A DNA stretch of 64,000 bases from Candidatus Bathyarchaeota archaeon A05DMB-2. Its GTDB lineage: Archaea; Thermoproteota; Bathyarchaeia; Bathyarchaeales; Bathycorpusculaceae. A model generated the notes under the pieces. That model had not been told where the DNA came from. It searched no databases and saw nothing but the letters and a program-made list of their open reading frames with translations. Below are positions 1 through 64,000 of the stretch, piece after piece; position 1 is the stretch's first letter; every line of letters starts with the position of its first letter. The translations under genes were made by a program, and so were the position numbers. The stretch is from positions 62,001 to 126,000 of the forward strand of contig JAAKEZ010000003.1 in the NCBI GenBank assembly GCA_018475625.1. The letters run 5' to 3'.

Positions 1-1
1 C

Positions 2-352
2 AAAAAGCCTCTTCAACTGCTCGAAAAAATAAAAGAAAACCTAGAAAGGCTGAACGAAAAAATGGAAGTCATGATTGAACTTCAAAAACACGGCAAAAAA
101 GACACGCAGCCACTTCAAGACGCATCACTGGACGTTATGACACTGCTCTCCATGCCTGACCACTTGAGAAAAACAGCCATGACCATCTGCAGATGTGGAA
201 GAGCCACAGCAGAGGAAATTGCACACCAGACAAACCGTGCGCGAGCAGTAGAAAGCGCGTATCTGAATCAACTAGTCATCATGGGTTACCTCAAGAAAGA
301 GCGCAAAGGAAGAAAAGCTTACTTCTACGCTGACAGAGAAAGCCAAGGGTGA
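2..352 (+). CDS. Winged-helix DNA-binding protein, 5' end cut by the window
   Basis: The frame is open from base 2, so the start lies at or before the window edge; an internal ATG is at 62. A Leu/Glu/Lys-rich helical stretch (likely coiled coil) precedes a winged-helix domain with the pattern of a recognition helix (AEEIAHQTNRARAVESAYLN) and a basic wing (KKERKGRKAYFY). It is probably a transcription regulator or a DNA-binding partner of the next gene. Its stop overlaps the GTG start of the ParA-like ATPase (GTGA), so the two are translationally coupled and may form a two-gene unit like a partition or positioning pair. The exact family is not recognised. Confidence 0.7.
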   Translation, partial: KKPLQLLEKIKENLERLNEKMEVMIELQKHGKKDTQPLQDASLDVMTLLSMPDHLRKTAMTICRCGRATAEEIAHQTNRARAVESAYLNQLVIMGYLKKERKGRKAYFYADRESQG

Positions 353-1140
353 AAAAAGAAATGAATAGAATAATAGCCGTACACTCATACAAAGGCGGAA
401 CCGGCAAAACACTGCTGTCAGTAAACTTGGCAGCCACATTAGCGAAGCATGGGAAAAAAGTCGGACTTTTCGACCTTGACTTTCGAGCACCAAGCCTCTT
501 CGCCATATTCAAAATGCCAAAAGCCGAATATTGGCTCAACGATTACCTAAACGGTGCATGCGACATCAACAAAGTCCTCATCGACCTGAGCCCAAGGATC
601 CAGGGAAAAAACAACTTCTTTGTGGGTCTTGCAAACCCAGCAACCGAGGCAATACGGGACATGAGCGCGAAAGACCGAAAATGGGAAATGCGAGCGCTAG
701 GAAGACTCTTGTCCTTGCGGAACACGCTACTCAACGATAAAGAGTTTGACTACCTGATTTTCGACACCAGTCCCGGGCTTCAGTACTCCTCCATAAACGC
801 AATTGTCGCTGCCGACTTCGTAGTTGTGGCAACAACTGGTGATAGGTCGGACGTGGACGGAACCAGCCGAATGCTTCGCGAACTGTACAACCTGTTTGAG
901 AAGAAAACTGGGCTGGTGCTGAACAAAGTTCTTGATTCCTCCTCAAAATCGAAGAAAGACGAGATGCACCGGAAAGTTAAGGATGTCTATCAGGTTCCGC
1001 TACTGGGGCTGGTTCCATGCTTCTGCGAGGTTCTTCGAGCTGAAGGCAACTTCATATTCGCTCAGGACAAGTCAGATCACCCATTCACGAAGATTCTGGA
1101 TGAGATGGCGAAGCGAATAGAGAACAACGAGGTCAACTAG
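349..1140 (+). CDS. ParA/MinD-type P-loop ATPase
   Basis: The deviant Walker A motif KGGTGKT (about residues 15-21), the following LDF switch region and a Walker B-like strand (YLIFDTSPG) place this in the SIMIBI ParA/MinD/Mrp class. Such ATPases position proteins, DNA or membrane complexes by ATP-dependent dimerisation. The 263-residue length is normal. The GTG at 349 overlaps the upstream stop, which supports that start; an ATG at 361 is the alternative. The HTH partner just upstream would fit a ParA-like role, but no parS-like repeats were seen nearby. A MinD-like role is equally possible. Confidence 0.85.
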   Translation: MKKEMNRIIAVHSYKGGTGKTLLSVNLAATLAKHGKKVGLFDLDFRAPSLFAIFKMPKAEYWLNDYLNGACDINKVLIDLSPRIQGKNNFFVGLANPATEAIRDMSAKDRKWEMRALGRLLSLRNTLLNDKEFDYLIFDTSPGLQYSSINAIVAADFVVVATTGDRSDVDGTSRMLRELYNLFEKKTGLVLNKVLDSSSKSKKDEMHRKVKDVYQVPLLGLVPCFCEVLRAEGNFIFAQDKSDHPFTKILDEMAKRIENNEVN

Positions 1141-1267
1141 CTACCTTCCCATTTTTCGGGAGCAACTTCCTTTTTCGTCTGTTTCGAACACGCGCATGGC
1201 TTAAGTTCGATGCAAACGCTTATAGAACGCTACCGCTGCTAGAGTTCGCACGAACGGGGAAAACGGT

Positions 1268-1894
1268 TTGGGCAGGTCAGCGATTGTCTTAGCAGGCGGA
1301 TTTTCCAGCAGGTTCGGTCAAGACAAAGGAGTCTTGGAGCTCGGCAATAAGCCGTTGATGCGGCACGTGATTGACGCAGTTAACCCAATCGTTGACGAAA
1401 CGATTGTGGTGACGAACGCAGAGGAGAAAATCAGAGAGTACGCCAAGATTGTGGGGCAAAACGTGCGGTTTGTGGTTGACGTTTGCGAGTCTCAAGGACC
1501 ATTAGTTGGCGCGTTAACGGGTTTCAGCGCCGCACAGGGCAAGTACTCGTTGCTGGTGCCTTTTGACACGCCCTTCGTTTCCAGAGAAGTTGTCACGTTG
1601 CTATTTGAGCTGTGCATCGGCAAGGCAGCTGCGATTCCAAGGTGGCCTAACGAGCAGATTGAGCCTTTGCAAGCGGTTTATCAGACCAAACTTGCGTTGG
1701 AAACCGCAAGACAGGCGGTGAATGAGGGAGAACTGAACATGCGCGCCATGATTGCGAAGCTGCGTGGAGTGCGGTACATTTCCACGCTGGTCATCCAACA
1801 GTTGGATCCTGACCTGAAGACTTTCTTTAACATCAACACACCTTTTGACCTGAAAAGAGCCATCGCGATGATTAAGTCAAGAAAAGCCCGATGA
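1268..1894 (+). CDS. mobA: Molybdenum cofactor guanylyltransferase (MobA-like nucleotidyltransferase)
   Basis: The N-terminus has the nucleotidyltransferase signature LAGGFSSRFGQDK (residues about 8-20), followed by a VPFDTPF metal-binding segment. The 208-residue length fits MobA, which joins GMP to molybdopterin to make the guanine dinucleotide cofactor. The start is a TTG at 1268; a TATA-like stretch (CTTATAGAA) lies about 45 bases upstream. Related enzymes such as CofC or MobA-like pyrophosphorylases share the fold, so the substrate is inferred from the motif. No other Mo-cofactor gene is adjacent. Confidence 0.8.
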   Translation: MGRSAIVLAGGFSSRFGQDKGVLELGNKPLMRHVIDAVNPIVDETIVVTNAEEKIREYAKIVGQNVRFVVDVCESQGPLVGALTGFSAAQGKYSLLVPFDTPFVSREVVTLLFELCIGKAAAIPRWPNEQIEPLQAVYQTKLALETARQAVNEGELNMRAMIAKLRGVRYISTLVIQQLDPDLKTFFNINTPFDLKRAIAMIKSRKAR

Positions 1895-1925
1895 TGAATA
1901 CCGTGGAACTGACGCGTGAAATTTC

Positions 1926-1949
1926 TCTATAGCCTCCTTATTTAAAGGG
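1926..1949 (-). repeat. CTATAGC-CTCCTTATTTAAAGGG short repeat
   Basis: TCTATAGCC followed by TCCTTATTTAAAGGG matches, in reverse orientation, two copies at 19325-19342 and 19460-19480. It lies in the gap after mobA and could be a promoter-like element or a small repeat. Confidence 0.4.
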
Positions 1950-1954
1950 ACTGA

Positions 1955-2074
1955 ATGGAAACGGTTTTGATACCTCATAGGGACTTATCGAGAAAAACAG
2001 ATTTCGAATACGCGTTACGGAAGTTGAATAAAGCTATTAGGGAGAGAGATGAACGGGTTTCTAAGATTTTTTGA
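1955..2074 (+). CDS. Possible 39-residue protein
   Basis: A short ORF starts at ATG 1955 with a TATA-like TTATTTAAAGG just before it. The predicted product is charged and probably helical (EYALRKLNKAIRERDERVSK). No family is recognised. The TATA-like sequence is part of a repeat also seen near 19.3-19.5 kb, so this may be chance or a relic. Low confidence. Confidence 0.25.
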   Translation: METVLIPHRDLSRKTDFEYALRKLNKAIRERDERVSKIF

Positions 2075-2128
2075 CAAGCTTGGAGTTATGCACAGTTGGC
2101 TCTGCGGCACAAAATATAACATCGAAAT

Positions 2129-2350
2129 TTATTCTTCTTGGTTTATTAACCGTTTTGGGTTGAAGATTTTTTCGAGTTCTTCGGATGTAAGCAAGCCTTT
2201 TTCCAGCGCAATTTCCTTCACGGAGCGCCCCTCTTTCAGTGCCTGCTTGGCGATTTTGCTGGCTTCCAGATAACCTATGTACGGCGACAGGTAAGTGGCT
2301 AAAGACGGGTTCTTATCCACGTAGTCGGCGCAACGCTTAGGAGGCTGTAG
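2129..2350 (-). pseudogene. 3' remnant of a class II fumarase/aspartase-family lyase
   Basis: The frame encodes the C-terminal domain typical of the fumarase C/aspartase superfamily: SPYIGYLEASKIAKQALKEG, then a KEIALEKGLLTSEELEKI segment and a final NPKRL. Only about 70 of some 460 residues remain. Reading further upstream on the minus strand meets a stop, and the catalytic GSSxMPxKxN loop is absent. The piece therefore looks like a decayed or truncated gene. It abuts the promoter region of the NrdD-like gene on the other strand. Confidence 0.65.
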
Positions 2351-2493
2351 GCATGTTCAGCATTAAAAGAACCATCTCAGACCTTCGAGTGTTCCGTTCT
2401 GCAATCAGCCTGATAAATCCTGTTCAAACCCTTACCCAAAGTTTAAACTGTACCTGAAGCAATTAGGTATGCGCTGTTTGAGGGAAAACGAGA

Positions 2494-4701
2494 TTGGCGA
2501 ACCTTCCACACCGCGCACGCGGCGTAAAAGTCCTAAAGGCCGTATCATCACCCCTTAGACTGCAAATCCTGAATTTACTCTTCGATAAAAACGCCCTCTC
2601 CTACACAGAACTCATGAACGAACTCAAAATGAACCCAAGTCGAGACGCAGGAAGATTCGCCTACCACCTAAAATTCCTCCTAAAAGCCGACCTAGTTGAG
2701 GCTGACGCAGAAGCAAAAAAATACTTCCTAACCGACCTCGGAAAAATGGTCATAGACGTTGCCGACAGAGTGGAGAAAAAAGCCGTCAAACCACGCGGAA
2801 TGCTCGTCCGCACCTCACATTTCACGCTTGAAGAATTCGATGCAAACAAAATCTCCAACTCCCTCATAAAAGAAGCCAAAGTCCCACCGGAAATAGCGCA
2901 AAAAGCAGCAAAACAGGCAGAAAAGCGACTGCTCAAGTCGAAAACAAAGTATCTAACAGCCCCACTAATCAGAGAAGTTGTCAACGCAATTCTGGTCGAA
3001 AAAGGCTTCGAAGACTACCGACACAAACTCACCCGCTTGGGAATGCCAGTCCACGAAGTAACTGCCCTAGCAGACACAAACACCACACAAAACTCGGAAG
3101 CCAAACTATCCGCAGCAGGAAACGCCGTTTTCAGCGAGTACACGCTCCTAAACGTGTTTCCGCGAGACATCGCCGACGCACACGCTTCTGGCGCACTCCA
3201 CATAGAAGACCTGGGCACATGGATTATGAAACCCAAAGAAATAATGCACGACCTAAGATTTTTCCTTCAAAACGGCATCAAACCAGACAACCCCCTCCAA
3301 CTTTCCACACCACCACCCAACAGTCTTGAATCCGCACTGTCAACAACATTCAACATGCTTCTGCACACCAGCAAAGAAACAAGCGGAACACAGACATGCA
3401 GCTACTTCAACGTGTTCCTCGCACCATACGCAAAAGGAGTCGACGCCACAAGAATAAAGGAAAGCCTCCGACTGTTCATACTGAACCTGAACCAGCACGC
3501 GAACGCTACGCTGGGCTTGGAACTAACGGTTCCAACATTTATCGCGGACAAACCAGCCATCGGACCGCAAGGAAAAACCATCGGCAAATACGCTGATTTC
3601 GTCAGCGAAACCCAGCTTTTAGCGTCACTTATCATTGAAGTATTCATGGAAGAAAGCATTCCGAAACCCCTCCTCAACCCAACCATCGTCATCAAAATAG
3701 GAAACGACGCCTTAGCAGACCAAAACGCAAAACCCATCCTCCTAAAAGCACACGCGCTGGCAATAGCAACAGGAACACCCAACTTTGCAGCGAAACAAAA
3801 AGAAAAAGAAGCCGCAGTTTTCTCCGCCTCCGGGCTCAAACTTACCCCAGATTTGACAGGCGACTGGGAAACCGACACTCTAAGAACAGGATGCCTCGGA
3901 ACCGTGACCATAAATCTACCTCGAATCGCACACGAATGCGAAAAAGACAAAAACAAATTCTTTGAAATCCTGCGCGAAAGATGTGAAATGGCAACCCGCG
4001 CTCTCGGAATCAAATACAACGCACTCAAGCAACGCGGAAAACATTTACTACCGTTCATGCTGCAGACCCGAAACGGCGACACCTACTTCAGACTGGAAAA
4101 CTGCACACGCGCAATCAACTTCGCAGGTTACAAGGAAACTGTGGAAACTCTTATCGGAAAAAACATAACCGACGAAGAAAACACCAAATTCACCGAAGAA
4201 ATCGCACAGAACATAGCGGCTTTCAGGCATAAGATAGGCAGAAAACATGGAAAACGCCTATACCCCGCAATGCTGCGTAGCCCCGAAGCTTCTGAACGAC
4301 TCGCACAACTGGACATGGAAAAATACGGTGTTGCTAAAGTGAAGTTTTCGGGGACTCGGGAGAAACCTTACTATTCGACTTCGAAGCGGCTGAGCCTTAA
4401 AGCTGGCGATTTTCTCTGTGTGCCGTCTGAGCAGTTGGACGCTGAGATGAAGCTGAAGGGGCTGAGCACTGGCGGAAGCTTGAGCATAATTGAACTTGGC
4501 GAAGCCGATTGCAAGCCTGAAGAACTGCTTAGCTTAACGGCGCATCTTGTCGTAAGTCAAGCGTTAGAGTTTTTCACTTACAACCGCGTAAGCACGTACT
4601 GCGGCAACTGTCGGAAAAGCTGGTTCGGAACCCTGCATAAATGCCCCTCATGCGGATCCATGAGCACTTTGACGGTTTTTAACCGTTTCGCCTTTACCTA
4701 A
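2494..4701 (+). CDS. NrdD-like protein with HTH and ATP-cone, lacking the glycyl-radical motif
   Basis: Domains in order: ArsR-like winged helix (about 8-95), ATP-cone (about 105-195), then an NrdD (class III anaerobic ribonucleotide reductase) large-subunit fold (about 200-700). NrdD landmarks include HIEDLG, YFNVFLAPYAKG and GCLGTVTINLPRIA. A zinc ribbon with Cys 703, 706, 717 and 720 ends the protein. In active NrdD the ribbon is followed by an RVxGY glycyl-radical loop; here the protein ends FNRFAFT with no glycine. The Cys-Cys-Arg stretch usual before the GxLGxVTINLP segment is not visible. The protein may sense nucleotides and bind DNA rather than reduce ribonucleotides. The start is TTG 2494 with GAGGG upstream. 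No activase (NrdG) is adjacent. Confidence 0.8.
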   Translation: MANLPHRARGVKVLKAVSSPLRLQILNLLFDKNALSYTELMNELKMNPSRDAGRFAYHLKFLLKADLVEADAEAKKYFLTDLGKMVIDVADRVEKKAVKPRGMLVRTSHFTLEEFDANKISNSLIKEAKVPPEIAQKAAKQAEKRLLKSKTKYLTAPLIREVVNAILVEKGFEDYRHKLTRLGMPVHEVTALADTNTTQNSEAKLSAAGNAVFSEYTLLNVFPRDIADAHASGALHIEDLGTWIMKPKEIMHDLRFFLQNGIKPDNPLQLSTPPPNSLESALSTTFNMLLHTSKETSGTQTCSYFNVFLAPYAKGVDATRIKESLRLFILNLNQHANATLGLELTVPTFIADKPAIGPQGKTIGKYADFVSETQLLASLIIEVFMEESIPKPLLNPTIVIKIGNDALADQNAKPILLKAHALAIATGTPNFAAKQKEKEAAVFSASGLKLTPDLTGDWETDTLRTGCLGTVTINLPRIAHECEKDKNKFFEILRERCEMATRALGIKYNALKQRGKHLLPFMLQTRNGDTYFRLENCTRAINFAGYKETVETLIGKNITDEENTKFTEEIAQNIAAFRHKIGRKHGKRLYPAMLRSPEASERLAQLDMEKYGVAKVKFSGTREKPYYSTSKRLSLKAGDFLCVPSEQLDAEMKLKGLSTGGSLSIIELGEADCKPEELLSLTAHLVVSQALEFFTYNRVSTYCGNCRKSWFGTLHKCPSCGSMSTLTVFNRFAFT

Positions 4702-4707
4702 AGTTTG

Positions 4708-5640
<933 letters not shown>

Positions 5641-5719
5641 TTACATGAAGGTTGGCAGGTGGTAGATAACGTTTTTGTGTTAGTCTTAGTGTGGCGGTTG
5701 GTTTGGTTGCCGATATTTT

Positions 5720-5732
5720 TGCTATAAATACG
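5720..5732 (-). promoter_or_regulatory. TATA box for pyrB
   Basis: The minus strand reads GCGTATTTATAGC, a good archaeal TATA element. It lies about 88 bases upstream of the pyrB GTG and would give a leader of roughly 60 bases. Confidence 0.5.
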
Positions 5733-5803
5733 CTGCTGCTTTAAGAATACGCTTAGCGAAGCTCGAAAGAAACTGATAGTTGAAAACAAGGTAAATAGTG
5801 CGG

Positions 5804-6202
5804 TTATGGTGGGGGTCTTTTTTGGGCGTACTGGTATCTGCGTGGTTTTCCTTCACGAGTTAATATTCCATCTTTAACCAAATCTATTAATGCATGTGCT
5901 ACGGCGGTGCGGTCGTAGTGGAATCCTCGTCGTGCCATTTCGCTGTGGACCTCGCTTAAGCCCTGCGGCTTGCTGAACCAGCCTTCTTCCCAGAGTTTCT
6001 GAATGACGCCCTTGCAGGTTTCTGCGCGTGGCGGCGGCGCGGCTCTTTCAGCGAGGCGGGTGTCTTTCATGCGTTCGGTGACGGTGGCGAGTATGCGGTC
6101 CACGGCGGTTTGCAACTGGTCTTCTTGGCTTTCGATTTCGAATTCTATGTCGCCGATTTTCATTTTTACACGTATGGGCGGTTTTTGCTGTGGTTCTGGC
6201 AA
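5804..6202 (-). CDS. Small protein with C-terminal winged-helix-like domain
   Basis: The 132-residue product starts at TTG 6202, eight bases after a clear AGGTGA ribosome site. The N-terminal part (IRVKMKIGDIEFEIESQEDQ) is acidic and beta-rich. The C-terminal part resembles a winged helix used for predicting reading of short DNA motifs (GLSEVHSEMARRGFHYDRTA, then a basic tail). No named family is assigned. It is transcribed away from nurA-herA across a short gap containing a perfect inverted repeat, so it could regulate itself and that operon; this is inference. Confidence 0.7.
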   Translation of the reverse strand: MPEPQQKPPIRVKMKIGDIEFEIESQEDQLQTAVDRILATVTERMKDTRLAERAAPPPRAETCKGVIQKLWEEGWFSKPQGLSEVHSEMARRGFHYDRTAVAHALIDLVKDGILTREGKPRRYQYAQKRPPP

Positions 6203-6225
6203 TTTTTCACCTGTTGCTTATTGTA

Positions 6226-6248
6226 TTGTGCAAGATGTACATGCACAA
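6226..6248. promoter_or_regulatory. Inverted repeat TTGTGCA-N9-TGCACAA (probable operator)
   Basis: Perfect 7-bp arms separated by nine bases (centre GATGTACA) sit between the divergent genes at 6202 and 6292. A TATA-like CTTAAATATT (6251-6260) for nurA follows immediately, so a dimeric regulator bound here could control access to the promoter. Confidence 0.55.
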
Positions 6249-6291
6249 CACTTAAATATTTCCCCAGCAGCATATTGGCTATTGGTGAATC

Positions 6292-7371
6292 TTGGTGATT
6301 GAACAAAACACTATAACAACAACACAGAAATATAACTTTCCACAACCCACCATCGACACAACATTACCCCAGCGCTTCCTCGAGCAATCGCTCCATTCCC
6401 TCAAACAAGTGCAAGCACACCAGCCTTTTCAACTAAATCAACAACCCATTCAACAAGCAGAGGAGCACCCATCCAGCCTCCAACTCAACCGCACGCCAAT
6501 CCAGCTAAAACCCAACTACCAAGAAACCACCATCGCTGCCATCGACACCTCCACTATAAAAATCGGCGAAACCACCACCGGCATCATCATCGCCGTCCGC
6601 GGCGCCACTGTCTGGAAACAAAACCGCAAATACCACTACACGCGCCTCGGACCGTTTATCTTCCACATCACCGAAGAAAACAAAAACACAGTCTACAACA
6701 CACTAGAACGCGCCTACTTCATCACACGCTACGAAAGCCCACACCAGTCCTCGCCGAACCTCATGCAGATGCCCACGCGACTCGCCAGTCTGCTCGAACG
6801 ATGGCTCCAAACCATGATAGCCAAAACCGTCACCGACGGATTAATCCTGCTTGACGGCAGCCTGACCGCCGGAACCATCGACACACCAGTCCACCGCATG
6901 AGAGAAATCCTCCACCAAGCCCGCAAAAACCGCAGCATCGTCCTCGCGTTCAGCAAAGCCACCACCCTCCGCGTAAACGGCTACCTCATCACTGACCAGC
7001 TGCCCAACTTCGAACCACCGTACCTGCTGGAGACCGCGGGGCTGCGGTTTAAGCCGCCCACCGTCCTGCAAGGCGACGTGTACGTGGCAAAGCTCAACAA
7101 GGCAAATTACGCTTTCCGCTTAGACATCGACAGAGAAATCCCGCTTCACCAGCGGCTGGAAGCCGTAGAGAAACTCGTTGGCAACGACCTGTACACGCAA
7201 GGCTACCCCGAAACCCTCCGTCTCGCGCATATACTCTGCACGTTCACAGCTAACGAAGTCCTCGCCATGCAGCATTTCATCGCGCGGAAGCACGGCATCC
7301 AGCTAGTCAACCGCCCAGACATGCACCGCCTCTTGTTCGGACCATTCAGCAAAGGAGATGCTTACGCATGA
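6292..7371 (+). CDS. nurA: NurA-domain nuclease
   Basis: The protein has the NurA arrangement: an early AAIDTST strand with the metal-binding Asp, and a later DGLILLDGSL motif with a second Asp, typical of this RNase H-like 5'-3' nuclease. It is followed with a 4-base overlap by herA, the usual partner. NurA and the HerA translocase together resect DNA double-strand ends for homologous recombination in archaea; Mre11-Rad50 genes are not in this window. The start is GTG 6292, about 30 bases after a TATA box, so the message may be leaderless. The N-terminal 70 residues are rich in Gln/Pro/Thr and probably disordered. Confidence 0.85.
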   Translation: MVIEQNTITTTQKYNFPQPTIDTTLPQRFLEQSLHSLKQVQAHQPFQLNQQPIQQAEEHPSSLQLNRTPIQLKPNYQETTIAAIDTSTIKIGETTTGIIIAVRGATVWKQNRKYHYTRLGPFIFHITEENKNTVYNTLERAYFITRYESPHQSSPNLMQMPTRLASLLERWLQTMIAKTVTDGLILLDGSLTAGTIDTPVHRMREILHQARKNRSIVLAFSKATTLRVNGYLITDQLPNFEPPYLLETAGLRFKPPTVLQGDVYVAKLNKANYAFRLDIDREIPLHQRLEAVEKLVGNDLYTQGYPETLRLAHILCTFTANEVLAMQHFIARKHGIQLVNRPDMHRLLFGPFSKGDAYA

Positions 7372-8828
7372 AACTCTACAAGAAAGAAGGCAACATACTC
7401 CAAGTGCTGAGCTTCCCAACCGAGAACGCCGAAAAAGGCGACTACCTCCTCGTCGAGGACGCAGACGCAGGAAAAGCACTCATTGCACAGGTGATTGACG
7501 TGCAGTTCGCCGCAGTCCCAGGCGTGTTGGAAGAGTTACTACGTACATTGCCCGACGGCGGACAACCCATCCAAGGCGAAGACATCGACCCCATGGAAAT
7601 CGCCCCACACATCACGTACATCCAAGACGCCAGCCTCCTCATCTGCAAAATCCGCGCAACACTCGAAAACGGTGCACTCAGCCCAAGCAGTAGCTGGCTT
7701 CCCAGCCGCTCACAATCCACCATCAAAAAACTCTCCATCCCCAACCTGCTTAAACTCGCTAAGGTGGACGGCAACCTACCCATAATTCTCGGCGGAACCA
7801 AAGACTCCTCGCTCCTAACAATCGACGCCTCAGCTATAGACGGCACGCTGAACATTATCACGGGCAAGAAGGGCTGCGGCAAATCGCATCTAAGCAAGCT
7901 GCTGATGGCAAGTCTAATCGGCTACAAAGCCACTGTCGTCGTCTTTGACCTCAACGGCGAATACTCCAGCATTGGGCTGACACAGGACGGCAAGCGAAAC
8001 ATATACTACGACAAAATCCACGCCCTCACGCCCGCGCAGAACTTCAAAGTCGCCCTCGACCAACTGCACCTCAACGTAGTCATGGGCATCCTCGTCCACG
8101 CACTGCACTTGCCGGGAACCAGCGCCCGCGAGTTCAGACGCATCTGGAAACAACTCAAAGACCGCGGTGACCTAACCCTGAGCAGCCTCGGCGAAGCCAT
8201 CCGCAACCTCAACTGCAACCAACACGTCAGGGACGCGCTGGCGTCACGCTATCATTCGCTCGTGAACTCGGGCTTCTTCACCGACGTCGCTGCGGAAGCC
8301 GCGCTTCTTGAAGAATGCCTGCTCAAAGCCAAAGAACAGGGAGGCGCCATCGTCATAAACCTCCGAAACATAAGCACCATTGACCGCCAAATCGTCGTCG
8401 AATACGTGCTCGGCAAACTCGTCGACAGCCTGCAGAGCTGGAAGCTCAAAGCAGTTTTCCTCTTCGCCGAGGAAGCACACTTGTATTTGCGCGAAACGTA
8501 TTGGGACGACATCGTCACGCGCATGCGCCACTTCGGGATATTCACCACGTTCATCACCAACCAGCCCGACACCATCCGCGAAAGCATCTACCGCCAAGCC
8601 GACAACATCTTCCTCTTCAACTTCACCAACGAGCATGATTTAGATGTGGTGTCACGTGCCTCCCGTGTGGACGCCGAAACCATCCGCTCCATCGCACGTG
8701 ACCTCCCTCCGCATCACTGTCTAACATTGGGAAAAGTTGTGCATGACTTTCCGATAGTCACGCGAGTCAGAGCGTTGGACCTCAAAACAATGGGAGAAAC
8801 ACGCTTGTTCTTTAAAGATATAAACTAG
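7368..8828 (+). CDS. herA: HerA-type DNA translocase ATPase
   Basis: A HerA/FtsK-class hexameric ATPase of 486 residues. It has an N-terminal beta-barrel-like HAS domain (1-100), Walker A GKKGCGKS (166-173), Walker B FLFAEEAH (about 365-372) and C-terminal segments with TNQPDTI and arginine-rich sensor regions. It drives DNA into NurA during end resection. The ATG overlaps the nurA stop (ATGA), so the two are coupled. Its 3' end overlaps the convergent Nudix gene by 17 bases. Confidence 0.9.
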   Translation: MKLYKKEGNILQVLSFPTENAEKGDYLLVEDADAGKALIAQVIDVQFAAVPGVLEELLRTLPDGGQPIQGEDIDPMEIAPHITYIQDASLLICKIRATLENGALSPSSSWLPSRSQSTIKKLSIPNLLKLAKVDGNLPIILGGTKDSSLLTIDASAIDGTLNIITGKKGCGKSHLSKLLMASLIGYKATVVVFDLNGEYSSIGLTQDGKRNIYYDKIHALTPAQNFKVALDQLHLNVVMGILVHALHLPGTSAREFRRIWKQLKDRGDLTLSSLGEAIRNLNCNQHVRDALASRYHSLVNSGFFTDVAAEAALLEECLLKAKEQGGAIVINLRNISTIDRQIVVEYVLGKLVDSLQSWKLKAVFLFAEEAHLYLRETYWDDIVTRMRHFGIFTTFITNQPDTIRESIYRQADNIFLFNFTNEHDLDVVSRASRVDAETIRSIARDLPPHHCLTLGKVVHDFPIVTRVRALDLKTMGETRLFFKDIN

Positions 8829-9258
8829 GGTTCTCCAGCTTCTGCTTATTCTGCTTAAAGAACCGCCAGAATGATTCCGTTAGATCGTATTGCTCTACTT
8901 CGTTGAAGGGAACCCACTTCAAAGCGTCAGCATCGCTTGCCGCCTTAGGCTTACCGCTCTTCACGGTTACAAGGTAATCGATAATCACAAAATGATATTT
9001 GACTGCGCCATTTTCATCTAAGTTGATGTAATTAACTACGTCAACAAGCCGTGGATCGTACACTTCCAGCCCTGTCTCTTCTTTCACTTCACGAATGACA
9101 GCATCCTCAATTGTTTCGCCGAGCTCTACTAAGCCGCCTGGGACAGCCCATTTTCCTTTGCCTGGCTGGTTTTTCCTTTTTTCAAGCAGAATCTTGCCAT
9201 CATCGAGTATTATGGCGCCGACGCCTACAACTGGCTTTTTAGGGTACTCTGCACTCAA
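8812..9258 (-). CDS. Nudix hydrolase (ADP-ribose pyrophosphatase-like)
   Basis: A complete Nudix box is visible (GGLVELGETIEDAVIREVKE then ETGLEV), fitting GX5EX7REUXEEXGU. The 148-residue length matches small ADP-ribose or (d)NTP pyrophosphatases. The start is TTG 9258 with GAGG seven bases upstream. The substrate cannot be read from the sequence; archaeal relatives often act on ADP-ribose or oxidised nucleotides. Confidence 0.85.
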   Translation of the reverse strand: MSAEYPKKPVVGVGAIILDDGKILLEKRKNQPGKGKWAVPGGLVELGETIEDAVIREVKEETGLEVYDPRLVDVVNYINLDENGAVKYHFVIIDYLVTVKSGKPKAASDADALKWVPFNEVEQYDLTESFWRFFKQNKQKLENPSLYL

Positions 9259-9283
9259 CGCTTAAACCTCAGCTGATATTTGT

Positions 9284-10588
9284 TTACTCGTATCTTAAAG
9301 CTTCTACGGGTTTAAGCTTTGAAGCACGCCACGCAGGATAAAGCGCGAAGATGACGCTGATGCCCACACCGAAACCCAGCGCGCCCAACATCACTTCGGG
9401 TCTCAGGATGGGCGTTATGGTGAGGGCGCTACCGATGATTCCGCCGCGTCCCAGGAACAGGGCGACTACGTTCGCCAAGACCCAGCCTGATGCGATGCCG
9501 ATTATGGCGCCCATTAAGCCGATTATAATTGATTCTGTCAGGAAAATGTGCAGCACCGTTCGGCTTTTCATGCCCAGTGCTTTTAGTATGCCGATTTCTC
9601 GGGTGCGCTCAATCAGCGAAACTATCATGATGTTCATTATGCCAATGCCCGCGACGAGAAGTGATATGGCTGCAATGCCGCCAAGGAACAGGGACACTGT
9701 CGAGAAAATTGTTGAGAGTAAGCTTTGCACTGCAGTGGCGGAAATCACGGAAACCTGATTCCCGAAATAGTTTGTTATCGTTGTGGAGGTGCTGTTGACT
9801 ACGTCTAGGTCGCTGCTCTTTAACTTCACAATTATCATGTCAGCTTCATCAGTTCCGAAGAACTTCTCAGCTTGGGACAATGGCATATAAACGCTAGTGT
9901 CTGATGGTCCACCCAAGCCGAAGCCGCCAATTCTGTCGAGCACGGCGGAGATGTGGGCGGTGTAGGTCTCGTTCACGAATGGAATTACGGTGTTGTTTGT
10001 CCAGATAAGCGTGACATCTTGGCCTGCTTGGACGAACAGTGTGCCGTTCAATCGGGGGTAGCTTACGCGTGCGCCGACAACTATGTCGTTGTCTGCGGGG
10101 TTTGTGGGTATGCTTCCGCTCGCCGCCACAAACGTTGTTGGAAAGGCGTTGGCGAACTGGGCGAAGTCGACGCCCACGATGGATGTGACTGGCCGGGTGA
10201 TTCCTGAGCCATTTTGGATGTAGCCTGATTTCTGAATGACAGCCAGAGACGTTACTATGTTAGGGGACAGCGAGTTAATCTGGCTCGTGTAATTGATGTA
10301 TAAAAGAGCTCTTGTGCTGCCTCCGCCGAAGCCTTCACCACCGCCGAAACCGCCGCCTTCACCAGCACCTCCGCCGAGAGCGCTTGAGCCTGGGATAACG
10401 ATAAGTGTGTCTGCTGCTAATCCTCGTTCAAGTTGGTCTGTTATGGTGGCTTGGAGTCCTTGGGTGATTGATAGGAGCGCGACTATGGCTGCAATTCCGA
10501 TTACCACACCTAATGTTGTGAGGGCTGCTCGTAGTTTGCGGAGTTTGATGGCGCTGAATGAATAGGCGAATACGTCAAGTATTTTCAT
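9284..10588 (-). CDS. MacB/FtsX-type ABC transporter permease
   Basis: It has one N-terminal membrane segment after the ALTTLGVVIGIAAIVALLS stretch, a large extracytoplasmic domain with a Gly-rich insertion (about 75-95), and three C-terminal membrane segments of the FtsX domain, ending in the PVEALRYE tail typical of MacB-like permeases. It is paired with the ATPase gene just upstream. Such systems export lipids, peptides or drugs or transmit force to envelope proteins; the substrate is unknown. Confidence 0.85.
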   Translation of the reverse strand: MKILDVFAYSFSAIKLRKLRAALTTLGVVIGIAAIVALLSITQGLQATITDQLERGLAADTLIVIPGSSALGGGAGEGGGFGGGEGFGGGSTRALLYINYTSQINSLSPNIVTSLAVIQKSGYIQNGSGITRPVTSIVGVDFAQFANAFPTTFVAASGSIPTNPADNDIVVGARVSYPRLNGTLFVQAGQDVTLIWTNNTVIPFVNETYTAHISAVLDRIGGFGLGGPSDTSVYMPLSQAEKFFGTDEADMIIVKLKSSDLDVVNSTSTTITNYFGNQVSVISATAVQSLLSTIFSTVSLFLGGIAAISLLVAGIGIMNIMIVSLIERTREIGILKALGMKSRTVLHIFLTESIIIGLMGAIIGIASGWVLANVVALFLGRGGIIGSALTITPILRPEVMLGALGFGVGISVIFALYPAWRASKLKPVEALRYE

Positions 10589-10589
10589 G

Positions 10590-11279
10590 TCAATTCACCA
10601 CATCCGAGCTTATCACGCCGTCAAACATCTGCACCGTTCTCTTGGCTTCTCGTGCAAGATGCTGGTCGTGAGTAACCATGATTATGGTCACGCCTTTCTC
10701 GTTAAGATTTTTAATCAAGCTTATGATTTCCTTGGCTGTTTTAGAGTCTATGTTACCCGTGGGCTCATCCATCAGAAGAAAACGCGGGTCGTTCGCCAAA
10801 GCTCGGGCGATTGCTACACGCTGCTGCTGACCACCGCTCAGTTCAGCGGGTTTATGGTCCATTCGATCTTTTAACCCAACGATTTCAAGCAGCTCTTCTG
10901 CTCGTTTCCTTCTTTCAGCCTTGCTCTTGCCCACTATTGACATGGAAAGTTCCACGTTGTCTCTTGCTGTGAACCTAGGAATTAGGTTGAAAAACTGGAA
11001 CACGAAGCCAATTTTGCGTCTGAGATCCGCCAGTTGGTTGTCGCTCAAGGTGGAAACGTCTACTCCGTCGATTAACAGTTTGCCTTCGGTCGGCTTGTCC
11101 AAGGCGCCGATTAGGTTGAGGAGGGTTGATTTGCCGCTTCCGGAAGGTCCGAGTACGGAGAGGAAATCTCCTTTTTCAACCTTCAAGCTTACTCCGCGCA
11201 GTGCTTCGACCGGGATTTTTCCAAGCATGTACGTTTTTTTCAGGTCAACTGCTTCGACAACAAGCGCCATTGACATCAC
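10590..11279 (-). CDS. MacB/LolD-type ABC transporter ATP-binding protein
   Basis: Walker A GPSGSGKST, signature LSGGQQQR, Walker B FLLMDEPTGN and the H-loop MVTHD are all present in a 229-residue protein, the standard size of LolD/MacB ATPases. One base separates it from the permease gene, so they form an operon. The first codons are GTG ATG; the ATG at 11276 is an equally good start. Confidence 0.9.
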   Translation of the reverse strand: MMSMALVVEAVDLKKTYMLGKIPVEALRGVSLKVEKGDFLSVLGPSGSGKSTLLNLIGALDKPTEGKLLIDGVDVSTLSDNQLADLRRKIGFVFQFFNLIPRFTARDNVELSMSIVGKSKAERRKRAEELLEIVGLKDRMDHKPAELSGGQQQRVAIARALANDPRFLLMDEPTGNIDSKTAKEIISLIKNLNEKGVTIIMVTHDQHLAREAKRTVQMFDGVISSDVVN

Positions 11280-11308
11280 TTGCCTTTACTCCGCTAGTGG
11301 TGGTCTAT

Positions 11309-12229
11309 TTATTTGTTTAGATACCGCCATGAGAGTACTATGCCTATAGTCGTCAGCACGGCTGCGAAGATTCCTACGTACGCAAAGTCCCATGCGAGTT
11401 GCGTGTAGTTGGTGTTGAAGATCAAGAGTTGCCTAATGCCATCGATGGTATACGACATTGGGTTAACGTTCGCTACTGCTTGCAGCCACATTGGCATTTT
11501 GTCGATTGGGAAGAAGGCGCTGCTGGCAAACGTTAATGGAAGGTTTAGTAGGTTCATCACTGCCATCGGCGTCTCTATTCTGGAAGATCTTATATTGATG
11601 GCGATGAACATCGAAGATAAGCCAACGCATACGAGGAACAGCATCGCGAATACTCCGAGCAAGTTAAGGGGAGTGAAGCTGGCACCCAATTGGAATCCGA
11701 AGGGTATAGCTATTATCAGTATTATGAGTGCTTGGAACATTGAGCGCAACGTCGCCGAGAGTACCTTCGACAGTATTATCACCGACCTAGATACTGGAGT
11801 GCTGAGGACTTTGTTTAGGAACCCGAGACGCCTGTCCCAGACTACTGACATGCCGCTGAACATGGTAGTGAAGAGAGCTGTGAAAGCCATCATGCCTACT
11901 GCCATGAAGCTAATGTAGCTTGTTGTTCCAAACGTACTTTGAAGTATCTGACTACCCAAGTTTCCAAATAACTGTTGCAGCCCACTGACTTGCGAAGGTG
12001 AAAGTTGCAGTTGTGTTATCACCTGCGCAGGAATAGCAAATGAGTCTGGACTAACCAGACTGCCCAAATTCAAAGCGTTTCCCAGTAAGCCCAGCCAAAT
12101 TATGGGCTGGATTAAAGTGAGAAGGAACACTACAGGAGCTTTGTACCATTTTTTAAGTTCTCGGTTAGTCAGAGCCCAAAGTCCATGCAGCTTACTTCTT
12201 GAATTGAGACGGCCATTAGTTTCACTCAT
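11309..12229 (-). CDS. ABC-2 type transporter permease
   Basis: Six predicted membrane segments in the ABC-2 layout, with an extracytoplasmic loop after the first segment. The MAVMNLLNLPLTFASSAFFP region matches the family signature of drug/polysaccharide exporters (DrrB-like). Its start overlaps the end of the ATPase gene by four bases (ATGA). It is the last gene of a PadR-ATPase-permease operon. Confidence 0.85.
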   Translation of the reverse strand: MSETNGRLNSRSKLHGLWALTNRELKKWYKAPVVFLLTLIQPIIWLGLLGNALNLGSLVSPDSFAIPAQVITQLQLSPSQVSGLQQLFGNLGSQILQSTFGTTSYISFMAVGMMAFTALFTTMFSGMSVVWDRRLGFLNKVLSTPVSRSVIILSKVLSATLRSMFQALIILIIAIPFGFQLGASFTPLNLLGVFAMLFLVCVGLSSMFIAINIRSSRIETPMAVMNLLNLPLTFASSAFFPIDKMPMWLQAVANVNPMSYTIDGIRQLLIFNTNYTQLAWDFAYVGIFAAVLTTIGIVLSWRYLNK

Positions 12230-13227
12230 TTCCTCGCCCTCCTCATGGTTGCCCTCTGCGCGAAAACCGCTTCTGGCGATTCTTCTGCATCACGCATGGA
12301 TTTGCCAGTGTACTGCAAGTAAACCTCGTTCAATGTAGGCTTAGTAAGCGAAAGCTTCGTTACTACATGCCCTTCCTTGCGTAAAGCTTCAATTATTAAG
12401 GGCGCGGTAACTTCTCCATTTTCTGATTTTATCAGATATGAGCCATTCTCTTTTCTTACTTCTTTCACATGTGGAATTTTTTTGACAAGCCCTGTAATGT
12501 CAACATCTTTCTGAATGCCCAAGGTTATTATGTCGCCTCCTAAACTTTCTTTCAACTCTTCAGGAGTCCCGGTGACGATGATTTTTCCGTGGTCAATTAT
12601 GGCGATGCGGTCGCAAAGGGCATCAGCCTCTTCCAGATAATGCGTGGTCATAAACAGGGTCATACCGTACTCTTTTTTTAGCTTCCGTACATAGTTCCAT
12701 GTGGCGGTTCTGGTCTGAACATCCAGACCTAACGTGGGCTCGTCTAAAAACAGCAGTTTAGGGCGGTTTATCAAGCCGCATGCGAGCTCCAGCCTTCGGC
12801 GCATTCCGCCTGAGTAGGTTTGCACCCTCTTATCCTTGAACGCCGTTAATTCCACAAGCTCCAAGAGTTCAACAGCGCGTCTTTTAGCAATTTCCCGTGG
12901 AATGCCATATAAGTCGGCGCATAGGAGGATGTTTTCGTATCCTGTTAAGTCCTCGTCAGCGGTGTATTCCTGAGGAACCACGCCGATTGAGTTGCGTACT
13001 TCCATATTTTCTTTGGCGATGTCCTTGCCGAGGATGTACGCGTGCCCCTCGGTTGGCTTTAAAACCGTGATTAACATGTTTATGGTTGTTGTTTTTCCTG
13101 CGCCGTTGGGTCCTAGAAATCCGAAGATTTCGCCCTGCTTTACGCTGAAGTTGATGTGGTCAACAGCTACGAGGTTGTGGTTGAAAATTTTTGTTAATCC
13201 TTCTGCTTTGATTACATCTTCACTCAT
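12226..13227 (-). CDS. DrrA-type ABC transporter ATP-binding protein
   Basis: It has Walker A GPNGAGKTTT, signature YSGGMRRRLELA, Walker B LLFLDEPTLGLD, and a C-terminal regulatory domain typical of daunorubicin-resistance-type ATPases (333 residues). It energises the adjacent ABC-2 permease, likely for drug or lipid export. The start overlaps the stop of the PadR regulator gene by four bases. Confidence 0.9.
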   Translation of the reverse strand: MSEDVIKAEGLTKIFNHNLVAVDHINFSVKQGEIFGFLGPNGAGKTTTINMLITVLKPTEGHAYILGKDIAKENMEVRNSIGVVPQEYTADEDLTGYENILLCADLYGIPREIAKRRAVELLELVELTAFKDKRVQTYSGGMRRRLELACGLINRPKLLFLDEPTLGLDVQTRTATWNYVRKLKKEYGMTLFMTTHYLEEADALCDRIAIIDHGKIIVTGTPEELKESLGGDIITLGIQKDVDITGLVKKIPHVKEVRKENGSYLIKSENGEVTAPLIIEALRKEGHVVTKLSLTKPTLNEVYLQYTGKSMRDAEESPEAVFAQRATMRRARK

Positions 13228-13775
13228 TTCTGTTCACCCTTTAGTTTCTTTGCTATTTCTTCCAGTTTCGCTGCAACCTCATTAATTGCCTTAATCCCTT
13301 CATTGAACGCTTCCTCAGAGAAGTTCTTTTGCAGTGCGCTGCTTAATTGAAACATTGCTATGCCGGCGCGCCTCATTGTGTCGCGGATTACGGCTTCTTT
13401 TTCAGGCGTGACTTTCATGAAGAACGCGTTGAATGGAGGCTGGGCGAAACCCATTGTTTCTCGGAATCTCTTCATGATGTTTTTTTGTTCTTCGAGTAGT
13501 GATTTGCCGTTTGGTGTTAATTCATACCGTTTCAGCCCGTTTTCCTCAGGTAGTTCCTTTATGTAGCTGTTGTCTTGCAGCCACGCCAGCAACGGATAGA
13601 TTGAGCCTGGACTCGGCTTCCAGAACCCGCCTGTGTGTTTTGCAATTTCTTCCATTATTTCTGACCCAGACATGGGTTTCTGGCTTAACGCTTCGAGAAC
13701 ATGGTAGCGTATGAAACCTTTGGGCACCATGGCAGTGTGTCGCATCCAATGTTTTACGGGAGCGGGAGGGAACAT
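13224..13775 (-). CDS. PadR-family transcriptional regulator
   Basis: The PadR winged helix is clear (YHVLEALSQKPMSGSEIMEE, then GSIYPLLAWLQ and RYELTPNGK), followed by a C-terminal helical dimerisation arm. PadR proteins usually repress a neighbouring exporter operon and release on drug binding. This gene is first in the operon with the DrrAB-like pair. Directly upstream lie three TGTGATAT-type repeats overlapping the likely transcription start. The ATG at 13775 or an internal one at 13745 may be the start. Confidence 0.9.
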   Translation of the reverse strand: MFPPAPVKHWMRHTAMVPKGFIRYHVLEALSQKPMSGSEIMEEIAKHTGGFWKPSPGSIYPLLAWLQDNSYIKELPEENGLKRYELTPNGKSLLEEQKNIMKRFRETMGFAQPPFNAFFMKVTPEKEAVIRDTMRRAGIAMFQLSSALQKNFSEEAFNEGIKAINEVAAKLEEIAKKLKGEQK

Positions 13776-13779
13776 AACG

Positions 13780-13835
13780 TATCACTATCGACCTCAAATG
13801 TGATATTAACTGTGATATCAAATGTGATATTTAAA
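13780..13835 (-). promoter_or_regulatory. Promoter and repeated operator of the PadR-ABC operon
   Basis: On the minus strand a TATA box (TTTAAATAT, about 13826-13834) is followed by ATATCACATTTGA twice (13818-13832 and 13794-13807) with a TGATATCACAG half copy between them, and GATAGTGATA further on. Their position over the start region fits repression by the PadR protein. The operator assignment is inference. Confidence 0.6.
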
Positions 13836-13877
13836 CATGGTGCCGCACCAAAATTAGACAACACCGTGATGTGCAGC

Positions 13878-14552
13878 CTACTCCACTACTGTACCAACTT
13901 TTTCGCCCTTGATTGCAGCCAAAATGTTCTCAGGCTTGAAGCCGTCAACCACAACCAGCTTTACGCGCTTGCGCTTTAGTACCTTAACAGCCTCGGGGTC
14001 GATGATCTGGTGCATGCCTGCCTTGTGCTGGCTCTCCGAAAAAACGCCCTGCAAATCATCAAACGACAAACGGTCAAGTTTGACAGCATCCGAGTGCTTA
14101 CGCGGATCCTTGTTGTAGATGCCATCTTGGTCTGTGCCCTTGACCAGCAACTCGCCGCCTACATGCTCTGCCACTAAGGCTGCAACGGCGTCGGTTGTGA
14201 TTCCCGGCTTCAAACCACCCATAACCACAACTCTACTTTGACTCAAGCAGGTCGCCGCGTCGTCAAGCGTCAACGCCACCTTATCACACGCCACGTCCCC
14301 CAGTTTTTTAAGGAAAAGCTGGGCAATAAGACGCGAAACGGATATGGCGATTTCATCTTGAGCTTGCATGTTCAATCCAAGATTCTTGGCTGTGGAGATG
14401 AACTCCCGCGCCAGTGACCCGCCGCCAACAACCACCACAATTTTATGACCTTGCTTTCTCAGTTTCTTGACTATAGCAGCGTATTTGCTCATCAACTCCA
14501 CGTTGACAGGTGAAGCCATAACTGAACCACCTATCCGCAACACTATGCGCAT
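13878..14552 (-). CDS. pyrH: Uridylate kinase, archaeal type
   Basis: Amino-acid-kinase fold with N-terminal IGGSVMAS, VVVGGGSLAREF and a late NKDPRKHSDA segment, as in archaeal PyrH, which phosphorylates UMP to UDP. The start is set at ATG 14552 because GGAGAT lies just upstream (14559-14564); a TTG at 14582 would add ten residues without a ribosome site. The 224-residue length matches the family. It serves pyrimidine synthesis together with pyrB elsewhere in the window. Confidence 0.9.
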   Translation of the reverse strand: MRIVLRIGGSVMASPVNVELMSKYAAIVKKLRKQGHKIVVVVGGGSLAREFISTAKNLGLNMQAQDEIAISVSRLIAQLFLKKLGDVACDKVALTLDDAATCLSQSRVVVMGGLKPGITTDAVAALVAEHVGGELLVKGTDQDGIYNKDPRKHSDAVKLDRLSFDDLQGVFSESQHKAGMHQIIDPEAVKVLKRKRVKLVVVDGFKPENILAAIKGEKVGTVVE

Positions 14553-14712
14553 CCGCGATCTCCTCATGCCCATAATACGCAAGGCACAAGTTAAAAAGGC
14601 TTCAGAAAAACCCTGCGTGACGCAGCCTCTGTTTCCTCGATTGCGCTTATTAAATAAGGTAGGAAACGTTTTTAGAGTCGTCTCAAGAGAGCACTACGAA
14701 AGGCGAAGCGCA

Positions 14713-15693
14713 ATGTTAGGACAGCTTGGGCTTATAGACAACGCGTTTATCTTGTTCGCTTCACTAATTGTTCTGGCATTGTTAAGCCACGTGAGCGTAA
14801 AAAACGCCGCCAAAGTCTCAGCATTGACAGGATTCGGTAAAACAACCGTCGGCTTCATCCTTGTAGCCTTCGCCGCTTCACTGCCCGAACTCAGCGTAGC
14901 CATTTTCGGAGTCATCTCAGGAAACATAAACCTGTCCATCGGTAACATCTTGGGCTCCAACATAGTCAGCATCGCCTTCGGGCTGGGAATATGCTTTCTG
15001 ATAGTGACTTTGAAATGCCCAAAATTTCAATGCGTATATCCCGTCATGGCGAAGGAAGAAATTGGCAACCTGCATTTTGGTCTCTTCGTAGCGTCAATTA
15101 TCCCTCTTGCATTGCTTTACATCGGCTACGCAAGCCGATTCATCGGAGTAATCCTGTTAGCCGTGTTCTTATTCTACATGTTTCAACTATCACGCGCAGA
15201 GAGTTTGAAAGACGAAGGCGCCTTAAACGTCTCAAGAAGCAGAATTAAACAATACACTCTTCTCGCGTTAGCGGGAGCTACCGGCGTTATAGCCAGCGCG
15301 TACTTCATAGTTCACTCCGCTTCCTTCATCGCAACCAGCATTGGCGTTCCCCGCGTCATCATCGGCGCTACGGTGGTTGCTTTCGGCACAAACATACCAG
15401 AGCTTGCAACTTCCGTGAACTCGGTTAGAAAAGGACGATTTAGCTCAGCACTGAGCAATATCGTGAGAAGCTGCTTCATCAACGTAACCTGCATCCTAGG
15501 CGCATCCTTAATCGCTTCCTCCTTAACGATTAACATCGCCGCCTTCTCCAGCGTGGCAGCGTTCTCGCTTATAACTAACCTGTTCCTCTGGTACTTCCTT
15601 TCCAGCGAAAAGACCAGTTGGCGAGAAGCCACCCTGCTACTTGTACTCTACACAGTGTTTTTATACATTAGCTTCAGCAGCGTAATGCCTTGA
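14713..15693 (+). CDS. Sodium/calcium exchanger family protein (CaCA, YrbG-like)
   Basis: The two inverted alpha repeats are visible: AFAASLPELSVAIFG with GNILGSNIVS in the first half, and VAFGTNIPELATSV with LSNIVRSC in the second. About ten membrane segments and 326 residues match YrbG-like exchangers, which move Ca2+ or other cations against Na+ or H+. The ATG 14713 is used because a longer reading would run into pyrH on the other strand. The last bases overlap the next gene (TTGA). Confidence 0.85.
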   Translation: MLGQLGLIDNAFILFASLIVLALLSHVSVKNAAKVSALTGFGKTTVGFILVAFAASLPELSVAIFGVISGNINLSIGNILGSNIVSIAFGLGICFLIVTLKCPKFQCVYPVMAKEEIGNLHFGLFVASIIPLALLYIGYASRFIGVILLAVFLFYMFQLSRAESLKDEGALNVSRSRIKQYTLLALAGATGVIASAYFIVHSASFIATSIGVPRVIIGATVVAFGTNIPELATSVNSVRKGRFSSALSNIVRSCFINVTCILGASLIASSLTINIAAFSSVAAFSLITNLFLWYFLSSEKTSWREATLLLVLYTVFLYISFSSVMP

Positions 15694-16631
15694 AGGATGA
15701 TGCACCGTTGACTTTCACGCAGCAACTTACCCTCACCGCTTTGCCACCGTTAAATTTCAGCTTAAGCGCCGAGATTTTCGCGAATGGCGACAAGCAGATA
15801 CGCAGCTTCGAGAATGGGAGGTTTCGACAGGTCATACGCGTCAACAGCATGCTTATCCTCGCCACGGTGGAGTCCGTGGGAACTGTTGACCAGCCTCTGC
15901 TGTCCGCCGAACTGAAATCAGCTAGCGCATTATCCATGGAGCACATGAGGAAAGCAGAAGAAATAATCCGCGCCCTTTTCAACTTGGACTTTGACCTGAA
16001 ACCCTTCTACGAAGAAGTAAAACACGATAAAATAATGGCGCGCATAACTCGGCGGCTGTGGGGGCTGAAAAGTTCAACCACGCAAACCGTTTTCGAAGCC
16101 TTGGTGGATTCGATTGTTGAGCAGCAGATTTCTCTGCGGGTAGCGAACACGCTGGAAAACCGGATGATAAAAAAGTTCGGCGACTCGCTGACAGTGCACG
16201 GCGAGGTTTACTACGCGTATCCTACGCCGAAAAGCCTAGCCACAGCAAGCGTGGAAGCGCTTCGGGAGTGCGGTTTAAGCCAGCGAAAAGCCGAATACAT
16301 CAAAGAGGTCGCCACTCTTGTTGCAGAAGGAAAGCTGGATTTGGAGAAATTCAAGAACTACAACGACACTGACGAAATTATCCGGCAAATGGATGCGATA
16401 AGAGGAATCGGCGTGTGGACAGCCGAACTCACCATGATTCGCTCCATGCAGAAGTGGGATGCTTTGCCCGCTGACGATTTAGGCTTAAGACGCGTGATTG
16501 CGCATTACTACCGCCGAAACGAGAAAATCACCAGCGCACAGGCGAGAGAGATTGCCCAGCCGTGGGGTAAATGGAAGGGAATCGCGGCTTACTACCTTGT
16601 GGTGGCGGAGATGCTTGGCGTGGAAGCCTGA
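15690..16631 (+). CDS. AlkA-type DNA glycosylase (HhH-GPD)
   Basis: The helix-hairpin-helix and catalytic region is clear: VEQQISLRVA, then MDAIRGIGVWTAELTMI, then LPADDLGLRR with the catalytic Asp. An N-terminal domain of about 110 residues resembles the AlkA/OGG N-domain. No iron-sulfur cysteines are seen. The enzyme would remove alkylated bases such as 3-methyladenine. Translation starts at TTG 15690, overlapping the exchanger stop. The link to a cation exchanger looks organisational only. Confidence 0.85.
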   Translation: MKDDAPLTFTQQLTLTALPPLNFSLSAEIFANGDKQIRSFENGRFRQVIRVNSMLILATVESVGTVDQPLLSAELKSASALSMEHMRKAEEIIRALFNLDFDLKPFYEEVKHDKIMARITRRLWGLKSSTTQTVFEALVDSIVEQQISLRVANTLENRMIKKFGDSLTVHGEVYYAYPTPKSLATASVEALRECGLSQRKAEYIKEVATLVAEGKLDLEKFKNYNDTDEIIRQMDAIRGIGVWTAELTMIRSMQKWDALPADDLGLRRVIAHYYRRNEKITSAQAREIAQPWGKWKGIAAYYLVVAEMLGVEA

Positions 16632-16639
16632 GCGCTTGG

Positions 16640-17455
16640 CTATTTGATGAGTTTTCGTTTCATCAGGTATATGGCTAATATGAAGAGTACGGTGGTCACG
16701 ATGGCTATCCAGAAGACAGCCAGAATCAGCACCCATTCAGGGCTTAAGCCGCCTAACGTTTCCACCTTGCCCACAACTAGTATGCGTGATAGGTCCGCTA
16801 CATGCGTCAGCGGCAGAACAGCCAGCGCTATGGTCTGGAGTTGGCTTGGAAACGTGGCAAGCGGGATGAACGTGTTACTTATGAGGAACATGGGTGTGAT
16901 GAGCAGGAACGTCGGGTAATTGAAGAAGTCGATGTTCGGCGCCAAAGCCGTGAAGCACATCCCCAGCGCGGCGAACAGCAGTCCGCCAAAGAAAGCAACA
17001 GGGAGCATCACAAGGAACAAAGGCGATGAGATTAACCCAAAGGCAGCCACCACCGCCAAAACAATGGCAGAGTTGAACGTCGCCCTGGTGGCGCCCCACA
17101 ATAGCTCGCCTGCTATGACTTCTTCAACGTTAATCGGCGTGGCGATTATGGCGTCAAACGTTCGCTGATAGTACATGCGCACGAACGAGCCGTAAGTGCA
17201 TTCGAAGAAAGAGCCGTACATAACCGTTATCGCCACCAACCCCGGCGCTATCCACTGAATGTAAGAGATGCCCTCGATTTCCGTCACGAAAGTGCCTAAT
17301 CCAAAGCCGAACGCAAGTAAGTAAAGGATGGGTTCGATGAGGGACGGCAGAAAGTTAACATGCCATGTTTTCATAAACACATCAAAATTTCTACGCCAAA
17401 CCGTCCAGACGTGATAAGTCAGCTTAGGCAATCCCGATGTCGAAGACGTTGTCAT
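16640..17455 (-). CDS. ABC-2 type transporter permease
   Basis: The 271-residue product has about six membrane segments and the GLVAITVMYGSFFECTYGSF region typical of NodJ/DrrB-like ABC-2 permeases. It overlaps the preceding ATPase gene by four bases and forms an exporter with it. It converges on the glycosylase gene. Substrate unknown; relatives export polysaccharides, lipids or drugs. Confidence 0.85.
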   Translation of the reverse strand: MTTSSTSGLPKLTYHVWTVWRRNFDVFMKTWHVNFLPSLIEPILYLLAFGFGLGTFVTEIEGISYIQWIAPGLVAITVMYGSFFECTYGSFVRMYYQRTFDAIIATPINVEEVIAGELLWGATRATFNSAIVLAVVAAFGLISSPLFLVMLPVAFFGGLLFAALGMCFTALAPNIDFFNYPTFLLITPMFLISNTFIPLATFPSQLQTIALAVLPLTHVADLSRILVVGKVETLGGLSPEWVLILAVFWIAIVTTVLFILAIYLMKRKLIK

Positions 17456-18408
17456 TCCCGTAGCTTCCTCCCTGTCAGTTTGAGAAATACATCTTCAAGG
17501 TTCGCGTTGCGTATACTCATATTCACGCCGGAGAACTTCGTTATGATGTGTTCGAAAACACCGTGCGGCTGGCTCATGAACACGCGAATTTGGTCTCCAA
17601 AAATTTCGATGTGCGCTTCTGGCAACTCTTCTTTTAATGTTTTAAGGACGTCCTCGTCGTAGGAGACTTCTAAAACGTCTTCGCCTACGTGTTTTTTGAC
17701 GAGTTCTTGAGGAACTCCTGTCTCAATTATCTTTCCGTTGTCTATAATTAGAACTCTGTCGCAGAGGGCTGCTGCTTCATCCATGTAGTGCGTCGTTAGA
17801 ATGACTGTTACTCCCTGTTTTAACAGGCTGCGAATTTCATCCCAGACGATATGCCTGCCTTGAGGGTCTAATCCTGTTGTTGGTTCGTCCACGATTAGTA
17901 TTTGCGGCTGATTGATTAATGCTCTTGCGAGGATTAGGCGACGTTTCATGCCTGTTGAGAGCTCATTTATCGCGCTGGCTTGTTTTTCTTCAAGTTGAAA
18001 GAACTCTAGCAGCGTTATGGCTCGTTTTGTTGCTTCGGCTTTTGGAATATCGAAGTATCGAGCGTAAACCTGCAGATTCTTGAGAACCGTAAAGTCTGGG
18101 TCAAGATTATCTTCTTGCGGAGCAACACCTACCATTCTTTTAATTTCTCGGGAATTGGTGGAAACGTTCATTCCAGCCACGGTTAATTCTCCTTCTGTCA
18201 CAGGAGAGAAGCAGTAAATCATGCGCACAGTGGTCGTTTTTCCCGCACCGTTGGGTCCGAGGAATCCGACGCACTCGCCCTTGTAAACTTCGAAGTTTAT
18301 GTGGTCTACTGCCGTGAAGTGATTGTATCTTTTGGTCAGGTTTCGCGCTTTTATGAGAACTTGAGAAGCCATGGTGTTCACGCTGGCGGTGGCGCCGGCA
18401 ATTTGCAT
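17452..18408 (-). CDS. DrrA/NodI-type ABC transporter ATP-binding protein
   Basis: Walker A GPNGAGKTTT, signature LSTGMKRRLILA, Walker B ILIVDEPTTGLD, and the H-loop LTTHYMDEA are present. The 318-residue length includes the C-terminal regulatory part. ATG 18408 is favoured because a TATA box lies about 25 bases upstream, giving a leaderless message; an internal ATG at 18372 matches the family start better in length. Confidence 0.9.
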   Translation of the reverse strand: MQIAGATASVNTMASQVLIKARNLTKRYNHFTAVDHINFEVYKGECVGFLGPNGAGKTTTVRMIYCFSPVTEGELTVAGMNVSTNSREIKRMVGVAPQEDNLDPDFTVLKNLQVYARYFDIPKAEATKRAITLLEFFQLEEKQASAINELSTGMKRRLILARALINQPQILIVDEPTTGLDPQGRHIVWDEIRSLLKQGVTVILTTHYMDEAAALCDRVLIIDNGKIIETGVPQELVKKHVGEDVLEVSYDEDVLKTLKEELPEAHIEIFGDQIRVFMSQPHGVFEHIITKFSGVNMSIRNANLEDVFLKLTGRKLRE

Positions 18409-18427
18409 TTACTGAGTTGCAAGCAGC

Positions 18428-18437
18428 GCTATAAAGC
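18428..18437 (-). promoter_or_regulatory. TATA box for the 18408 ABC operon
   Basis: The minus strand reads GCTTTATAGC 20-30 bases before the ATG at 18408, the spacing expected for a leaderless archaeal transcript. Confidence 0.45.
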
Positions 18438-18465
18438 TTTCAGCACCTGTGCGCTTTGAGCTTTT

Positions 18466-18786
18466 TCAGCGTTGCGGCTGAGCTTCACTGAACAGATTTT
18501 GCAGAACTAAAGCGGAAGTGAAGAGCGCTCTGTTGCCGCCAATCTGGTAAGCAACTCGGAGGGCTTCAACGATTTCTTCTTTGGTGGCGCCTGTTTTCAG
18601 GGCTCTTTTTCCCAGAGCAGTTGCACCTTGCGCCGTTCCATGCTCCGCGTCGATTGCCATGGCTATGAGGAGCTTAATTTTCGTGGACAATGCGCCCTCG
18701 GAGTAGGTTGATTTTTCCAGGTTTTTATAGCACTCGATTATTTCTGGGTCAAATTCTTTGTAAACTTCTAATGGATTTCCGGACAT
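18466..18786 (-). CDS. Carboxymuconolactone decarboxylase-like (AhpD-fold) protein without the CxxC motif
   Basis: The 106-residue helical protein follows the CMD/AhpD pattern (KIKLLIAMAIDAEHG, then ALKTGATKEEIVEALRVAYQ). In redox-active members the motif is CxxCxxxH; here the same place reads EHGTAQGATA, so both cysteines are missing. It is therefore unlikely to be a peroxidase of the AhpD type. It may be a binding protein or a gamma-carboxymuconolactone-like lyase of unknown substrate. Confidence 0.75.
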   Translation of the reverse strand: MSGNPLEVYKEFDPEIIECYKNLEKSTYSEGALSTKIKLLIAMAIDAEHGTAQGATALGKRALKTGATKEEIVEALRVAYQIGGNRALFTSALVLQNLFSEAQPQR

Positions 18787-18882
18787 TTTTCTGTCATCTG
18801 AGAACGCGTAAGGAAACCGGTGAATAAAAACATTTCAAGTTCTGCTAAAACCAGTAAAGATCACGTAAATAGGGGGTTAGAG

Positions 18883-19221
18883 CTAAACTTTTTCCTCGGT
18901 TTTAGGCTCGATTTTTGTGCCGCAGTTGTAGCAGAAAATGGCGTCTTTCAGGTTCTTTTCTCCGCAGTTGCTGCATGTGACGGTTTCTTTGGGCGGTTCC
19001 TGCTGGATGTTTTCCATCGCTTTTTTGAAGGCTGCATGCATCTCTTTGGTTGCAAGCGCAAAGGCTTTCTCAAACTCTTTTTCTATACGGTTGAAGGTTT
19101 CGCGCAGGTCTTCTAAGGTGATAGCGGTTTTTTCCGCGCCCAGCACGGTTTTGACGCCGCATTTTGGGCAGTAAAACGCGTCTTTGGGAAGTTTTGCGCC
19201 ACAGTTTGAACAGTACGACAT
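18883..19221 (-). CDS. Double zinc-ribbon protein
   Basis: Two CxxC...CxxC zinc ribbons lie at the ends: CSNCG/CPKCG (residues about 4-24) and CSNCG/CYNCG (about 82-101). A charged helical, likely coiled-coil segment separates them (ETFNRIEKEFEKAFALATKE). This double-ribbon pattern is common in small archaeal adaptor proteins of unknown role. It is flanked by the CMD-like gene and the dnaG leader region. Confidence 0.75.
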   Translation of the reverse strand: MSYCSNCGAKLPKDAFYCPKCGVKTVLGAEKTAITLEDLRETFNRIEKEFEKAFALATKEMHAAFKKAMENIQQEPPKETVTCSNCGEKNLKDAIFCYNCGTKIEPKTEEKV

Positions 19222-19324
19222 AACATTTCCCTAGTTAGCAAAAAAGAGGAAATCAACAACTTAAACCTTGTTACTAGCAATATCAACGCAGCAACAAGCA
19301 ATCCAAAAACCACCCACATAAACT

Positions 19325-19342
19325 CCCTTTAAATAAGGGAGG
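19325..19342 (+). repeat. CCCTTTAAATAAGGGAGG repeat, copy 1
   Basis: It matches the copy at 19460-19480 in the same orientation and, inverted, the copy at 1926-1949. Confidence 0.4.
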
Positions 19343-19459
19343 GGTAGATGCTTCACGCTGATAGGTGGCAGCCCATTTGGAGCCTAATAGCCAATCGATG
19401 CAGAAAAACTATAGAGGGGAGAAAACCGACTGCCGAGGTATCAGAACTATAACTGACTT

Positions 19460-19480
19460 CCCTAAATAAGGAGCTATAGA
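19460..19480 (+). repeat. CCCTAAATAAGGAGCTATAG repeat, copy 2
   Basis: This copy keeps the CTATAG tail present at 1926-1949. With copy 1 it brackets about 120 bases of non-coding DNA. Confidence 0.4.
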
Positions 19481-19632
19481 AAAATATCACAAGTTCAGCA
19501 CTCAGCGATAACAAAGAAGCGCAGACCACAGCACTTGGCAACCATTTGTAAGAAAAAATTATCAACTTGTTTTCACAACTACTGCCAAAACACCAGAAAC
19601 CTTAAAGAGGATGAGCACCAATTCATAAACCA

Positions 19633-19655
19633 GATATATAATAACTGTATATATC
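19633..19655. promoter_or_regulatory. GATATATA-N7-TATATATC inverted repeat, likely dnaG promoter/operator
   Basis: Perfect 8-bp arms with a 7-base spacer lie about 80 bases before the dnaG ribosome site. The arms contain TATA-box sequence, so this is probably the dnaG promoter and may also be a regulator site. Confidence 0.5.
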
Positions 19656-19730
19656 CGTGAGCAACGAGCAAACTCGCAATCACGCGATTAATCATAACTC
19701 AAAAATCACTAAACCAGGAGGTTAACACTT

Positions 19731-20876
19731 ACGGGAGCATCTCAGACCTTTACAATAAAGTATGTTATACACGCCAAGTTTGAAATAGACGGAGTGGTTG
19801 AAAAACCCGACGTTATCGGAGCAGTTTTCGGGCAAACAGAAGGACTTTTCGGACCAGAACTTGACCTCAGAGAACTCCAGAAAACAGGCCGCATCGGCCG
19901 CATCGAAATAGACCTGCACTCAAAAAACGACCGAACCAACGGCTCAATCACCATACCTACCAGCTTAGACCGCGTAAGCACCGCACTCATCGCCGCAAGC
20001 GTCGAAAGCATAAACCGAGTAGGACCATGCAGCGCCAAGGTGCATCTAGACAAAATCGAAGACATCCGCGAAGCCCGCAGAAAAATCATAATCGACCGCG
20101 CCAAAGAAATTCTCCGCAAATGGAACATCGAATCCCAACCATCAGTGGACGAAGTCTATAAAGAAATTAGCGACACCATGAAGCTCGGCAAAGTCGAAAA
20201 ATTCGGACCCGAAGAACTGCCCGCAGGACCAGACCTGTCCACCTCAAAAGAAATAGTCATCGTAGAGGGACGAGCAGACATCATAAACCTGATGCGCTGC
20301 GGCATCACCAACACAGTCGCACTTGAAGGCGCAAAAGTCCCAGAATCAATAAAGAAACTCGCCAAAGAAAAAGACGCAACAGCACTGCTGGACGGCGACC
20401 GCGGCGGAGACTTGATTCTTAAAGAACTGTTACAGGTTACAAACATACGCTATGTAGCCCGCGCGCCCAGAGGCAAAGAAATCGAAGAATGCAACTGCAA
20501 AGAAATCAAAGAAGCCTTGGACAACAGGGTTCCAGTCAGCGACCTTTTCAAACCGAAAAAAGAAAGACCAAAAGTCGAGATTCCAGGAGCCATCGGAGAA
20601 ACGGCGAAAGCACTACAGGGAACGCTTGAAGCAGTTCTCCTCAACGAAAACATGGAGCAGGTTGAACGGTTGCCTGTGAGCCAGCTAGCGGAAAAACTCC
20701 AGCAGACATCTGGCGTCGACACTGTAATCTTCGACGGCATAATCACTCAGAGAATCGTGGATATCGCTGGCGAAAAAAACATAAAGCGAATCGTTGCTTC
20801 GCGCGTGTCGGAAGCCGTAAAGCCAGTGCTCAACGTTGAACTTATAACCTTTCAAGATGCCATAACCCCATCTTAA
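19731..20876 (+). CDS. dnaG: Archaeal DnaG primase (TOPRIM)
   Basis: The TOPRIM core has IVIVEGRADI and LLDGDRGGD, and the N-terminal part has the archaeal DnaG signature GVVEKPDVIGAVFGQTEG. Archaeal DnaG makes short primers and is also linked to the exosome. The conserved first strand (TIKYVIHAKFEIDG) is encoded from 19752, but between the in-frame TAA at 19710 and GTG 19794 there is no ATG, GTG or TTG. A strong AGGAGG is at 19716-19721. The start is placed at ACG 19731 as the best-spaced conserved option; CTT 19728, ATA 19755 or a sequence error are alternatives. The gene converges with polB, 11 bases apart. Confidence 0.85.
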   Translation, partial: TGASQTFTIKYVIHAKFEIDGVVEKPDVIGAVFGQTEGLFGPELDLRELQKTGRIGRIEIDLHSKNDRTNGSITIPTSLDRVSTALIAASVESINRVGPCSAKVHLDKIEDIREARRKIIIDRAKEILRKWNIESQPSVDEVYKEISDTMKLGKVEKFGPEELPAGPDLSTSKEIVIVEGRADIINLMRCGITNTVALEGAKVPESIKKLAKEKDATALLDGDRGGDLILKELLQVTNIRYVARAPRGKEIEECNCKEIKEALDNRVPVSDLFKPKKERPKVEIPGAIGETAKALQGTLEAVLLNENMEQVERLPVSQLAEKLQQTSGVDTVIFDGIITQRIVDIAGEKNIKRIVASRVSEAVKPVLNVELITFQDAITPS

Positions 20877-20887
20877 AGGGTATCGGT

Positions 20888-23269
20888 TTATTTCATGAAT
20901 TCCATGAGGCTTTTTGCCGCCTGTTCTTTCCGAGCCGCGATTTTAAGCAAGTCCTCCTCGGTTACGCCGAAAAACTCCAGCACTCGCGCTGCAGCCGGCA
21001 CAACCTGCTTGGAAACGTAGTAATCAACGTCTGCATCGTCGATTGTGGCGAAAACATGCGGTTTTGCTCTATCGTAAAGTTTTCCTTCGCCAGTTGAGAT
21101 TATATAACCTACTTTGTCACCGACCGCCAAGCGCCAGCCCCTGCTCTTAAGCGCCTTCGCTGCTTCCACATGAGAAGCTTTCACAGCGTATTCCTCCACG
21201 GGTTTCGTCAGCGTCTTCCAGATAATGAGGTCGCGGAACGGCACCTTCCGTAGCTTAAGCTCGTCGACAACGGATTGCACGTAGCTGACCGCTTTCTGGG
21301 ATGATTTCTCCTTCAAAATTATCTCCAATACGTGTTCTTGAACCTTCTTGGCGACCTCTGCCCAGTCTCCGCGAATAACCTCCAACCCGACTATGTCCAA
21401 GCTTCCGTCTTTGCGGAGTCCAGCGTAGCGTTTTTTGGCTTCAGTGAAGAATATGCGCACGTAAACTTCGCGTTCCACATCTAAGCCAAGCTCTTTTTCG
21501 ATTTCTTTTTCCAATTCACGTGTTTTCTTCTCGTCGTAGGTGACGAAGAGGCTGTCGGTGTCGCCGTAAACCACCTTCAACCCTGCCTTCTCAGCCATGC
21601 TTATCGCGGTTTGAATGGTGTGCCTTCCCCATGCCGAAGCCGCTTCAGCGACTGGTTTAATGTACCATCTTGCTCCAATCCAGCCTGCGTAACCGTAAGC
21701 AGCGTTCGTGATGACCTTGACTGCCTTTTGCCTGGCGTCTAAGACTCTGTACTCGACGGATTCGGGATTTAGCGTTTTCATTTTGTCGCGGATTTCGCTT
21801 CGCACGCCGATTAAGTAAGTTAAGATTTCCTTGTAGAAGCCCGGCGGAGCCTTTCGGAATTTGTGTTTGACTTCTGGCGCAGTGAAAACTCCGCTGGCTG
21901 GCTCCTGCTCTTTGGGGGAAACGTACGTGTCTGGTGAAAGGTTGTACGCTATCATAATGTTTGGGTACATGGATTTGAAGTCTAAAACTGCTATGTTCTC
22001 GTGCAGTCCCGCCTGCGGCTTAAGCACCAATCCGCCAGCGTAAGGTCTGTACGGTTGCTCAACACGTTTCGGGATGAGTTCGCCAATTTTCTGAGCGTGC
22101 TTGATGAGAAACCACTCAACCCGGAACCCCACGGCGGCCGTCATCACGTGGTCTAAGGGCAAGCTTACGAGACTTGAGAACTGCATCGCAAAATCCAAGA
22201 GCAACTCAATCATGCCTTTTACGCTGCATGCGCTGTCCATGCTGAACTGCTTGAGCGCAGTGCGTTTATGCTTGTCATCCCAGTAATCTGCAAAGTCCAC
22301 ATCCTCTATAACAGGGCTTTCCGCGGTTTTTGCCACACCAAGGTGTTCCGCGAGGTTCCGAAAGGTTTTGACTTTGACTTCTGGAAACTGGTCTGCGAAA
22401 TCGGCGATGTCAATGTTTGCCATGCCTGTGAGCGAAACATGCCCATAAACGCTGGTGTGAGGTTCCGTGCAGGCCCTGTCAATGTCCAGCTTTATTCCCA
22501 GCGTGCGGCATCTTTCTCGGAGGTAGTTCCAGTCAAGCGTGTTTGTGCCATAGCCAGCGATGATGTCTGGGTCGAGTTTCTGCACGTACGCGACGAATTC
22601 TTGTATGAGGGATTTGTCGTTGTTGTCCGTGTTTGGGAGGAACTGTCTTTCTTCACCCGTGCTGGCTACGGTAGAGATGATTATTACGGGGTTTCGGTCT
22701 GGTTTTGGAGCGCCTTCGCGGCTGTAGCAGGTCATATGGAAGCTGAGGGTCCGCAGGGACGGAACATCCGATTTTTCAAGCAGTCTTGGCGGCGACTTGG
22801 CTGCGTAGATTTTGTCCGCTCTAGTGCATTGAGCGCTTTCTTCTTCATCAGCGTCTACTTCATGCCATGCGCAGGGAACAACGTTGTTGTCGATGAGGTA
22901 ACGCATGGACAAGCGAATGTCGTCTTCGAGGCAGTCTTTTATGCCTTCGAGGTTTCGAAGAGCCCTTGCAAACTTCGCTTTTTCGGCTGGGTTTCTGCAA
23001 TAAACCTTTACTGTTTGCACTGGCTTCCCGAAAAGCTTGCGTTCAGCAACTTCCAGCTTCACAGTTGCCGCGCCGTGGATTTCTCTGATTTCCTCAGCAA
23101 CCTTTGAAGGTTCAAAGTCTTCTGCCACCACGGCGTAGAAGTACTCAACAAAGCTTCTGTCAACAACCAGCACTCGGTTGCCTTTTTCGTCGATTCCCCA
23201 AAGCCACAGTTCTGTTGCATCGTTTGTGGTTTCTGAGTTAATGTCCAGAAGCCAAAAAGTAACTTTCAC
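20888..23269 (-). CDS. polB: Family B DNA polymerase with degenerate exonuclease site
   Basis: Polymerase motifs are intact: DFKSMYPNI (430-438), KVITNAAYGYAG (518-529) and YGDTDS (568-573). The 793-residue length suits an archaeal replicative PolB. The proofreading site is not intact: Exo I, normally DIE, reads HMT (178-180); Exo II keeps an Asp (GYGTNTLDWNYL, 239-250); Exo III, normally YxxxD, reads FSMDS (342-346). The enzyme should polymerise but not proofread well, or not at all. An uncharged exonuclease is known in crenarchaeal PolB2, but that family also alters polymerase motifs. Start ATG 23269. Confidence 0.9.
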   Translation of the reverse strand: MKVTFWLLDINSETTNDATELWLWGIDEKGNRVLVVDRSFVEYFYAVVAEDFEPSKVAEEIREIHGAATVKLEVAERKLFGKPVQTVKVYCRNPAEKAKFARALRNLEGIKDCLEDDIRLSMRYLIDNNVVPCAWHEVDADEEESAQCTRADKIYAAKSPPRLLEKSDVPSLRTLSFHMTCYSREGAPKPDRNPVIIISTVASTGEERQFLPNTDNNDKSLIQEFVAYVQKLDPDIIAGYGTNTLDWNYLRERCRTLGIKLDIDRACTEPHTSVYGHVSLTGMANIDIADFADQFPEVKVKTFRNLAEHLGVAKTAESPVIEDVDFADYWDDKHKRTALKQFSMDSACSVKGMIELLLDFAMQFSSLVSLPLDHVMTAAVGFRVEWFLIKHAQKIGELIPKRVEQPYRPYAGGLVLKPQAGLHENIAVLDFKSMYPNIMIAYNLSPDTYVSPKEQEPASGVFTAPEVKHKFRKAPPGFYKEILTYLIGVRSEIRDKMKTLNPESVEYRVLDARQKAVKVITNAAYGYAGWIGARWYIKPVAEAASAWGRHTIQTAISMAEKAGLKVVYGDTDSLFVTYDEKKTRELEKEIEKELGLDVEREVYVRIFFTEAKKRYAGLRKDGSLDIVGLEVIRGDWAEVAKKVQEHVLEIILKEKSSQKAVSYVQSVVDELKLRKVPFRDLIIWKTLTKPVEEYAVKASHVEAAKALKSRGWRLAVGDKVGYIISTGEGKLYDRAKPHVFATIDDADVDYYVSKQVVPAAARVLEFFGVTEEDLLKIAARKEQAAKSLMEFMK

Positions 23270-23408
23270 ATGTAATCGCCTTCAATAGAATATTGAAGCA
23301 TATGCTTTAAATCTTAGCTGAAGGTTTTTCGCCGTATTGCGTGCTGGAGAAGACGGCTTGCGTAATTCTAACATGATTGTTTGTTCTAGTATATTATAGG
23401 TGGTAAGC

Positions 23409-24600
23409 ATGGGATGTACTGGGCGGTTCTCTGGCTCCGCGTCTGTCGCGGTGTTGCTGGTTGCGATTTGTTTCGCGGCGTATCCACAGTATGGACTGGT
23501 TAATTTTGCGAGTGCAGCGTCTATTTTGCCTAGTGATGTGGAGTTCGCGAGCGGAACCGTTAACAATGAGCCTTTTGGTGCTTGGCATGGCTGGGTTAAT
23601 GTTTCTGGAACGCAGGTTGTTAACTACGTTTTTCTACTCGAACATTTCCAATCACCCGACGTCAACCGTCAATTTCGTGGGGCAGCGTTTCCTGTTAGCG
23701 GATGGCACTGAAGTATTTGTAGCAAGCGCTTTTTTCGAGATGGAAGTCTACAGGGACCTAGAATAGCGACGGGTTTCCACAGATTGACTTTTCTTCAGGC
23801 GATAATGAACTCGTTTATTACATGTACATGAACATGAGCGACGGATGCAGCATAACTCCCGTTCAGAAGACTGTGGGCAGCGAGGTTCCGCATTATCTTT
23901 GGGGCTTCAAATATGACAATGTTTACGCTTATCCAGTACGCAACCTCAAGTGGCAGGGGCGCAATTGCCGCCAGCTTGATATTTGACCATCTCACTGTGG
24001 ACTACGATTTCAACATTAACGGCAGCGTTTCCAGCCTGAAGACAAGTTTTGACATTGGAAAAGTGGCAAGCTTAACGCCACCAGAAGGTACGTTCTCGCT
24101 AGATGGCTTAGGTTTAACCTTGCTTTACACAACTTTCACCTCCACAACGAAGCCGTACTCAGCCTCCGTAAACGGCGAACCCTATAACTCGTCAACCGTG
24201 GAGGATTCAGCCGTTGACATGGGGATTGCACAGGTTACTGTGGGCGACACGAAAGCGTACGACTTCGTTTTCAGCGGAAACTACACGCTCAACCATGAAA
24301 CAAGCAACGAAACGTATTCGGCAAGCATAGAAACCTACGAGATGAAATCAGAGGCTGTGGCTGCTTCAAGCCTTCCAATTAACATTTATCAGCCAGCAGT
24401 GTGACAGACAGGTTTCTTCAAGGACCTCTTGAACTTTACCGCTTTCTTCGGCGAGCCCTCTTTTTCAGAATTCACCATGATCCAGTGTACGTAGGCCACA
24501 TCTACAGTAACGTTGAAATCCAAGTTTTCCAACAGCAATCACCATACCTGTTTCAGTCGGTGCTGCAATTTTGGTTTTGGCGATGACGAAAAAAGAATGA
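23409..24600 (+). pseudogene. Broken secreted, membrane-anchored protein
   Basis: An ATG at 23409 after AGGTGG opens a signal peptide (SVAVLLVAICFAAYPQYG) and a beta-rich extracellular region. The reading then shifts frame near 23.64, 23.76 and 23.93 kb, meets in-frame stops at 24402 (TGA) and about 24491 (TAG), and shifts again before a C-terminal membrane anchor (TIPVSVGAAILVLAMTKKE). Each piece is sensible protein when read in its own frame (for example HLTVDYDFNINGSVSSLKTS). The gene is therefore decayed unless the assembly has many indels here. Family not recognised. Confidence 0.65.
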
Positions 24601-24652
24601 GAAACAGCCAGTTGAGCTGACGGAGTTTTTATCTGCTCAGAGAATGCCCTCG

Positions 24653-24714
24653 CCCCTGTGCTGTTTTCATCATGGTTTGGCTGTTTTCTGCGCCAATACG
24701 GATAGCCCCTCTAT
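24653..24714 (-). repeat. 62-bp dispersed repeat, copy 2
   Basis: Read on the minus strand it begins ATAGAGGGGCTATCCG and ends AAAACAGCACAGGGG. It differs from the copy at 62674-62735 at one base (ATGATGA here, ATTATGA there). It sits between two pseudogenes. Confidence 0.75.
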
Positions 24715-24839
24715 TGGCTTCTGATTTGAGTGGCGATGTAAGTTGTGAGTATGCTTTGGTTTTTTGTGTATTGGTGGCTAGTTTTTGAGTAATGTCCATG
24801 TTAAACAAAGCAAACATCCTAACAAAATACTAACTCACA

Positions 24840-25130
24840 GCAGCCGAGCAACTCGCCACTATTAGCTACCTCGAAAAAAACTATCATCAAAAAACTCGCA
24901 AAACACCTAAGCAACCTCGACACCGCAGCACCCTTCATCCTCTTCGGTAGCTACGCCAACAACGTCGCCACCGACAAAGCGACATAGACCTGTTCTGCAT
25001 AGGCTCGCTCACCAAAAACCACGCAACCTACCTCAAAAGTTCGAGGCAACCTACGGCAAAAAACAACAAAATGGTCACAATGCCCTCAGAATAGGCGACA
25101 ACCTAATAAGGAAATAGTAAAAAACCACAA
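24840..25130 (+). pseudogene. Broken MNT-type nucleotidyltransferase
   Basis: The frame gives FILFGSYANNVATDK and, after a one-base slip in an A-run near 24978, SDIDLFCIGSLTKNHATY. This is the GSxx...SDIDL active site of minimal nucleotidyltransferases, which usually pair with HEPN toxins as antitoxins. Further frameshifts and stops follow. Decay is shared with the HEPN-like sequence downstream. Confidence 0.6.
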
Positions 25131-25184
25131 TCCTCAGCAACCCCGTCCCCCTTCGTAACAACACTATGGAAATACCACATTGAA

Positions 25185-25675
25185 AGAGGACAACTTAATA
25201 TGGTGCCTCAAACAAAAACACGGCATGCGCATATTGAACTAAACCCAAACCTCACAGAAGCATACCTCAAAAAGTCACAAGCGCGTTAAACACCATAACC
25301 GCCGCGCTTCAAATCAACTAAGCCGACTGGACCACAACCACCGCATACTACGCGAGATACTTCGCACTCTACGCCTTGCTCATGAAAATCGGCGTCAAAT
25401 CCGAAATCCATGACTCCCCCATCAACTTGGCATAACTGCTCGCCAACCACGGAATCCCCCTCAAAACCTTAGTCGACGAAATAACAGAAGCCGAACAAGA
25501 ATAGATGCCCAATAATACGTGGCAACCGCGTTAAACCAAAACAAAATCAAGAAAAACGCAGGAAATGCCAGAAATTTCGTCTTAGAACTCGAACAAACAA
25601 TAGAAAACATAACACCCAAACAAGTCAACACCATCAGAACCTACCTAAACGAAAAACAAAAAACCACTTCCGAAA
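25185..25675 (+). pseudogene. Broken HEPN-domain protein
   Basis: The reading AYLKKSQAR, ADWTTTTAYYARYFALYALL, MKIGVKSEIHDS and a later LELEQTIENITPKQVNTIRT is typical of archaeal HEPN proteins that accompany MNT nucleotidyltransferases. Stops interrupt it (for example IN-stop-ADW, LA-stop-LL, DAQ-stop-YV), and frames shift near its start. It is the toxin half of a decayed MNT/HEPN pair. Confidence 0.6.
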
Positions 25676-25724
25676 GCTTAATTCGTTAGCTGTTGCAAAT
25701 AAAATAGTAGCAGAGGCGAAAAGA

Positions 25725-25865
25725 ATGCCGACAGAAGAAATTGAGCTGCCTCGTTGCGACAAATGCGGCAACCCCATAGACGATTGCCAATGCGTATGCC
25801 CCTACTGCGGCAAAAGTTCTGGCTGCGACTGCTGCACCGGCTACGGCAGAGCAACAGGCGGATAA
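25725..25865 (+). CDS. 46-residue cysteine-rich zinc-binding protein
   Basis: The product has CDKCG, CQCVCPYCG and CDCC clusters, nine cysteines in 46 residues, suggesting one or two zinc sites. A GAGG site lies nine bases before ATG 25725. It ends 49 bases upstream of the 2-oxoacid:ferredoxin oxidoreductase genes in the same direction and might be co-transcribed. No function is assigned. Confidence 0.6.
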   Translation: MPTEEIELPRCDKCGNPIDDCQCVCPYCGKSSGCDCCTGYGRATGG

Positions 25866-25914
25866 GGCAAACGATTTCTTCGCCCGCTACACGTTCAGGT
25901 TGTGAAAAACAAAA

Positions 25915-28798
<2,884 letters not shown>

Positions 28799-28878
28799 AA
28801 CGGAAGTGCTACCTCTGCTGACACTCATACATGTGAGGAGCTAGCGCCAAGCCGCCCATCGAAATTCGGAAAACTTGT

Positions 28879-29169
28879 TTATTCGACTGTCAACTTCCCG
28901 AATTTTCCAACGTTAAGCTGGATTTCACCCTTGAAGCTTGTCACGTAGCCGTTCTCTATCTTGACCGTATCGTCCACGTTCACTTGGTCTATCTGCTCGT
29001 TCCACAGGGTCAATTTTATGCTTCCGGTTTCATCTGCTATGACGGCGTCGGCTACTCTATAGGTTTCGTCCTTGTATCGAGACATGACTTCTCGGGGATT
29101 ACCTTTCTCAATTACTTTGGCTTCTATGCTGACGCGTTTCATCCCATTTCGCAAATCTTTAACGTTCAA
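28879..29169 (-). CDS. RPA-like single-stranded DNA-binding OB-fold protein
   Basis: A 96-residue single OB fold (RVSIEAKVIEKG, VADAVIADETGSIKLTLWNE, DTVKIENGYVTSFKGEIQLN) matches archaeal RPA-type ssDNA-binding domains and SOSS-B-like proteins. It probably coats single-stranded DNA in replication or repair. The start TTG 29169 has GGAG upstream and overlaps the end of a small basic ORF. Confidence 0.85.
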   Translation of the reverse strand: MNVKDLRNGMKRVSIEAKVIEKGNPREVMSRYKDETYRVADAVIADETGSIKLTLWNEQIDQVNVDDTVKIENGYVTSFKGEIQLNVGKFGKLTVE

Positions 29170-29245
29170 ACTCTTTCGCTCCGTTAACGTTTAGTTTCTT
29201 CCTGAGCCACGTGTGTTTTGCACGGGTTTTGGAAGGCTTTTTCAC
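29159..29245 (-). CDS. Possible 28-residue basic peptide ahead of the OB-fold gene
   Basis: GTG 29245 lies about 25 bases after the centre of a TATA box, as expected for a leaderless message. The peptide is basic (KKPSKTRAKHTWLRKKLN) and its stop overlaps the start of the OB-fold gene. A coupled leader peptide or small nucleic-acid-binding protein is possible; chance is not excluded. Confidence 0.35.
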   Translation of the reverse strand: MKKPSKTRAKHTWLRKKLNVNGAKEFER

Positions 29246-29265
29246 TTGCACAGGTGCCCTTCGGT

Positions 29266-29275
29266 CATATAAATC
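29266..29275 (-). promoter_or_regulatory. TATA box for the OB-fold operon
   Basis: The minus strand reads GATTTATATG, a strong archaeal TATA match. Confidence 0.5.
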
Positions 29276-29286
29276 TTGCTAACTGC

Positions 29287-30534
29287 TTACCCAAGCAGGA
29301 ATCCTACGATTAGAAGCGTCACTAGGAAACTTGCGCTTGACACCAAGATGCTCTTAACCCAACTGAACTGTGGGGTAACGGGTGACCCTTCGATTATGAC
29401 TGGTTGCTGGGCAGCTACTACTTGAGGTGCGGTTATTTCGCGAGTTATAATTGCTCCCAAACCAACTGTCCACAGGTACATGATTATCAGAACCACGTTG
29501 GTTATGAGGTTTGCAGTGTTTATTGCGTCAATCGTCGCGGCAGGCAGCAAATTTAACCCTCCAGAAACGTTAGCTAAAACTTGGATTGGCAGGTACAGAA
29601 CAGGCAAGGTGGCGTAGACTGCAAGGAATATGATGGCTTGAATGACCAGAGTTATCATGGCGAACCCGACAGCCACCATTAACGGTCTCCAAGTTATGTT
29701 GCCCTTCAGCATCTTGATTAGCACGTACATTATAGCCGTCAAGATAATCCACTCGAAAATGAACGGGGCAATGCCGCTCAACGCTGCTTGCGCAAGGAAT
29801 GTGTTGGGTCCTCCATAAAGTTGTACATAATTCTGATAGAGACCTCCAAAAAAGAGTCCGCCAATTCGCATATCTACATCCGAACCGCTGGGCCACATGA
29901 AACTCATTCTTATGCTTGTGATGTTTTCCCAAGAAGCCGGGTTGCTGCTTGACCAAGCGCTGGTGTTAACTGGGATGGTTATGTTGTTCCAAACGTTTGC
30001 CGCGCTACTTGAAAATAAACTTGTTAAATCGTAATGGAAGCTTGAGTTATTCAGCGAGTCTAAATAGAGGGACACGTTGCTGGGTTTGACGTCGGGAGTA
30101 ACAATTTTTATTATCAGGCTGACGTTCCTGAATCCGTCAGGGCCACAATTCACTGTCCCATTTAGGTCTTTTAATTCTATTCGAACGTTGCTGACGTTGA
30201 AGGCTACGAATTCAATGCTGTTGGTGCCGAAGTAAGGTGGACCCCCAAAAAATGTTGCGGTGCTGTTAATGTAATCCACGGTGTTGTTCCTTATCGTCAC
30301 GCCAGGACTTGCTTGCCACAGTCCCGCGTTCTGTGCCCAAAAATCGCCCTGAGATGCTGACGGATTATTTTTTTCAAGATATTGATTTGACCCAGCCACG
30401 TAAGTGTAGCTAACTTGTAGTGCCACGAAGATGATGAGCAGTATGAAGGCGCCCAGGTACTGCGGATTCTGCAGAATGTTTTTGAATGCTTTCTGCGGCG
30501 CGTATATGACTTTAAATATGTTGCTAACAACCAA
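29287..30534 (-). CDS. Yip1-like membrane protein with extracellular insertion
   Basis: An N-terminal YAPQKAFKNI segment and first membrane helix are followed by an extracellular region (about 45-245) rich in NxS/T sites, then four further membrane segments typical of Yip1/YIF1-like domains. The inserted part looks like a beta-sandwich and is probably N-glycosylated. Function unknown; Yip1-like domains in prokaryotes are mostly uncharacterised. Confidence 0.7.
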   Translation of the reverse strand: MVVSNIFKVIYAPQKAFKNILQNPQYLGAFILLIIFVALQVSYTYVAGSNQYLEKNNPSASQGDFWAQNAGLWQASPGVTIRNNTVDYINSTATFFGGPPYFGTNSIEFVAFNVSNVRIELKDLNGTVNCGPDGFRNVSLIIKIVTPDVKPSNVSLYLDSLNNSSFHYDLTSLFSSSAANVWNNITIPVNTSAWSSSNPASWENITSIRMSFMWPSGSDVDMRIGGLFFGGLYQNYVQLYGGPNTFLAQAALSGIAPFIFEWIILTAIMYVLIKMLKGNITWRPLMVAVGFAMITLVIQAIIFLAVYATLPVLYLPIQVLANVSGGLNLLPAATIDAINTANLITNVVLIIMYLWTVGLGAIITREITAPQVVAAQQPVIIEGSPVTPQFSWVKSILVSSASFLVTLLIVGFLLG

Positions 30535-30586
30535 TACTGTGGACTCCGATTACCAAATCATACCGCACCAGTTTATATAATGTTCG

Positions 30587-32095
30587 CTACATCCCGAGCT
30601 TGAGCCGCCGGTAGGTGGTGTAATCCACGAATTCCACAAACGGGTTCTCAGCCTGATACTTGACACTGAGTTTCTGCCTATGCCTCTTATCCACAATTTG
30701 GCTTGTGGTTCGCAGCAAGTAAGCGTCGCTTCCCGCGCCTGAGCCGTAACTCACCATCAAGATGCGCTCCTCAGGCTTCGCGATGTCCAGCACCGATGCT
30801 AAGCCCACGGGTGAACATCCAGAGTAGGTATTGCCGAATTTGTTGATTTGAAGTGAAGCAGCGTACTGCTCATCCTTGAAGCCGAGTTCATTAGCGATTT
30901 TAACTGGGAACTGAGGGTTAGGCTGATGTGTCACAAAGTAGTCAACGTCGCCTGCCTGCACGTTGAGTTTCTCCATAAGTTTAGTGGCTGCTTTTCTGAC
31001 ATGTTTGAAGTACGCTGGATCACCCGTGAATCTTCCGCCGTGCATCGGGAAAGGCTCTCCATCTCTGCGCCAAAAGTCAGGGGTGTCAGAGGTAACTGAG
31101 TACCAACCTTCAATCTCAGCTAAAACATCGTGTTTTCCAAAGATGAAAGCTGAGCCGCCATAGCCTACGAACGCGTCGAGCTCGCCGCCTGGACATCCCC
31201 TGGGCGCAGCTTGTGAGTTATCAGCGCCTATGACCATCGCATATTTGATGTCAGACTTCGAGTAGTTTACGAGTGAAGCCGCGTCCTTGAACATGCTGGT
31301 GGCAGCTTTGCAAGCGAACTCCGTGTCGACAGCGTCCACGCCCTGAGTGTCGCCGTCTTCTTCTCCGAGCTTCAGAACCTGCGCCACTTTCGACGCGATG
31401 GGCTTCACTGCGTACGGGTTTGATTCTGAGCCTACATAGATTTTGCCGACTAAGGCGCTGTCAACTCCAGAGTGGATTAACGCTAGTTTTCCAGACTCAA
31501 CTGCTGCTGTTACGGCGTCTTCATCGATGAACGGGACTGAACGTTCAAGGCTTCCTTCCCTTATCCTGAAGCGCGAAGTGTAAAAAGCATAACCCACAAT
31601 GCCGGGAGTGTCGTATTCTTTGCTTGGCTGAACCACTTTGTACTCCTGATGCGGATAATACTCATCGGCTAAGGTGAACGCCAGAGAAATCGTCGGCACA
31701 ACATCGCTTCTGCCCACCGAATACCTCCTTCTGAACCTCGGAACAACCTCTCTGCCCTCAAGGCTTGAGAAATCAACAGTCTCTCCGTCCTTCACTATCT
31801 GATCCGTGAGCCTTCCGGGCACGCGGATTTTCCCCTCGTGGAAAGAAACTATGCCGTACACGTAGTTTTCCAGTTTCATGAACTTGTTTGTCGGCTCAGT
31901 GACCAGCGTGCAGAGTTCAAGCTTGCCTTTCTCGTAGAAAAGGTCGATGCTTTCCATTTTTCCGAAACTTTTTCTGCCGCAGTCTCCACAGTAGTCCCGC
32001 ACCTCGAAGTATTCTTTCTTGCAGAGTCCACATCGGCTGGATTTCAGCCTGTCACCGAGGTAGGAGACTCTGCGCTCTATAGGTTCACTGCTCAT
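30587..32095 (-). CDS. DUF35 (zinc ribbon-OB) fused to an HMG-CoA synthase-like enzyme
   Basis: Residues 1-155 form a DUF35 acyl-CoA-binding domain with zinc cysteines 22, 25, 36 and 39. Residues 160-500 form a ketoacyl-synthase III/HMG-CoA synthase domain with VGSESNPYAVKP, catalytic Cys 262 (EFACKAAT), His 390 (HQPN), Glu 192 (IDEDA) and GSGAGSDA. In most archaea DUF35 is a separate small protein linking thiolase and HMG-CoA synthase. The N-terminal helix of the synthase part is shortened after RFRI. It lies three bases after a thiolase-like gene, so the pair probably forms a complex. It may make HMG-CoA for the mevalonate pathway or a related acyl transfer. Confidence 0.85.
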   Translation of the reverse strand: MSSEPIERRVSYLGDRLKSSRCGLCKKEYFEVRDYCGDCGRKSFGKMESIDLFYEKGKLELCTLVTEPTNKFMKLENYVYGIVSFHEGKIRVPGRLTDQIVKDGETVDFSSLEGREVVPRFRRRYSVGRSDVVPTISLAFTLADEYYPHQEYKVVQPSKEYDTPGIVGYAFYTSRFRIREGSLERSVPFIDEDAVTAAVESGKLALIHSGVDSALVGKIYVGSESNPYAVKPIASKVAQVLKLGEEDGDTQGVDAVDTEFACKAATSMFKDAASLVNYSKSDIKYAMVIGADNSQAAPRGCPGGELDAFVGYGGSAFIFGKHDVLAEIEGWYSVTSDTPDFWRRDGEPFPMHGGRFTGDPAYFKHVRKAATKLMEKLNVQAGDVDYFVTHQPNPQFPVKIANELGFKDEQYAASLQINKFGNTYSGCSPVGLASVLDIAKPEERILMVSYGSGAGSDAYLLRTTSQIVDKRHRQKLSVKYQAENPFVEFVDYTTYRRLKLGM

Positions 32096-32098
32096 TCT

Positions 32099-33298
32099 TT
32101 ATTCTCTCCCGAAAATGGTAACGTACGCTTTGGTGCCGAAACCCTCAAACTCTGATGTACAGCCGTACCGTAGTGTTCCTTGTCCAAGGTCAACCTGCCT
32201 TTCGCCAGCCTCGCCCCTTAGTTGCTTAAAAATCTCAAGGATTTGGGCACCTCCAGTCGCGCCCAATGGGTTGCCGTCTGCTTTTAAGCCGCCGTTTGCG
32301 TTGACGAAAACTCTTCTGCCGTTTATCTCGTAGTAGCCTTTTTCCTCTGGGCGGCTTTCGTAAATGCTTTTCCAAGCTGTTCCCGGTTCACAGAAGCCTA
32401 AGTCTTCAAGGGACACCATCTCCATGACCGTGGATTGATCATACACTTCGACAATCTGCATGTCCGAAGGCGCCACTCCTGCCATTTTAGAGGCATTTTT
32501 TGCGGCAATCTTGGTTGCGGTGAAATGGGTTAGGTCATCTCTTGCTGTAAAGTTCAGGTAATCTGTGGCTGAAGAGCAGTCTAAAACGTAAATAGGCTTA
32601 TCAGTCATTTTTCTGGCACGTTCTTCACTGGTGAGAATCAACGCTGATGCACCATCGGATATGGGTGCAAAATCGTAAAGCCCCAACGATTTTCGCGCTG
32701 CTTTTCTGGCGTTTAGAACCTGGCCAACGGTTATTTTTCTCCGAAAATGGGCATACTCGTTTTTTGCAGCGTTGGCATGGTTCTTGACGGAAACTTGCGC
32801 TAGAGCCACGTTGAGCCTTTCCAGATTCTCTCCCGTTATCCCGTACTTGTTTATGTACGCCCTGAGCAACAGTTCATGATTCGCCTCGGGAGTGCCGCCA
32901 GCATAGTAGCTCCATGGATCTTCCAGAAGCATTAGGTCATCGCGGATTTTGTCCCAGCGGTCCGTCATTTTCTCTATGCCGCCCACCAGCACAGTGTTGT
33001 ATACGCCTGCTCGGATGGCATGGCATGCTGTGAGCAAGGCGGCGCTGACGGAGCGAGTGACTTCCATTGGAACGTGAAGTTCAGTGAGCTCTGAGAGAAA
33101 GCCTTCTTCTAAGCCTAGCTTATTTGTAATTGGAAGGAAGCAGTCGGAGAGATAGCACGCTTCCAAGTCTCTGCGTTCTAAGTCGCATTCTCTGGATGCT
33201 GTGAGCCAAGCTTCTTCAATCAGCTTTTCTGGCTCTTTGCCATAATGCTCTCCAAACTTGGTTCTGCCAACAGCAACTATGGCTGGGCGATTCTGCAT
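32099..33298 (-). CDS. Thiolase-like protein lacking the usual catalytic residues
   Basis: The fold is a SCP2/archaeal thiolase (IVAVGRTKFGE, VLVGGIEKM, ISDGASALIL, LEDLGFCEPG). Catalytic landmarks differ: the nucleophile region ACASG reads RSVSA, the His-Asp pair reads YDQS, GHPxGATG reads GNPLGATG, and the late Cys loop reads TSEFEGFG. It is probably a non-catalytic partner or has a changed reaction. The start is placed at ATG 33298, preceded by AAGGT; an ATG at 33331 is upstream. It is followed by the DUF35-synthase fusion. Confidence 0.8.
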   Translation of the reverse strand: MQNRPAIVAVGRTKFGEHYGKEPEKLIEEAWLTASRECDLERRDLEACYLSDCFLPITNKLGLEEGFLSELTELHVPMEVTRSVSAALLTACHAIRAGVYNTVLVGGIEKMTDRWDKIRDDLMLLEDPWSYYAGGTPEANHELLLRAYINKYGITGENLERLNVALAQVSVKNHANAAKNEYAHFRRKITVGQVLNARKAARKSLGLYDFAPISDGASALILTSEERARKMTDKPIYVLDCSSATDYLNFTARDDLTHFTATKIAAKNASKMAGVAPSDMQIVEVYDQSTVMEMVSLEDLGFCEPGTAWKSIYESRPEEKGYYEINGRRVFVNANGGLKADGNPLGATGGAQILEIFKQLRGEAGERQVDLGQGTLRYGCTSEFEGFGTKAYVTIFGRE

Positions 33299-33406
33299 AA
33301 TTTTTTTACCTTCTTGGATAGCAAATATCATTTTTCAAGAAGCCTTTTAAGTGTTTTCCATATTCATTCCTGGTTTGCTGCAGTTTGGATGGGACATGTT
33401 TAGATT

Positions 33407-33745
33407 TTAGAGTACGGCGGCAGCCGCTAAGATATTGTTTGTGACCACAACGGTGAGGGCAGCAAGGGACAAGAAATATCCTGATTGCAGAAAGCGCTTC
33501 TCCAGTCGGAAGCTGGCCTTTTGCGTTTCTTCAATTTGGTACGCCTTGTAGAATAAGAAGCCTATGAGCAGGGTTGCTGCGAGTTTTATGGCGCTGAAAG
33601 CTGCTAGGTTTGTTTGTGTTAGACCTGCGAACAGAGGGTTGATTTCGACCGCGCCGAAATAAGTTATGCCCACGAGTGTTGTTAGCAAGTCAGCGAGTCC
33701 CATTGAAACCAAGATGAGGCATAGTAGTTGTTTTGTTGCAGGCAC
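33407..33745 (-). CDS. Small membrane protein, DUF5658-like
   Basis: Three membrane segments with the pattern GLADLLTTLVGI...GAVEINPLFAG and a second conserved helix resemble the DUF5658 family of unknown function. The start is placed at GTG 33745 (GAGGG just upstream); a TTG at 33781 would add 12 residues. It is isolated from its neighbours. Confidence 0.6.
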   Translation of the reverse strand: MPATKQLLCLILVSMGLADLLTTLVGITYFGAVEINPLFAGLTQTNLAAFSAIKLAATLLIGFLFYKAYQIEETQKASFRLEKRFLQSGYFLSLAALTVVVTNNILAAAAVL

Positions 33746-34050
33746 ACGCTTCCCTCTGGTATAGTAATACACAGTATACAATTATGCAACCTACCCAGAT
33801 ACGCTTTCTGAATGTTCTTCCGTAATAACTGAATTACACAAATACACGTGCATTAACATAAACATGCAAAATTGGCAAAAATAACCCTCAAAATTTTAGC
33901 TATTTACTTAAAAGTCTGCAGTATTCCTGTTCAACAACAAAACCCCGCATCCAAATCCGCACTCTCACGCCTCATAAGTACAACTTCACAAAACTTTTAT
34001 TCCCACAACACCTGAATAGAAAAGCCAAACCAGAACGGAGCAACAACACT

Positions 34051-34590
34051 TTGGATGCCAAGAAAAGCACCTCGCTGTTAGGCGTAGCTTTCCTCGTTTT
34101 ACTGGGGCTTTCATACGCGGAAAACCTCTTCTTCTTCAACATCCTTGGCGACGTCCTCAAGAACCAGCTGTTGGCGGTCGCTATGCTCTTCCTCCACAAC
34201 GTCCTTGTAGTGTCGCTGATTCTGCTGGGCATGACATTCTACGTCAACCTGGTGGTTTTGAACTTCTTCCGAAGAGAGAAACACGCGGACGTGGTGATAA
34301 CGCATCCGCGAATCTTCGCCTTTATCTTCGCATGCCTAGTCGTATTCCTAAGCATAATCCGCGGAGCCACCCTCATCAACGGCGGGATAACTCTTGAAAC
34401 CCTACCCCTGGTCCTCCTTATCAGCGCGCCAGTCGGAATAGTTGAAGGATACGGTATCTACTTGACAATCAAGAAAACATTGAGCAGAACTATGTCGATG
34501 AAGGGTCTCGGCTTCATCTACGGCGTGTTCTTCGCCGCATCCCTGTTAGAAGTCGGCTTCATCAACCTGCTCCTAGCTACCGTTGCCTAA
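34051..34590 (+). CDS. Integral membrane protein, possibly SpoIIM-like
   Basis: Five membrane segments are predicted in 179 residues. FLHNVLVVSLILLGMTFYVN and APVGIVEGYGIYLT resemble the two conserved segments of SpoIIM/DUF95 proteins, though the match is weak. The start is TTG 34051 after CGGAG. The 3' end overlaps the convergent nicotinate phosphoribosyltransferase gene by 14 bases. Confidence 0.6.
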   Translation: MDAKKSTSLLGVAFLVLLGLSYAENLFFFNILGDVLKNQLLAVAMLFLHNVLVVSLILLGMTFYVNLVVLNFFRREKHADVVITHPRIFAFIFACLVVFLSIIRGATLINGGITLETLPLVLLISAPVGIVEGYGIYLTIKKTLSRTMSMKGLGFIYGVFFAASLLEVGFINLLLATVA

Positions 34591-35971
34591 TTTCGTTCTG
34601 CGTCAACTTCCGCCGCAGCTTTCGAATTAAAGCAGATAGATTCGGGCTTATCTCCACAGGATACTCGGGTGCCGCAGTCAACTGCTTGTACTTCTCCGGA
34701 AGCTTCGCCAGGTTCGCGGCTGCCGTTGTACGTATCTCCTCAAGCGATGGGAGACTGTAGGTTAGCTTGCCGTTCTCCATGACTTTTCTCAGCAGCGGCT
34801 CAGCGCCTTCAACCTTCTCATCCGCCAACGCAATCACGTCTCTCTCATAAAAGCCGTCGGCGTCTTTGAACCTGTAAACCTGCTTCCGCCCCGGCAAGGT
34901 GGCTTTGCCCTCGCTCAGCTTCATTATCGGCGCGGATGTGCCGTTGGCGGTTATGGTTTCACATAGCTTGTAAATCACGTCCACGTAAGGCTTGTCCGCC
35001 GACGTGCCCATCTTTGTGCCGACACCAAACGCGTCAATCCTCGCGCCCCGTCTCAGCAGTTCGGCTATTTTGAATTCGTCCAAGTCGCCGCTTGCAAAAA
35101 TGCTCACGTACTCCAAGCCTTTCTCGTCGAGGAGTTTTCTGACCTTTTTGCTTGTAGCCGCGAGGTCGCCGCTGTCCAGACGCACCCCGCTGAGCCGTAA
35201 ACCCTTTTTTTCGAGTTCTTTGGCAACCACAGCGGCTTTTTCCGCGCCAGCGATGTCATCGTAGGTGTCGATTAGGAGCGTGGACTTGTCGGGGAAGGTT
35301 TTGGCGAACGCTCGGAACGCGTCTATCTCCCGCTCGTAGGACATGATAAAGCTGTGTGCCATGGTGCCGAACACTGGAATCCCATAAACCAAGCCCGCCA
35401 AAACGTTCGAAGTGCCATGGCAACCTGCGATGTAGCTGCACCGTGCCACTTTCATGCCCGCGTCGATGCCGTGCTCTCGCCGCAAGCCGAATTCAATGAC
35501 GGCTTTGCCTTGGGCGGCGTGGATAACTCGTGAGGCTTTGGTGGCAATCATAGTTTGCAGATTCACAGTGTTAAGCAGGAAAGTCTCCACCAGCTGCGCC
35601 TCGATAATCGGTGCCGTAACGCGGATCAAAGGTTCGCATGGAAACGCCACCGTGCCCTCGGGAACAGCCCACACCTCGCCCGTGAACTTGAAACCTCGTA
35701 GGTAGTCGAGGAATTGGCTGTTGAAGCCCTGCTTCTTCAGGTAAGAGAGGTGTTCCTCGGTGAACCTGACGCTTTTGAGGTATTGAAGTACCTGCTCCAA
35801 GCCCGCGAACATGAGGTAGCTGCGGTTTTCAGGTAGCCGCCGTATGAACAGGTCGAAGGTTGCGGGTTCGAACTTGTTGTTGTCGAAGTAGCTGGCACAC
35901 ATGGTCAGTTCGTACAGGTCGGTGAATAGGCTCATGTTCTGCTGGTTTTGGTAGTCGAGAAAAGAGTTCAT
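34577..35971 (-). CDS. pncB: Nicotinate phosphoribosyltransferase
   Basis: The protein makes nicotinate mononucleotide from nicotinate and PRPP. Family segments are visible: TDLYELTMCASYF at the start, EFGLRREHGIDAG, the central SGVRLDSGDLA phosphate site, and FGVGTKMGTS. Its 464 residues match the family. A nicotinamidase at 52.9 kb would supply its substrate, so the cell can recycle nicotinamide. Start ATG 35971. Confidence 0.9.
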   Translation of the reverse strand: MNSFLDYQNQQNMSLFTDLYELTMCASYFDNNKFEPATFDLFIRRLPENRSYLMFAGLEQVLQYLKSVRFTEEHLSYLKKQGFNSQFLDYLRGFKFTGEVWAVPEGTVAFPCEPLIRVTAPIIEAQLVETFLLNTVNLQTMIATKASRVIHAAQGKAVIEFGLRREHGIDAGMKVARCSYIAGCHGTSNVLAGLVYGIPVFGTMAHSFIMSYEREIDAFRAFAKTFPDKSTLLIDTYDDIAGAEKAAVVAKELEKKGLRLSGVRLDSGDLAATSKKVRKLLDEKGLEYVSIFASGDLDEFKIAELLRRGARIDAFGVGTKMGTSADKPYVDVIYKLCETITANGTSAPIMKLSEGKATLPGRKQVYRFKDADGFYERDVIALADEKVEGAEPLLRKVMENGKLTYSLPSLEEIRTTAAANLAKLPEKYKQLTAAPEYPVEISPNLSALIRKLRRKLTQNEIRQR

Positions 35972-36068
35972 GCGCTATAGTGGAGGGCCAGTAAATTTAA
36001 TCCTTTCTGCGTTTATCTTTAAAGTTGTGAAAGCACTTTCCGTTCTAATTTCAGCGTTCTAATAAATA

Positions 36069-36078
36069 GATTTATAAG
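36069..36078 (+). promoter_or_regulatory. TATA box for the FtsX-type exporter operon
   Basis: GATTTATAAG lies about 30 bases before the ATG at 36105. Confidence 0.5.
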
Positions 36079-36104
36079 TTGAACCGAGCAAACAAGGAAG
36101 CCAA

Positions 36105-38921
36105 ATGCCATTCCTGTACCCAGTCAAACGCGTATTCCGCTCATGGAAACTCTTCCTGTCACTCTTAATCGGCATAATTCTTGCATCCACTTTTTTCGCA
36201 GGCATCAACATAAAAGCCAACCTCGCAGCTGAACAAGCCTTGGATCAACAGCTTAGCTCTCTCCTTACAGACATGGAGTTTAGCACCAACCTCAACATTA
36301 CAAACCTTGCATTTGCGAGGCAAAACATTTCAAACATTGACGGCGTCAAGAAAGTTGACGTTGTCGCAAGGTTTTATGGTCTGCCTATTTCATTACCAAT
36401 CGACAACTACACTACCCCCGAATATACTCAAATGGCTTGTATGCCAAATTCCTCGCGAATCTATGATGAGTGGGTAAACAAGCCCGTGGACGGGATAAAA
36501 GAGAACGAAACTTATCTGATCGGGGGCACGCCTCTAGCGAAAAGAGTCGCCATAGGGGATAACATTTCGACAGTGATCGAGTTTCCAACCCCGAAGTTTG
36601 ATAATAAGACTACAGTTTACATTAATCTTACCGTAGCGGGGTTTGCAGAACTCACCAGCACCGGTTACTCGCTTATTTCGGGCAACACTTTCTATATTTC
36701 TAATCTTTCTGTCGAGGATGCTAGGCAGAGGTACCTTTACCAATCGGACTTGATGATTATAAGTTGGGAAAACACTCTTGAAAAGCTCTGGGTTAATGCT
36801 CCGAACGGCACGGTTTACACAACTTTCTCGATTTATGTTGACCGTGACAAACTCTTAAGCCCATGGGACACAGCGGCATCAGCTAAAAACGTGCAGAGGG
36901 TGGCTGACAATATACAGAACAATGTCCTTGCCAATTTTGAAGCCCATGGCTACGTTAATAACATGCTTGGATATGCCTTGTCCAATTTTCAGTATAATTT
37001 CTCAATCACTTTGTTCAGCTTAATTGTAGTTTCGCTTCCAATTTTCTTTGTAGCATGGTATCTCGGCTCCACAGTTTCCGACGTTTCCTTCAACTTGAGA
37101 CGTCGGGAGATTGGGTTACTATCGACAAAGGGTCTTTCAAGCCGACAAATACAGCAAATGTTTCTCGCTGAAGCCTTAGCTATTGGCTTTATCGGGGGAG
37201 TACTTGGAGTAGTTGGCGGTTTAATTCTAAACCAAGTATATGCTGGCGGCAGCTTTAACTGGAATACATTGTTCAGTCCGCAACTGTTTAGCCCATACAC
37301 CGTGATTTTCACCGTTGTTTTCGGCATGGCTTTGGCTCTTTTCTCAGTGTTCTGGTCTGCAAGAAGAGCAGCGAGAATCCCAACCGTAGAAGCACTCAGA
37401 GACTACATGCCAGCAGAAAGTGAAAAGTTCTACCGAAAACGGCTGCCATGGATAGCGTTCATCCTTGGAGCTTACAAAATTGCAGTATACATCGCAAGCA
37501 TTAACATGTCTCAACTTGTTTCAAACTTGAGCTTTTCTGGAAACTACCTCACCGTATTGATTCTTACGCCTTTCTTGGTACTTGATCAAATACTCAACTA
37601 TGTGGGTCCTCTGCTGTTTTTCTGGGGCCTCACTAAACTATTAATCCAGAACTCGCTTAAATTCCAACAGCTAACATCCAAAGTCTCAATAGTCATGGGC
37701 GACCTAGGCCATTTAGCAGCAAAAAACGTCAGACGCAACCCTGCACGGATGGCAGCCATTGCATTCATAATTGCGTTCATAATATGGTATGGCGTTCAGG
37801 TCACCGGGCAATTGGCTAGCGAGCGGGATTACGCCGTTAGGCAGGTTCAGTACCAAGTTGGCGCTGACGTCACGGTTAGTGTGATAAACGCCACCAAAGC
37901 CCCGATTATAATGGACGATATTCTGGGGAATGTCACCGGAATCAAGAATGCATCTTTGGAATGCACACTTCGCCAGCCTGACACTGTTGTCAAGACTGTT
38001 GACCCAGACACTTGGAGGGCAACAGCCTACTATGAGGAGGAATGGTTCAGCGGAGCTCCGATGGAGCAAGCATTCAACGATATGAAAGCAAACAACATGA
38101 CTATCATCTTGGAGCGCAAGCTTGCCAAACAATACAACCTAGAGATAGGTGACACATTTGGCATTGATTTCCCTTCGGGTCCAAGAAAGCTAAAAATTGT
38201 AGGTTTCTTTGGTCCAGAACCTGTTGAGATTTCCGCTGGAATGGGGACGACGATGCCTTATGTTACGCCAATGTGGTCGTTTGTGCCGAGAAACCTTTTC
38301 AACATGAGTAGCCCCTTTAGCGACGCGTACATGCTGGAGAATTTCGAGACGAAAATACTGCTGAAATTAAATGCTGGTATCAACGGAACAGCTGTGGCGG
38401 AAAAAATAAGGGAGCTTGGTCTCGAAATTTACGGAGTTGACTCGTTCGAGGAGCAGTATGAGCAATCCCAGCGCATGAGCAACATATACACATACAGCAG
38501 CCTGCAAGTAGCGGATATTCAACGTTTAGGCTTAATCTTCGTTGTCCTCGCTGCTTCGGTAGGAACGGTGTTGATTAGTGTTGTCAGTTTAAGAGAAAGA
38601 ACCCGTGAAGCCACCATTATGAGTGTTAGAGGCTTATCGTATCGGCAGCTAGTGTGGATGTTCCTTTCCGAGAACATTGCAGTAATAACATTCTCCGTAA
38701 TCCTAGGCGTATGTGTCGGATTAATAACCCTGTACGGCAACATAACCTCAACCTACGCTGTCATCCCAGAAATTGTGCGGAGGCGCTTGGTTTTCTCAAC
38801 TGACTTCATAGTTTCCATCGCTTCTTATATAGCGGTCATATATGCCGCTACAATTGGGTCTATCCTGATAATGTCCAGTCAATATGTAACTAAACTTGAG
38901 AGGATGGTTAGGTTAAAATGA
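36105..38921 (+). CDS. Large ABC transporter permease with two FtsX domains
   Basis: At 938 residues it has an N-terminal membrane segment, a large extracellular domain, an FtsX triple-helix unit (about 290-430), further membrane segments near 450-560, a second extracellular domain, and a second FtsX unit at the end. Segments LRRREIGLLSTKGLS and LRERTREATIMSVRGLS are the repeated FtsX signature. This layout is that of lipoprotein or glycolipid-linked exporters such as the MacB-like DevC/LolCE group. It overlaps the ATPase gene by four bases. Confidence 0.85.
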   Translation: MPFLYPVKRVFRSWKLFLSLLIGIILASTFFAGINIKANLAAEQALDQQLSSLLTDMEFSTNLNITNLAFARQNISNIDGVKKVDVVARFYGLPISLPIDNYTTPEYTQMACMPNSSRIYDEWVNKPVDGIKENETYLIGGTPLAKRVAIGDNISTVIEFPTPKFDNKTTVYINLTVAGFAELTSTGYSLISGNTFYISNLSVEDARQRYLYQSDLMIISWENTLEKLWVNAPNGTVYTTFSIYVDRDKLLSPWDTAASAKNVQRVADNIQNNVLANFEAHGYVNNMLGYALSNFQYNFSITLFSLIVVSLPIFFVAWYLGSTVSDVSFNLRRREIGLLSTKGLSSRQIQQMFLAEALAIGFIGGVLGVVGGLILNQVYAGGSFNWNTLFSPQLFSPYTVIFTVVFGMALALFSVFWSARRAARIPTVEALRDYMPAESEKFYRKRLPWIAFILGAYKIAVYIASINMSQLVSNLSFSGNYLTVLILTPFLVLDQILNYVGPLLFFWGLTKLLIQNSLKFQQLTSKVSIVMGDLGHLAAKNVRRNPARMAAIAFIIAFIIWYGVQVTGQLASERDYAVRQVQYQVGADVTVSVINATKAPIIMDDILGNVTGIKNASLECTLRQPDTVVKTVDPDTWRATAYYEEEWFSGAPMEQAFNDMKANNMTIILERKLAKQYNLEIGDTFGIDFPSGPRKLKIVGFFGPEPVEISAGMGTTMPYVTPMWSFVPRNLFNMSSPFSDAYMLENFETKILLKLNAGINGTAVAEKIRELGLEIYGVDSFEEQYEQSQRMSNIYTYSSLQVADIQRLGLIFVVLAASVGTVLISVVSLRERTREATIMSVRGLSYRQLVWMFLSENIAVITFSVILGVCVGLITLYGNITSTYAVIPEIVRRRLVFSTDFIVSIASYIAVIYAATIGSILIMSSQYVTKLERMVRLK

Positions 38922-39814
38922 ACGGCTTAGACGTGAACGTAAGAGACCTAGTTAAAGTACACAAAACAGGCAAGATTGAAGTGCAAGCCCTCCGCGGCTT
39001 AAGCATGGACGTCAAAGCAGGCGAACTAATCGCCATAATCGGTCCTAGCGGAAGCGGAAAAACCACCTTGCTTAACATAATCGGCGGGTTAGACACAGCC
39101 ACCGCCGGTTCAGTGCAAGTTGGAGATACCAGGGTAACATCCATGTCCATTACGCAACTAGTCGACTACCGAAGGAAAATTGTTGGTCATATATTCCAGA
39201 CGCTGAACTTAATACCCACGCTGACAGCGAAGGAAAACATTGAGTTCTCCATGATAGCCTCAGGCGTGTCCCGCGCAAAAAGGAAAGCCCGCGTAACCGA
39301 GCTCTTAGAAACAGTTGGCTTGGCAGACCGCGCAAACCACAAACCTGAAGAACTAAGCGGAGGCGAACAGCAACGCATAGCCATTGCAGCCGCTCTTGCG
39401 AATGATGCACCTGTCCTCTTGGCGGATGAGCCCACTGGGGAATTGGACACTGCAAACGCGCGAATCGTGGTGGAATACCTCGTGAAGGTAAACCGTGAAC
39501 TCGGCAAAACCATAATCATGGTAACACATGACCCAAGCGTAGCTAGAGTAACGCACAGGATTCTCCGCATCGAAGACGGCGTGATAAAAATGGCGCTGAC
39601 CCCGTCCGAGGTTATAGTTGAAGAAAAAGCTGTTTCTTACACTGACCAGTTGAGAGCAAGAATAGGCGAAATAAACGCACAGCTTCAGCGGCTAGACGAA
39701 GACTTCAGGGCTGGAAAGATAAATGGCGACGAGTACACGGAGAAAAGGCTGAAGCTGAAGCAGACGATGGGAAGCCTGCGTGAAGAGCTATCCCGCATGG
39801 GCGTAGTACCATAA
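38918..39814 (+). CDS. MacB/LolD-type ABC ATPase with C-terminal coiled-coil tail
   Basis: Walker A GPSGSGKTT, signature [12 protein letters not shown], Walker B VLLADEPTGELD and H-loop MVTHD are present. A tail of about 60 residues (from about 238) adds a coiled coil and a short-domain pattern (FRAGKINGDEYTEKRLKLK) like SHOCT oligomerisation tails. It energises the large FtsX permease just upstream. Confidence 0.9.
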   Translation: MNGLDVNVRDLVKVHKTGKIEVQALRGLSMDVKAGELIAIIGPSGSGKTTLLNIIGGLDTATAGSVQVGDTRVTSMSITQLVDYRRKIVGHIFQTLNLIPTLTAKENIEFSMIASGVSRAKRKARVTELLETVGLADRANHKPEELSGGEQQRIAIAAALANDAPVLLADEPTGELDTANARIVVEYLVKVNRELGKTIIMVTHDPSVARVTHRILRIEDGVIKMALTPSEVIVEEKAVSYTDQLRARIGEINAQLQRLDEDFRAGKINGDEYTEKRLKLKQTMGSLREELSRMGVVP

Positions 39815-39883
39815 AAATTCACACTTCTACAACATTTTCCATTTTATTAAAGAGAGGGAGTAGACATTTCAGAGTAGATGCCC

Positions 39884-40369
39884 TCAGTGACGCGTTTCCT
39901 CGGTTTGGATGCTCTGCCTAATCCGCTTGCGCTGTAGTAATCCTTCGGCGATGAAAATCGCCATTGCAGAGCCAGTCACCAGCGCCAGCAGCAAAAAGAA
40001 GATTTTAAAACTGTAATTCTCAACCGTATAGTGCAGCGCCAAAACCACGAGTTCAGTGATAAGTATTCCTAGGAAGATGAGGGAGTAAACCAGCATCTTC
40101 GGCATTATGCGTCTGCCAACCCAAACGTACCCACGCAAACGTGCTTTGTCCTTCACTATGTACTCGCCGTAATCGTTCTTTTGCAGCAAGCCCATGTCTT
40201 CAAGTTTCTGCAGGTGCCGGTAAGCCACGCTGGGGCTACTCAAGTGTGTGCCCTTCACGACATCTCTTGGACCTACTGGCTTACCCTTTTTTACGGCATA
40301 TAGGTACACGGCGAGGGTTAAGCCCTCAAGCTCCTCTTTGTTCGCGACTGGCACGGTTAAACCTTGCAC
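39884..40369 (-). CDS. Membrane-anchored winged-helix protein
   Basis: An N-terminal winged helix (about 10-75; HLSSPSVAYRHLQKLEDMGL, then YIVKDKAR) is followed by two membrane segments (about 90-140) and a basic tail. It should read DNA while tethered to the membrane, a layout seen in several archaeal one-component sensors. The gene after it on the opposite side is a multi-span membrane protein on the same strand; a signalling relation is possible but not shown. Start GTG 40369. Confidence 0.75.
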   Translation of the reverse strand: MQGLTVPVANKEELEGLTLAVYLYAVKKGKPVGPRDVVKGTHLSSPSVAYRHLQKLEDMGLLQKNDYGEYIVKDKARLRGYVWVGRRIMPKMLVYSLIFLGILITELVVLALHYTVENYSFKIFFLLLALVTGSAMAIFIAEGLLQRKRIRQSIQTEETRH

Positions 40370-40416
40370 CTGCGCTGACTATTTGGTGGCATCCACGTAT
40401 TAGCTTTGCTCAAAGC

Positions 40417-41358
40417 TCAAGCCGCTTGGCGTTTGAAAAGCAAGGGCATACCCACGAGCGGCAGCGACAGCAGCCACAGGTCCAAGTTGTGCCCGAGGAA
40501 CCACGCGTACCAGTCGCTCCAAAGGTTGTTTCCTCCGAAGAAAATCCATGTCAAGTAGTTCCAAAGGAAGTAGAGACCCAAAGCCACAACTATAACACCT
40601 AAAGTTCGCAGGTTAAGCTTTTCAAAAGTTTCTGTCCCGATGGACTTTCCCGTGAAGTGCGCTGCAAACACGCCTAACGCGGGCAAACCATACACTGTCA
40701 AGACAAAACTAAGCAGGTTCTGCGGATAAGCACCAATGTATTCTGTTCCTTTCGACAGCAGCGTTGATACCCACATACCCGTGTTGCTGAGCCAAAAAAC
40801 GAAAATGTAAACCGTGCCCGCAATCAACCCCCATTTTATCGCATCCGCCCTCTGTTTGTTTTCTTTCAACATGGACGCGAGCTTCAGCAAGGCAATGGGA
40901 ATAGCAATAGCTGCCACTAAGCAAGGTACACCAGTTGTTACCAATAAGACTGTGTTAAACTGTAATCCTGCTCCACCGCTACCGAAACCGCCCAATTCAA
41001 CGGGCAAAACGCCCCATATTCCTGACACAAGAAGCCCAAGCCAGTAAATCGCCTCCAAAACCAGAACACACCGCAGCACCTTAAACGTCGTTTGCATGGA
41101 AAGCCCTTTTTTGGCAAAGTAGAAGATGACTGCAGCGACTGCTATGAGACCGGCTATAAACCTGAAAACAAGACCGATAGACGCGGAAATATCGGTTACA
41201 AAAATCCAAAAAGAGATTAAACCTGAGCCACCCCCAACAGACTCCCATTCGCCAATCCACGAAAGCGTAAACAACGCATGGAAAGTGAACAGGAAATACG
41301 AGAGGGCGACAAGAAGTAATCCGATTTTCAGCGATGAATAACGCTTCGGTTCGTTCAT
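40417..41358 (-). CDS. Multi-span membrane protein of unknown function
   Basis: About eight membrane helices are predicted in 313 residues, with no catalytic motif recognised. The start is set at ATG 41358 (MNEPKRYSS); a TTG at 41370 is four codons upstream. It lies just upstream of the membrane HTH gene on the same strand and may be co-transcribed. Confidence 0.65.
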   Translation of the reverse strand: MNEPKRYSSLKIGLLLVALSYFLFTFHALFTLSWIGEWESVGGGSGLISFWIFVTDISASIGLVFRFIAGLIAVAAVIFYFAKKGLSMQTTFKVLRCVLVLEAIYWLGLLVSGIWGVLPVELGGFGSGGAGLQFNTVLLVTTGVPCLVAAIAIPIALLKLASMLKENKQRADAIKWGLIAGTVYIFVFWLSNTGMWVSTLLSKGTEYIGAYPQNLLSFVLTVYGLPALGVFAAHFTGKSIGTETFEKLNLRTLGVIVVALGLYFLWNYLTWIFFGGNNLWSDWYAWFLGHNLDLWLLSLPLVGMPLLFKRQAA

Positions 41359-41429
41359 AGTCCCAAGCAACAGTGTACCTATTTCGCTCTCTTACGTTAT
41401 TATGCTTGCGGTCTGCACGCGAAGAGGCA

Positions 41430-41442
41430 GTTTTAAATATAG
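41430..41442 (+). promoter_or_regulatory. TATA box before the 81-residue membrane protein
   Basis: CAGTTTTAAATAT lies about 40 bases before GTG 41476. Confidence 0.4.
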
Positions 41443-41475
41443 ATTCATTCCTATTCACCCTCGGGAGCGACATCA

Positions 41476-41721
41476 GTGAAGCTGAGTGACCGGCAAGTAA
41501 ACATGCTCTCGTTAACCGTTCAAGGAGTAGGCGGCGTCTTCGTGGCAGTTTTCTTAGTTGCTTATTTGGGAGGTCTTCCAACAACTAACGTTCTCCATTC
41601 GGAGCCTGTTTTCAGGTGGCTGCTATTGATTTTTGGTGCGTTGTTCCTAATTCTTATATTTGTGGTTGCGGTTGTTTCAGTTTTGTCCAGAGACAAGAAA
41701 CAAATCTCCAATAAATTTTGA
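41476..41721 (+). CDS. Small two-span membrane protein
   Basis: The 81-residue product starts at GTG 41476, 8 bases after GGGAGCG. Two membrane segments (about 14-32 and 46-70) end in a basic tail RDKKQ. No family recognised. Confidence 0.55.
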   Translation: MKLSDRQVNMLSLTVQGVGGVFVAVFLVAYLGGLPTTNVLHSEPVFRWLLLIFGALFLILIFVVAVVSVLSRDKKQISNKF

Positions 41722-41819
41722 AGGATTGTTTTTGCAAAATTATTAATGAAACGATCGGGTTTTCGCATGTCAGTTCAGTAAACAATAAATTTCAGGGCTT
41801 GTTGTAATGTTCATTAGAG

Positions 41820-42263
41820 ATGATTTTTGTGCCAAAAATGAATTTTGAAGGAACCGCCACTTGGAAAGGCGGAACAGAATGCGAATTAAATGTTAAAGGC
41901 AAGAACATCATCACCGTGAGTCCTCCTCCGGCGTTCGGCGGAAGAGAAGGCTACTGCGTTCCCAAAGAAATATTTGCAGCTGCACTGGCTTCATGCATGA
42001 ACACCCTGTTCCTGCTAATCGCAAAAAACTCCAACCTGGAACTCAAGAACTTGGAAACAAGAGCAGTAGTCACCATGAACGTGGAAAGCTTAGAAAAGCT
42101 GATTTTCACCCATATTCACTTCGCCATGAACGTCAAACTTGAAAATGACAACGAGCGAGAACGGAAAAAAGCCAATACAGTGTACCAGATGGCACAGAAA
42201 ATATGCCCACTCAGGCAGTCATGGGGCGAAGACGTTCCGATAAGCTTCGAACTAAACTTTTAA
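41820..42263 (+). CDS. OsmC-family protein
   Basis: The 147-residue protein has the OsmC/Ohr pattern: AALASCMNTLF with the first cysteine and QKICPLRQSW with the second, which in the family reduce organic hydroperoxides or act as a sulfhydryl sensor. GREGYCVPKEIF matches the substrate loop. It is monocistronic between a small membrane protein and an ABC importer. Confidence 0.85.
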   Translation: MIFVPKMNFEGTATWKGGTECELNVKGKNIITVSPPPAFGGREGYCVPKEIFAAALASCMNTLFLLIAKNSNLELKNLETRAVVTMNVESLEKLIFTHIHFAMNVKLENDNERERKKANTVYQMAQKICPLRQSWGEDVPISFELNF

Positions 42264-42389
42264 GCAGGAACAAACCAATTTCCACCTTCTCTCACTATTT
42301 TTGCAAATAAAATCACATTTAGCATCATAACAGTACGAAAAATATTTATGAGCTACACGTAAAGTCTGAAAGGATTTAGAAAGGTAGCG

Positions 42390-42482
42390 ATGAGGTTAAT
42401 GAGAAGCGAACTCACTGGGCAACCGCGGGAAGTAAAACCTGATGCCGATAAAGCGGAAAAGCATCAGGTGGAACCGGAGTGA
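42390..42482 (+). CDS. Possible 30-residue leader peptide of the ABC importer operon
   Basis: ATG 42390 opens a 30-codon frame whose TGA overlaps the GTG of the permease gene, so ribosomes could pass directly between them. The frame contains a perfect 9-bp hairpin. The peptide itself is charged and matches no family. Confidence 0.4.
   Translation: MRLMRSELTGQPREVKPDADKAEKHQVEPE
42437..42469 (+). promoter_or_regulatory. Hairpin ACCTGATGC-N15-GCATCAGGT before the permease start
   Basis: Perfect 9-bp arms lie 10 bases upstream of GTG 42479 within the leader ORF. In RNA it could hide or present the ribosome site of the permease gene, or act with the leader peptide. Confidence 0.5.
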
Positions 42483-44152
42483 GGAAACGCGTGAACAGCC
42501 GCAAAATCAATGATGCACTAAACGCGTTATCCTCCAAAAAAGCACCAAAATACACCACCTACCTTGCAGCAATAGTACTCTTTCTCGCCTTAATCCTGCT
42601 CCCGCCGATACTTGGAATTTTCACAAAATTTGACACCATGCAGCAAATTCTAAACCAGCCAACACTCATGAACAGAGCATTAATCGCAATTGCAAACTCG
42701 TTCATGATTGCTCTACTCGTTTCAGCCTTTGACGTCATAGCCGGGGTTCCGATGGCGTGGTTCATCACGCGCGGAAAATCAAGATGGCTCAACATTATCG
42801 ATACGCTAGCGGACATACCGTTTATCGTGCCCACCGCAGCACTCGGCTATTCTCTGCTGCTTTTTTGGAATGGACCAGAAGGCATATCAGCCCTGTTCGG
42901 CGGTTCACTTATCTCTCCAGGATGGCTTCTCATCACCCTGCTCCACTTCACCTTCTCATTTCCCATTGTGGTTCGAGTCATGGTTGGCGCACTGCTCGAT
43001 TACAAGATGGAGTTCGAACGGGCATCCAGAACCTTGGGCGCTTCACCCTTCACGGCGGCGCGCACAGTCACCATGCCCATACTCAGACCTTCGTTGATTG
43101 CGTCGTACATTCTTGCATTTGCCCGTTCGCTTTCAGAAACTGGCGCCACATTCATCGTTGCCGGACTCTTTGAGAATGGACCTGTCTTCCTTCAAAATAT
43201 TAAAAACGAGTTAGCAGTCTCCAATCCGCCTCTCTATGAAGGCGTAACCGTGTTCACAAGCCTAATACTCATTGTCGTGTCGTTGGCAATTTTTGCCTTT
43301 ATACGGATTTTCGGTTCGCGACTACGACTGCCAATCAGGGGATTCTGGCCTAGCTTCGAAAGAAAACTAAGCTACAAAAAAGCTGAAGCCTCAAGAAACA
43401 GCATCACCCTAATAGTTTTCTTTCTTATAGTTCTGATTCCGTCTTTGTTCGTGGCTTTGCCAGCCTTCGAAGCCCTGTTCAACCCCACGCTTTCAGAAGC
43501 ATTTTCAGGCTCAGGCATTTGGAGCGACTATTGGCAAAGCTTAGTTGTTTCTTACGCTTTAGCGGGCATAGTTACTGTGCTTAGTTTTGTGATTGGGTTG
43601 CCAATGGCGCTGATGATTGCGAGAAAAAGATTCGGAAAGTTCACCGCCAACATGTTTGATATTCTCGTCAACGTTCCACTCATCGTTCCTTCTATAGCGC
43701 TGGGGGTTTCCTTGAAGTTCTTCTGGCAAAACTTCGCCTTCATCCCTGAATTCCTACTCCTCGTATTCGCGCACTTGGCGATTACGTACCCCTACTTCGT
43801 GAGGTCAATGACCGCAGCGTTCGAACGCATAAGCCTCGACATGGAAGAGGCAGCAAGAACCTTAGGAGCCAAACCGTTCGGCGTGTTCAAAACCATAATG
43901 CTGCCATTGACGAAGTACTCAATTCTTTCAGGAGCCATCATAGTCTTCACCAGAAGCGTAAGCGAAACCGGCGCAACCCTGGCTGTGGTGACAACATTGC
44001 AGACAGCACCTGTAGTTATTGTTAACTGGGTGAAGCAGTTTGTGCCAGCCACGCCATTGGACATCGGATTAGGCTGCGGCATCCTCATAGTCCTATCTCT
44101 CGCTGTCCTGCTAACGTTGAGGTTCGTAACCAGAGGAAAGGCAAGATACTGA
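42479..44152 (+). CDS. ABC importer permease, fused double-permease type
   Basis: The 557-residue protein has twelve predicted membrane segments with two permease units. Each unit carries the EAA loop (FERASRTLGASPF about 180, EEAARTLGAKPF about 470). The fused form is seen in iron(III), thiamine and related importers (FbpB/ThiP type). No periplasmic binding protein is encoded upstream. It starts at GTG 42479, overlapping the leader ORF, and is followed 56 bases later by its ATPase. Confidence 0.85.
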   Translation: MRKRVNSRKINDALNALSSKKAPKYTTYLAAIVLFLALILLPPILGIFTKFDTMQQILNQPTLMNRALIAIANSFMIALLVSAFDVIAGVPMAWFITRGKSRWLNIIDTLADIPFIVPTAALGYSLLLFWNGPEGISALFGGSLISPGWLLITLLHFTFSFPIVVRVMVGALLDYKMEFERASRTLGASPFTAARTVTMPILRPSLIASYILAFARSLSETGATFIVAGLFENGPVFLQNIKNELAVSNPPLYEGVTVFTSLILIVVSLAIFAFIRIFGSRLRLPIRGFWPSFERKLSYKKAEASRNSITLIVFFLIVLIPSLFVALPAFEALFNPTLSEAFSGSGIWSDYWQSLVVSYALAGIVTVLSFVIGLPMALMIARKRFGKFTANMFDILVNVPLIVPSIALGVSLKFFWQNFAFIPEFLLLVFAHLAITYPYFVRSMTAAFERISLDMEEAARTLGAKPFGVFKTIMLPLTKYSILSGAIIVFTRSVSETGATLAVVTTLQTAPVVIVNWVKQFVPATPLDIGLGCGILIVLSLAVLLTLRFVTRGKARY

Positions 44153-44208
44153 CATGCCACTTTATAACCTTCACAGTCATACTATAGCCTACAAAGGAGA
44201 ATCCTACC

Positions 44209-45309
44209 ATGCCTGACGTTCGCGTGGTCAACTTGACCAAAAAGTTCGGCGACATAGTCGCCTTAGACAACGTCAACCTAACAGTTCATGATAAAGAATA
44301 CTTTTCGCTGCTAGGTCCAAGCGGATGCGGAAAAACCACCCTTCTCAAGTTGATAGCCGGGTTAATCGAGCCAGACAGCGGAGAAATCTACATCGGCGAC
44401 AAGCGAGTTGACAATGTTCCGCCTGAAGACCGGGAAATCGGTTTTGTCTTCCAAACCTTTGCGTTGTTTCCGCACATGACAGTGTGGGAGAACGTGAATT
44501 ACGGTCCCAAAGTGAAAAACTTCGACGAGAAAGAATCAGAAACCATAGTGCATGAGGTGCTGGAGCTGGTTAAGCTTCATGAGCGTTTAGGCGCATACCC
44601 CAACGAGTTAAGCGGTGGCATGATGCAACGCATAGCGGTTGCGCGGGCTCTTGCGGCTGGTGCGAAAATACTGCTTTTGGATGAGCCACTGGGACAGTTG
44701 GATGCTAAAGTGAGAAACGAAATTAGGTACGAAATGCGGAAGATGGCTAAAGACCTTAATCTCACAGCTATTCATGTCACGCATGACCAATCTGAAGCCA
44801 TGTCCATATCTGACAGGATTGCGGTGATGAAAAAGGGGAAAATCGTGCAGGTGGGCACGCCGCAAGAGCTTTACATGAATCCAGCCAGCCTTTTCGTGGC
44901 GAATTTCATAGGGGAATCAAACTTTCTTGAGGGCTCAGTTGCAGAAGCAAACAACGGCGAGTTAGTGATTGAGCTTCGCGGCGGCGCCAAAGTTCACGCT
45001 TTCGGAAAAGGCTTGGCGAGGGATGAAAGAGCCGTCGTGGTGATTCGGCCTGAAGTTCTCACGGTTGAGAAACCATCCTATAGGGGAAAAAATGTGCTTA
45101 GAGGCGTGGTTGAGAAAATAAGTTTTGAAGGTACGTTCATAAGATACGTTATTAGGCTTGAGAGTGAGGATTTTGTCATAGTGATTAAGCCTTCGTTGAC
45201 GGAGAGGTGGTTTGACATCGGAGACAGTATCACCTTAAGTTTCGAATCGGAGAAAGCGCATATCTTTGCGTATCCTGAGGCGGGGTTAATGGAGGAAATT
45301 TCAGTTTAA
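44209..45309 (+). CDS. ABC importer ATPase with TOBE domain
   Basis: Walker A GPSGCGKTT, signature LSGGMMQRIAVA, Walker B ILLLDEPLGQLD, H-loop HVTHDQSEA, and a C-terminal TOBE domain (about 240-366) identify a PotA/FbpC/ThiQ-class ATPase. It works with the fused permease before it. The substrate is likely iron, thiamine, polyamine or sulfate-like; the sequence alone does not decide. Confidence 0.9.
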   Translation: MPDVRVVNLTKKFGDIVALDNVNLTVHDKEYFSLLGPSGCGKTTLLKLIAGLIEPDSGEIYIGDKRVDNVPPEDREIGFVFQTFALFPHMTVWENVNYGPKVKNFDEKESETIVHEVLELVKLHERLGAYPNELSGGMMQRIAVARALAAGAKILLLDEPLGQLDAKVRNEIRYEMRKMAKDLNLTAIHVTHDQSEAMSISDRIAVMKKGKIVQVGTPQELYMNPASLFVANFIGESNFLEGSVAEANNGELVIELRGGAKVHAFGKGLARDERAVVVIRPEVLTVEKPSYRGKNVLRGVVEKISFEGTFIRYVIRLESEDFVIVIKPSLTERWFDIGDSITLSFESEKAHIFAYPEAGLMEEISV

Positions 45310-47306
45310 ACTTTCATCTCGACGTTTTTGGTAAGACCATGCATAGTTTTCTCCCAGTGGAACGGTCGAGTTATTAGCTGAAGCAGTCCTTTCCACGCTG
45401 CTGCACTGATAAGCACCCAGTATAAGGGCATCGTTAGTGCATATGGTATTGAACCGTATTTTTTCTTCTGCAGGCAAGTTATTGCGTACAAGAGAAGGTA
45501 TACGGTGTTGCCGACAAATAGATTGAATAGGCATATGAATTGGATGGGCAGAAACTCAAGGACGCCAAGGGCGCTAAGCGTCCAAGGCGTGAATATGCTG
45601 AGGGCGGCGATAAACCATAGAAACGGGTTGATGATCGGCATGAATATGGCGCCACCAAATGTAAGCTGGAAAAGGAAAAATTTTTTCCAGCCTAAGTCCT
45701 GAAGAAGCTTCCGCGGATAGCGCATGTGGACCAGGTATGTTTGCACGTGTCCCTTGTACCATCTGGAGCGTTGGCGAATCCAGTTTTGGACTGTGACCGT
45801 GGCTTCCTCGTATGTATAGGAGTCTAGCATCTTGGTTGTCAACGCTCTCCTAGAAATTCTTACGCCCAAGTCAGCGTCTTCAGTTACGTTGTATGGGTCC
45901 CAACCGCCTAGTTCCCTTAGCTGATCGATTTTGAAGTGGTTGCTTGTGCCGCCCAAAGGTATTGGCGTATCGGTTTTGTCTAGACCTGAGAGGTAGTAAT
46001 CGTACCAGTATGAGTATTCTATTGAGAACCATCTGGTCAGCAAGTTTTCTTTCGCATTGTAGAAGTTTAGTTTTGATTGGAGGCAAGCGGTTTTTGGTGG
46101 TGCGTTGGCGAAGGCTACAGCGGCTTTTTTAAGCTGGTCTTGGTCGGGTTTGTCTTCTGCGTCGTAAATTACGCAGTATTTTCCTATTGCCCTGAGCAAA
46201 CCGTAGTTGCAGGCTCGGGGTTTTGTGGTGATGTCTGCTTTGGGTATGACAACAGGCTCGAAGATTTTGAGAAACTCCCTATATTCTTGGGTTGGTATCC
46301 CTTCGACTTGTGTTTGGGGTTTTCCGAACAACCCCAGTATTCTTGCTTCGTTCCGTGTTTCCTCGTCTTTTTCTTCCATGAGGATTTTCACGTCAAGCTT
46401 GTTCTTCGGATAGTCCATGTGGTATATGTTCCTCATTACTTGAGGGAGGACTTTGGATTCGCGGTACACTGGAACCAGAATGGTATAGGTGGGCAGTTCG
46501 CTGTCCTCTGCTTCGGTTATTTCTTGTTGTGAGACTCTTATAACATTCTCTGATTCCTTAAAACCTCTTAGGGAAATGTATATCTTTATTGGATTCACGA
46601 TGAAGTATGCCACGTTTACTGCAGCGAAGAGAAATGCAAACGTCAAGGCTGAATTGATTATGACTGCGGTAATGGCTGCGAGAAGTGTTCCTACTGCCAA
46701 GATTTTCTGATTTGGAAAGAGCACTTGATGGGCCGATTCGTCCGGATTCCTGTAGTAAAGATCAAGTAATGCTTTTTGTGTGTGAATTTTCTGGTAAACC
46801 CTTTCTATCGCCATACTTATTGATTCCGAAGAGGCTACAATCCACGTGACTTTTCTTTCGCCGAGGAGAAGGCGCAGAACCAACATTGCCCTAAAATTTA
46901 AGGGGTTTTCCAACGCTATTTTTGCTGTCGTGTCGGTGATCTGCAAGGGGATAATCCTGTAGTCGGCTATAACGCGGTATGGTAGGATTGTTAGAAACTG
47001 GCATCCGTCATTTTTGCGGCATAGTTTTTTGATTTCTGTCTTCTTTAGGAAAGAAAGGCCTAATTCTGTTGCAATGTCTTTGAAGAAGCCTTCAGGCACT
47101 TTCACCTTGGCTTTTCTTAGTGTGTAGATAACGTCTTCTTTTTTCACGTGTGGGTTTTCCACGAGGCTTGTTTCATGGATGCCGTGCTTCTTTAGCAAGT
47201 CGATAAGTTTCTGCTTGCTTATATTAATGGCTTCGGAATGTTCCTGCAGATTGCCAAAATCTGCGTCAACGGTGATTTCTGCGGCTTCGACGCTACGGCT
47301 TTCCAT
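45306..47306 (-). CDS. Family 2 glycosyltransferase with N-terminal MshEN-like domain
   Basis: Residues about 1-175 resemble the T2SSE/MshEN domain (GLSFLKKTEI, LPYRVIADYRIIPL, ENPLNFRAML). Two membrane segments precede a processive GT2 domain with YDAEDKPD, TEDADLGVR and RQRSRW (the QxxRW motif), followed by three or four membrane segments, as in cellulose or NfrB-type synthases. MshEN domains in bacteria bind cyclic-di-GMP. ATG 47306 is used because GGGAG lies five bases upstream; a TTG at 47318 is the alternative. Confidence 0.85.
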   Translation of the reverse strand: MESRSVEAAEITVDADFGNLQEHSEAINISKQKLIDLLKKHGIHETSLVENPHVKKEDVIYTLRKAKVKVPEGFFKDIATELGLSFLKKTEIKKLCRKNDGCQFLTILPYRVIADYRIIPLQITDTTAKIALENPLNFRAMLVLRLLLGERKVTWIVASSESISMAIERVYQKIHTQKALLDLYYRNPDESAHQVLFPNQKILAVGTLLAAITAVIINSALTFAFLFAAVNVAYFIVNPIKIYISLRGFKESENVIRVSQQEITEAEDSELPTYTILVPVYRESKVLPQVMRNIYHMDYPKNKLDVKILMEEKDEETRNEARILGLFGKPQTQVEGIPTQEYREFLKIFEPVVIPKADITTKPRACNYGLLRAIGKYCVIYDAEDKPDQDQLKKAAVAFANAPPKTACLQSKLNFYNAKENLLTRWFSIEYSYWYDYYLSGLDKTDTPIPLGGTSNHFKIDQLRELGGWDPYNVTEDADLGVRISRRALTTKMLDSYTYEEATVTVQNWIRQRSRWYKGHVQTYLVHMRYPRKLLQDLGWKKFFLFQLTFGGAIFMPIINPFLWFIAALSIFTPWTLSALGVLEFLPIQFICLFNLFVGNTVYLLLYAITCLQKKKYGSIPYALTMPLYWVLISAAAWKGLLQLITRPFHWEKTMHGLTKNVEMKV

Positions 47307-47391
47307 AATTGCTCCCAAGCTTGCCTTCTTTGATTTTCATTTTGAAAGGGTTAACCGTTATGAACGTCGAATCCTGATTCAGTTTAAGTGC

Positions 47392-48030
47392 TTATTTCCT
47401 TCTTTGCCACACCAAAAAGGCTGCAACTGCAAGAACCACTGCTACCGCTGCTATTAGCACAGCATAGAACACGGCTAGTTCCAAGCCTAAAATTTGAGGT
47501 TGCCACATGTTTGTTTTGTCCGCTATAGAGTGGATAGTGTAGTCTGGGAACTCTGTAATTCCTTCAACGAGAATGCCTGTGGCTTTGTCCCAGTAATAGG
47601 TGCTCTGCGCCGTAACTGTGTAAACTACGGTTCGTGTGGCACCTGCATATCTACGTTCTTCGACGCCGCTGATGGTGATGTTGCCGTGGTACTGGTCGAG
47701 GAATATGTCGCCGATGTTCCGGTTTGCGGGGATTATGAAGTCGTCTCCAAGCTGCCCTGTTTCAAGGTTCAGGGTTACTGTTTCGTAAAGCAGTGTTCCG
47801 TTGGCGAGTTCTGTGGTTACGTTAAGATTGATGGTTGTTCCTTGCACAGCGGCGACTTCCATTCTAGCCCAGATTACCTCATGGTCTGCAGGCGGCGAAC
47901 CGGTAAGGGTTATTTGGTACTCTATCCAATTGCCTTTTTGCACGCCTACTGCAATCTCAGCGCACACTATTCCAGCAGCGATTATGAGAGCCGCCAAGAC
48001 TGTTAGGGACAAGGTAAACTTTTTACTCAT
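47392..48030 (-). CDS. Secreted or membrane-anchored protein of unknown function
   Basis: A signal peptide (residues 1-25), a beta-rich extracellular region with NxT sites and a C-terminal membrane segment ending QRRK are visible in 212 residues. This layout is typical of archaeal envelope proteins. No family is recognised. Confidence 0.65.
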   Translation of the reverse strand: MSKKFTLSLTVLAALIIAAGIVCAEIAVGVQKGNWIEYQITLTGSPPADHEVIWARMEVAAVQGTTINLNVTTELANGTLLYETVTLNLETGQLGDDFIIPANRNIGDIFLDQYHGNITISGVEERRYAGATRTVVYTVTAQSTYYWDKATGILVEGITEFPDYTIHSIADKTNMWQPQILGLELAVFYAVLIAAVAVVLAVAAFLVWQRRK

Positions 48031-48190
48031 GATTCTTCAGCATTTATCGTCTTGTTTTATGTCCGTTGGAGGTTTTAACTTTTCTGTGGATTCAAAAAAC
48101 GTACCGTGTATTCGGAAGGATTCATCAAAACACGCTTTTCTGGAGGCTGTTATCTCTATAGGAGAAAAAATAAAGGTTAAGGAGAGTTGT

Positions 48191-48355
48191 TTAGATCTTC
48201 TTTTTGTCCAAGACTTGCCTGAATGTTTTTCCGCAGCACTCATAAAGTCCTATGGTGAGTTGAGTGCGTTTTCCTTTCTTGTCGGGTTTGCCAGCCATCT
48301 TCCAAGTTTTCTTGGCGTTTTTAACGTCTTTTCCACAACTGGGACATTTAGCCAT
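48191..48355 (-). CDS. 54-residue zinc-ribbon protein (Cren7-like chromatin protein)
   Basis: The product carries MAKCPSCGKDVK, a TWKMAGKPDKKG loop, an LTIGLYECC strand and a KTFRQVLDKKKI tail. Cysteines 4, 7, 40 and 41 could bind zinc. Short proteins of this pattern in thaumarchaeal and related genomes are thought to bind DNA. It starts at ATG 48355 and is very basic. Assignment to chromatin function is inference. Confidence 0.65.
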   Translation of the reverse strand: MAKCPSCGKDVKNAKKTWKMAGKPDKKGKRTQLTIGLYECCGKTFRQVLDKKKI

Positions 48356-48608
48356 TCTCAATTAACCTCGTTTACATCGTTACGCATGAATTAACATAAA
48401 ACATTTTCTATTCATGGAAGACATGAAAGCGAATTTTGTGAGGTATGCTGTGATCTTAACTATAGTGCTCGGAGCAATCTATAGCCCTTTTTATGCAAGT
48501 TTTCAACATGGTTTGCGCGGTTGCGGCACCAATAATGACCCTCTCCCACTATCATTTCTGCCTATTTTTCTCAAATGCGCGGAGGAAAAAAGAGAAAGAT
48601 GAAGTGTG

Positions 48609-48770
48609 CTACATAATTTTGGGCGTTACTTCTTCCGCTTCCGTTATCGAAGCCACAGACACATTTATTTTCAGGAAAGCCTCCAGCACCGTGTCTCTGC
48701 TTTCTCCTTCCACGATGAAAATTACTCTTCCCTCGGGGTCCACAACAGTAGCAAGACTTAACCTTCGCAT
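48609..48770 (-). CDS. Small DUF3303-like protein, possibly frameshifted
   Basis: The 53-residue product reads GRVIFIVEGESRDTVLEAF and ITEAEEVTPK, like the ferredoxin-fold DUF3303/ACT-like small proteins. In the adjacent frame, 48831-48775, an MDAKACAVGAPKMLRDAS segment looks like a natural N-terminal half, so the real gene may span 48609-48831 with one base slip. Confidence is limited. Confidence 0.45.
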   Translation of the reverse strand: MRRLSLATVVDPEGRVIFIVEGESRDTVLEAFLKINVSVASITEAEEVTPKIM

Positions 48771-48951
48771 TCCTGACGCTTGCGTCTCGGAGCATTTTCG
48801 GCGCGCCTACAGCGCATGCTTTTGCGTCCATGGTCGGGCTTGATGACTGAGTTAACTACAAAAGTCGGCATTTTGTCATAAAAGCAAATCCTATCCGCTA
48901 ATTGGTGCATGGTGTTTATAAGAAATTAGGATACAGTCACAGACCAAGTTT

Positions 48952-49509
48952 TCAGAAGAGTTTTCTTGCTTTGTCCGAGTAGGCTTCAAGCGCATTCTCA
49001 GAAAATAAAACGAACACCACTTCGGTGAGTTTGTCTTCTTTTTCTAGAAACTCCTTCACCGCCTTTAAAGCTACAAGGCTCGCCTCTTCAACAGGGTAGC
49101 CGTATGCACCTGTGCTTACGGACGGAAACGCTACCGTCTTCAGCCCCTTAGACGTCGCCAGCCTCAGCGAGTTCTGATACGCTTGCTCCAGAAGTTCAGG
49201 TTCGCCGTGGTTTCCGCCGCGCCAAACGGGTCCAACTGTGTGGATGACGTATTTGGCTTTGAGGTTGCCGCCGGTGGTTATGACTGCCTTGCCTGCCGGG
49301 AGTCCGTTAGGCCATTCTGTTGCTCTTATGCGTTTACATTCTTCGAGTATTTGTGGTCCGCCCTTGCGGTGAATAGCTCCATCTACGCCTCCGCCGCCCA
49401 TAAGTGAGGAGTTTGCAGCGTTCACTATGGCGTCCGTGGAGGCTTCGGTTATGTCTCCCATGACCAGTCGCACGGTCGCTTTTCCAACCTTAAACTCGTT
49501 TGACGCCAT
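48952..49509 (-). CDS. Macrodomain ADP-ribose-binding protein/hydrolase
   Basis: The 185-residue protein has GDITEASTDAIVNAANSSL, GGGGVDGAIH and the FPSVSTGAYGYP loop, which are MacroD-type features. Such enzymes remove ADP-ribose from proteins or hydrolyse O-acetyl-ADP-ribose. The start is ATG 49509. It lies directly downstream of the LysE-like gene. Confidence 0.9.
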   Translation of the reverse strand: MASNEFKVGKATVRLVMGDITEASTDAIVNAANSSLMGGGGVDGAIHRKGGPQILEECKRIRATEWPNGLPAGKAVITTGGNLKAKYVIHTVGPVWRGGNHGEPELLEQAYQNSLRLATSKGLKTVAFPSVSTGAYGYPVEEASLVALKAVKEFLEKEDKLTEVVFVLFSENALEAYSDKARKLF

Positions 49510-49521
49510 CTTACATCGCCT

Positions 49522-50163
49522 TTACAATATTGCGCTTAAGGCTGACCACAGCGCGGAACTGAAGAACCACGCTCCAAACCCCACGAAAATGATGAAGCAG
49601 AATATGAAGATGCCGCTGTGCACTTTTTCGTTCCAGAAACGGCGCGACTTGAAAACCGCGAAAGCAACGACGGTGTACCAGAAGAAGTCGCAGAGCCAGT
49701 GAACAACCGCGAAAACGGAAAAACCCACTAACCCGAATTGTTGAGCGTTAATTATCAGCGCGGTGCCGATGGTTAACCACCACAGAACGAAACCCGCGTT
49801 TGCGGCGGTCGTCCAAATTCCAGCCACCAACGAGTCCCGTGTAGTGTGGAAATACTTTTCCTCAGCATTCTTCCTTTTACGGAAGGTTTGGATGCCCATA
49901 AGCATCATCACTAAGCCGCCGATCAGTCCCACGGTGATAGGCACAGCATCAGGGATGTCGAAGCTACTCAGCCAGTAGTAGATGAGGAACATTAATGGAA
50001 ACTCCACGACGCCGTGTCCGAGAGCGATGAGTAGCCCAGCGGTTTTGCTTTTCGCCGCTTTCTCCAGCGTAACCGCAAACAAGGGGCCAGGCAACAAAAC
50101 GCCCGACAGAGAAATGAGCACCACGGAAGCTAAGAACACGTAAAAGTTCGTAATGAACTCCGT
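49522..50163 (-). CDS. LysE/RhtB-family amino-acid exporter
   Basis: About six membrane segments and the SGVLLPGPLFAVTL segment typical of LysE translocators are present. The first helix begins EFITNFYVFLASVV, upstream of the GTG at 50139. The in-frame codons upstream of it include no ATG, GTG or TTG. An AGGAGG site (50171-50176) lies seven bases before ACG 50163, which is used as start; ATT 50154 or GTG 50139 are alternatives. Confidence 0.75.
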   Translation of the reverse strand, partial: TEFITNFYVFLASVVLISLSGVLLPGPLFAVTLEKAAKSKTAGLLIALGHGVVEFPLMFLIYYWLSSFDIPDAVPITVGLIGGLVMMLMGIQTFRKRKNAEEKYFHTTRDSLVAGIWTTAANAGFVLWWLTIGTALIINAQQFGLVGFSVFAVVHWLCDFFWYTVVAFAVFKSRRFWNEKVHSGIFIFCFIIFVGFGAWFFSSALWSALSAIL

Positions 50164-50208
50164 TTCTAAGCCTCCTTTAAATGATGTGCCAAAACGCTAT
50201 CTACAGCC

Positions 50209-50226
50209 GTATACAAAAGCATCACC
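50209..50226 (+). repeat. GTATAC-type 18-bp motif, copy A
   Basis: GTATACAAAAGCATCACC lies in the gap between the LysE and Tsr3 genes. It is the first of six copies. Confidence 0.65.
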
Positions 50227-50245
50227 AAAACACATTTTTCTCAGG

Positions 50246-50776
50246 TCAACACGTGCTCGCGTCACGGTAAATGTCGCCCTGGATCCTAATTACTTCCGCG
50301 CTATCATGCGCCGCCGCGTAACTCTCAAGCATTGCGTGGTTTAATTCGAGGAAGGTGTGACCCCAAACGAAAATCGAGAGCAAATCCTCCGCTTCCTTCT
50401 TGAATCCTGCGATGTAGAGCGCTGCGGCTAACGCTTCCGCCGTTGTCAGTTTGGTCGGTTTGCCGAAGTTTACTGGGTTCCCAGCAATCAGGATGGGTAG
50501 GCAGCGCGAGGTTCCTTTCACGTGGTTCAGCAGGACTTTTTCGGCGTGTTTCCAGCTGCAATCCAACGCCACCAACCCGTAATCTGCAACGCGGTCTCTG
50601 TCAGCAGGCGAGAACGCAATTTCCGAGAATGGGTTAAGCATCACAGCGCGGTTCGGTAAAAACCTCGTCCTGTTCACTACTCTTGCCAAGCCGTGGCGTT
50701 TCAGCTTCAAGCCAGTGCAGCGTTTCGGATCACACTGGTTGGCGTGGTATATGGTGATTTTAACTGGTTTTTCCAC
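50246..50776 (-). CDS. tsr3: Tsr3-like rRNA aminocarboxypropyltransferase
   Basis: The 176-residue product has the DUF367/Tsr3 pattern: DCSWKHAEKV, RCLPILIAGNPVNFGKP, AALYIAGF and FVWGHTFLELN. Tsr3 adds an aminocarboxypropyl group from S-adenosylmethionine to a small-subunit rRNA base. Start is GTG 50776, overlapping the end of the NAD(P)HX repair gene by 17 bases, so they share a transcript. Confidence 0.9.
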   Translation of the reverse strand: MEKPVKITIYHANQCDPKRCTGLKLKRHGLARVVNRTRFLPNRAVMLNPFSEIAFSPADRDRVADYGLVALDCSWKHAEKVLLNHVKGTSRCLPILIAGNPVNFGKPTKLTTAEALAAALYIAGFKKEAEDLLSIFVWGHTFLELNHAMLESYAAAHDSAEVIRIQGDIYRDASTC

Positions 50777-52310
50777 CTGTTTTTCGCACCTTTAGATGGC
50801 ACATCGGGTCATTTAGCACATAAGGAATCCACTTTAAAAGGTCGGTCGCCACAAGGTGATAGCCGATTTTCTCCGCCGCAAAATCTCCTGCAGCACCGTT
50901 AACAAATGCTGCTGCCACCGCAGCCTCAAACGCGTCAGTCTTCTGCGCCAGAAACGCTCCAACAATGCCTGAGAGCACGTCGCCAGTACCGCCCACAGTC
51001 ATGCCCGGATTCCCCGTGAAGTTCAGCTTGAACCGTTCCCCATTGCAAACCACATCTACTTGACCCTTCAGCAGAATCACAGCGCCCAGTTTCCCAGCGG
51101 TCTTTTGCACCTCAGCCACGCGGTCTTCAAGGCGCTCAGATATCTGTCTGCCCGCTAGAATGGCGTATTCGCCAGCGTGAGGCGTGAAAACAACCGGAAC
51201 TTTCAAAGGCCTTTTGTTTTCTGCGAAGGCTTTCAACCCGTCAGCGTCAAGAAGCAACGGCTTTCCGTTGTCTTCGACGGTGCTAACGAATGCCTTCACG
51301 AATTCTTTGGTTTTCGGATGCAAGCCCAGACCTGGTCCAAGCACGACTGCGTCAACCGCGTTAACATAAGCCTCTAATTCTGCCACGTTGCCGGGGTTCA
51401 GGTGGTCGCCGTCCAACTTCACCGTTATTAGGTCTGGCGAAATCGACGAGATTGCCCGGGCAGTTTTTTCTGGTGCCGCCAAGTACGTGATGTCCACGCC
51501 CGTCCGCAACGCAGCCAACGCAACAAGCGTGGGCGCTCCTGAAAACACTTCGCTGCCTCCGACGACCAGTAGCCGCCCAAAATCTCCCTTATGAGCGCTC
51601 AACGGTCGCGCTTTCGTGACGAGAAGCACGTCGCCTGGACCCGCATACGCTTCAAACTCTTCGGGCAAGCCGATGCCCTTAACAAGCAGTTCGCCCGTGT
51701 ACTTTTTGGCGTTCTCCAGCCCCGCCTTCGCCTTGTAAAACGTCAGCGTCACATCAGCTTTTACCGCTTCGCCCAAGACTTCGCCGGTGTCGGAGTCCAC
51801 TCCTGTGGGCACGTCCACAGCGATTTTGAAAGCGTTAAGCGAGTTTATGCGCTCCACAAACATCGAAATGGGCGGTTTGAGCCTGCCTTTTGTTCCCGTG
51901 CCCAGCAATGCGTCAACAATTACGTCTGCCTTCACAGTTGGCATGAGCGAACTGTCAGGCACCTCATAAATGGGAATTTTCTCGCGGAGAAATTGGAGAG
52001 CGCACCAGTTTCTTGCCGCGGCGTCATGTGTGATGTCTTTGCCTTTGCCCGCGAGTATCACGGAAACTGTGTAGCCCATGCTGAGCAGGTGCCGTGCAGC
52101 CACGAAGCCATCGCCGCCGTTTCCGCCTAAACCGCAAAAGACTGCGATTTTCGTATCTTGCGGGAACCGCGCCGCCACTTCGGCAGCAATATTGCGTCCG
52201 GCGTTTTCCATTAATTGAAGCAGGGTAACTCCGAAGTATTCCGCGTTGGCTTCCGCGGCTCGCATTTCTCGGCTGGTTATATATTGCGCGTTTTTCTTTT
52301 TGGTCGGCAT
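50760..52310 (-). CDS. nnr: Bifunctional NAD(P)HX epimerase/dehydratase
   Basis: The N-terminal epimerase half (about 10-220; GLGGNGGDGFVAARHL, DALLGTG) is fused to the ADP-dependent dehydratase half (about 230-500; GDFGRLLVVGGSE, TPHAGEYAILA, GNPGMTVGGTGDVLSG). The 516-residue enzyme repairs hydrated NAD(P)H. It is followed by tsr3. A TATA-like CTTTTATCG about 30 bases upstream of ATG 52310 may be its promoter. Confidence 0.95.
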   Translation of the reverse strand: MPTKKKNAQYITSREMRAAEANAEYFGVTLLQLMENAGRNIAAEVAARFPQDTKIAVFCGLGGNGGDGFVAARHLLSMGYTVSVILAGKGKDITHDAAARNWCALQFLREKIPIYEVPDSSLMPTVKADVIVDALLGTGTKGRLKPPISMFVERINSLNAFKIAVDVPTGVDSDTGEVLGEAVKADVTLTFYKAKAGLENAKKYTGELLVKGIGLPEEFEAYAGPGDVLLVTKARPLSAHKGDFGRLLVVGGSEVFSGAPTLVALAALRTGVDITYLAAPEKTARAISSISPDLITVKLDGDHLNPGNVAELEAYVNAVDAVVLGPGLGLHPKTKEFVKAFVSTVEDNGKPLLLDADGLKAFAENKRPLKVPVVFTPHAGEYAILAGRQISERLEDRVAEVQKTAGKLGAVILLKGQVDVVCNGERFKLNFTGNPGMTVGGTGDVLSGIVGAFLAQKTDAFEAAVAAAFVNGAAGDFAAEKIGYHLVATDLLKWIPYVLNDPMCHLKVRKTGGKTS

Positions 52311-52390
52311 GTTATGACCCTGAGTAGTGTATTGGCACTCGATAAAAGATAAGCATATCCTCGAAGGCTGGGTACGCGCCGTGGCGTTTG

Positions 52391-52408
52391 GTATACGAAA
52401 GCATCAAC
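52391..52408 (+). repeat. GTATAC-type 18-bp motif, copy B
   Basis: GTATACGAAAGCATCAAC lies between the NAD(P)HX repair gene and the RAM-domain gene. Confidence 0.65.
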
Positions 52409-52433
52409 CGTTTGCTACGCATCTATTTTTATG

Positions 52434-52703
52434 TTACTTGTTTTTCGGTCGGTGGCTCTTGCCCTTGTACTCTCGCGAAATTATCATCGTAGACGTTACA
52501 AGCACGTTCGGCACTGTCCGAACTCTCTCCGACAAGAATCCCTCCAACGCGTCCAGGTCTTCAGTTTCCATCTTGGCGATAACGTCGTATTCCCCGAAGA
52601 TGATGTCTGCCTGGAGGACCTCGGTAAACTCAACGAGTTTCTGGCATACTTCCCTCTCGGTTCCTGAGCTTACTTTGAACAGAACATAGGCTAGAACTGT
52701 CAT
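52434..52703 (-). CDS. Stand-alone Lrp/AsnC ligand-binding (RAM) domain protein
   Basis: The 89-residue protein reads AYVLFKVSSGTEREV, then ADIIFGEYDVIAKMETEDLD, and STMIISREYKG, which match the RAM domain without a helix-turn-helix. Such proteins bind amino acids or partner with full Lrp regulators. ATG 52703 is used because GGTGA lies five bases upstream. Confidence 0.85.
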   Translation of the reverse strand: MTVLAYVLFKVSSGTEREVCQKLVEFTEVLQADIIFGEYDVIAKMETEDLDALEGFLSERVRTVPNVLVTSTMIISREYKGKSHRPKNK

Positions 52704-52856
52704 TGTTTCACCATCAAGCCTATTGGTTGAGGAGCTTAAATTACTTTCCTTATCCTTCTGGAAAGGTTTATCCGCTGCCATGGCGCATATTTCACTGGTT
52801 CTCACGCAACTTATCCATTCGTGGAGAACTCTGCTCATTGTTTAGGTGAGAAATGT

Positions 52857-53582
52857 TTGAAAAAAGAACATGTCATCAGCAAAGAAGATGCTCTGGTGAT
52901 AGTAGACGTTCAGAATGATTTTCTCCCAGGTGGCGCATTGCCCGTCCCTGAAGGCGACCAAGTGATTCCAGTGCTTAACGACTACGCGAAGATATTCCAG
53001 AAGGCTGGCGCAAAAGTTTTTGCCACGCGTGACTGGCATCCTCCAAACCACATTTCTTTCAAAGCTCAAGGTGGTCCCTGGCCGCCTCACTGTGTTCAGC
53101 AAAGCGAAGGCGCGAGGTTCAGTCCAGCCCTCAAGCTTCCTGAAGGCACTGAAATCATCTCGAAAGCTACCGATCCGGCTAAAGAGAGCTACTCGGGTTT
53201 CGACGGCACCGAACTCGCAGCTAAACTGAAAGCCCGCGGCACCAAACGAGTTTTCGTGGGCGGATTAGCAACTGATTACTGCGTTTTGAACACGGTTCTC
53301 GACGCGCTCAAACAGGGCTTTGACACTGTTCTGCTTTTGGACGCTACCCGCGGCATAAACGTGAAACCAGGCGACGTGAACCGCGCAATTGACCTGATGA
53401 CTGCGAAAGGCGCCGACCAAGCCACGTTGGATGATTTTCCAGACTCCCTTGAGACCCCACTCCACGAGGAACCCACAGCGGAAGCGATAGCGGACAAGCC
53501 CTTGTCTAAACTGGAGATAAAGAGGAAAGCGCGGATGAGACCCCGCGGACCTTACAAGCGAGTCCGCACTGAACGAGGGTAG
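52857..53582 (+). CDS. pncA: Nicotinamidase/isochorismatase-family hydrolase
   Basis: Catalytic Asp (VDVQNDFLPGGAL), Lys (TDPAKESYSGF) and Cys (GLATDYCV) form the nicotinamidase triad; the metal-site DWHPPNH is also present. It turns nicotinamide into nicotinate for pncB. TTG 52857 is used because AGGTGAG lies six bases upstream. A C-terminal basic tail of about 45 residues (KRKARMRPRGPYKRV) is longer than usual. Confidence 0.9.
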   Translation: MKKEHVISKEDALVIVDVQNDFLPGGALPVPEGDQVIPVLNDYAKIFQKAGAKVFATRDWHPPNHISFKAQGGPWPPHCVQQSEGARFSPALKLPEGTEIISKATDPAKESYSGFDGTELAAKLKARGTKRVFVGGLATDYCVLNTVLDALKQGFDTVLLLDATRGINVKPGDVNRAIDLMTAKGADQATLDDFPDSLETPLHEEPTAEAIADKPLSKLEIKRKARMRPRGPYKRVRTERG

Positions 53583-54061
53583 AGAACCGTCGTTTCTGGA
53601 CTGCTAGCAAGCACTGCCCTTCCTTTTTGCAAAGCTGCCCTGCTTTTAATTACTACAGTCTCTAAACCAGCATGTTTTATCCGAATCTAAACGAACCTTA
53701 TAAATACATGAAACTTGAGAGCGAAAAAATGGATCCGATAAAGAATGCCTCGGCTTTTTCACGGAGAAACACTGTGAAATTAACGGAGTTTCAGATCGAT
53801 TATCCTCATTGAGGCTCGATTGGAAGCACCTGTTTACCATAAGCTCACGCTGTTTTTCTGTTTTCTGCTTCCGAATAATCTTCGAATGGTCACATTTTAC
53901 AATAAAAAGTTAAAAAATCACGTTTATATGTTTAGGATTAACGGCAAAGGATTAAATGTTCACGCTTCTGCTGCCGTTTTCGAAGCTGGAAAATCGAAAT
54001 CTAATGCGCAGGCGTTTGCCTAGAGAAAAGCTGTCAGAGGATGCTTGGTGCAAGCGGCGGA
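53583..54061. other. Intergenic region after pncA
   Basis: No clear gene in about 480 bases. A TATA-like CTTATAAATA (53697-53706) is followed 23 bases later by ATG 53729, which opens a 27-codon frame of unknown meaning; it could start a small RNA or peptide. The rest is AT-rich with no recognised signal. Confidence 0.4.
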
Positions 54062-54478
54062 TTATTGTTCGCCCATCACCTGTATGATGACTGTACGCTT
54101 TCGCGGGTAAACGTCTGTCTCCACAAAGAGCAAAGACTGCCACGTTCCAAATTCCACGCGTCCGTCAATCACGGGCAGTGTCTTGTCAGGCGGCAGAAGC
54201 ATGGAGCGGAGGTGGGCGTGAGCGTTAGATGGGTGCTGATAGGCGCGGTGTTTGGGCGCTGTCTCATCCAGAAACGCTTTGATATCGTTAAGCAAGGCGT
54301 AATCGTTCTCCGCCAAGATAAGTATGCCCGTGGCGTGCGGCGCGAAAACGTGGACTATGCCGTTTTTTACGCCAGACTTGCATACTGCCTCCTGAACTTC
54401 CTCTGTCAAATCGACAAAATCTATCTCGCCATTGGTAGAGAAAACGCGGCGCACATTGAAAACCTTGAAATCGGACAT
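54062..54478 (-). CDS. YjbQ/UPF0047-family protein
   Basis: The 138-residue protein has VHVFAPHATGILILAENDY and HPSNAHAHLRSMLL, then RVEFGTWQSLLFVETD, the conserved YjbQ segments. Members have thiamine-phosphate-synthase-like activity in vitro but unclear physiological role. It is a single gene with no partner. Confidence 0.9.
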   Translation of the reverse strand: MSDFKVFNVRRVFSTNGEIDFVDLTEEVQEAVCKSGVKNGIVHVFAPHATGILILAENDYALLNDIKAFLDETAPKHRAYQHPSNAHAHLRSMLLPPDKTLPVIDGRVEFGTWQSLLFVETDVYPRKRTVIIQVMGEQ

Positions 54479-54574
54479 CCGTGTACCAACGATTGTCTAT
54501 CATTTATCGTCGCTGAAAAATGTTTCTCCTCAACGGGCAGCCCGCTGTGATTTGGCTTGCGGCGAATATGTTTT

Positions 54575-54592
54575 GTTGATGCTTTTGTATAC
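54575..54592 (-). repeat. GTATAC-type 18-bp motif, copy C
   Basis: The plus strand reads GTTGATGCTTTTGTATAC. The flanks GGCTTGCGG (from 54554) and CCGAAGCC can pair with one bulge, putting the motif in a loop. Confidence 0.65.
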
Positions 54593-54631
54593 GAACACCG
54601 AAGCCACAGGTACGGCTACTCTGGTGAAATC

Positions 54632-54670
54632 TGGTGACAGATAAGCTCTATGGTAATCCATTTGTCACCA
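54632..54670. promoter_or_regulatory. Inverted repeat TGGTGACA-N23-TGTCACCA
   Basis: Perfect 8-bp arms in the gap between the YjbQ and LonB genes. Possible operator or RNA hairpin; no gene start is close on either side. Confidence 0.4.
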
Positions 54671-54769
54671 AGTTCACTGTGGCACAACGTCAGCATGCAT
54701 GATGGCTGGGATTTTAAACAGCTTAGCCTACTCCTGCTACGGACAAATATGGTTCTCAATCGAAAAAGG

Positions 54770-54789
54770 CTGGAAAAAGCCGTTTCCAG
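54770..54789 (-). terminator. Terminator-like hairpin after lonB
   Basis: On the minus strand CTGGAAA-CGGCTT-TTTCCAG forms a 7-bp stem followed by CCTTTTTCG, 15 bases after the LonB stop. Confidence 0.5.
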
Positions 54790-54804
54790 TTGCGTTCTTC
54801 CAAG

Positions 54805-57042
54805 TTAGCGTTTGAATTTTCGAATAGGCACCTGGAGAATTTGCTGCTCGACTAAGCATTCTTTCAGGTAATCCTCTAGCGTAGCAGCTGGAACCACGTC
54901 GATTGTGTAGTCTCTTGCGTCAACCGAATGCATGAAATTCTTCTGCGGGATAACCACTTTCTTGAAACCCCAGGCTTCAGCGGCTTTGATTTTCTCGTGG
55001 ACTCCGCCAACAGCTGTCACTTGTATGGAGTCGCTGACGCTGAGGTTTATTTCGCCTGTTACGGCCACATCTTGCCGGATGGGTTTGCCCTCGATGAGTG
55101 AACACAGGAGAATTGCCATGGTAACGCCTGCAGATGGGCCATCCACGCCGTAAGACTGAGCAAAGTCGATGTGCGTCAAGTAGTCTTGCGCTATGTCCAC
55201 GCCGTACTTTTGAAGGATTACGCTGCGAACTTTGGCAATGCTGTCTGAAATGAAACTTTGACCTTTGGCGACACCTGTTACTCTGTAATAGCCTTTAAGC
55301 GGATGGTCACGTGGAAGCTCATTTTTCTTAACCATTTGAGCTTTCACACTGAGGACGTTCCCCGTCATCTCACCGCTATAGGGGTCATGCACAACCGCCA
55401 GCCCGTATATTTGTCCGAGCTTCACGCCTTCAGGCTTGATTTCTAACAGCTTGCCCCTCTCGTTCATCTCATGTTCCAGCAACTGTTTCTGGATGGTTTT
55501 GCAGTGCTCATTCAAGGCTTCCAACACGTGGCGCCGCTCGACCACTTTGCAGTCTTCGTTCATGGCTAATGTTGCAGCGGTCTTAATTATGGAAATCAAT
55601 GGTCTGAATCGCGTCGATAACGCATCACGCTTATTGCTTCGCCGTCTGCCTTCTTCAACTATCTCGATGCAGGCGGCTCGGCTGAACGGCAGCAGGTTGA
55701 AGCGTTTGACTTCCTGCGCGATGAACTGGACATATTTGCGCCTGTTCTCCAGCGTGTTAGGCATGTCGTTGTTCATGCGTACAACCTTGCCATAGCCGTA
55801 GATGCGGTCCATAAGTGCGGGGTGAATCTGTCCTATGCTGTCGAAGTTTCCGGCGCCCACCAGGAAAGTGATGGCTGGAACGGGTTCAGTGGAAACTGCC
55901 ATAGCTGCTGTGTCCCCGCCATGCCATCTTCCCCTTAAAGTAATCGGCAGCTGTCCATCTTCCAAGACGGTTAGCAGCGTGACTGCTTCTTCGGGGTCAA
56001 GGTTCTTGATCTCGTCGATGTACAGTATTCCAAGCGAAGCCACATGGACATCCCCTGCGGTTACCCGCTGATGTTCAGGCGTGCCCATTCCACCTGTTTG
56101 AAATGGGTCCCATGCAACCGAACCAAAAAGCTGTGGGTTTCTGTGGCCTGTCGCATCTACGAATGGTGCTTTTCCTGAGCTGTTGTCCACCAGTAGTTTT
56201 GGGACGTCGGATTGCTGGGCGCCTCCGATGCCGCGGAAGTTGCTCATTCCGCCTATGCGTGTGAACCACCATATGAAGACGCTGAAGAAGATTAGGCTTC
56301 CTCCAGGGATGAAGGTAAGCGGAACCACGTTGATGAATCGGTCAATAAAGTACGCTGAAAAGTTGTCAGAGTATAGTTCCTTCCAGGATGTGCCGCCTAT
56401 GGATTGCCCGTTGATGTTCCATGTGTGCCACGCGTCGTACATGAAGTACATGCCTAATCCTAACAGAAACAGCCCTAACGCAAGCATCAGAATCTGTATA
56501 GCCCTCAGACCCACCTTGGTTGTGAACTTGCGCTTGAGCTCTTTCCGCTGCTCTCTCTGCAGAATCTTTTTCCCTTCCCCCTCCTTGTGTATGGACACGC
56601 GGGGTTGGCTGGGCATGGCTGGGTTTTTCCAAGCAACAACATCGAAGAGTTTTATGCCGTTCTCTTTGTAGACTTGCGTAAGTTTTTCTGCTAAAGCTCT
56701 TCCGAGGAGAGACTTTCCGGTTCCGGGGTCGCCCAGAAGCAGCAGGTAGGGTCCGGGGTTTATCACGGTTTTCGCCATGGGCTTCGTTTCGTTTGGTTTG
56801 CTCCAGCTTGAGTACCACTGCGTCTGCTCTAAATGCTTGAGCTTGTGGGTCCACTCGTTGAGACATAGAAAGCACTCGCTTAGAGCTTGCTCTTGGCCTA
56901 TAACCCAGTTTATCATGCTATCGTCAACTGGGAAACCTTCGGTGGTTTTGAATGTGCCCCAGTTCCACCTCACATTAACTGTTCGTCCCTGTACGGTGCG
57001 GGTAAGCGTTTCCGAGCCTTCCCCAAAATGGTCAAAAGACAC
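54805..57042 (-). CDS. lonB: Membrane-anchored archaeal Lon protease
   Basis: The N-terminal AAA+ domain has Walker A GDPGTGKS (104-111) and Walker B LGILYIDEI. Two membrane segments (about 178-202 and 240-260) are inserted between A and B, as in archaeal LonB. The C-terminal protease domain has catalytic Ser 637 (GPSAGVT) and Lys (HEKIKAAE, about 684). It degrades damaged or regulatory proteins at the membrane. GTG 57042 follows GAGGAGGAG by six bases. Confidence 0.95.
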   Translation of the reverse strand: MSFDHFGEGSETLTRTVQGRTVNVRWNWGTFKTTEGFPVDDSMINWVIGQEQALSECFLCLNEWTHKLKHLEQTQWYSSWSKPNETKPMAKTVINPGPYLLLLGDPGTGKSLLGRALAEKLTQVYKENGIKLFDVVAWKNPAMPSQPRVSIHKEGEGKKILQREQRKELKRKFTTKVGLRAIQILMLALGLFLLGLGMYFMYDAWHTWNINGQSIGGTSWKELYSDNFSAYFIDRFINVVPLTFIPGGSLIFFSVFIWWFTRIGGMSNFRGIGGAQQSDVPKLLVDNSSGKAPFVDATGHRNPQLFGSVAWDPFQTGGMGTPEHQRVTAGDVHVASLGILYIDEIKNLDPEEAVTLLTVLEDGQLPITLRGRWHGGDTAAMAVSTEPVPAITFLVGAGNFDSIGQIHPALMDRIYGYGKVVRMNNDMPNTLENRRKYVQFIAQEVKRFNLLPFSRAACIEIVEEGRRRSNKRDALSTRFRPLISIIKTAATLAMNEDCKVVERRHVLEALNEHCKTIQKQLLEHEMNERGKLLEIKPEGVKLGQIYGLAVVHDPYSGEMTGNVLSVKAQMVKKNELPRDHPLKGYYRVTGVAKGQSFISDSIAKVRSVILQKYGVDIAQDYLTHIDFAQSYGVDGPSAGVTMAILLCSLIEGKPIRQDVAVTGEINLSVSDSIQVTAVGGVHEKIKAAEAWGFKKVVIPQKNFMHSVDARDYTIDVVPAATLEDYLKECLVEQQILQVPIRKFKR

Positions 57043-57376
57043 GTCTTCTCCTCCTCATGTTTCATAGTCTTTCTGTCGTAGAATCAATTAAAGCACTTAT
57101 TTCAAAATCAGGAATATTACTGAAACGTGGCGAATTCGGCTTTACAGCCCTCAGAATTTACGGCTTGTCGTTTAAACTCATTTCCCAGATAAGGCAGTTT
57201 TCACGCTTGTTTTGCGCCAAAAAGCCACATGCTTTCTGGTAATTAATCGAATTTAAACAAGCACCAAAACAGGTTAATCCTTCAACACTCAGTCCAAATA
57301 TGAAAAGCCTAAAACAAGCTTAAAACGGCAAAAAAGCCTTTTTCTGTCCTTTTCAACTCTTGTTTTCGGGCTTGCC

Positions 57377-57424
57377 CATGGAGATTATCGTGACTTCATA
57401 TAAGTACTGTCGAAAATCTCCATG
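57377..57424. other. Hairpin CATGGAGATT-N28-AATCTCCATG
   Basis: Perfect 10-bp arms enclose TATCGTGACTTCATATAAG and a following GTCGA that can extend the fold. It lies in the gap upstream of lonB and hjc and may be part of a structured RNA. Confidence 0.45.
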
Positions 57425-57600
57425 CCAAACCAGCAGGGGTATTTTTCGAGTTTGCTTCGAAGTTTCGCGTGGTTTTTCCCTAGCATTAGACAGTTCTCTG
57501 CCTCTTTGAGGAACGGCGTTGTTCAGTGTTTAGAGAAACTCCTTCAGCAGAGGCGTGCTTGTCGGTTGCGTGCGTCTTGAACAGTTGCGACGAGGTTGAG

Positions 57601-57634
57601 CGCTCCGGTGGTGATGCTTCTGTATTCCGGAGCG
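57601..57634. other. Hairpin CGCTCCGG-N18-CCGGAGCG with a GTATAC-type motif in the loop
   Basis: The perfect 8-bp stem encloses TGGTGATGCTTCTGTATT, which is copy F of the dispersed motif. Confidence 0.55.
57610..57627 (-). repeat. GTATAC-type 18-bp motif, copy F (variant)
   Basis: The minus strand reads GAATACAGAAGCATCACC, three changes from the consensus. It is oriented opposite to copy D, 270 bases away. Confidence 0.5.
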
Positions 57635-57878
57635 TGCCAAAGCGCTTCTGTCGCGGTCATCGCGGCTTCAGCGGTGCCTGTTTGGTGTTGAAAAAAGCTG
57701 GATTATGGCTTGTTTTTCGTGAGTGTGTGCTTTTGCATTTATTGGTGTAGGCTAAAACGTTACATTTTTTGATTTATTTACGTGGATATAATCTACATTG
57801 GTGAGTTTAGTTATGCAAGTATTACATTAGCTTTAACATGCCACCAGAATGCTCCTGAAGGCGCCCTTGAAAGCGTGC

Positions 57879-57896
57879 GTATACAGAAGCATCAAC
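57879..57896 (+). repeat. GTATAC-type 18-bp motif, copy D
   Basis: GTATACAGAAGCATCAAC is framed by GTGCG and CGCAC, which give a 5-bp stem with the motif in the loop. Confidence 0.6.
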
Positions 57897-57981
57897 GCAC
57901 CACCTTTTTTTCGGGGTTACGCAATAGTCTTTTATTTTTTTAACTGCAATTCAGGATAGGCTTAAGCGGGGGGGAAACGCG

Positions 57982-58398
57982 GTTAAGGAAGTCGACAAAG
58001 TCAAGCTTCGACGGTGGCGCAAGAGAGGCTTCTACAGCGAAACTGTACTCGTGAAACTCCTCCAGAAAAAAGGGTACAGCGCCGTGCGCGTCCCAGTCAG
58101 CAACCCCAGCCTGAACCCGCTGCCAGACATCATAGCGAGGAAGGGCGAGCACAGCTACGCGTTCGAAGTGAAGAACGCCAGCTACTACGCGTACTTTCCG
58201 AAGCAGCAGATTGACAAGCTCTTTAGGTTCCTCAACGAACTCATACCCGGCAGCAACGAAACCAAGCACGCTGTGGTGGCGGCGCACTTGGGCAAGAAGT
58301 GGCTCTTCAGAGAAATAAGCTGGGCTGATTGGGAGCGAGACAAAATTCCAGACAAGGTCCGCATCCTCAAGCGCGACAGGGGCAACCTTAACCTGTAG
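57982..58398 (+). CDS. hjc: Holliday junction resolvase Hjc
   Basis: The archaeal Hjc fold is clear: KRGFYSETVLVKLLQKKGYS with the catalytic Glu, AVRVPVSNPS, then PDIIARKG and FEVKNASYY with the Asp and Glu-x-Lys of the PD-ExK site. It cuts four-way DNA junctions. The first conserved helix begins before GTG 58051, yet no ATG, GTG or TTG occurs in any frame between the stop near 57925 and 58000. The start is placed at GTT 57982, after a run of seven G that could pair with the anti-SD; this is a guess. A TATA-like CTTTTATTTTT is about 50 bases upstream. Confidence 0.75.
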   Translation, partial: VKEVDKVKLRRWRKRGFYSETVLVKLLQKKGYSAVRVPVSNPSLNPLPDIIARKGEHSYAFEVKNASYYAYFPKQQIDKLFRFLNELIPGSNETKHAVVAAHLGKKWLFREISWADWERDKIPDKVRILKRDRGNLNL

Positions 58399-58471
58399 CC
58401 TGGTAAGGGAATGTACCTTAACACATATTATTATCTGCCCAGCCAATCAATAATGCACAGGGGGTGAGAAC

Positions 58472-59155
58472 GTGGCTGAAACAGTGGTTTCCGCAGTATC
58501 ATTAACCAAAGCATACCCGATGGGCGACAGCAAAGTTGAAGTCCTGAAAGACGTAAGCTTCAGCATCGCAGAATGCGAGTTCATCGCCGTGTACGGCCCG
58601 TCTGGCGCGGGGAAAACGACACTGCTGAACATAATCGGCGGAATCGACAAACCCACCACAGGACAGATAATAGTTTTGGGCGAGGACTTGGCGATGCAGA
58701 ACGAGGATTTCCTGGCGGATTTCCGCTGCAACGCCGTTGGCTACGTCTTCCAATCCTACAACCTCGTATCAACCTTGACAGTGGCGGAGAACGTGGCGTT
58801 TCCCATGGAGTGGACAAAGCGACCTGCAGAAGAAATAGGGAAACATGTCGCCGAGCTTTTAGAGACTGTGGGTTTGGCGCACAGGACAAACCATTTTCCA
58901 GCCCAACTAAGCGGCGGTGAACAGCAGCGTGTGGCGTTTGCCCGTGCCTTGGCTAATGACCCGCCGCTGTTTCTCGCGGACGAACCCACGGGAAACTTGG
59001 ACACGAAGAACGGGCAGAAAATAACCCAGATACTTCAGATGCTAAAGTCCAAGGGAAAGACGGTTGTTGTTTCTACTCATGACGCTGATATAATGCGGCT
59101 TGCAGACCGAACACTATGTTTAGAGGATGGTAGATTGGCGAGCAAAAATGAGTAG
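58472..59155 (+). CDS. MacB/LolD-type ABC ATPase
   Basis: The 227-residue protein has Walker [10 protein letters not shown], signature [12 protein letters not shown], Walker [13 protein letters not shown] and H-loop VSTHD. GTG 58472 follows GGGGGTGAG by three bases. Its end overlaps the start of the FtsX-type permease gene, with which it forms an exporter. Confidence 0.9.
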
Positions 59156-61034
59156 CATCGGTTTTCCCATGAAGGATCTTCTGCGCAGGCGACTACAGAC
59201 CTGCTTGGTCGTCGTCACGTTGACGTTGAGCGTGGCGTCCACGCTTTTTCTGCTGCTATTCAGCTGGCGAGTGGAAGTTGGGATAGCTTCGACTGGGGAA
59301 ACGTTGACCGCTGGGTTGTCAGCCGTTTTCGCACAGTTTGTGCTGTTTGTCGGATTCCTGATTTTTGCGGTTGGCGCAGTTTTAACCAGCTTTATTGTTT
59401 TTTTGATGATGAGGCAGAGAACGCGTGATTTCGGGTTAATCAAGGCAGCTGGATGCCCAAACGGTCGAGTCTTCGGTTACTTTTTGGCTGAACTCCTGAT
59501 AATAACGGTCGTTGGATGTATCTTAGGCGTGGTGTTCGGTTTCACAGTCGACTTCGCTGCCACCAGCGTATTGAGTTTTCAGGCGTATCAGCAACCGCCG
59601 AACCTGTTGTTTGCATCAGTAGTTTTTGCCGTTTTCTTCATCCTTGCCGTAACTTTCGGGATAAAGCCTATGCTGGACGCAGCCAGAGCCTCACCAGTGA
59701 AGCTGCTTTCTCCCGTTCAGTACTTTGGGTTAGGCACTGGAGGCAAGTTTAAACCGCTGTCGCGAACCGGGATAACTGTGAGACTTGCATCACGAAGTCT
59801 GTTCCGTCGAGTGTCTGCAAACGTACGAATCATCGTGTTGCTCTCGATAGTGTTCATCCTACTCACCGTGTCAGTGGCGGGAAGCATAATTGCCAACGAC
59901 ACCACCAAGACATGGGTTGAAAATGCCGTAGGTCAAAACGTCATTTTAATAGCCCACAAAGACATGGTCGCACAATATAAACTTCTCACATCGCAAGCGT
60001 TTATTCAGGACGGGAGTGTCTATTTTGACTATACAGGCGAGAACTTTGCGATACCCGCTGGAATTTTTGAACAGCTGAATGCGATGCACGATGTATCCGG
60101 TGTTGATGCACGGTTGATTCTGATGGAGCCTGTTCAAGAGATGAGTGGATATTACATTGACCAGGAGACTCAGTCTACCCATTCGGTTGGCGATAACCGC
60201 AGTGGCATTTCTTTGGTTGTCGGCGTGAACCCTGACGAAGTTCTGACCACTCCCTTCACGAAAGGGCGGTTCTTGAATTCAAGCGATGTGCAAGAAGCGG
60301 TTATTGGTGACACTTTAGCTCAGGCGATGTACTCTGCAGACTTGAAAGCCAAGCCGCCAATCAGGCTTTCTGATCCATTTCTGCAGGATATTATAGTGCG
60401 AGGCAAGTTTTTAGACATAGTCGGCGTTTGCGTTGACCCAATTAACAGCGGCACCGCCACTTACGTTCCTCTCAAGACTCTGCAGAACGCAACAGGCATT
60501 CCAACAGTCAACGTTGTTCTCGTCAAATTAGACGCCTCGGCTGATTGCGCCGCCGCTTTGGCACAGTTAACGCAGATGGTTCAAAATGTAAACCCAGATT
60601 TCTCAGTTTTTGACCTGAATGAAGTATTGCAGAAAAACGTTGCCTTTCTCGGGTCACTGTGGACTGAAATAATGCTTTTGCCATTGTTCACTTTGGGGTC
60701 GGCGGCGCTGTGCCTTGTTGGCTACATGATTCTTGGCATGGATGAGCAGCGTCAAGAATTCGGGATTTTGAGAGCCATCGGAGCAAAACCAAGCACCGTG
60801 GTTGCAGTGGCGGCAGTTCAGAGCGTAGTAGTCTTGCTTTCAAGCTTTGCGATTGGGCTTTCTTTTGGTGTGATAACGACTTTGATGATTTTGATGGCTC
60901 ACCCGGTAGTGACAAGCGTTACTATCGCAAAGATAGCGGTGTTGCTGCTTGCGGCTTTGGCTGTTATGCTTATTCTAAGTCTTTATCCAGCGGTTAAAAC
61001 TGCTAAGGCTTCAATTTTAAAGGTCATAGCGTAA
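59148..61034 (+). CDS. FtsX-type ABC transporter permease
   Basis: About eight membrane segments in two FtsX units frame a large extracellular domain (about 260-460). The first unit has FLMMRQRTRDFGLIKAAG, the second MDEQRQEFGILRAIGAKPS, both typical. ATG 59148 overlaps the ATPase stop; an ATG at 59127 would add seven residues. Its 3' end overlaps the convergent HTH-nuclease gene by 18 bases. Confidence 0.85.
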   Translation: MSSIGFPMKDLLRRRLQTCLVVVTLTLSVASTLFLLLFSWRVEVGIASTGETLTAGLSAVFAQFVLFVGFLIFAVGAVLTSFIVFLMMRQRTRDFGLIKAAGCPNGRVFGYFLAELLIITVVGCILGVVFGFTVDFAATSVLSFQAYQQPPNLLFASVVFAVFFILAVTFGIKPMLDAARASPVKLLSPVQYFGLGTGGKFKPLSRTGITVRLASRSLFRRVSANVRIIVLLSIVFILLTVSVAGSIIANDTTKTWVENAVGQNVILIAHKDMVAQYKLLTSQAFIQDGSVYFDYTGENFAIPAGIFEQLNAMHDVSGVDARLILMEPVQEMSGYYIDQETQSTHSVGDNRSGISLVVGVNPDEVLTTPFTKGRFLNSSDVQEAVIGDTLAQAMYSADLKAKPPIRLSDPFLQDIIVRGKFLDIVGVCVDPINSGTATYVPLKTLQNATGIPTVNVVLVKLDASADCAAALAQLTQMVQNVNPDFSVFDLNEVLQKNVAFLGSLWTEIMLLPLFTLGSAALCLVGYMILGMDEQRQEFGILRAIGAKPSTVVAVAAVQSVVVLLSSFAIGLSFGVITTLMILMAHPVVTSVTIAKIAVLLLAALAVMLILSLYPAVKTAKASILKVIA

Positions 61035-61724
61035 ATGCTCAAACTCCCTCGTGAAGTACTTCAGTGAGTCAGTGTATGCAGGTAGCTTATTCAGGAAATC
61101 TTGAAGTTGGAGCACGGGCACTATAGGAACTTGCTCGTAGAACTTGAAGCTTCCATGTATCAGCGATAGGACAGCGGGCACAAACTTTGCACTGCTCCAT
61201 TTACCACATTCAATTTTAATGCTTGTGCTGGGCAGTGATTCAGCGAGGGCACGTGTTCTTTGCACTTGAGCTTCGGCGATTCGTTTCAAGGCTGACGAGG
61301 ACATTCGGTGGTGCCAGTGCTTGCAGTCGATGCAGAGGACCAGTGGTTTCTTGCAGCCGACCACGTCGATTTCCCATCTTCGTCCCGCATTCTTGAATCT
61401 CACGTTCTTGGCAGCAACGTAGCCGTTTCTTTCGAGGGCAACGGCGGCGATTTCTTCGAACTCCTGCCAGTGGAGCAGGTTGCTGACGACTTCAACGTCT
61501 GCACCTAAGGCTAACGCCTTGATGGCCATCTTGAGTCGGCCGTTGTTGTCAGCTTCAACTGCACCGTTTTTCAAATAAACGACACCTTCGTTTTGCAGGT
61601 TTTCAAGCAATTTCACAGCCATGCTATAGGAGACGCGCCCGTCTTTTTTGACACTTTCAATTAAAACAGACCCTTTTTCAGTTAATTTTAGTAGCGAAAT
61701 TAACAGGTTCCGCTCAACTACCAT
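61017..61724 (-). CDS. Winged-helix protein with Mrr-like endonuclease domain
   Basis: Residues 1-95 form a winged helix (LTEKGSVLIESVKKDGRVSY, then VVYLKNGAVE). Residues about 100-230 form a PD-(D/E)XK fold of Mrr/DUF2034 type: EFEEIAAVALERNGY, RRWEIDVVG, then CIDCKHW with the Asp-x-Lys. It may cut modified DNA or act in repair. ATG 61724 follows GGAGG by six bases. No methyltransferase is adjacent. Confidence 0.75.
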   Translation of the reverse strand: MVVERNLLISLLKLTEKGSVLIESVKKDGRVSYSMAVKLLENLQNEGVVYLKNGAVEADNNGRLKMAIKALALGADVEVVSNLLHWQEFEEIAAVALERNGYVAAKNVRFKNAGRRWEIDVVGCKKPLVLCIDCKHWHHRMSSSALKRIAEAQVQRTRALAESLPSTSIKIECGKWSSAKFVPAVLSLIHGSFKFYEQVPIVPVLQLQDFLNKLPAYTDSLKYFTREFEHLRYDL

Positions 61725-61825
61725 GCCAAACCTCCATTAAAATAGGCACAAAACTGCCAAAAACCAGATTTCTCCGCGCGCTGGCTAAAACTCTCAACCG
61801 CTGAAGCCGCTACGCACACTATACC

Positions 61826-61843
61826 GTATACAAAAACATCAAC
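61826..61843 (+). repeat. GTATAC-type 18-bp motif, copy E
   Basis: GTATACAAAAACATCAAC lies upstream of the HTH-nuclease gene. Confidence 0.6.
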
Positions 61844-62673
61844 AAACCACACTCCAAATCGCCAAGTACGCAGTTCACCGTCGGTCACCAACCTTGCCAG
61901 TAACGCGATTTCAGGTGCGGTAATCACGACGTGGGAACCAAGGCTTTGCATGTCCTTCCCCATGCACATTCTTGCTGAAATAGCTTCTTACGCAGTTCAG
62001 CCTTTGTTCGCTGCTCGTATCGCTGCGGATAGGCAAATCACCATGAGTTTTTACTCTTATACAGCATTTTACGCCTGACTGAAACATGTTTTTTAACTTT
62101 TTAGCATAAAAAGAGACCATTCGACGATTTTTCGCTTCACGCAAACCTGAGCAAGCAAGCGTGGACGATTAAAGTGCCGAAAATGCTTCAATTATTTTTG
62201 GAATAAAAGGCCTGAACTACACATCAAAAACGCAGAAACATATACTTTAAGCGTTAATTTTCCCTGTTTTTCAGCGACAACACGTTAAACCGTTACCAAA
62301 AAATGGGTTTTGCCCCCTCCACCATTATGAATATATAAGGTTCGTTTAATTTCGCGGCAGCTAAGTTGGCATGGCTTTTTCTCAAGCAATTTGAACACTA
62401 ATACTGAAACTGGGTTAAAAACGTGCGTATTACTTTTCAAATTCTCATGTTCCGCTTAAGTAGGTTTTTTCGCTTTTGTTCGCATAGATTTGTACGCCGT
62501 ATTTTTTAGATTTAGTGCCTCCCTTCTGAGCTATGCTAGCGAAGTGTCTCAGCACACCCTCTTCCGATTGAACAAAATACCAAAATTCTCAATAAGAATC
62601 ATCAACAAAATTTCCACGTTTACGTGCAGAACCAGCCTGTTTAAGCCTATTGGGTGGTCTGTTGCAGAAAACT

Positions 62674-62735
62674 ATAGAGGGGCTATCCGTATTGGCGCAG
62701 AAAACAGCCAAACCATTATGAAAACAGCACAGGGG
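62674..62735 (+). repeat. 62-bp dispersed repeat, copy 1
   Basis: It begins ATAGAGGGGCTATCCG and matches 24653-24714 (inverted) at 61 of 62 bases. A hairpin (ACCCTG-N8-CAGGGT, 62744-62763) follows directly. The CTATAGAGGGG start is also found near 19408. Confidence 0.75.
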
Positions 62736-62848
62736 GTGAGGCTACCCTGTAGCGTAGCAGGGTCATAGAATGGGGCTATAGACGAAAAACACATGTTAGT
62801 TCAGTCTGGAGACATTCGCATGCAGACAAGATTCAAACCACAGTAAAA

Positions 62849-62858
62849 ACTTAAATAT
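62849..62858 (+). promoter_or_regulatory. TATA box for the last ABC operon
   Basis: CTTAAATATT lies 40-50 bases before ATG 62896, with CGGAG as ribosome site. Confidence 0.5.
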
Positions 62859-62895
62859 TATCCACAAGAATCACAAGCCAACGGAGCCACACGCG

Positions 62896-63627
62896 ATGAG
62901 CATTGCTGTAGACGCAAAAGACTTGGTCAAACAGTTCGGCAACATCCGCGCACTAGATGGATTAACCTTCCAAATCAGTCAGGGCGAAATCTACGGCTTA
63001 ATCGGACCCAACGGCGCAGGAAAAACCACCACGCTCCGCATCATCAGCACACTAATTCTCCCAACCTCAGGCACCATACGCATATTCAACCAAGACCCAG
63101 TCACCCAAGCCGCACAAGTCCGCAAAATCATCAGCTACCTCCCAGAAGAAGCAGGCGCATACCCAAACCTCACTGGAAACGAATACCTCACATTCATGGC
63201 AAAATTCAACACAAACAATACAGAAGAGCTCAAACAAATGACCGAAGAAGCCGCGAAAATCTGCGGACTCGGCGAACGACTAAAAGACAAAGCCAAAACC
63301 TACAGCAAAGGCATGAAACGACGCTTACTTGTCGCACGCGCACTCATGACACAACCAAAACTCGCCGTCCTCGACGAACCCGCAAGCGGACTAGACGTCC
63401 TCCACGCCTACCACGTCAGACAAATAATAAAAAACTATGTCAAACAACACGGCGTAACCGTCCTCCTCAGCAGTCATAACATGCTCGAAGTAGAATACCT
63501 CTGCGACCGCGTGGCACTCATCAACAAAGGAAAAATCATAGTCGAAGGCAAACCTGACTCACTAAAAACCCAGTACAAGAGCGCGAACCTCGAAGAAGTC
63601 TTCGCCAAGGTGGTTGGATATGCTTAA
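62896..63627 (+). CDS. ABC-2 exporter ATP-binding protein (NatA-like)
   Basis: Walker A GPNGAGKTTT, signature YSKGMKRRLLVA, Walker B LAVLDEPASGLD and H-loop LSSHNM are present in 243 residues. With the permease after it, it forms an ABC-2 exporter of the NatAB or drug-export type. Codons are strongly C-ending, unlike the AT-rich spacer before it. The stop overlaps the permease start by eight bases. Confidence 0.9.
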   Translation: MSIAVDAKDLVKQFGNIRALDGLTFQISQGEIYGLIGPNGAGKTTTLRIISTLILPTSGTIRIFNQDPVTQAAQVRKIISYLPEEAGAYPNLTGNEYLTFMAKFNTNNTEELKQMTEEAAKICGLGERLKDKAKTYSKGMKRRLLVARALMTQPKLAVLDEPASGLDVLHAYHVRQIIKNYVKQHGVTVLLSSHNMLEVEYLCDRVALINKGKIIVEGKPDSLKTQYKSANLEEVFAKVVGYA

Positions 63628-64000
63628 AGGCTTCAACACAATCCTCGTAAAAGAACTCAAAGAACTTATCCGAGACCCCAAAATCCTCATTGGCATGCTC
63701 GTTCTTCCACTCGTCATCTTTCCAGTCCTCGGCGCAGTCCTCGGCTACGCAAGCCAAACCGCCATCGAACAAGCCCAAAAAGCCACACTTCTCGTTGTGG
63801 ACAACGACCAAGGAAACTGGTCCACAACCTTCATCAACTACCTGAAGAGCACAGGCGTAAAAACCACTGTCATCAACAACACTTCACCACAACAAGTTGT
63901 AGCACAAGAACTCTTAACCAAAAACAACAGTACCCGATTCATCGAGATTCCAGCAGGCTTCAGCCAAAACATGACCGCCCACACCAATGGCAACCCCGCC
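63620..64000 (+). CDS. ABC-2 exporter permease (NatB-like), cut by the window end
   Basis: ATG 63620 overlaps the ATPase stop. The first 127 residues show a membrane segment (LIGMLVLPLVIFPVLGAVLG) followed by an extracellular region (TLLVVDNDQGNWS), as in NatB/YhgE-type permeases. The rest lies beyond the window. Confidence 0.85.
   Translation, partial: MLKGFNTILVKELKELIRDPKILIGMLVLPLVIFPVLGAVLGYASQTAIEQAQKATLLVVDNDQGNWSTTFINYLKSTGVKTTVINNTSPQQVVAQELLTKNNSTRFIEIPAGFSQNMTAHTNGNPA

Follow-up and report, generated by a model that had tools for sequence, protein, structure and literature searches.

An archaeal NrdD-like protein without its active site as a probable regulator of ribonucleotide reductase genes

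Background

What is the function of a protein that keeps the whole body of an anaerobic ribonucleotide reductase (RNR), carries a DNA-binding domain in front of it and has lost the residues needed for catalysis? This question is raised by an open reading frame at positions 2494–4701 (forward strand) of the window, by which we mean the entire 64,000-nucleotide stretch that was analysed; the genome it comes from has a size of 2.48 Mb. The original prediction, made from the sequence alone, described a NrdD-like protein and supposed that it might be a nucleotide-sensing regulator evolved from a reductase, with a role like that of NrdR. We consider it probable that the window protein is a dead class III RNR that was turned into a transcription regulator of RNR genes. 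The best reading of its role is that of a predicted nucleotide sensor, NrdR-like in function and different in build. No earlier description of the family, here called the dead-NrdD family, was found in the open-licence literature.

Results

Domain composition and fold

The open reading frame encodes 735 amino acids and starts with TTG; the starts of its relatives line up with this codon, and several of them are ATG. Pfam searches of the window protein returned DUF7347 and HTH_5 at residues 13–88, an ATP-cone at residues 104–175 and NRDD at residues 196–731 (231 bits). The N-terminal domain is an ArsR-like winged helix-turn-helix (2530–2757, forward strand) that matched HTH_5 (PF01022) with 30 bits against a cut-off of 22; HTH_metalloreg (NF033788) scored 32.7 bits, below its cut-off of 55. 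The ATP-cone, which we delimit to residues 104–186 (2803–3051, forward strand), matched PF03477 with 29.8 bits (cut-off 25.8). It is followed by the NrdD barrel body (3079–4686, forward strand), without NxN flap and without catalytic cysteines, and the NrdD equivalog TIGR02487 reached 248.5 bits, below its cut-off of 326.35. All four cysteines of the C-terminal zinc ribbon (C703, C706, C717 and C720; 4600–4653, forward strand) are present in the window protein; they were invariant in the A1 alignment and kept in 153–154 of the 156 members of the dead-NrdD family. TIGR00244 (NrdR) was absent from the NCBIfam matches of the window protein, and no N-terminal zinc ribbon directly precedes the ATP-cone.

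An AlphaFold2 model of the window protein had a mean pLDDT of 82.7, and its top structure matches were class III reductases. The best PDB match was Streptococcus thermophilus NrdD (StNrdD; E 4.4e-28), and T4 NrdD matched the model with a TM score of 0.76 on the target. A homologue from an ammonia oxidiser also gave a class III fold in the structure search (E 1e-19). Domain matches, fold and cysteines therefore bear out the composition originally proposed, with NrdD body, ATP-cone and zinc ribbon kept and an ArsR-like winged helix fused in front.

Loss of the active site

The window protein ends with CPSCGSMSTLTVFNRFAFT. When it was aligned with relatives and intact NrdDs, the terminal FNRFAFT (4678–4698, forward strand) took the place of SRV[TV]GY of the intact NrdDs, and the radical glycine of RVxGY aligned with F734, the penultimate residue. 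Residues were then counted over 156 distinct dead-NrdD family members and 17 intact NrdDs. E249 (3238–3240, forward strand) stands at the position of T4 Cys79, where cysteine was found in 17/17 intact NrdDs and 0/156 family members. G447-L448, in the context FSASGLKL (3832–3837, forward strand), stands at the catalytic Cys-Cys of neighbouring NrdDs, with L448 at the position of the thiyl-radical cysteine. The absence of both the glycyl-radical loop and the catalytic cysteine pair, as first read from the letters, was thus confirmed by alignment.

The family is not uniformly blank at these positions. Cysteine was found at the radical-Cys position in 29/156 members and glycine in the radical-Gly column in 13/156, in none of which an aromatic residue followed the glycine; the column was occupied by S, A, G, N, T, L, F or a gap. 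However, the Cys79 equivalent, the radical cysteine and the radical glycine occurred together in 0/156 family members as against 17/17 intact NrdDs. An NxN motif, which in the flap of NrdD grips the triphosphate and base of the substrate (PMC11226230), was present anywhere in the flap linker in only 3/156 family members compared to 17/17 intact NrdDs. T4 Gln114 of the specificity site aligned with no conserved residue.

A 3' frameshift, which the original prediction had named as a possible refutation, or a missed glycyl loop was ruled out: all close relatives share the C-terminus and the convergent pyrB gene ends 6 nt downstream. Although they match the NrdD profile, dead-NrdD genes cannot encode anaerobic reductases, a warning for annotation wherever NrdD-profile matches of this type are met.

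Distribution and origin

A search of one genome per GTDB species yielded 561 relatives of the window protein. Among the best 80 of these 561 that were listed, the named best relatives came from Bathyarchaeota-type metagenome-assembled genomes, a few being titled Crenarchaeota or Nitrososphaerota. Full-length orthologues occur throughout the class Bathyarchaeia and over most of the phylum, so the fusion of helix-turn-helix, ATP-cone and NrdD that was to be sought in other genomes is widespread. In a maximum-likelihood tree, 45 dead-NrdD members were separated from 20 intact NrdDs by one branch with support of 100/99. The dead-NrdD family is monophyletic and has a single origin.

Genomic neighbours

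Elsewhere in the window genome, a canonical nrdR-nrdD-nrdG operon encodes an intact NrdD (RVVGYL) together with NrdR and NrdG, which supplies the second, intact copy that the original prediction suggested looking for; a PF02867 reductase is encoded as well. No activase gene was found beside the window gene, and in the window genome's own family the dead-NrdD gene adjoins no RNR gene. Other families differ in this respect. An intact nrdD gene lies directly downstream of the dead-NrdD gene on the same strand in at least 14 genomes, from at least seven families (f4, f6, f9, f21, f22, f23 and f47). By eye, a CPRC redoxin-like reading frame, SSGCPRCAMLKEW, was seen between the two genes in L063 and L174, possibly a reductant for the adjacent NrdD, and relatives in f4 have coding-looking gaps of 440–900 nt between them.

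In the ammonia oxidisers the neighbour belongs to another RNR class. Archaeal amoA was detected in 8/8 genomes tested of families f29, f58 and f61, and membership in these families added six more genomes to the set (n=14). A class II nrdJ gene was directly downstream of the dead-NrdD gene in 14/14 of these genomes, its identity being established in one of them (L099; TIGR02504, 731 bits), and the eight ammonia-oxidiser genomes tested have no other PF02867 gene. A PF02867 gene also adjoins the dead-NrdD gene in G211 and G535. The downstream slot is thus filled by different nrdD clades or by nrdJ and not by one orthologue.

The dead-NrdD protein was the only NRDD-family member in the 14 ammonia oxidisers and in G031, G211, G028, G013, G535 and G426. 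None of the activase models scored above cut-off in any of these genomes, TIGR02495 in the ammonia oxidisers included, and winged helix and cone were both kept where the dead-NrdD gene was the sole gene of its family. With no other NRDD-family gene and no activase above cut-off in these genomes, the protein cannot act there as an anaerobic reductase or partner an NrdD. True NrdR was found above cut-off in all eight genomes tested of the window genome's family and in G185. It was found in none of the 14 ammonia oxidisers nor in the other lineages tested, which gave at most weak matches to the ATP-cone only.

These data bear on whether the protein might instead tune an active NrdD, as a non-catalytic accessory subunit or as its partner in a dimer, the winged helix being of minor importance. 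Such a subunit would fit the retained NrdD fold, with the body through which NrdD dimerises, and the frequent position of the gene beside an active nrdD. However, winged helix and cone persist in the genomes just named without another NRDD protein, the winged helix is the best-conserved part, and the neighbour in ammonia oxidisers is nrdJ, of another class. As the gene is retained in genomes that lack an active NrdD, we rejected a subunit of NrdD as the general function and regard it as unlikely.

The gene next to the dead-NrdD gene in the window, pyrB (aspartate carbamoyltransferase by domain match; 4708–5637, reverse strand), is convergent and probably outside the unit. This arrangement is found in nearly all genomes of the window genome's family and in some distant ones, which might suggest a regulator of pyrimidine synthesis and not of RNR. 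The pyrB gene is convergent to the dead-NrdD gene and not co-transcribed with it. Moreover, two genomes (L174 and L178) have the order dead-NrdD gene, nrdD and convergent pyrB, so that pyrB would have come to lie next to the dead-NrdD gene in the window because the intervening nrdD was lost; this loss is the simplest history of the locus. With nrdJ as the neighbour in ammonia oxidisers, we consider control of pyrimidine synthesis very improbable. A 132-aa winged-helix-like protein found by domain search between pyrB and a NurA-HerA pair (5804–6202, reverse strand) is kept beside pyrB in L097, L155 and L158.

There is an even smaller chance that the protein is still a radical enzyme, either with the glycine replaced by Ala, Ser or Thr, as described for aminoacyl radical enzymes (PMC11528403), or with another chemistry. 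Some members do have A, S or T in the glycine column, and the cysteines at the radical-Cys position could be read in the same way. But the residue in the glycine column varies, throughout the window's own family the protein is truncated at this point, and the Cys79 equivalent is gone from all members. The enzymes of PMC11528403 have a conserved cysteine and adjacent activases, and class III RNRs were found to have only glycine at the radical site (PMC11528403), whereas no activase model was above cut-off in the ammonia oxidisers. An active radical enzyme was therefore rejected on residues and activase absence.

Selection and the ATP-cone

The dN/dS ratio between the window gene and a same-genus orthologue (L004) was 0.135 overall, 0.022 for residues 1–100, 0.023 for residues 101–190 and 0.184 for the body. 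Median identity of the dead-NrdD family to the window protein was 0.71 in the winged helix, 0.70 in the cone and 0.44 in the core. Winged helix and ATP-cone are the best-conserved domains of the family. A decaying pseudogene or assembly artefact, which the truncated C-terminus and lost active site might bring to mind, has next to no probability given such constraint and full-length open orthologues in more than 100 species-level genomes.

Within the cone, R106, E127, T155 and R160 were identical in 156/156 members. Residues were matched to those of known cones by counting from the hairpin. On this basis E113 (154/156) corresponds to Glu15 of E. coli NrdA, which contacts adenine, and Y175 (149/156) to Tyr101 of StNrdD, which packs against the base (PMC12662201); R160 corresponds to Gln79 of StNrdD and His59 of E. 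coli (PMC12662201). The hairpin itself differs. Known ATP-cones contact the phosphates through the Lys-Arg of a VxKRDG hairpin (PMC12662201), and the window cone has VRTS, with Thr-Ser where KRDG has Lys-Arg. Binding of adenine by the dead-NrdD cone looks plausible from these matches, with altered handling of the phosphates, and because the Lys-Arg pair is missing the nucleotide specificity of the cone cannot be assumed. The intact NrdDs beside the dead copy in L067, L075 and L082 likewise carry a variant cone with a VRTS-type hairpin and not VxKRDG.

A conserved promoter element

The palindrome AGTTTAAACT (2440–2449, no strand assigned), 44 nt before the start codon, is a candidate operator and/or TATA box. 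In the window genome's family, YTAANGTTTAAACTCT sits upstream of the dead-NrdD gene, and TTTAAAC was found in 76% of 67 dead-NrdD promoters of this family compared to 4% of 295 other genes at the same loci. The 10-mer AGTTTAAACT has three exact copies among the 9-mer matches listed for the window genome, and only for the copy at 2440–2449 does a gene begin at promoter distance. Near nrdR-nrdD and the PF02867 gene of this genome no exact match to the 9-mer GTTTAAACT was found; its other copies in the genome were mostly within genes or away from promoter distance. No shared element between the dead-NrdD promoter and the promoter of an adjacent nrdD was evident by eye.

Upstream of the dead-NrdD gene in four families (f4, f13, f21 and f23) we found a 16-nt element, CTNTAATTTTTTAAAC, which forms an imperfect dyad (TTTAA-N4-TTAAA). 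When 34 genomes were scanned for exact matches, 15 were found, all 35–68 nt before a dead-NrdD gene. This uniqueness proves little, as some of these promoters had served to define the motif and any given 16-mer should occur only about 0.01 times per genome. For this reason, and because the element overlaps the TATA position, uniqueness was downgraded as evidence for an operator. The conservation of the element between families is informative, as their proteins share well under half of their residues. The element overlaps the expected archaeal TATA site and so perhaps represents an unusually conserved promoter and not an operator; it could serve autoregulation as an operator, be a TATA box of a specialised kind, or combine the two. 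In two ammonia-oxidiser families (L210, L211 and L216–L218) the homologue is preceded by a recurring near-palindrome, TATTTTACAAAGTA.

Other features of the window

About 150 nt upstream of the dead-NrdD gene lies an isolated C-terminal fragment of a class II fumarase (2129–2338, reverse strand; FumaraseC_C, 84 bits) with no intact body in frame, a gene remnant. Further upstream, a 96-aa winged-helix-like protein, which matches TrmB weakly, overlaps with the beginning of a ParA/MinD-type ATPase (62–1140, forward strand). The reading frame at 20888–23269 (reverse strand) encodes a 793-aa DNA polymerase of family B.

Discussion

Adjacency to nrdD or nrdJ and persistence without an active NrdD support the suggestion of the original prediction, and the protein is probably a regulator that evolved from a reductase. 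What is new is the phylum-wide scale, including ammonia oxidisers, the link to two RNR classes and the persistence without an active NrdD.

For the dead-NrdD protein we infer DNA binding, a ligand, the sign of regulation and autoregulation, as follows. The N-terminal winged helix would bind DNA. The protein would probably be a dimer joined through the NrdD body, with two winged helices contacting the AT-rich dyad that overlaps the promoter of the dead-NrdD gene or of its operon. Where nrdD or nrdJ is adjacent, the regulated unit would include it; in the window genome, where the adjacent nrdD was lost, the targets would be in trans. The ATP-cone would sense adenine nucleotides, likely the balance of dATP and ATP, perhaps with help from the old effector and substrate pockets. 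Nucleotide binding may shift the cone and hence the wings, switching DNA binding; in StNrdD the position of the cones with ATP and with dATP differs by about 40 angstroms (PMC12662201), which offers a ready mechanism for such a switch. High dATP would most likely lead to repression, as assumed by analogy with NrdR (PMC9110341).

It is also possible, though rather doubtful, that the whole dead RNR serves as a multi-input sensor, in which the cone and the former specificity site and substrate pocket would each read a different (d)NTP, and that it is the principal RNR regulator of ammonia oxidisers and of much of the Thermoproteota where NrdR is missing.

No account of how deoxyribonucleotide supply is controlled in archaea without NrdR was found in the open-licence literature. 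The dead-NrdD protein is a candidate for this control, its gene being directly upstream of a reductase gene in every ammonia oxidiser examined.

Comparison with known systems

NrdR (TIGR00244) is like the dead-NrdD protein in joining an ATP-cone to a DNA-binding module, in the linkage of its gene to RNR genes and, as predicted here, in nucleotide-dependent control of RNR transcription. Dead-NrdD genes are linked to RNR genes in several families but not in the window's own. NrdR uses a zinc ribbon for DNA binding and has 140–220 aa, whereas the dead-NrdD protein would use an ArsR-like winged helix and has about 735 aa with a whole dead NrdD; unlike NrdR, its cone has no Lys-Arg hairpin. A dead-NrdD regulator would add a second case, of independent construction, and would show with unusual clarity how an enzyme can turn into a regulator of the pathway to which it belonged.

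Class III NrdD (TIGR02487, PF13597) shares with the family the ATP-cone, the ten-stranded barrel and the C-terminal zinc ribbon. Compared to it, the dead-NrdD protein has gained the winged helix and lost the NxN flap, the Cys79 equivalent, the glycyl loop and usually the radical cysteine. ArsR/SmtB regulators have the same HTH_5-type winged helix, but no separate metal-sensing module was seen in the dead-NrdD protein, whose sensor part is RNR-derived. Many family members resemble aminoacyl radical enzymes in having Ala, Ser or Thr at the glycyl position. Those enzymes keep the catalytic cysteine and an adjacent activase (PMC11528403), while in the dead-NrdD family the Cys79 equivalent is missing from all members and the residue at the radical position is not conserved.
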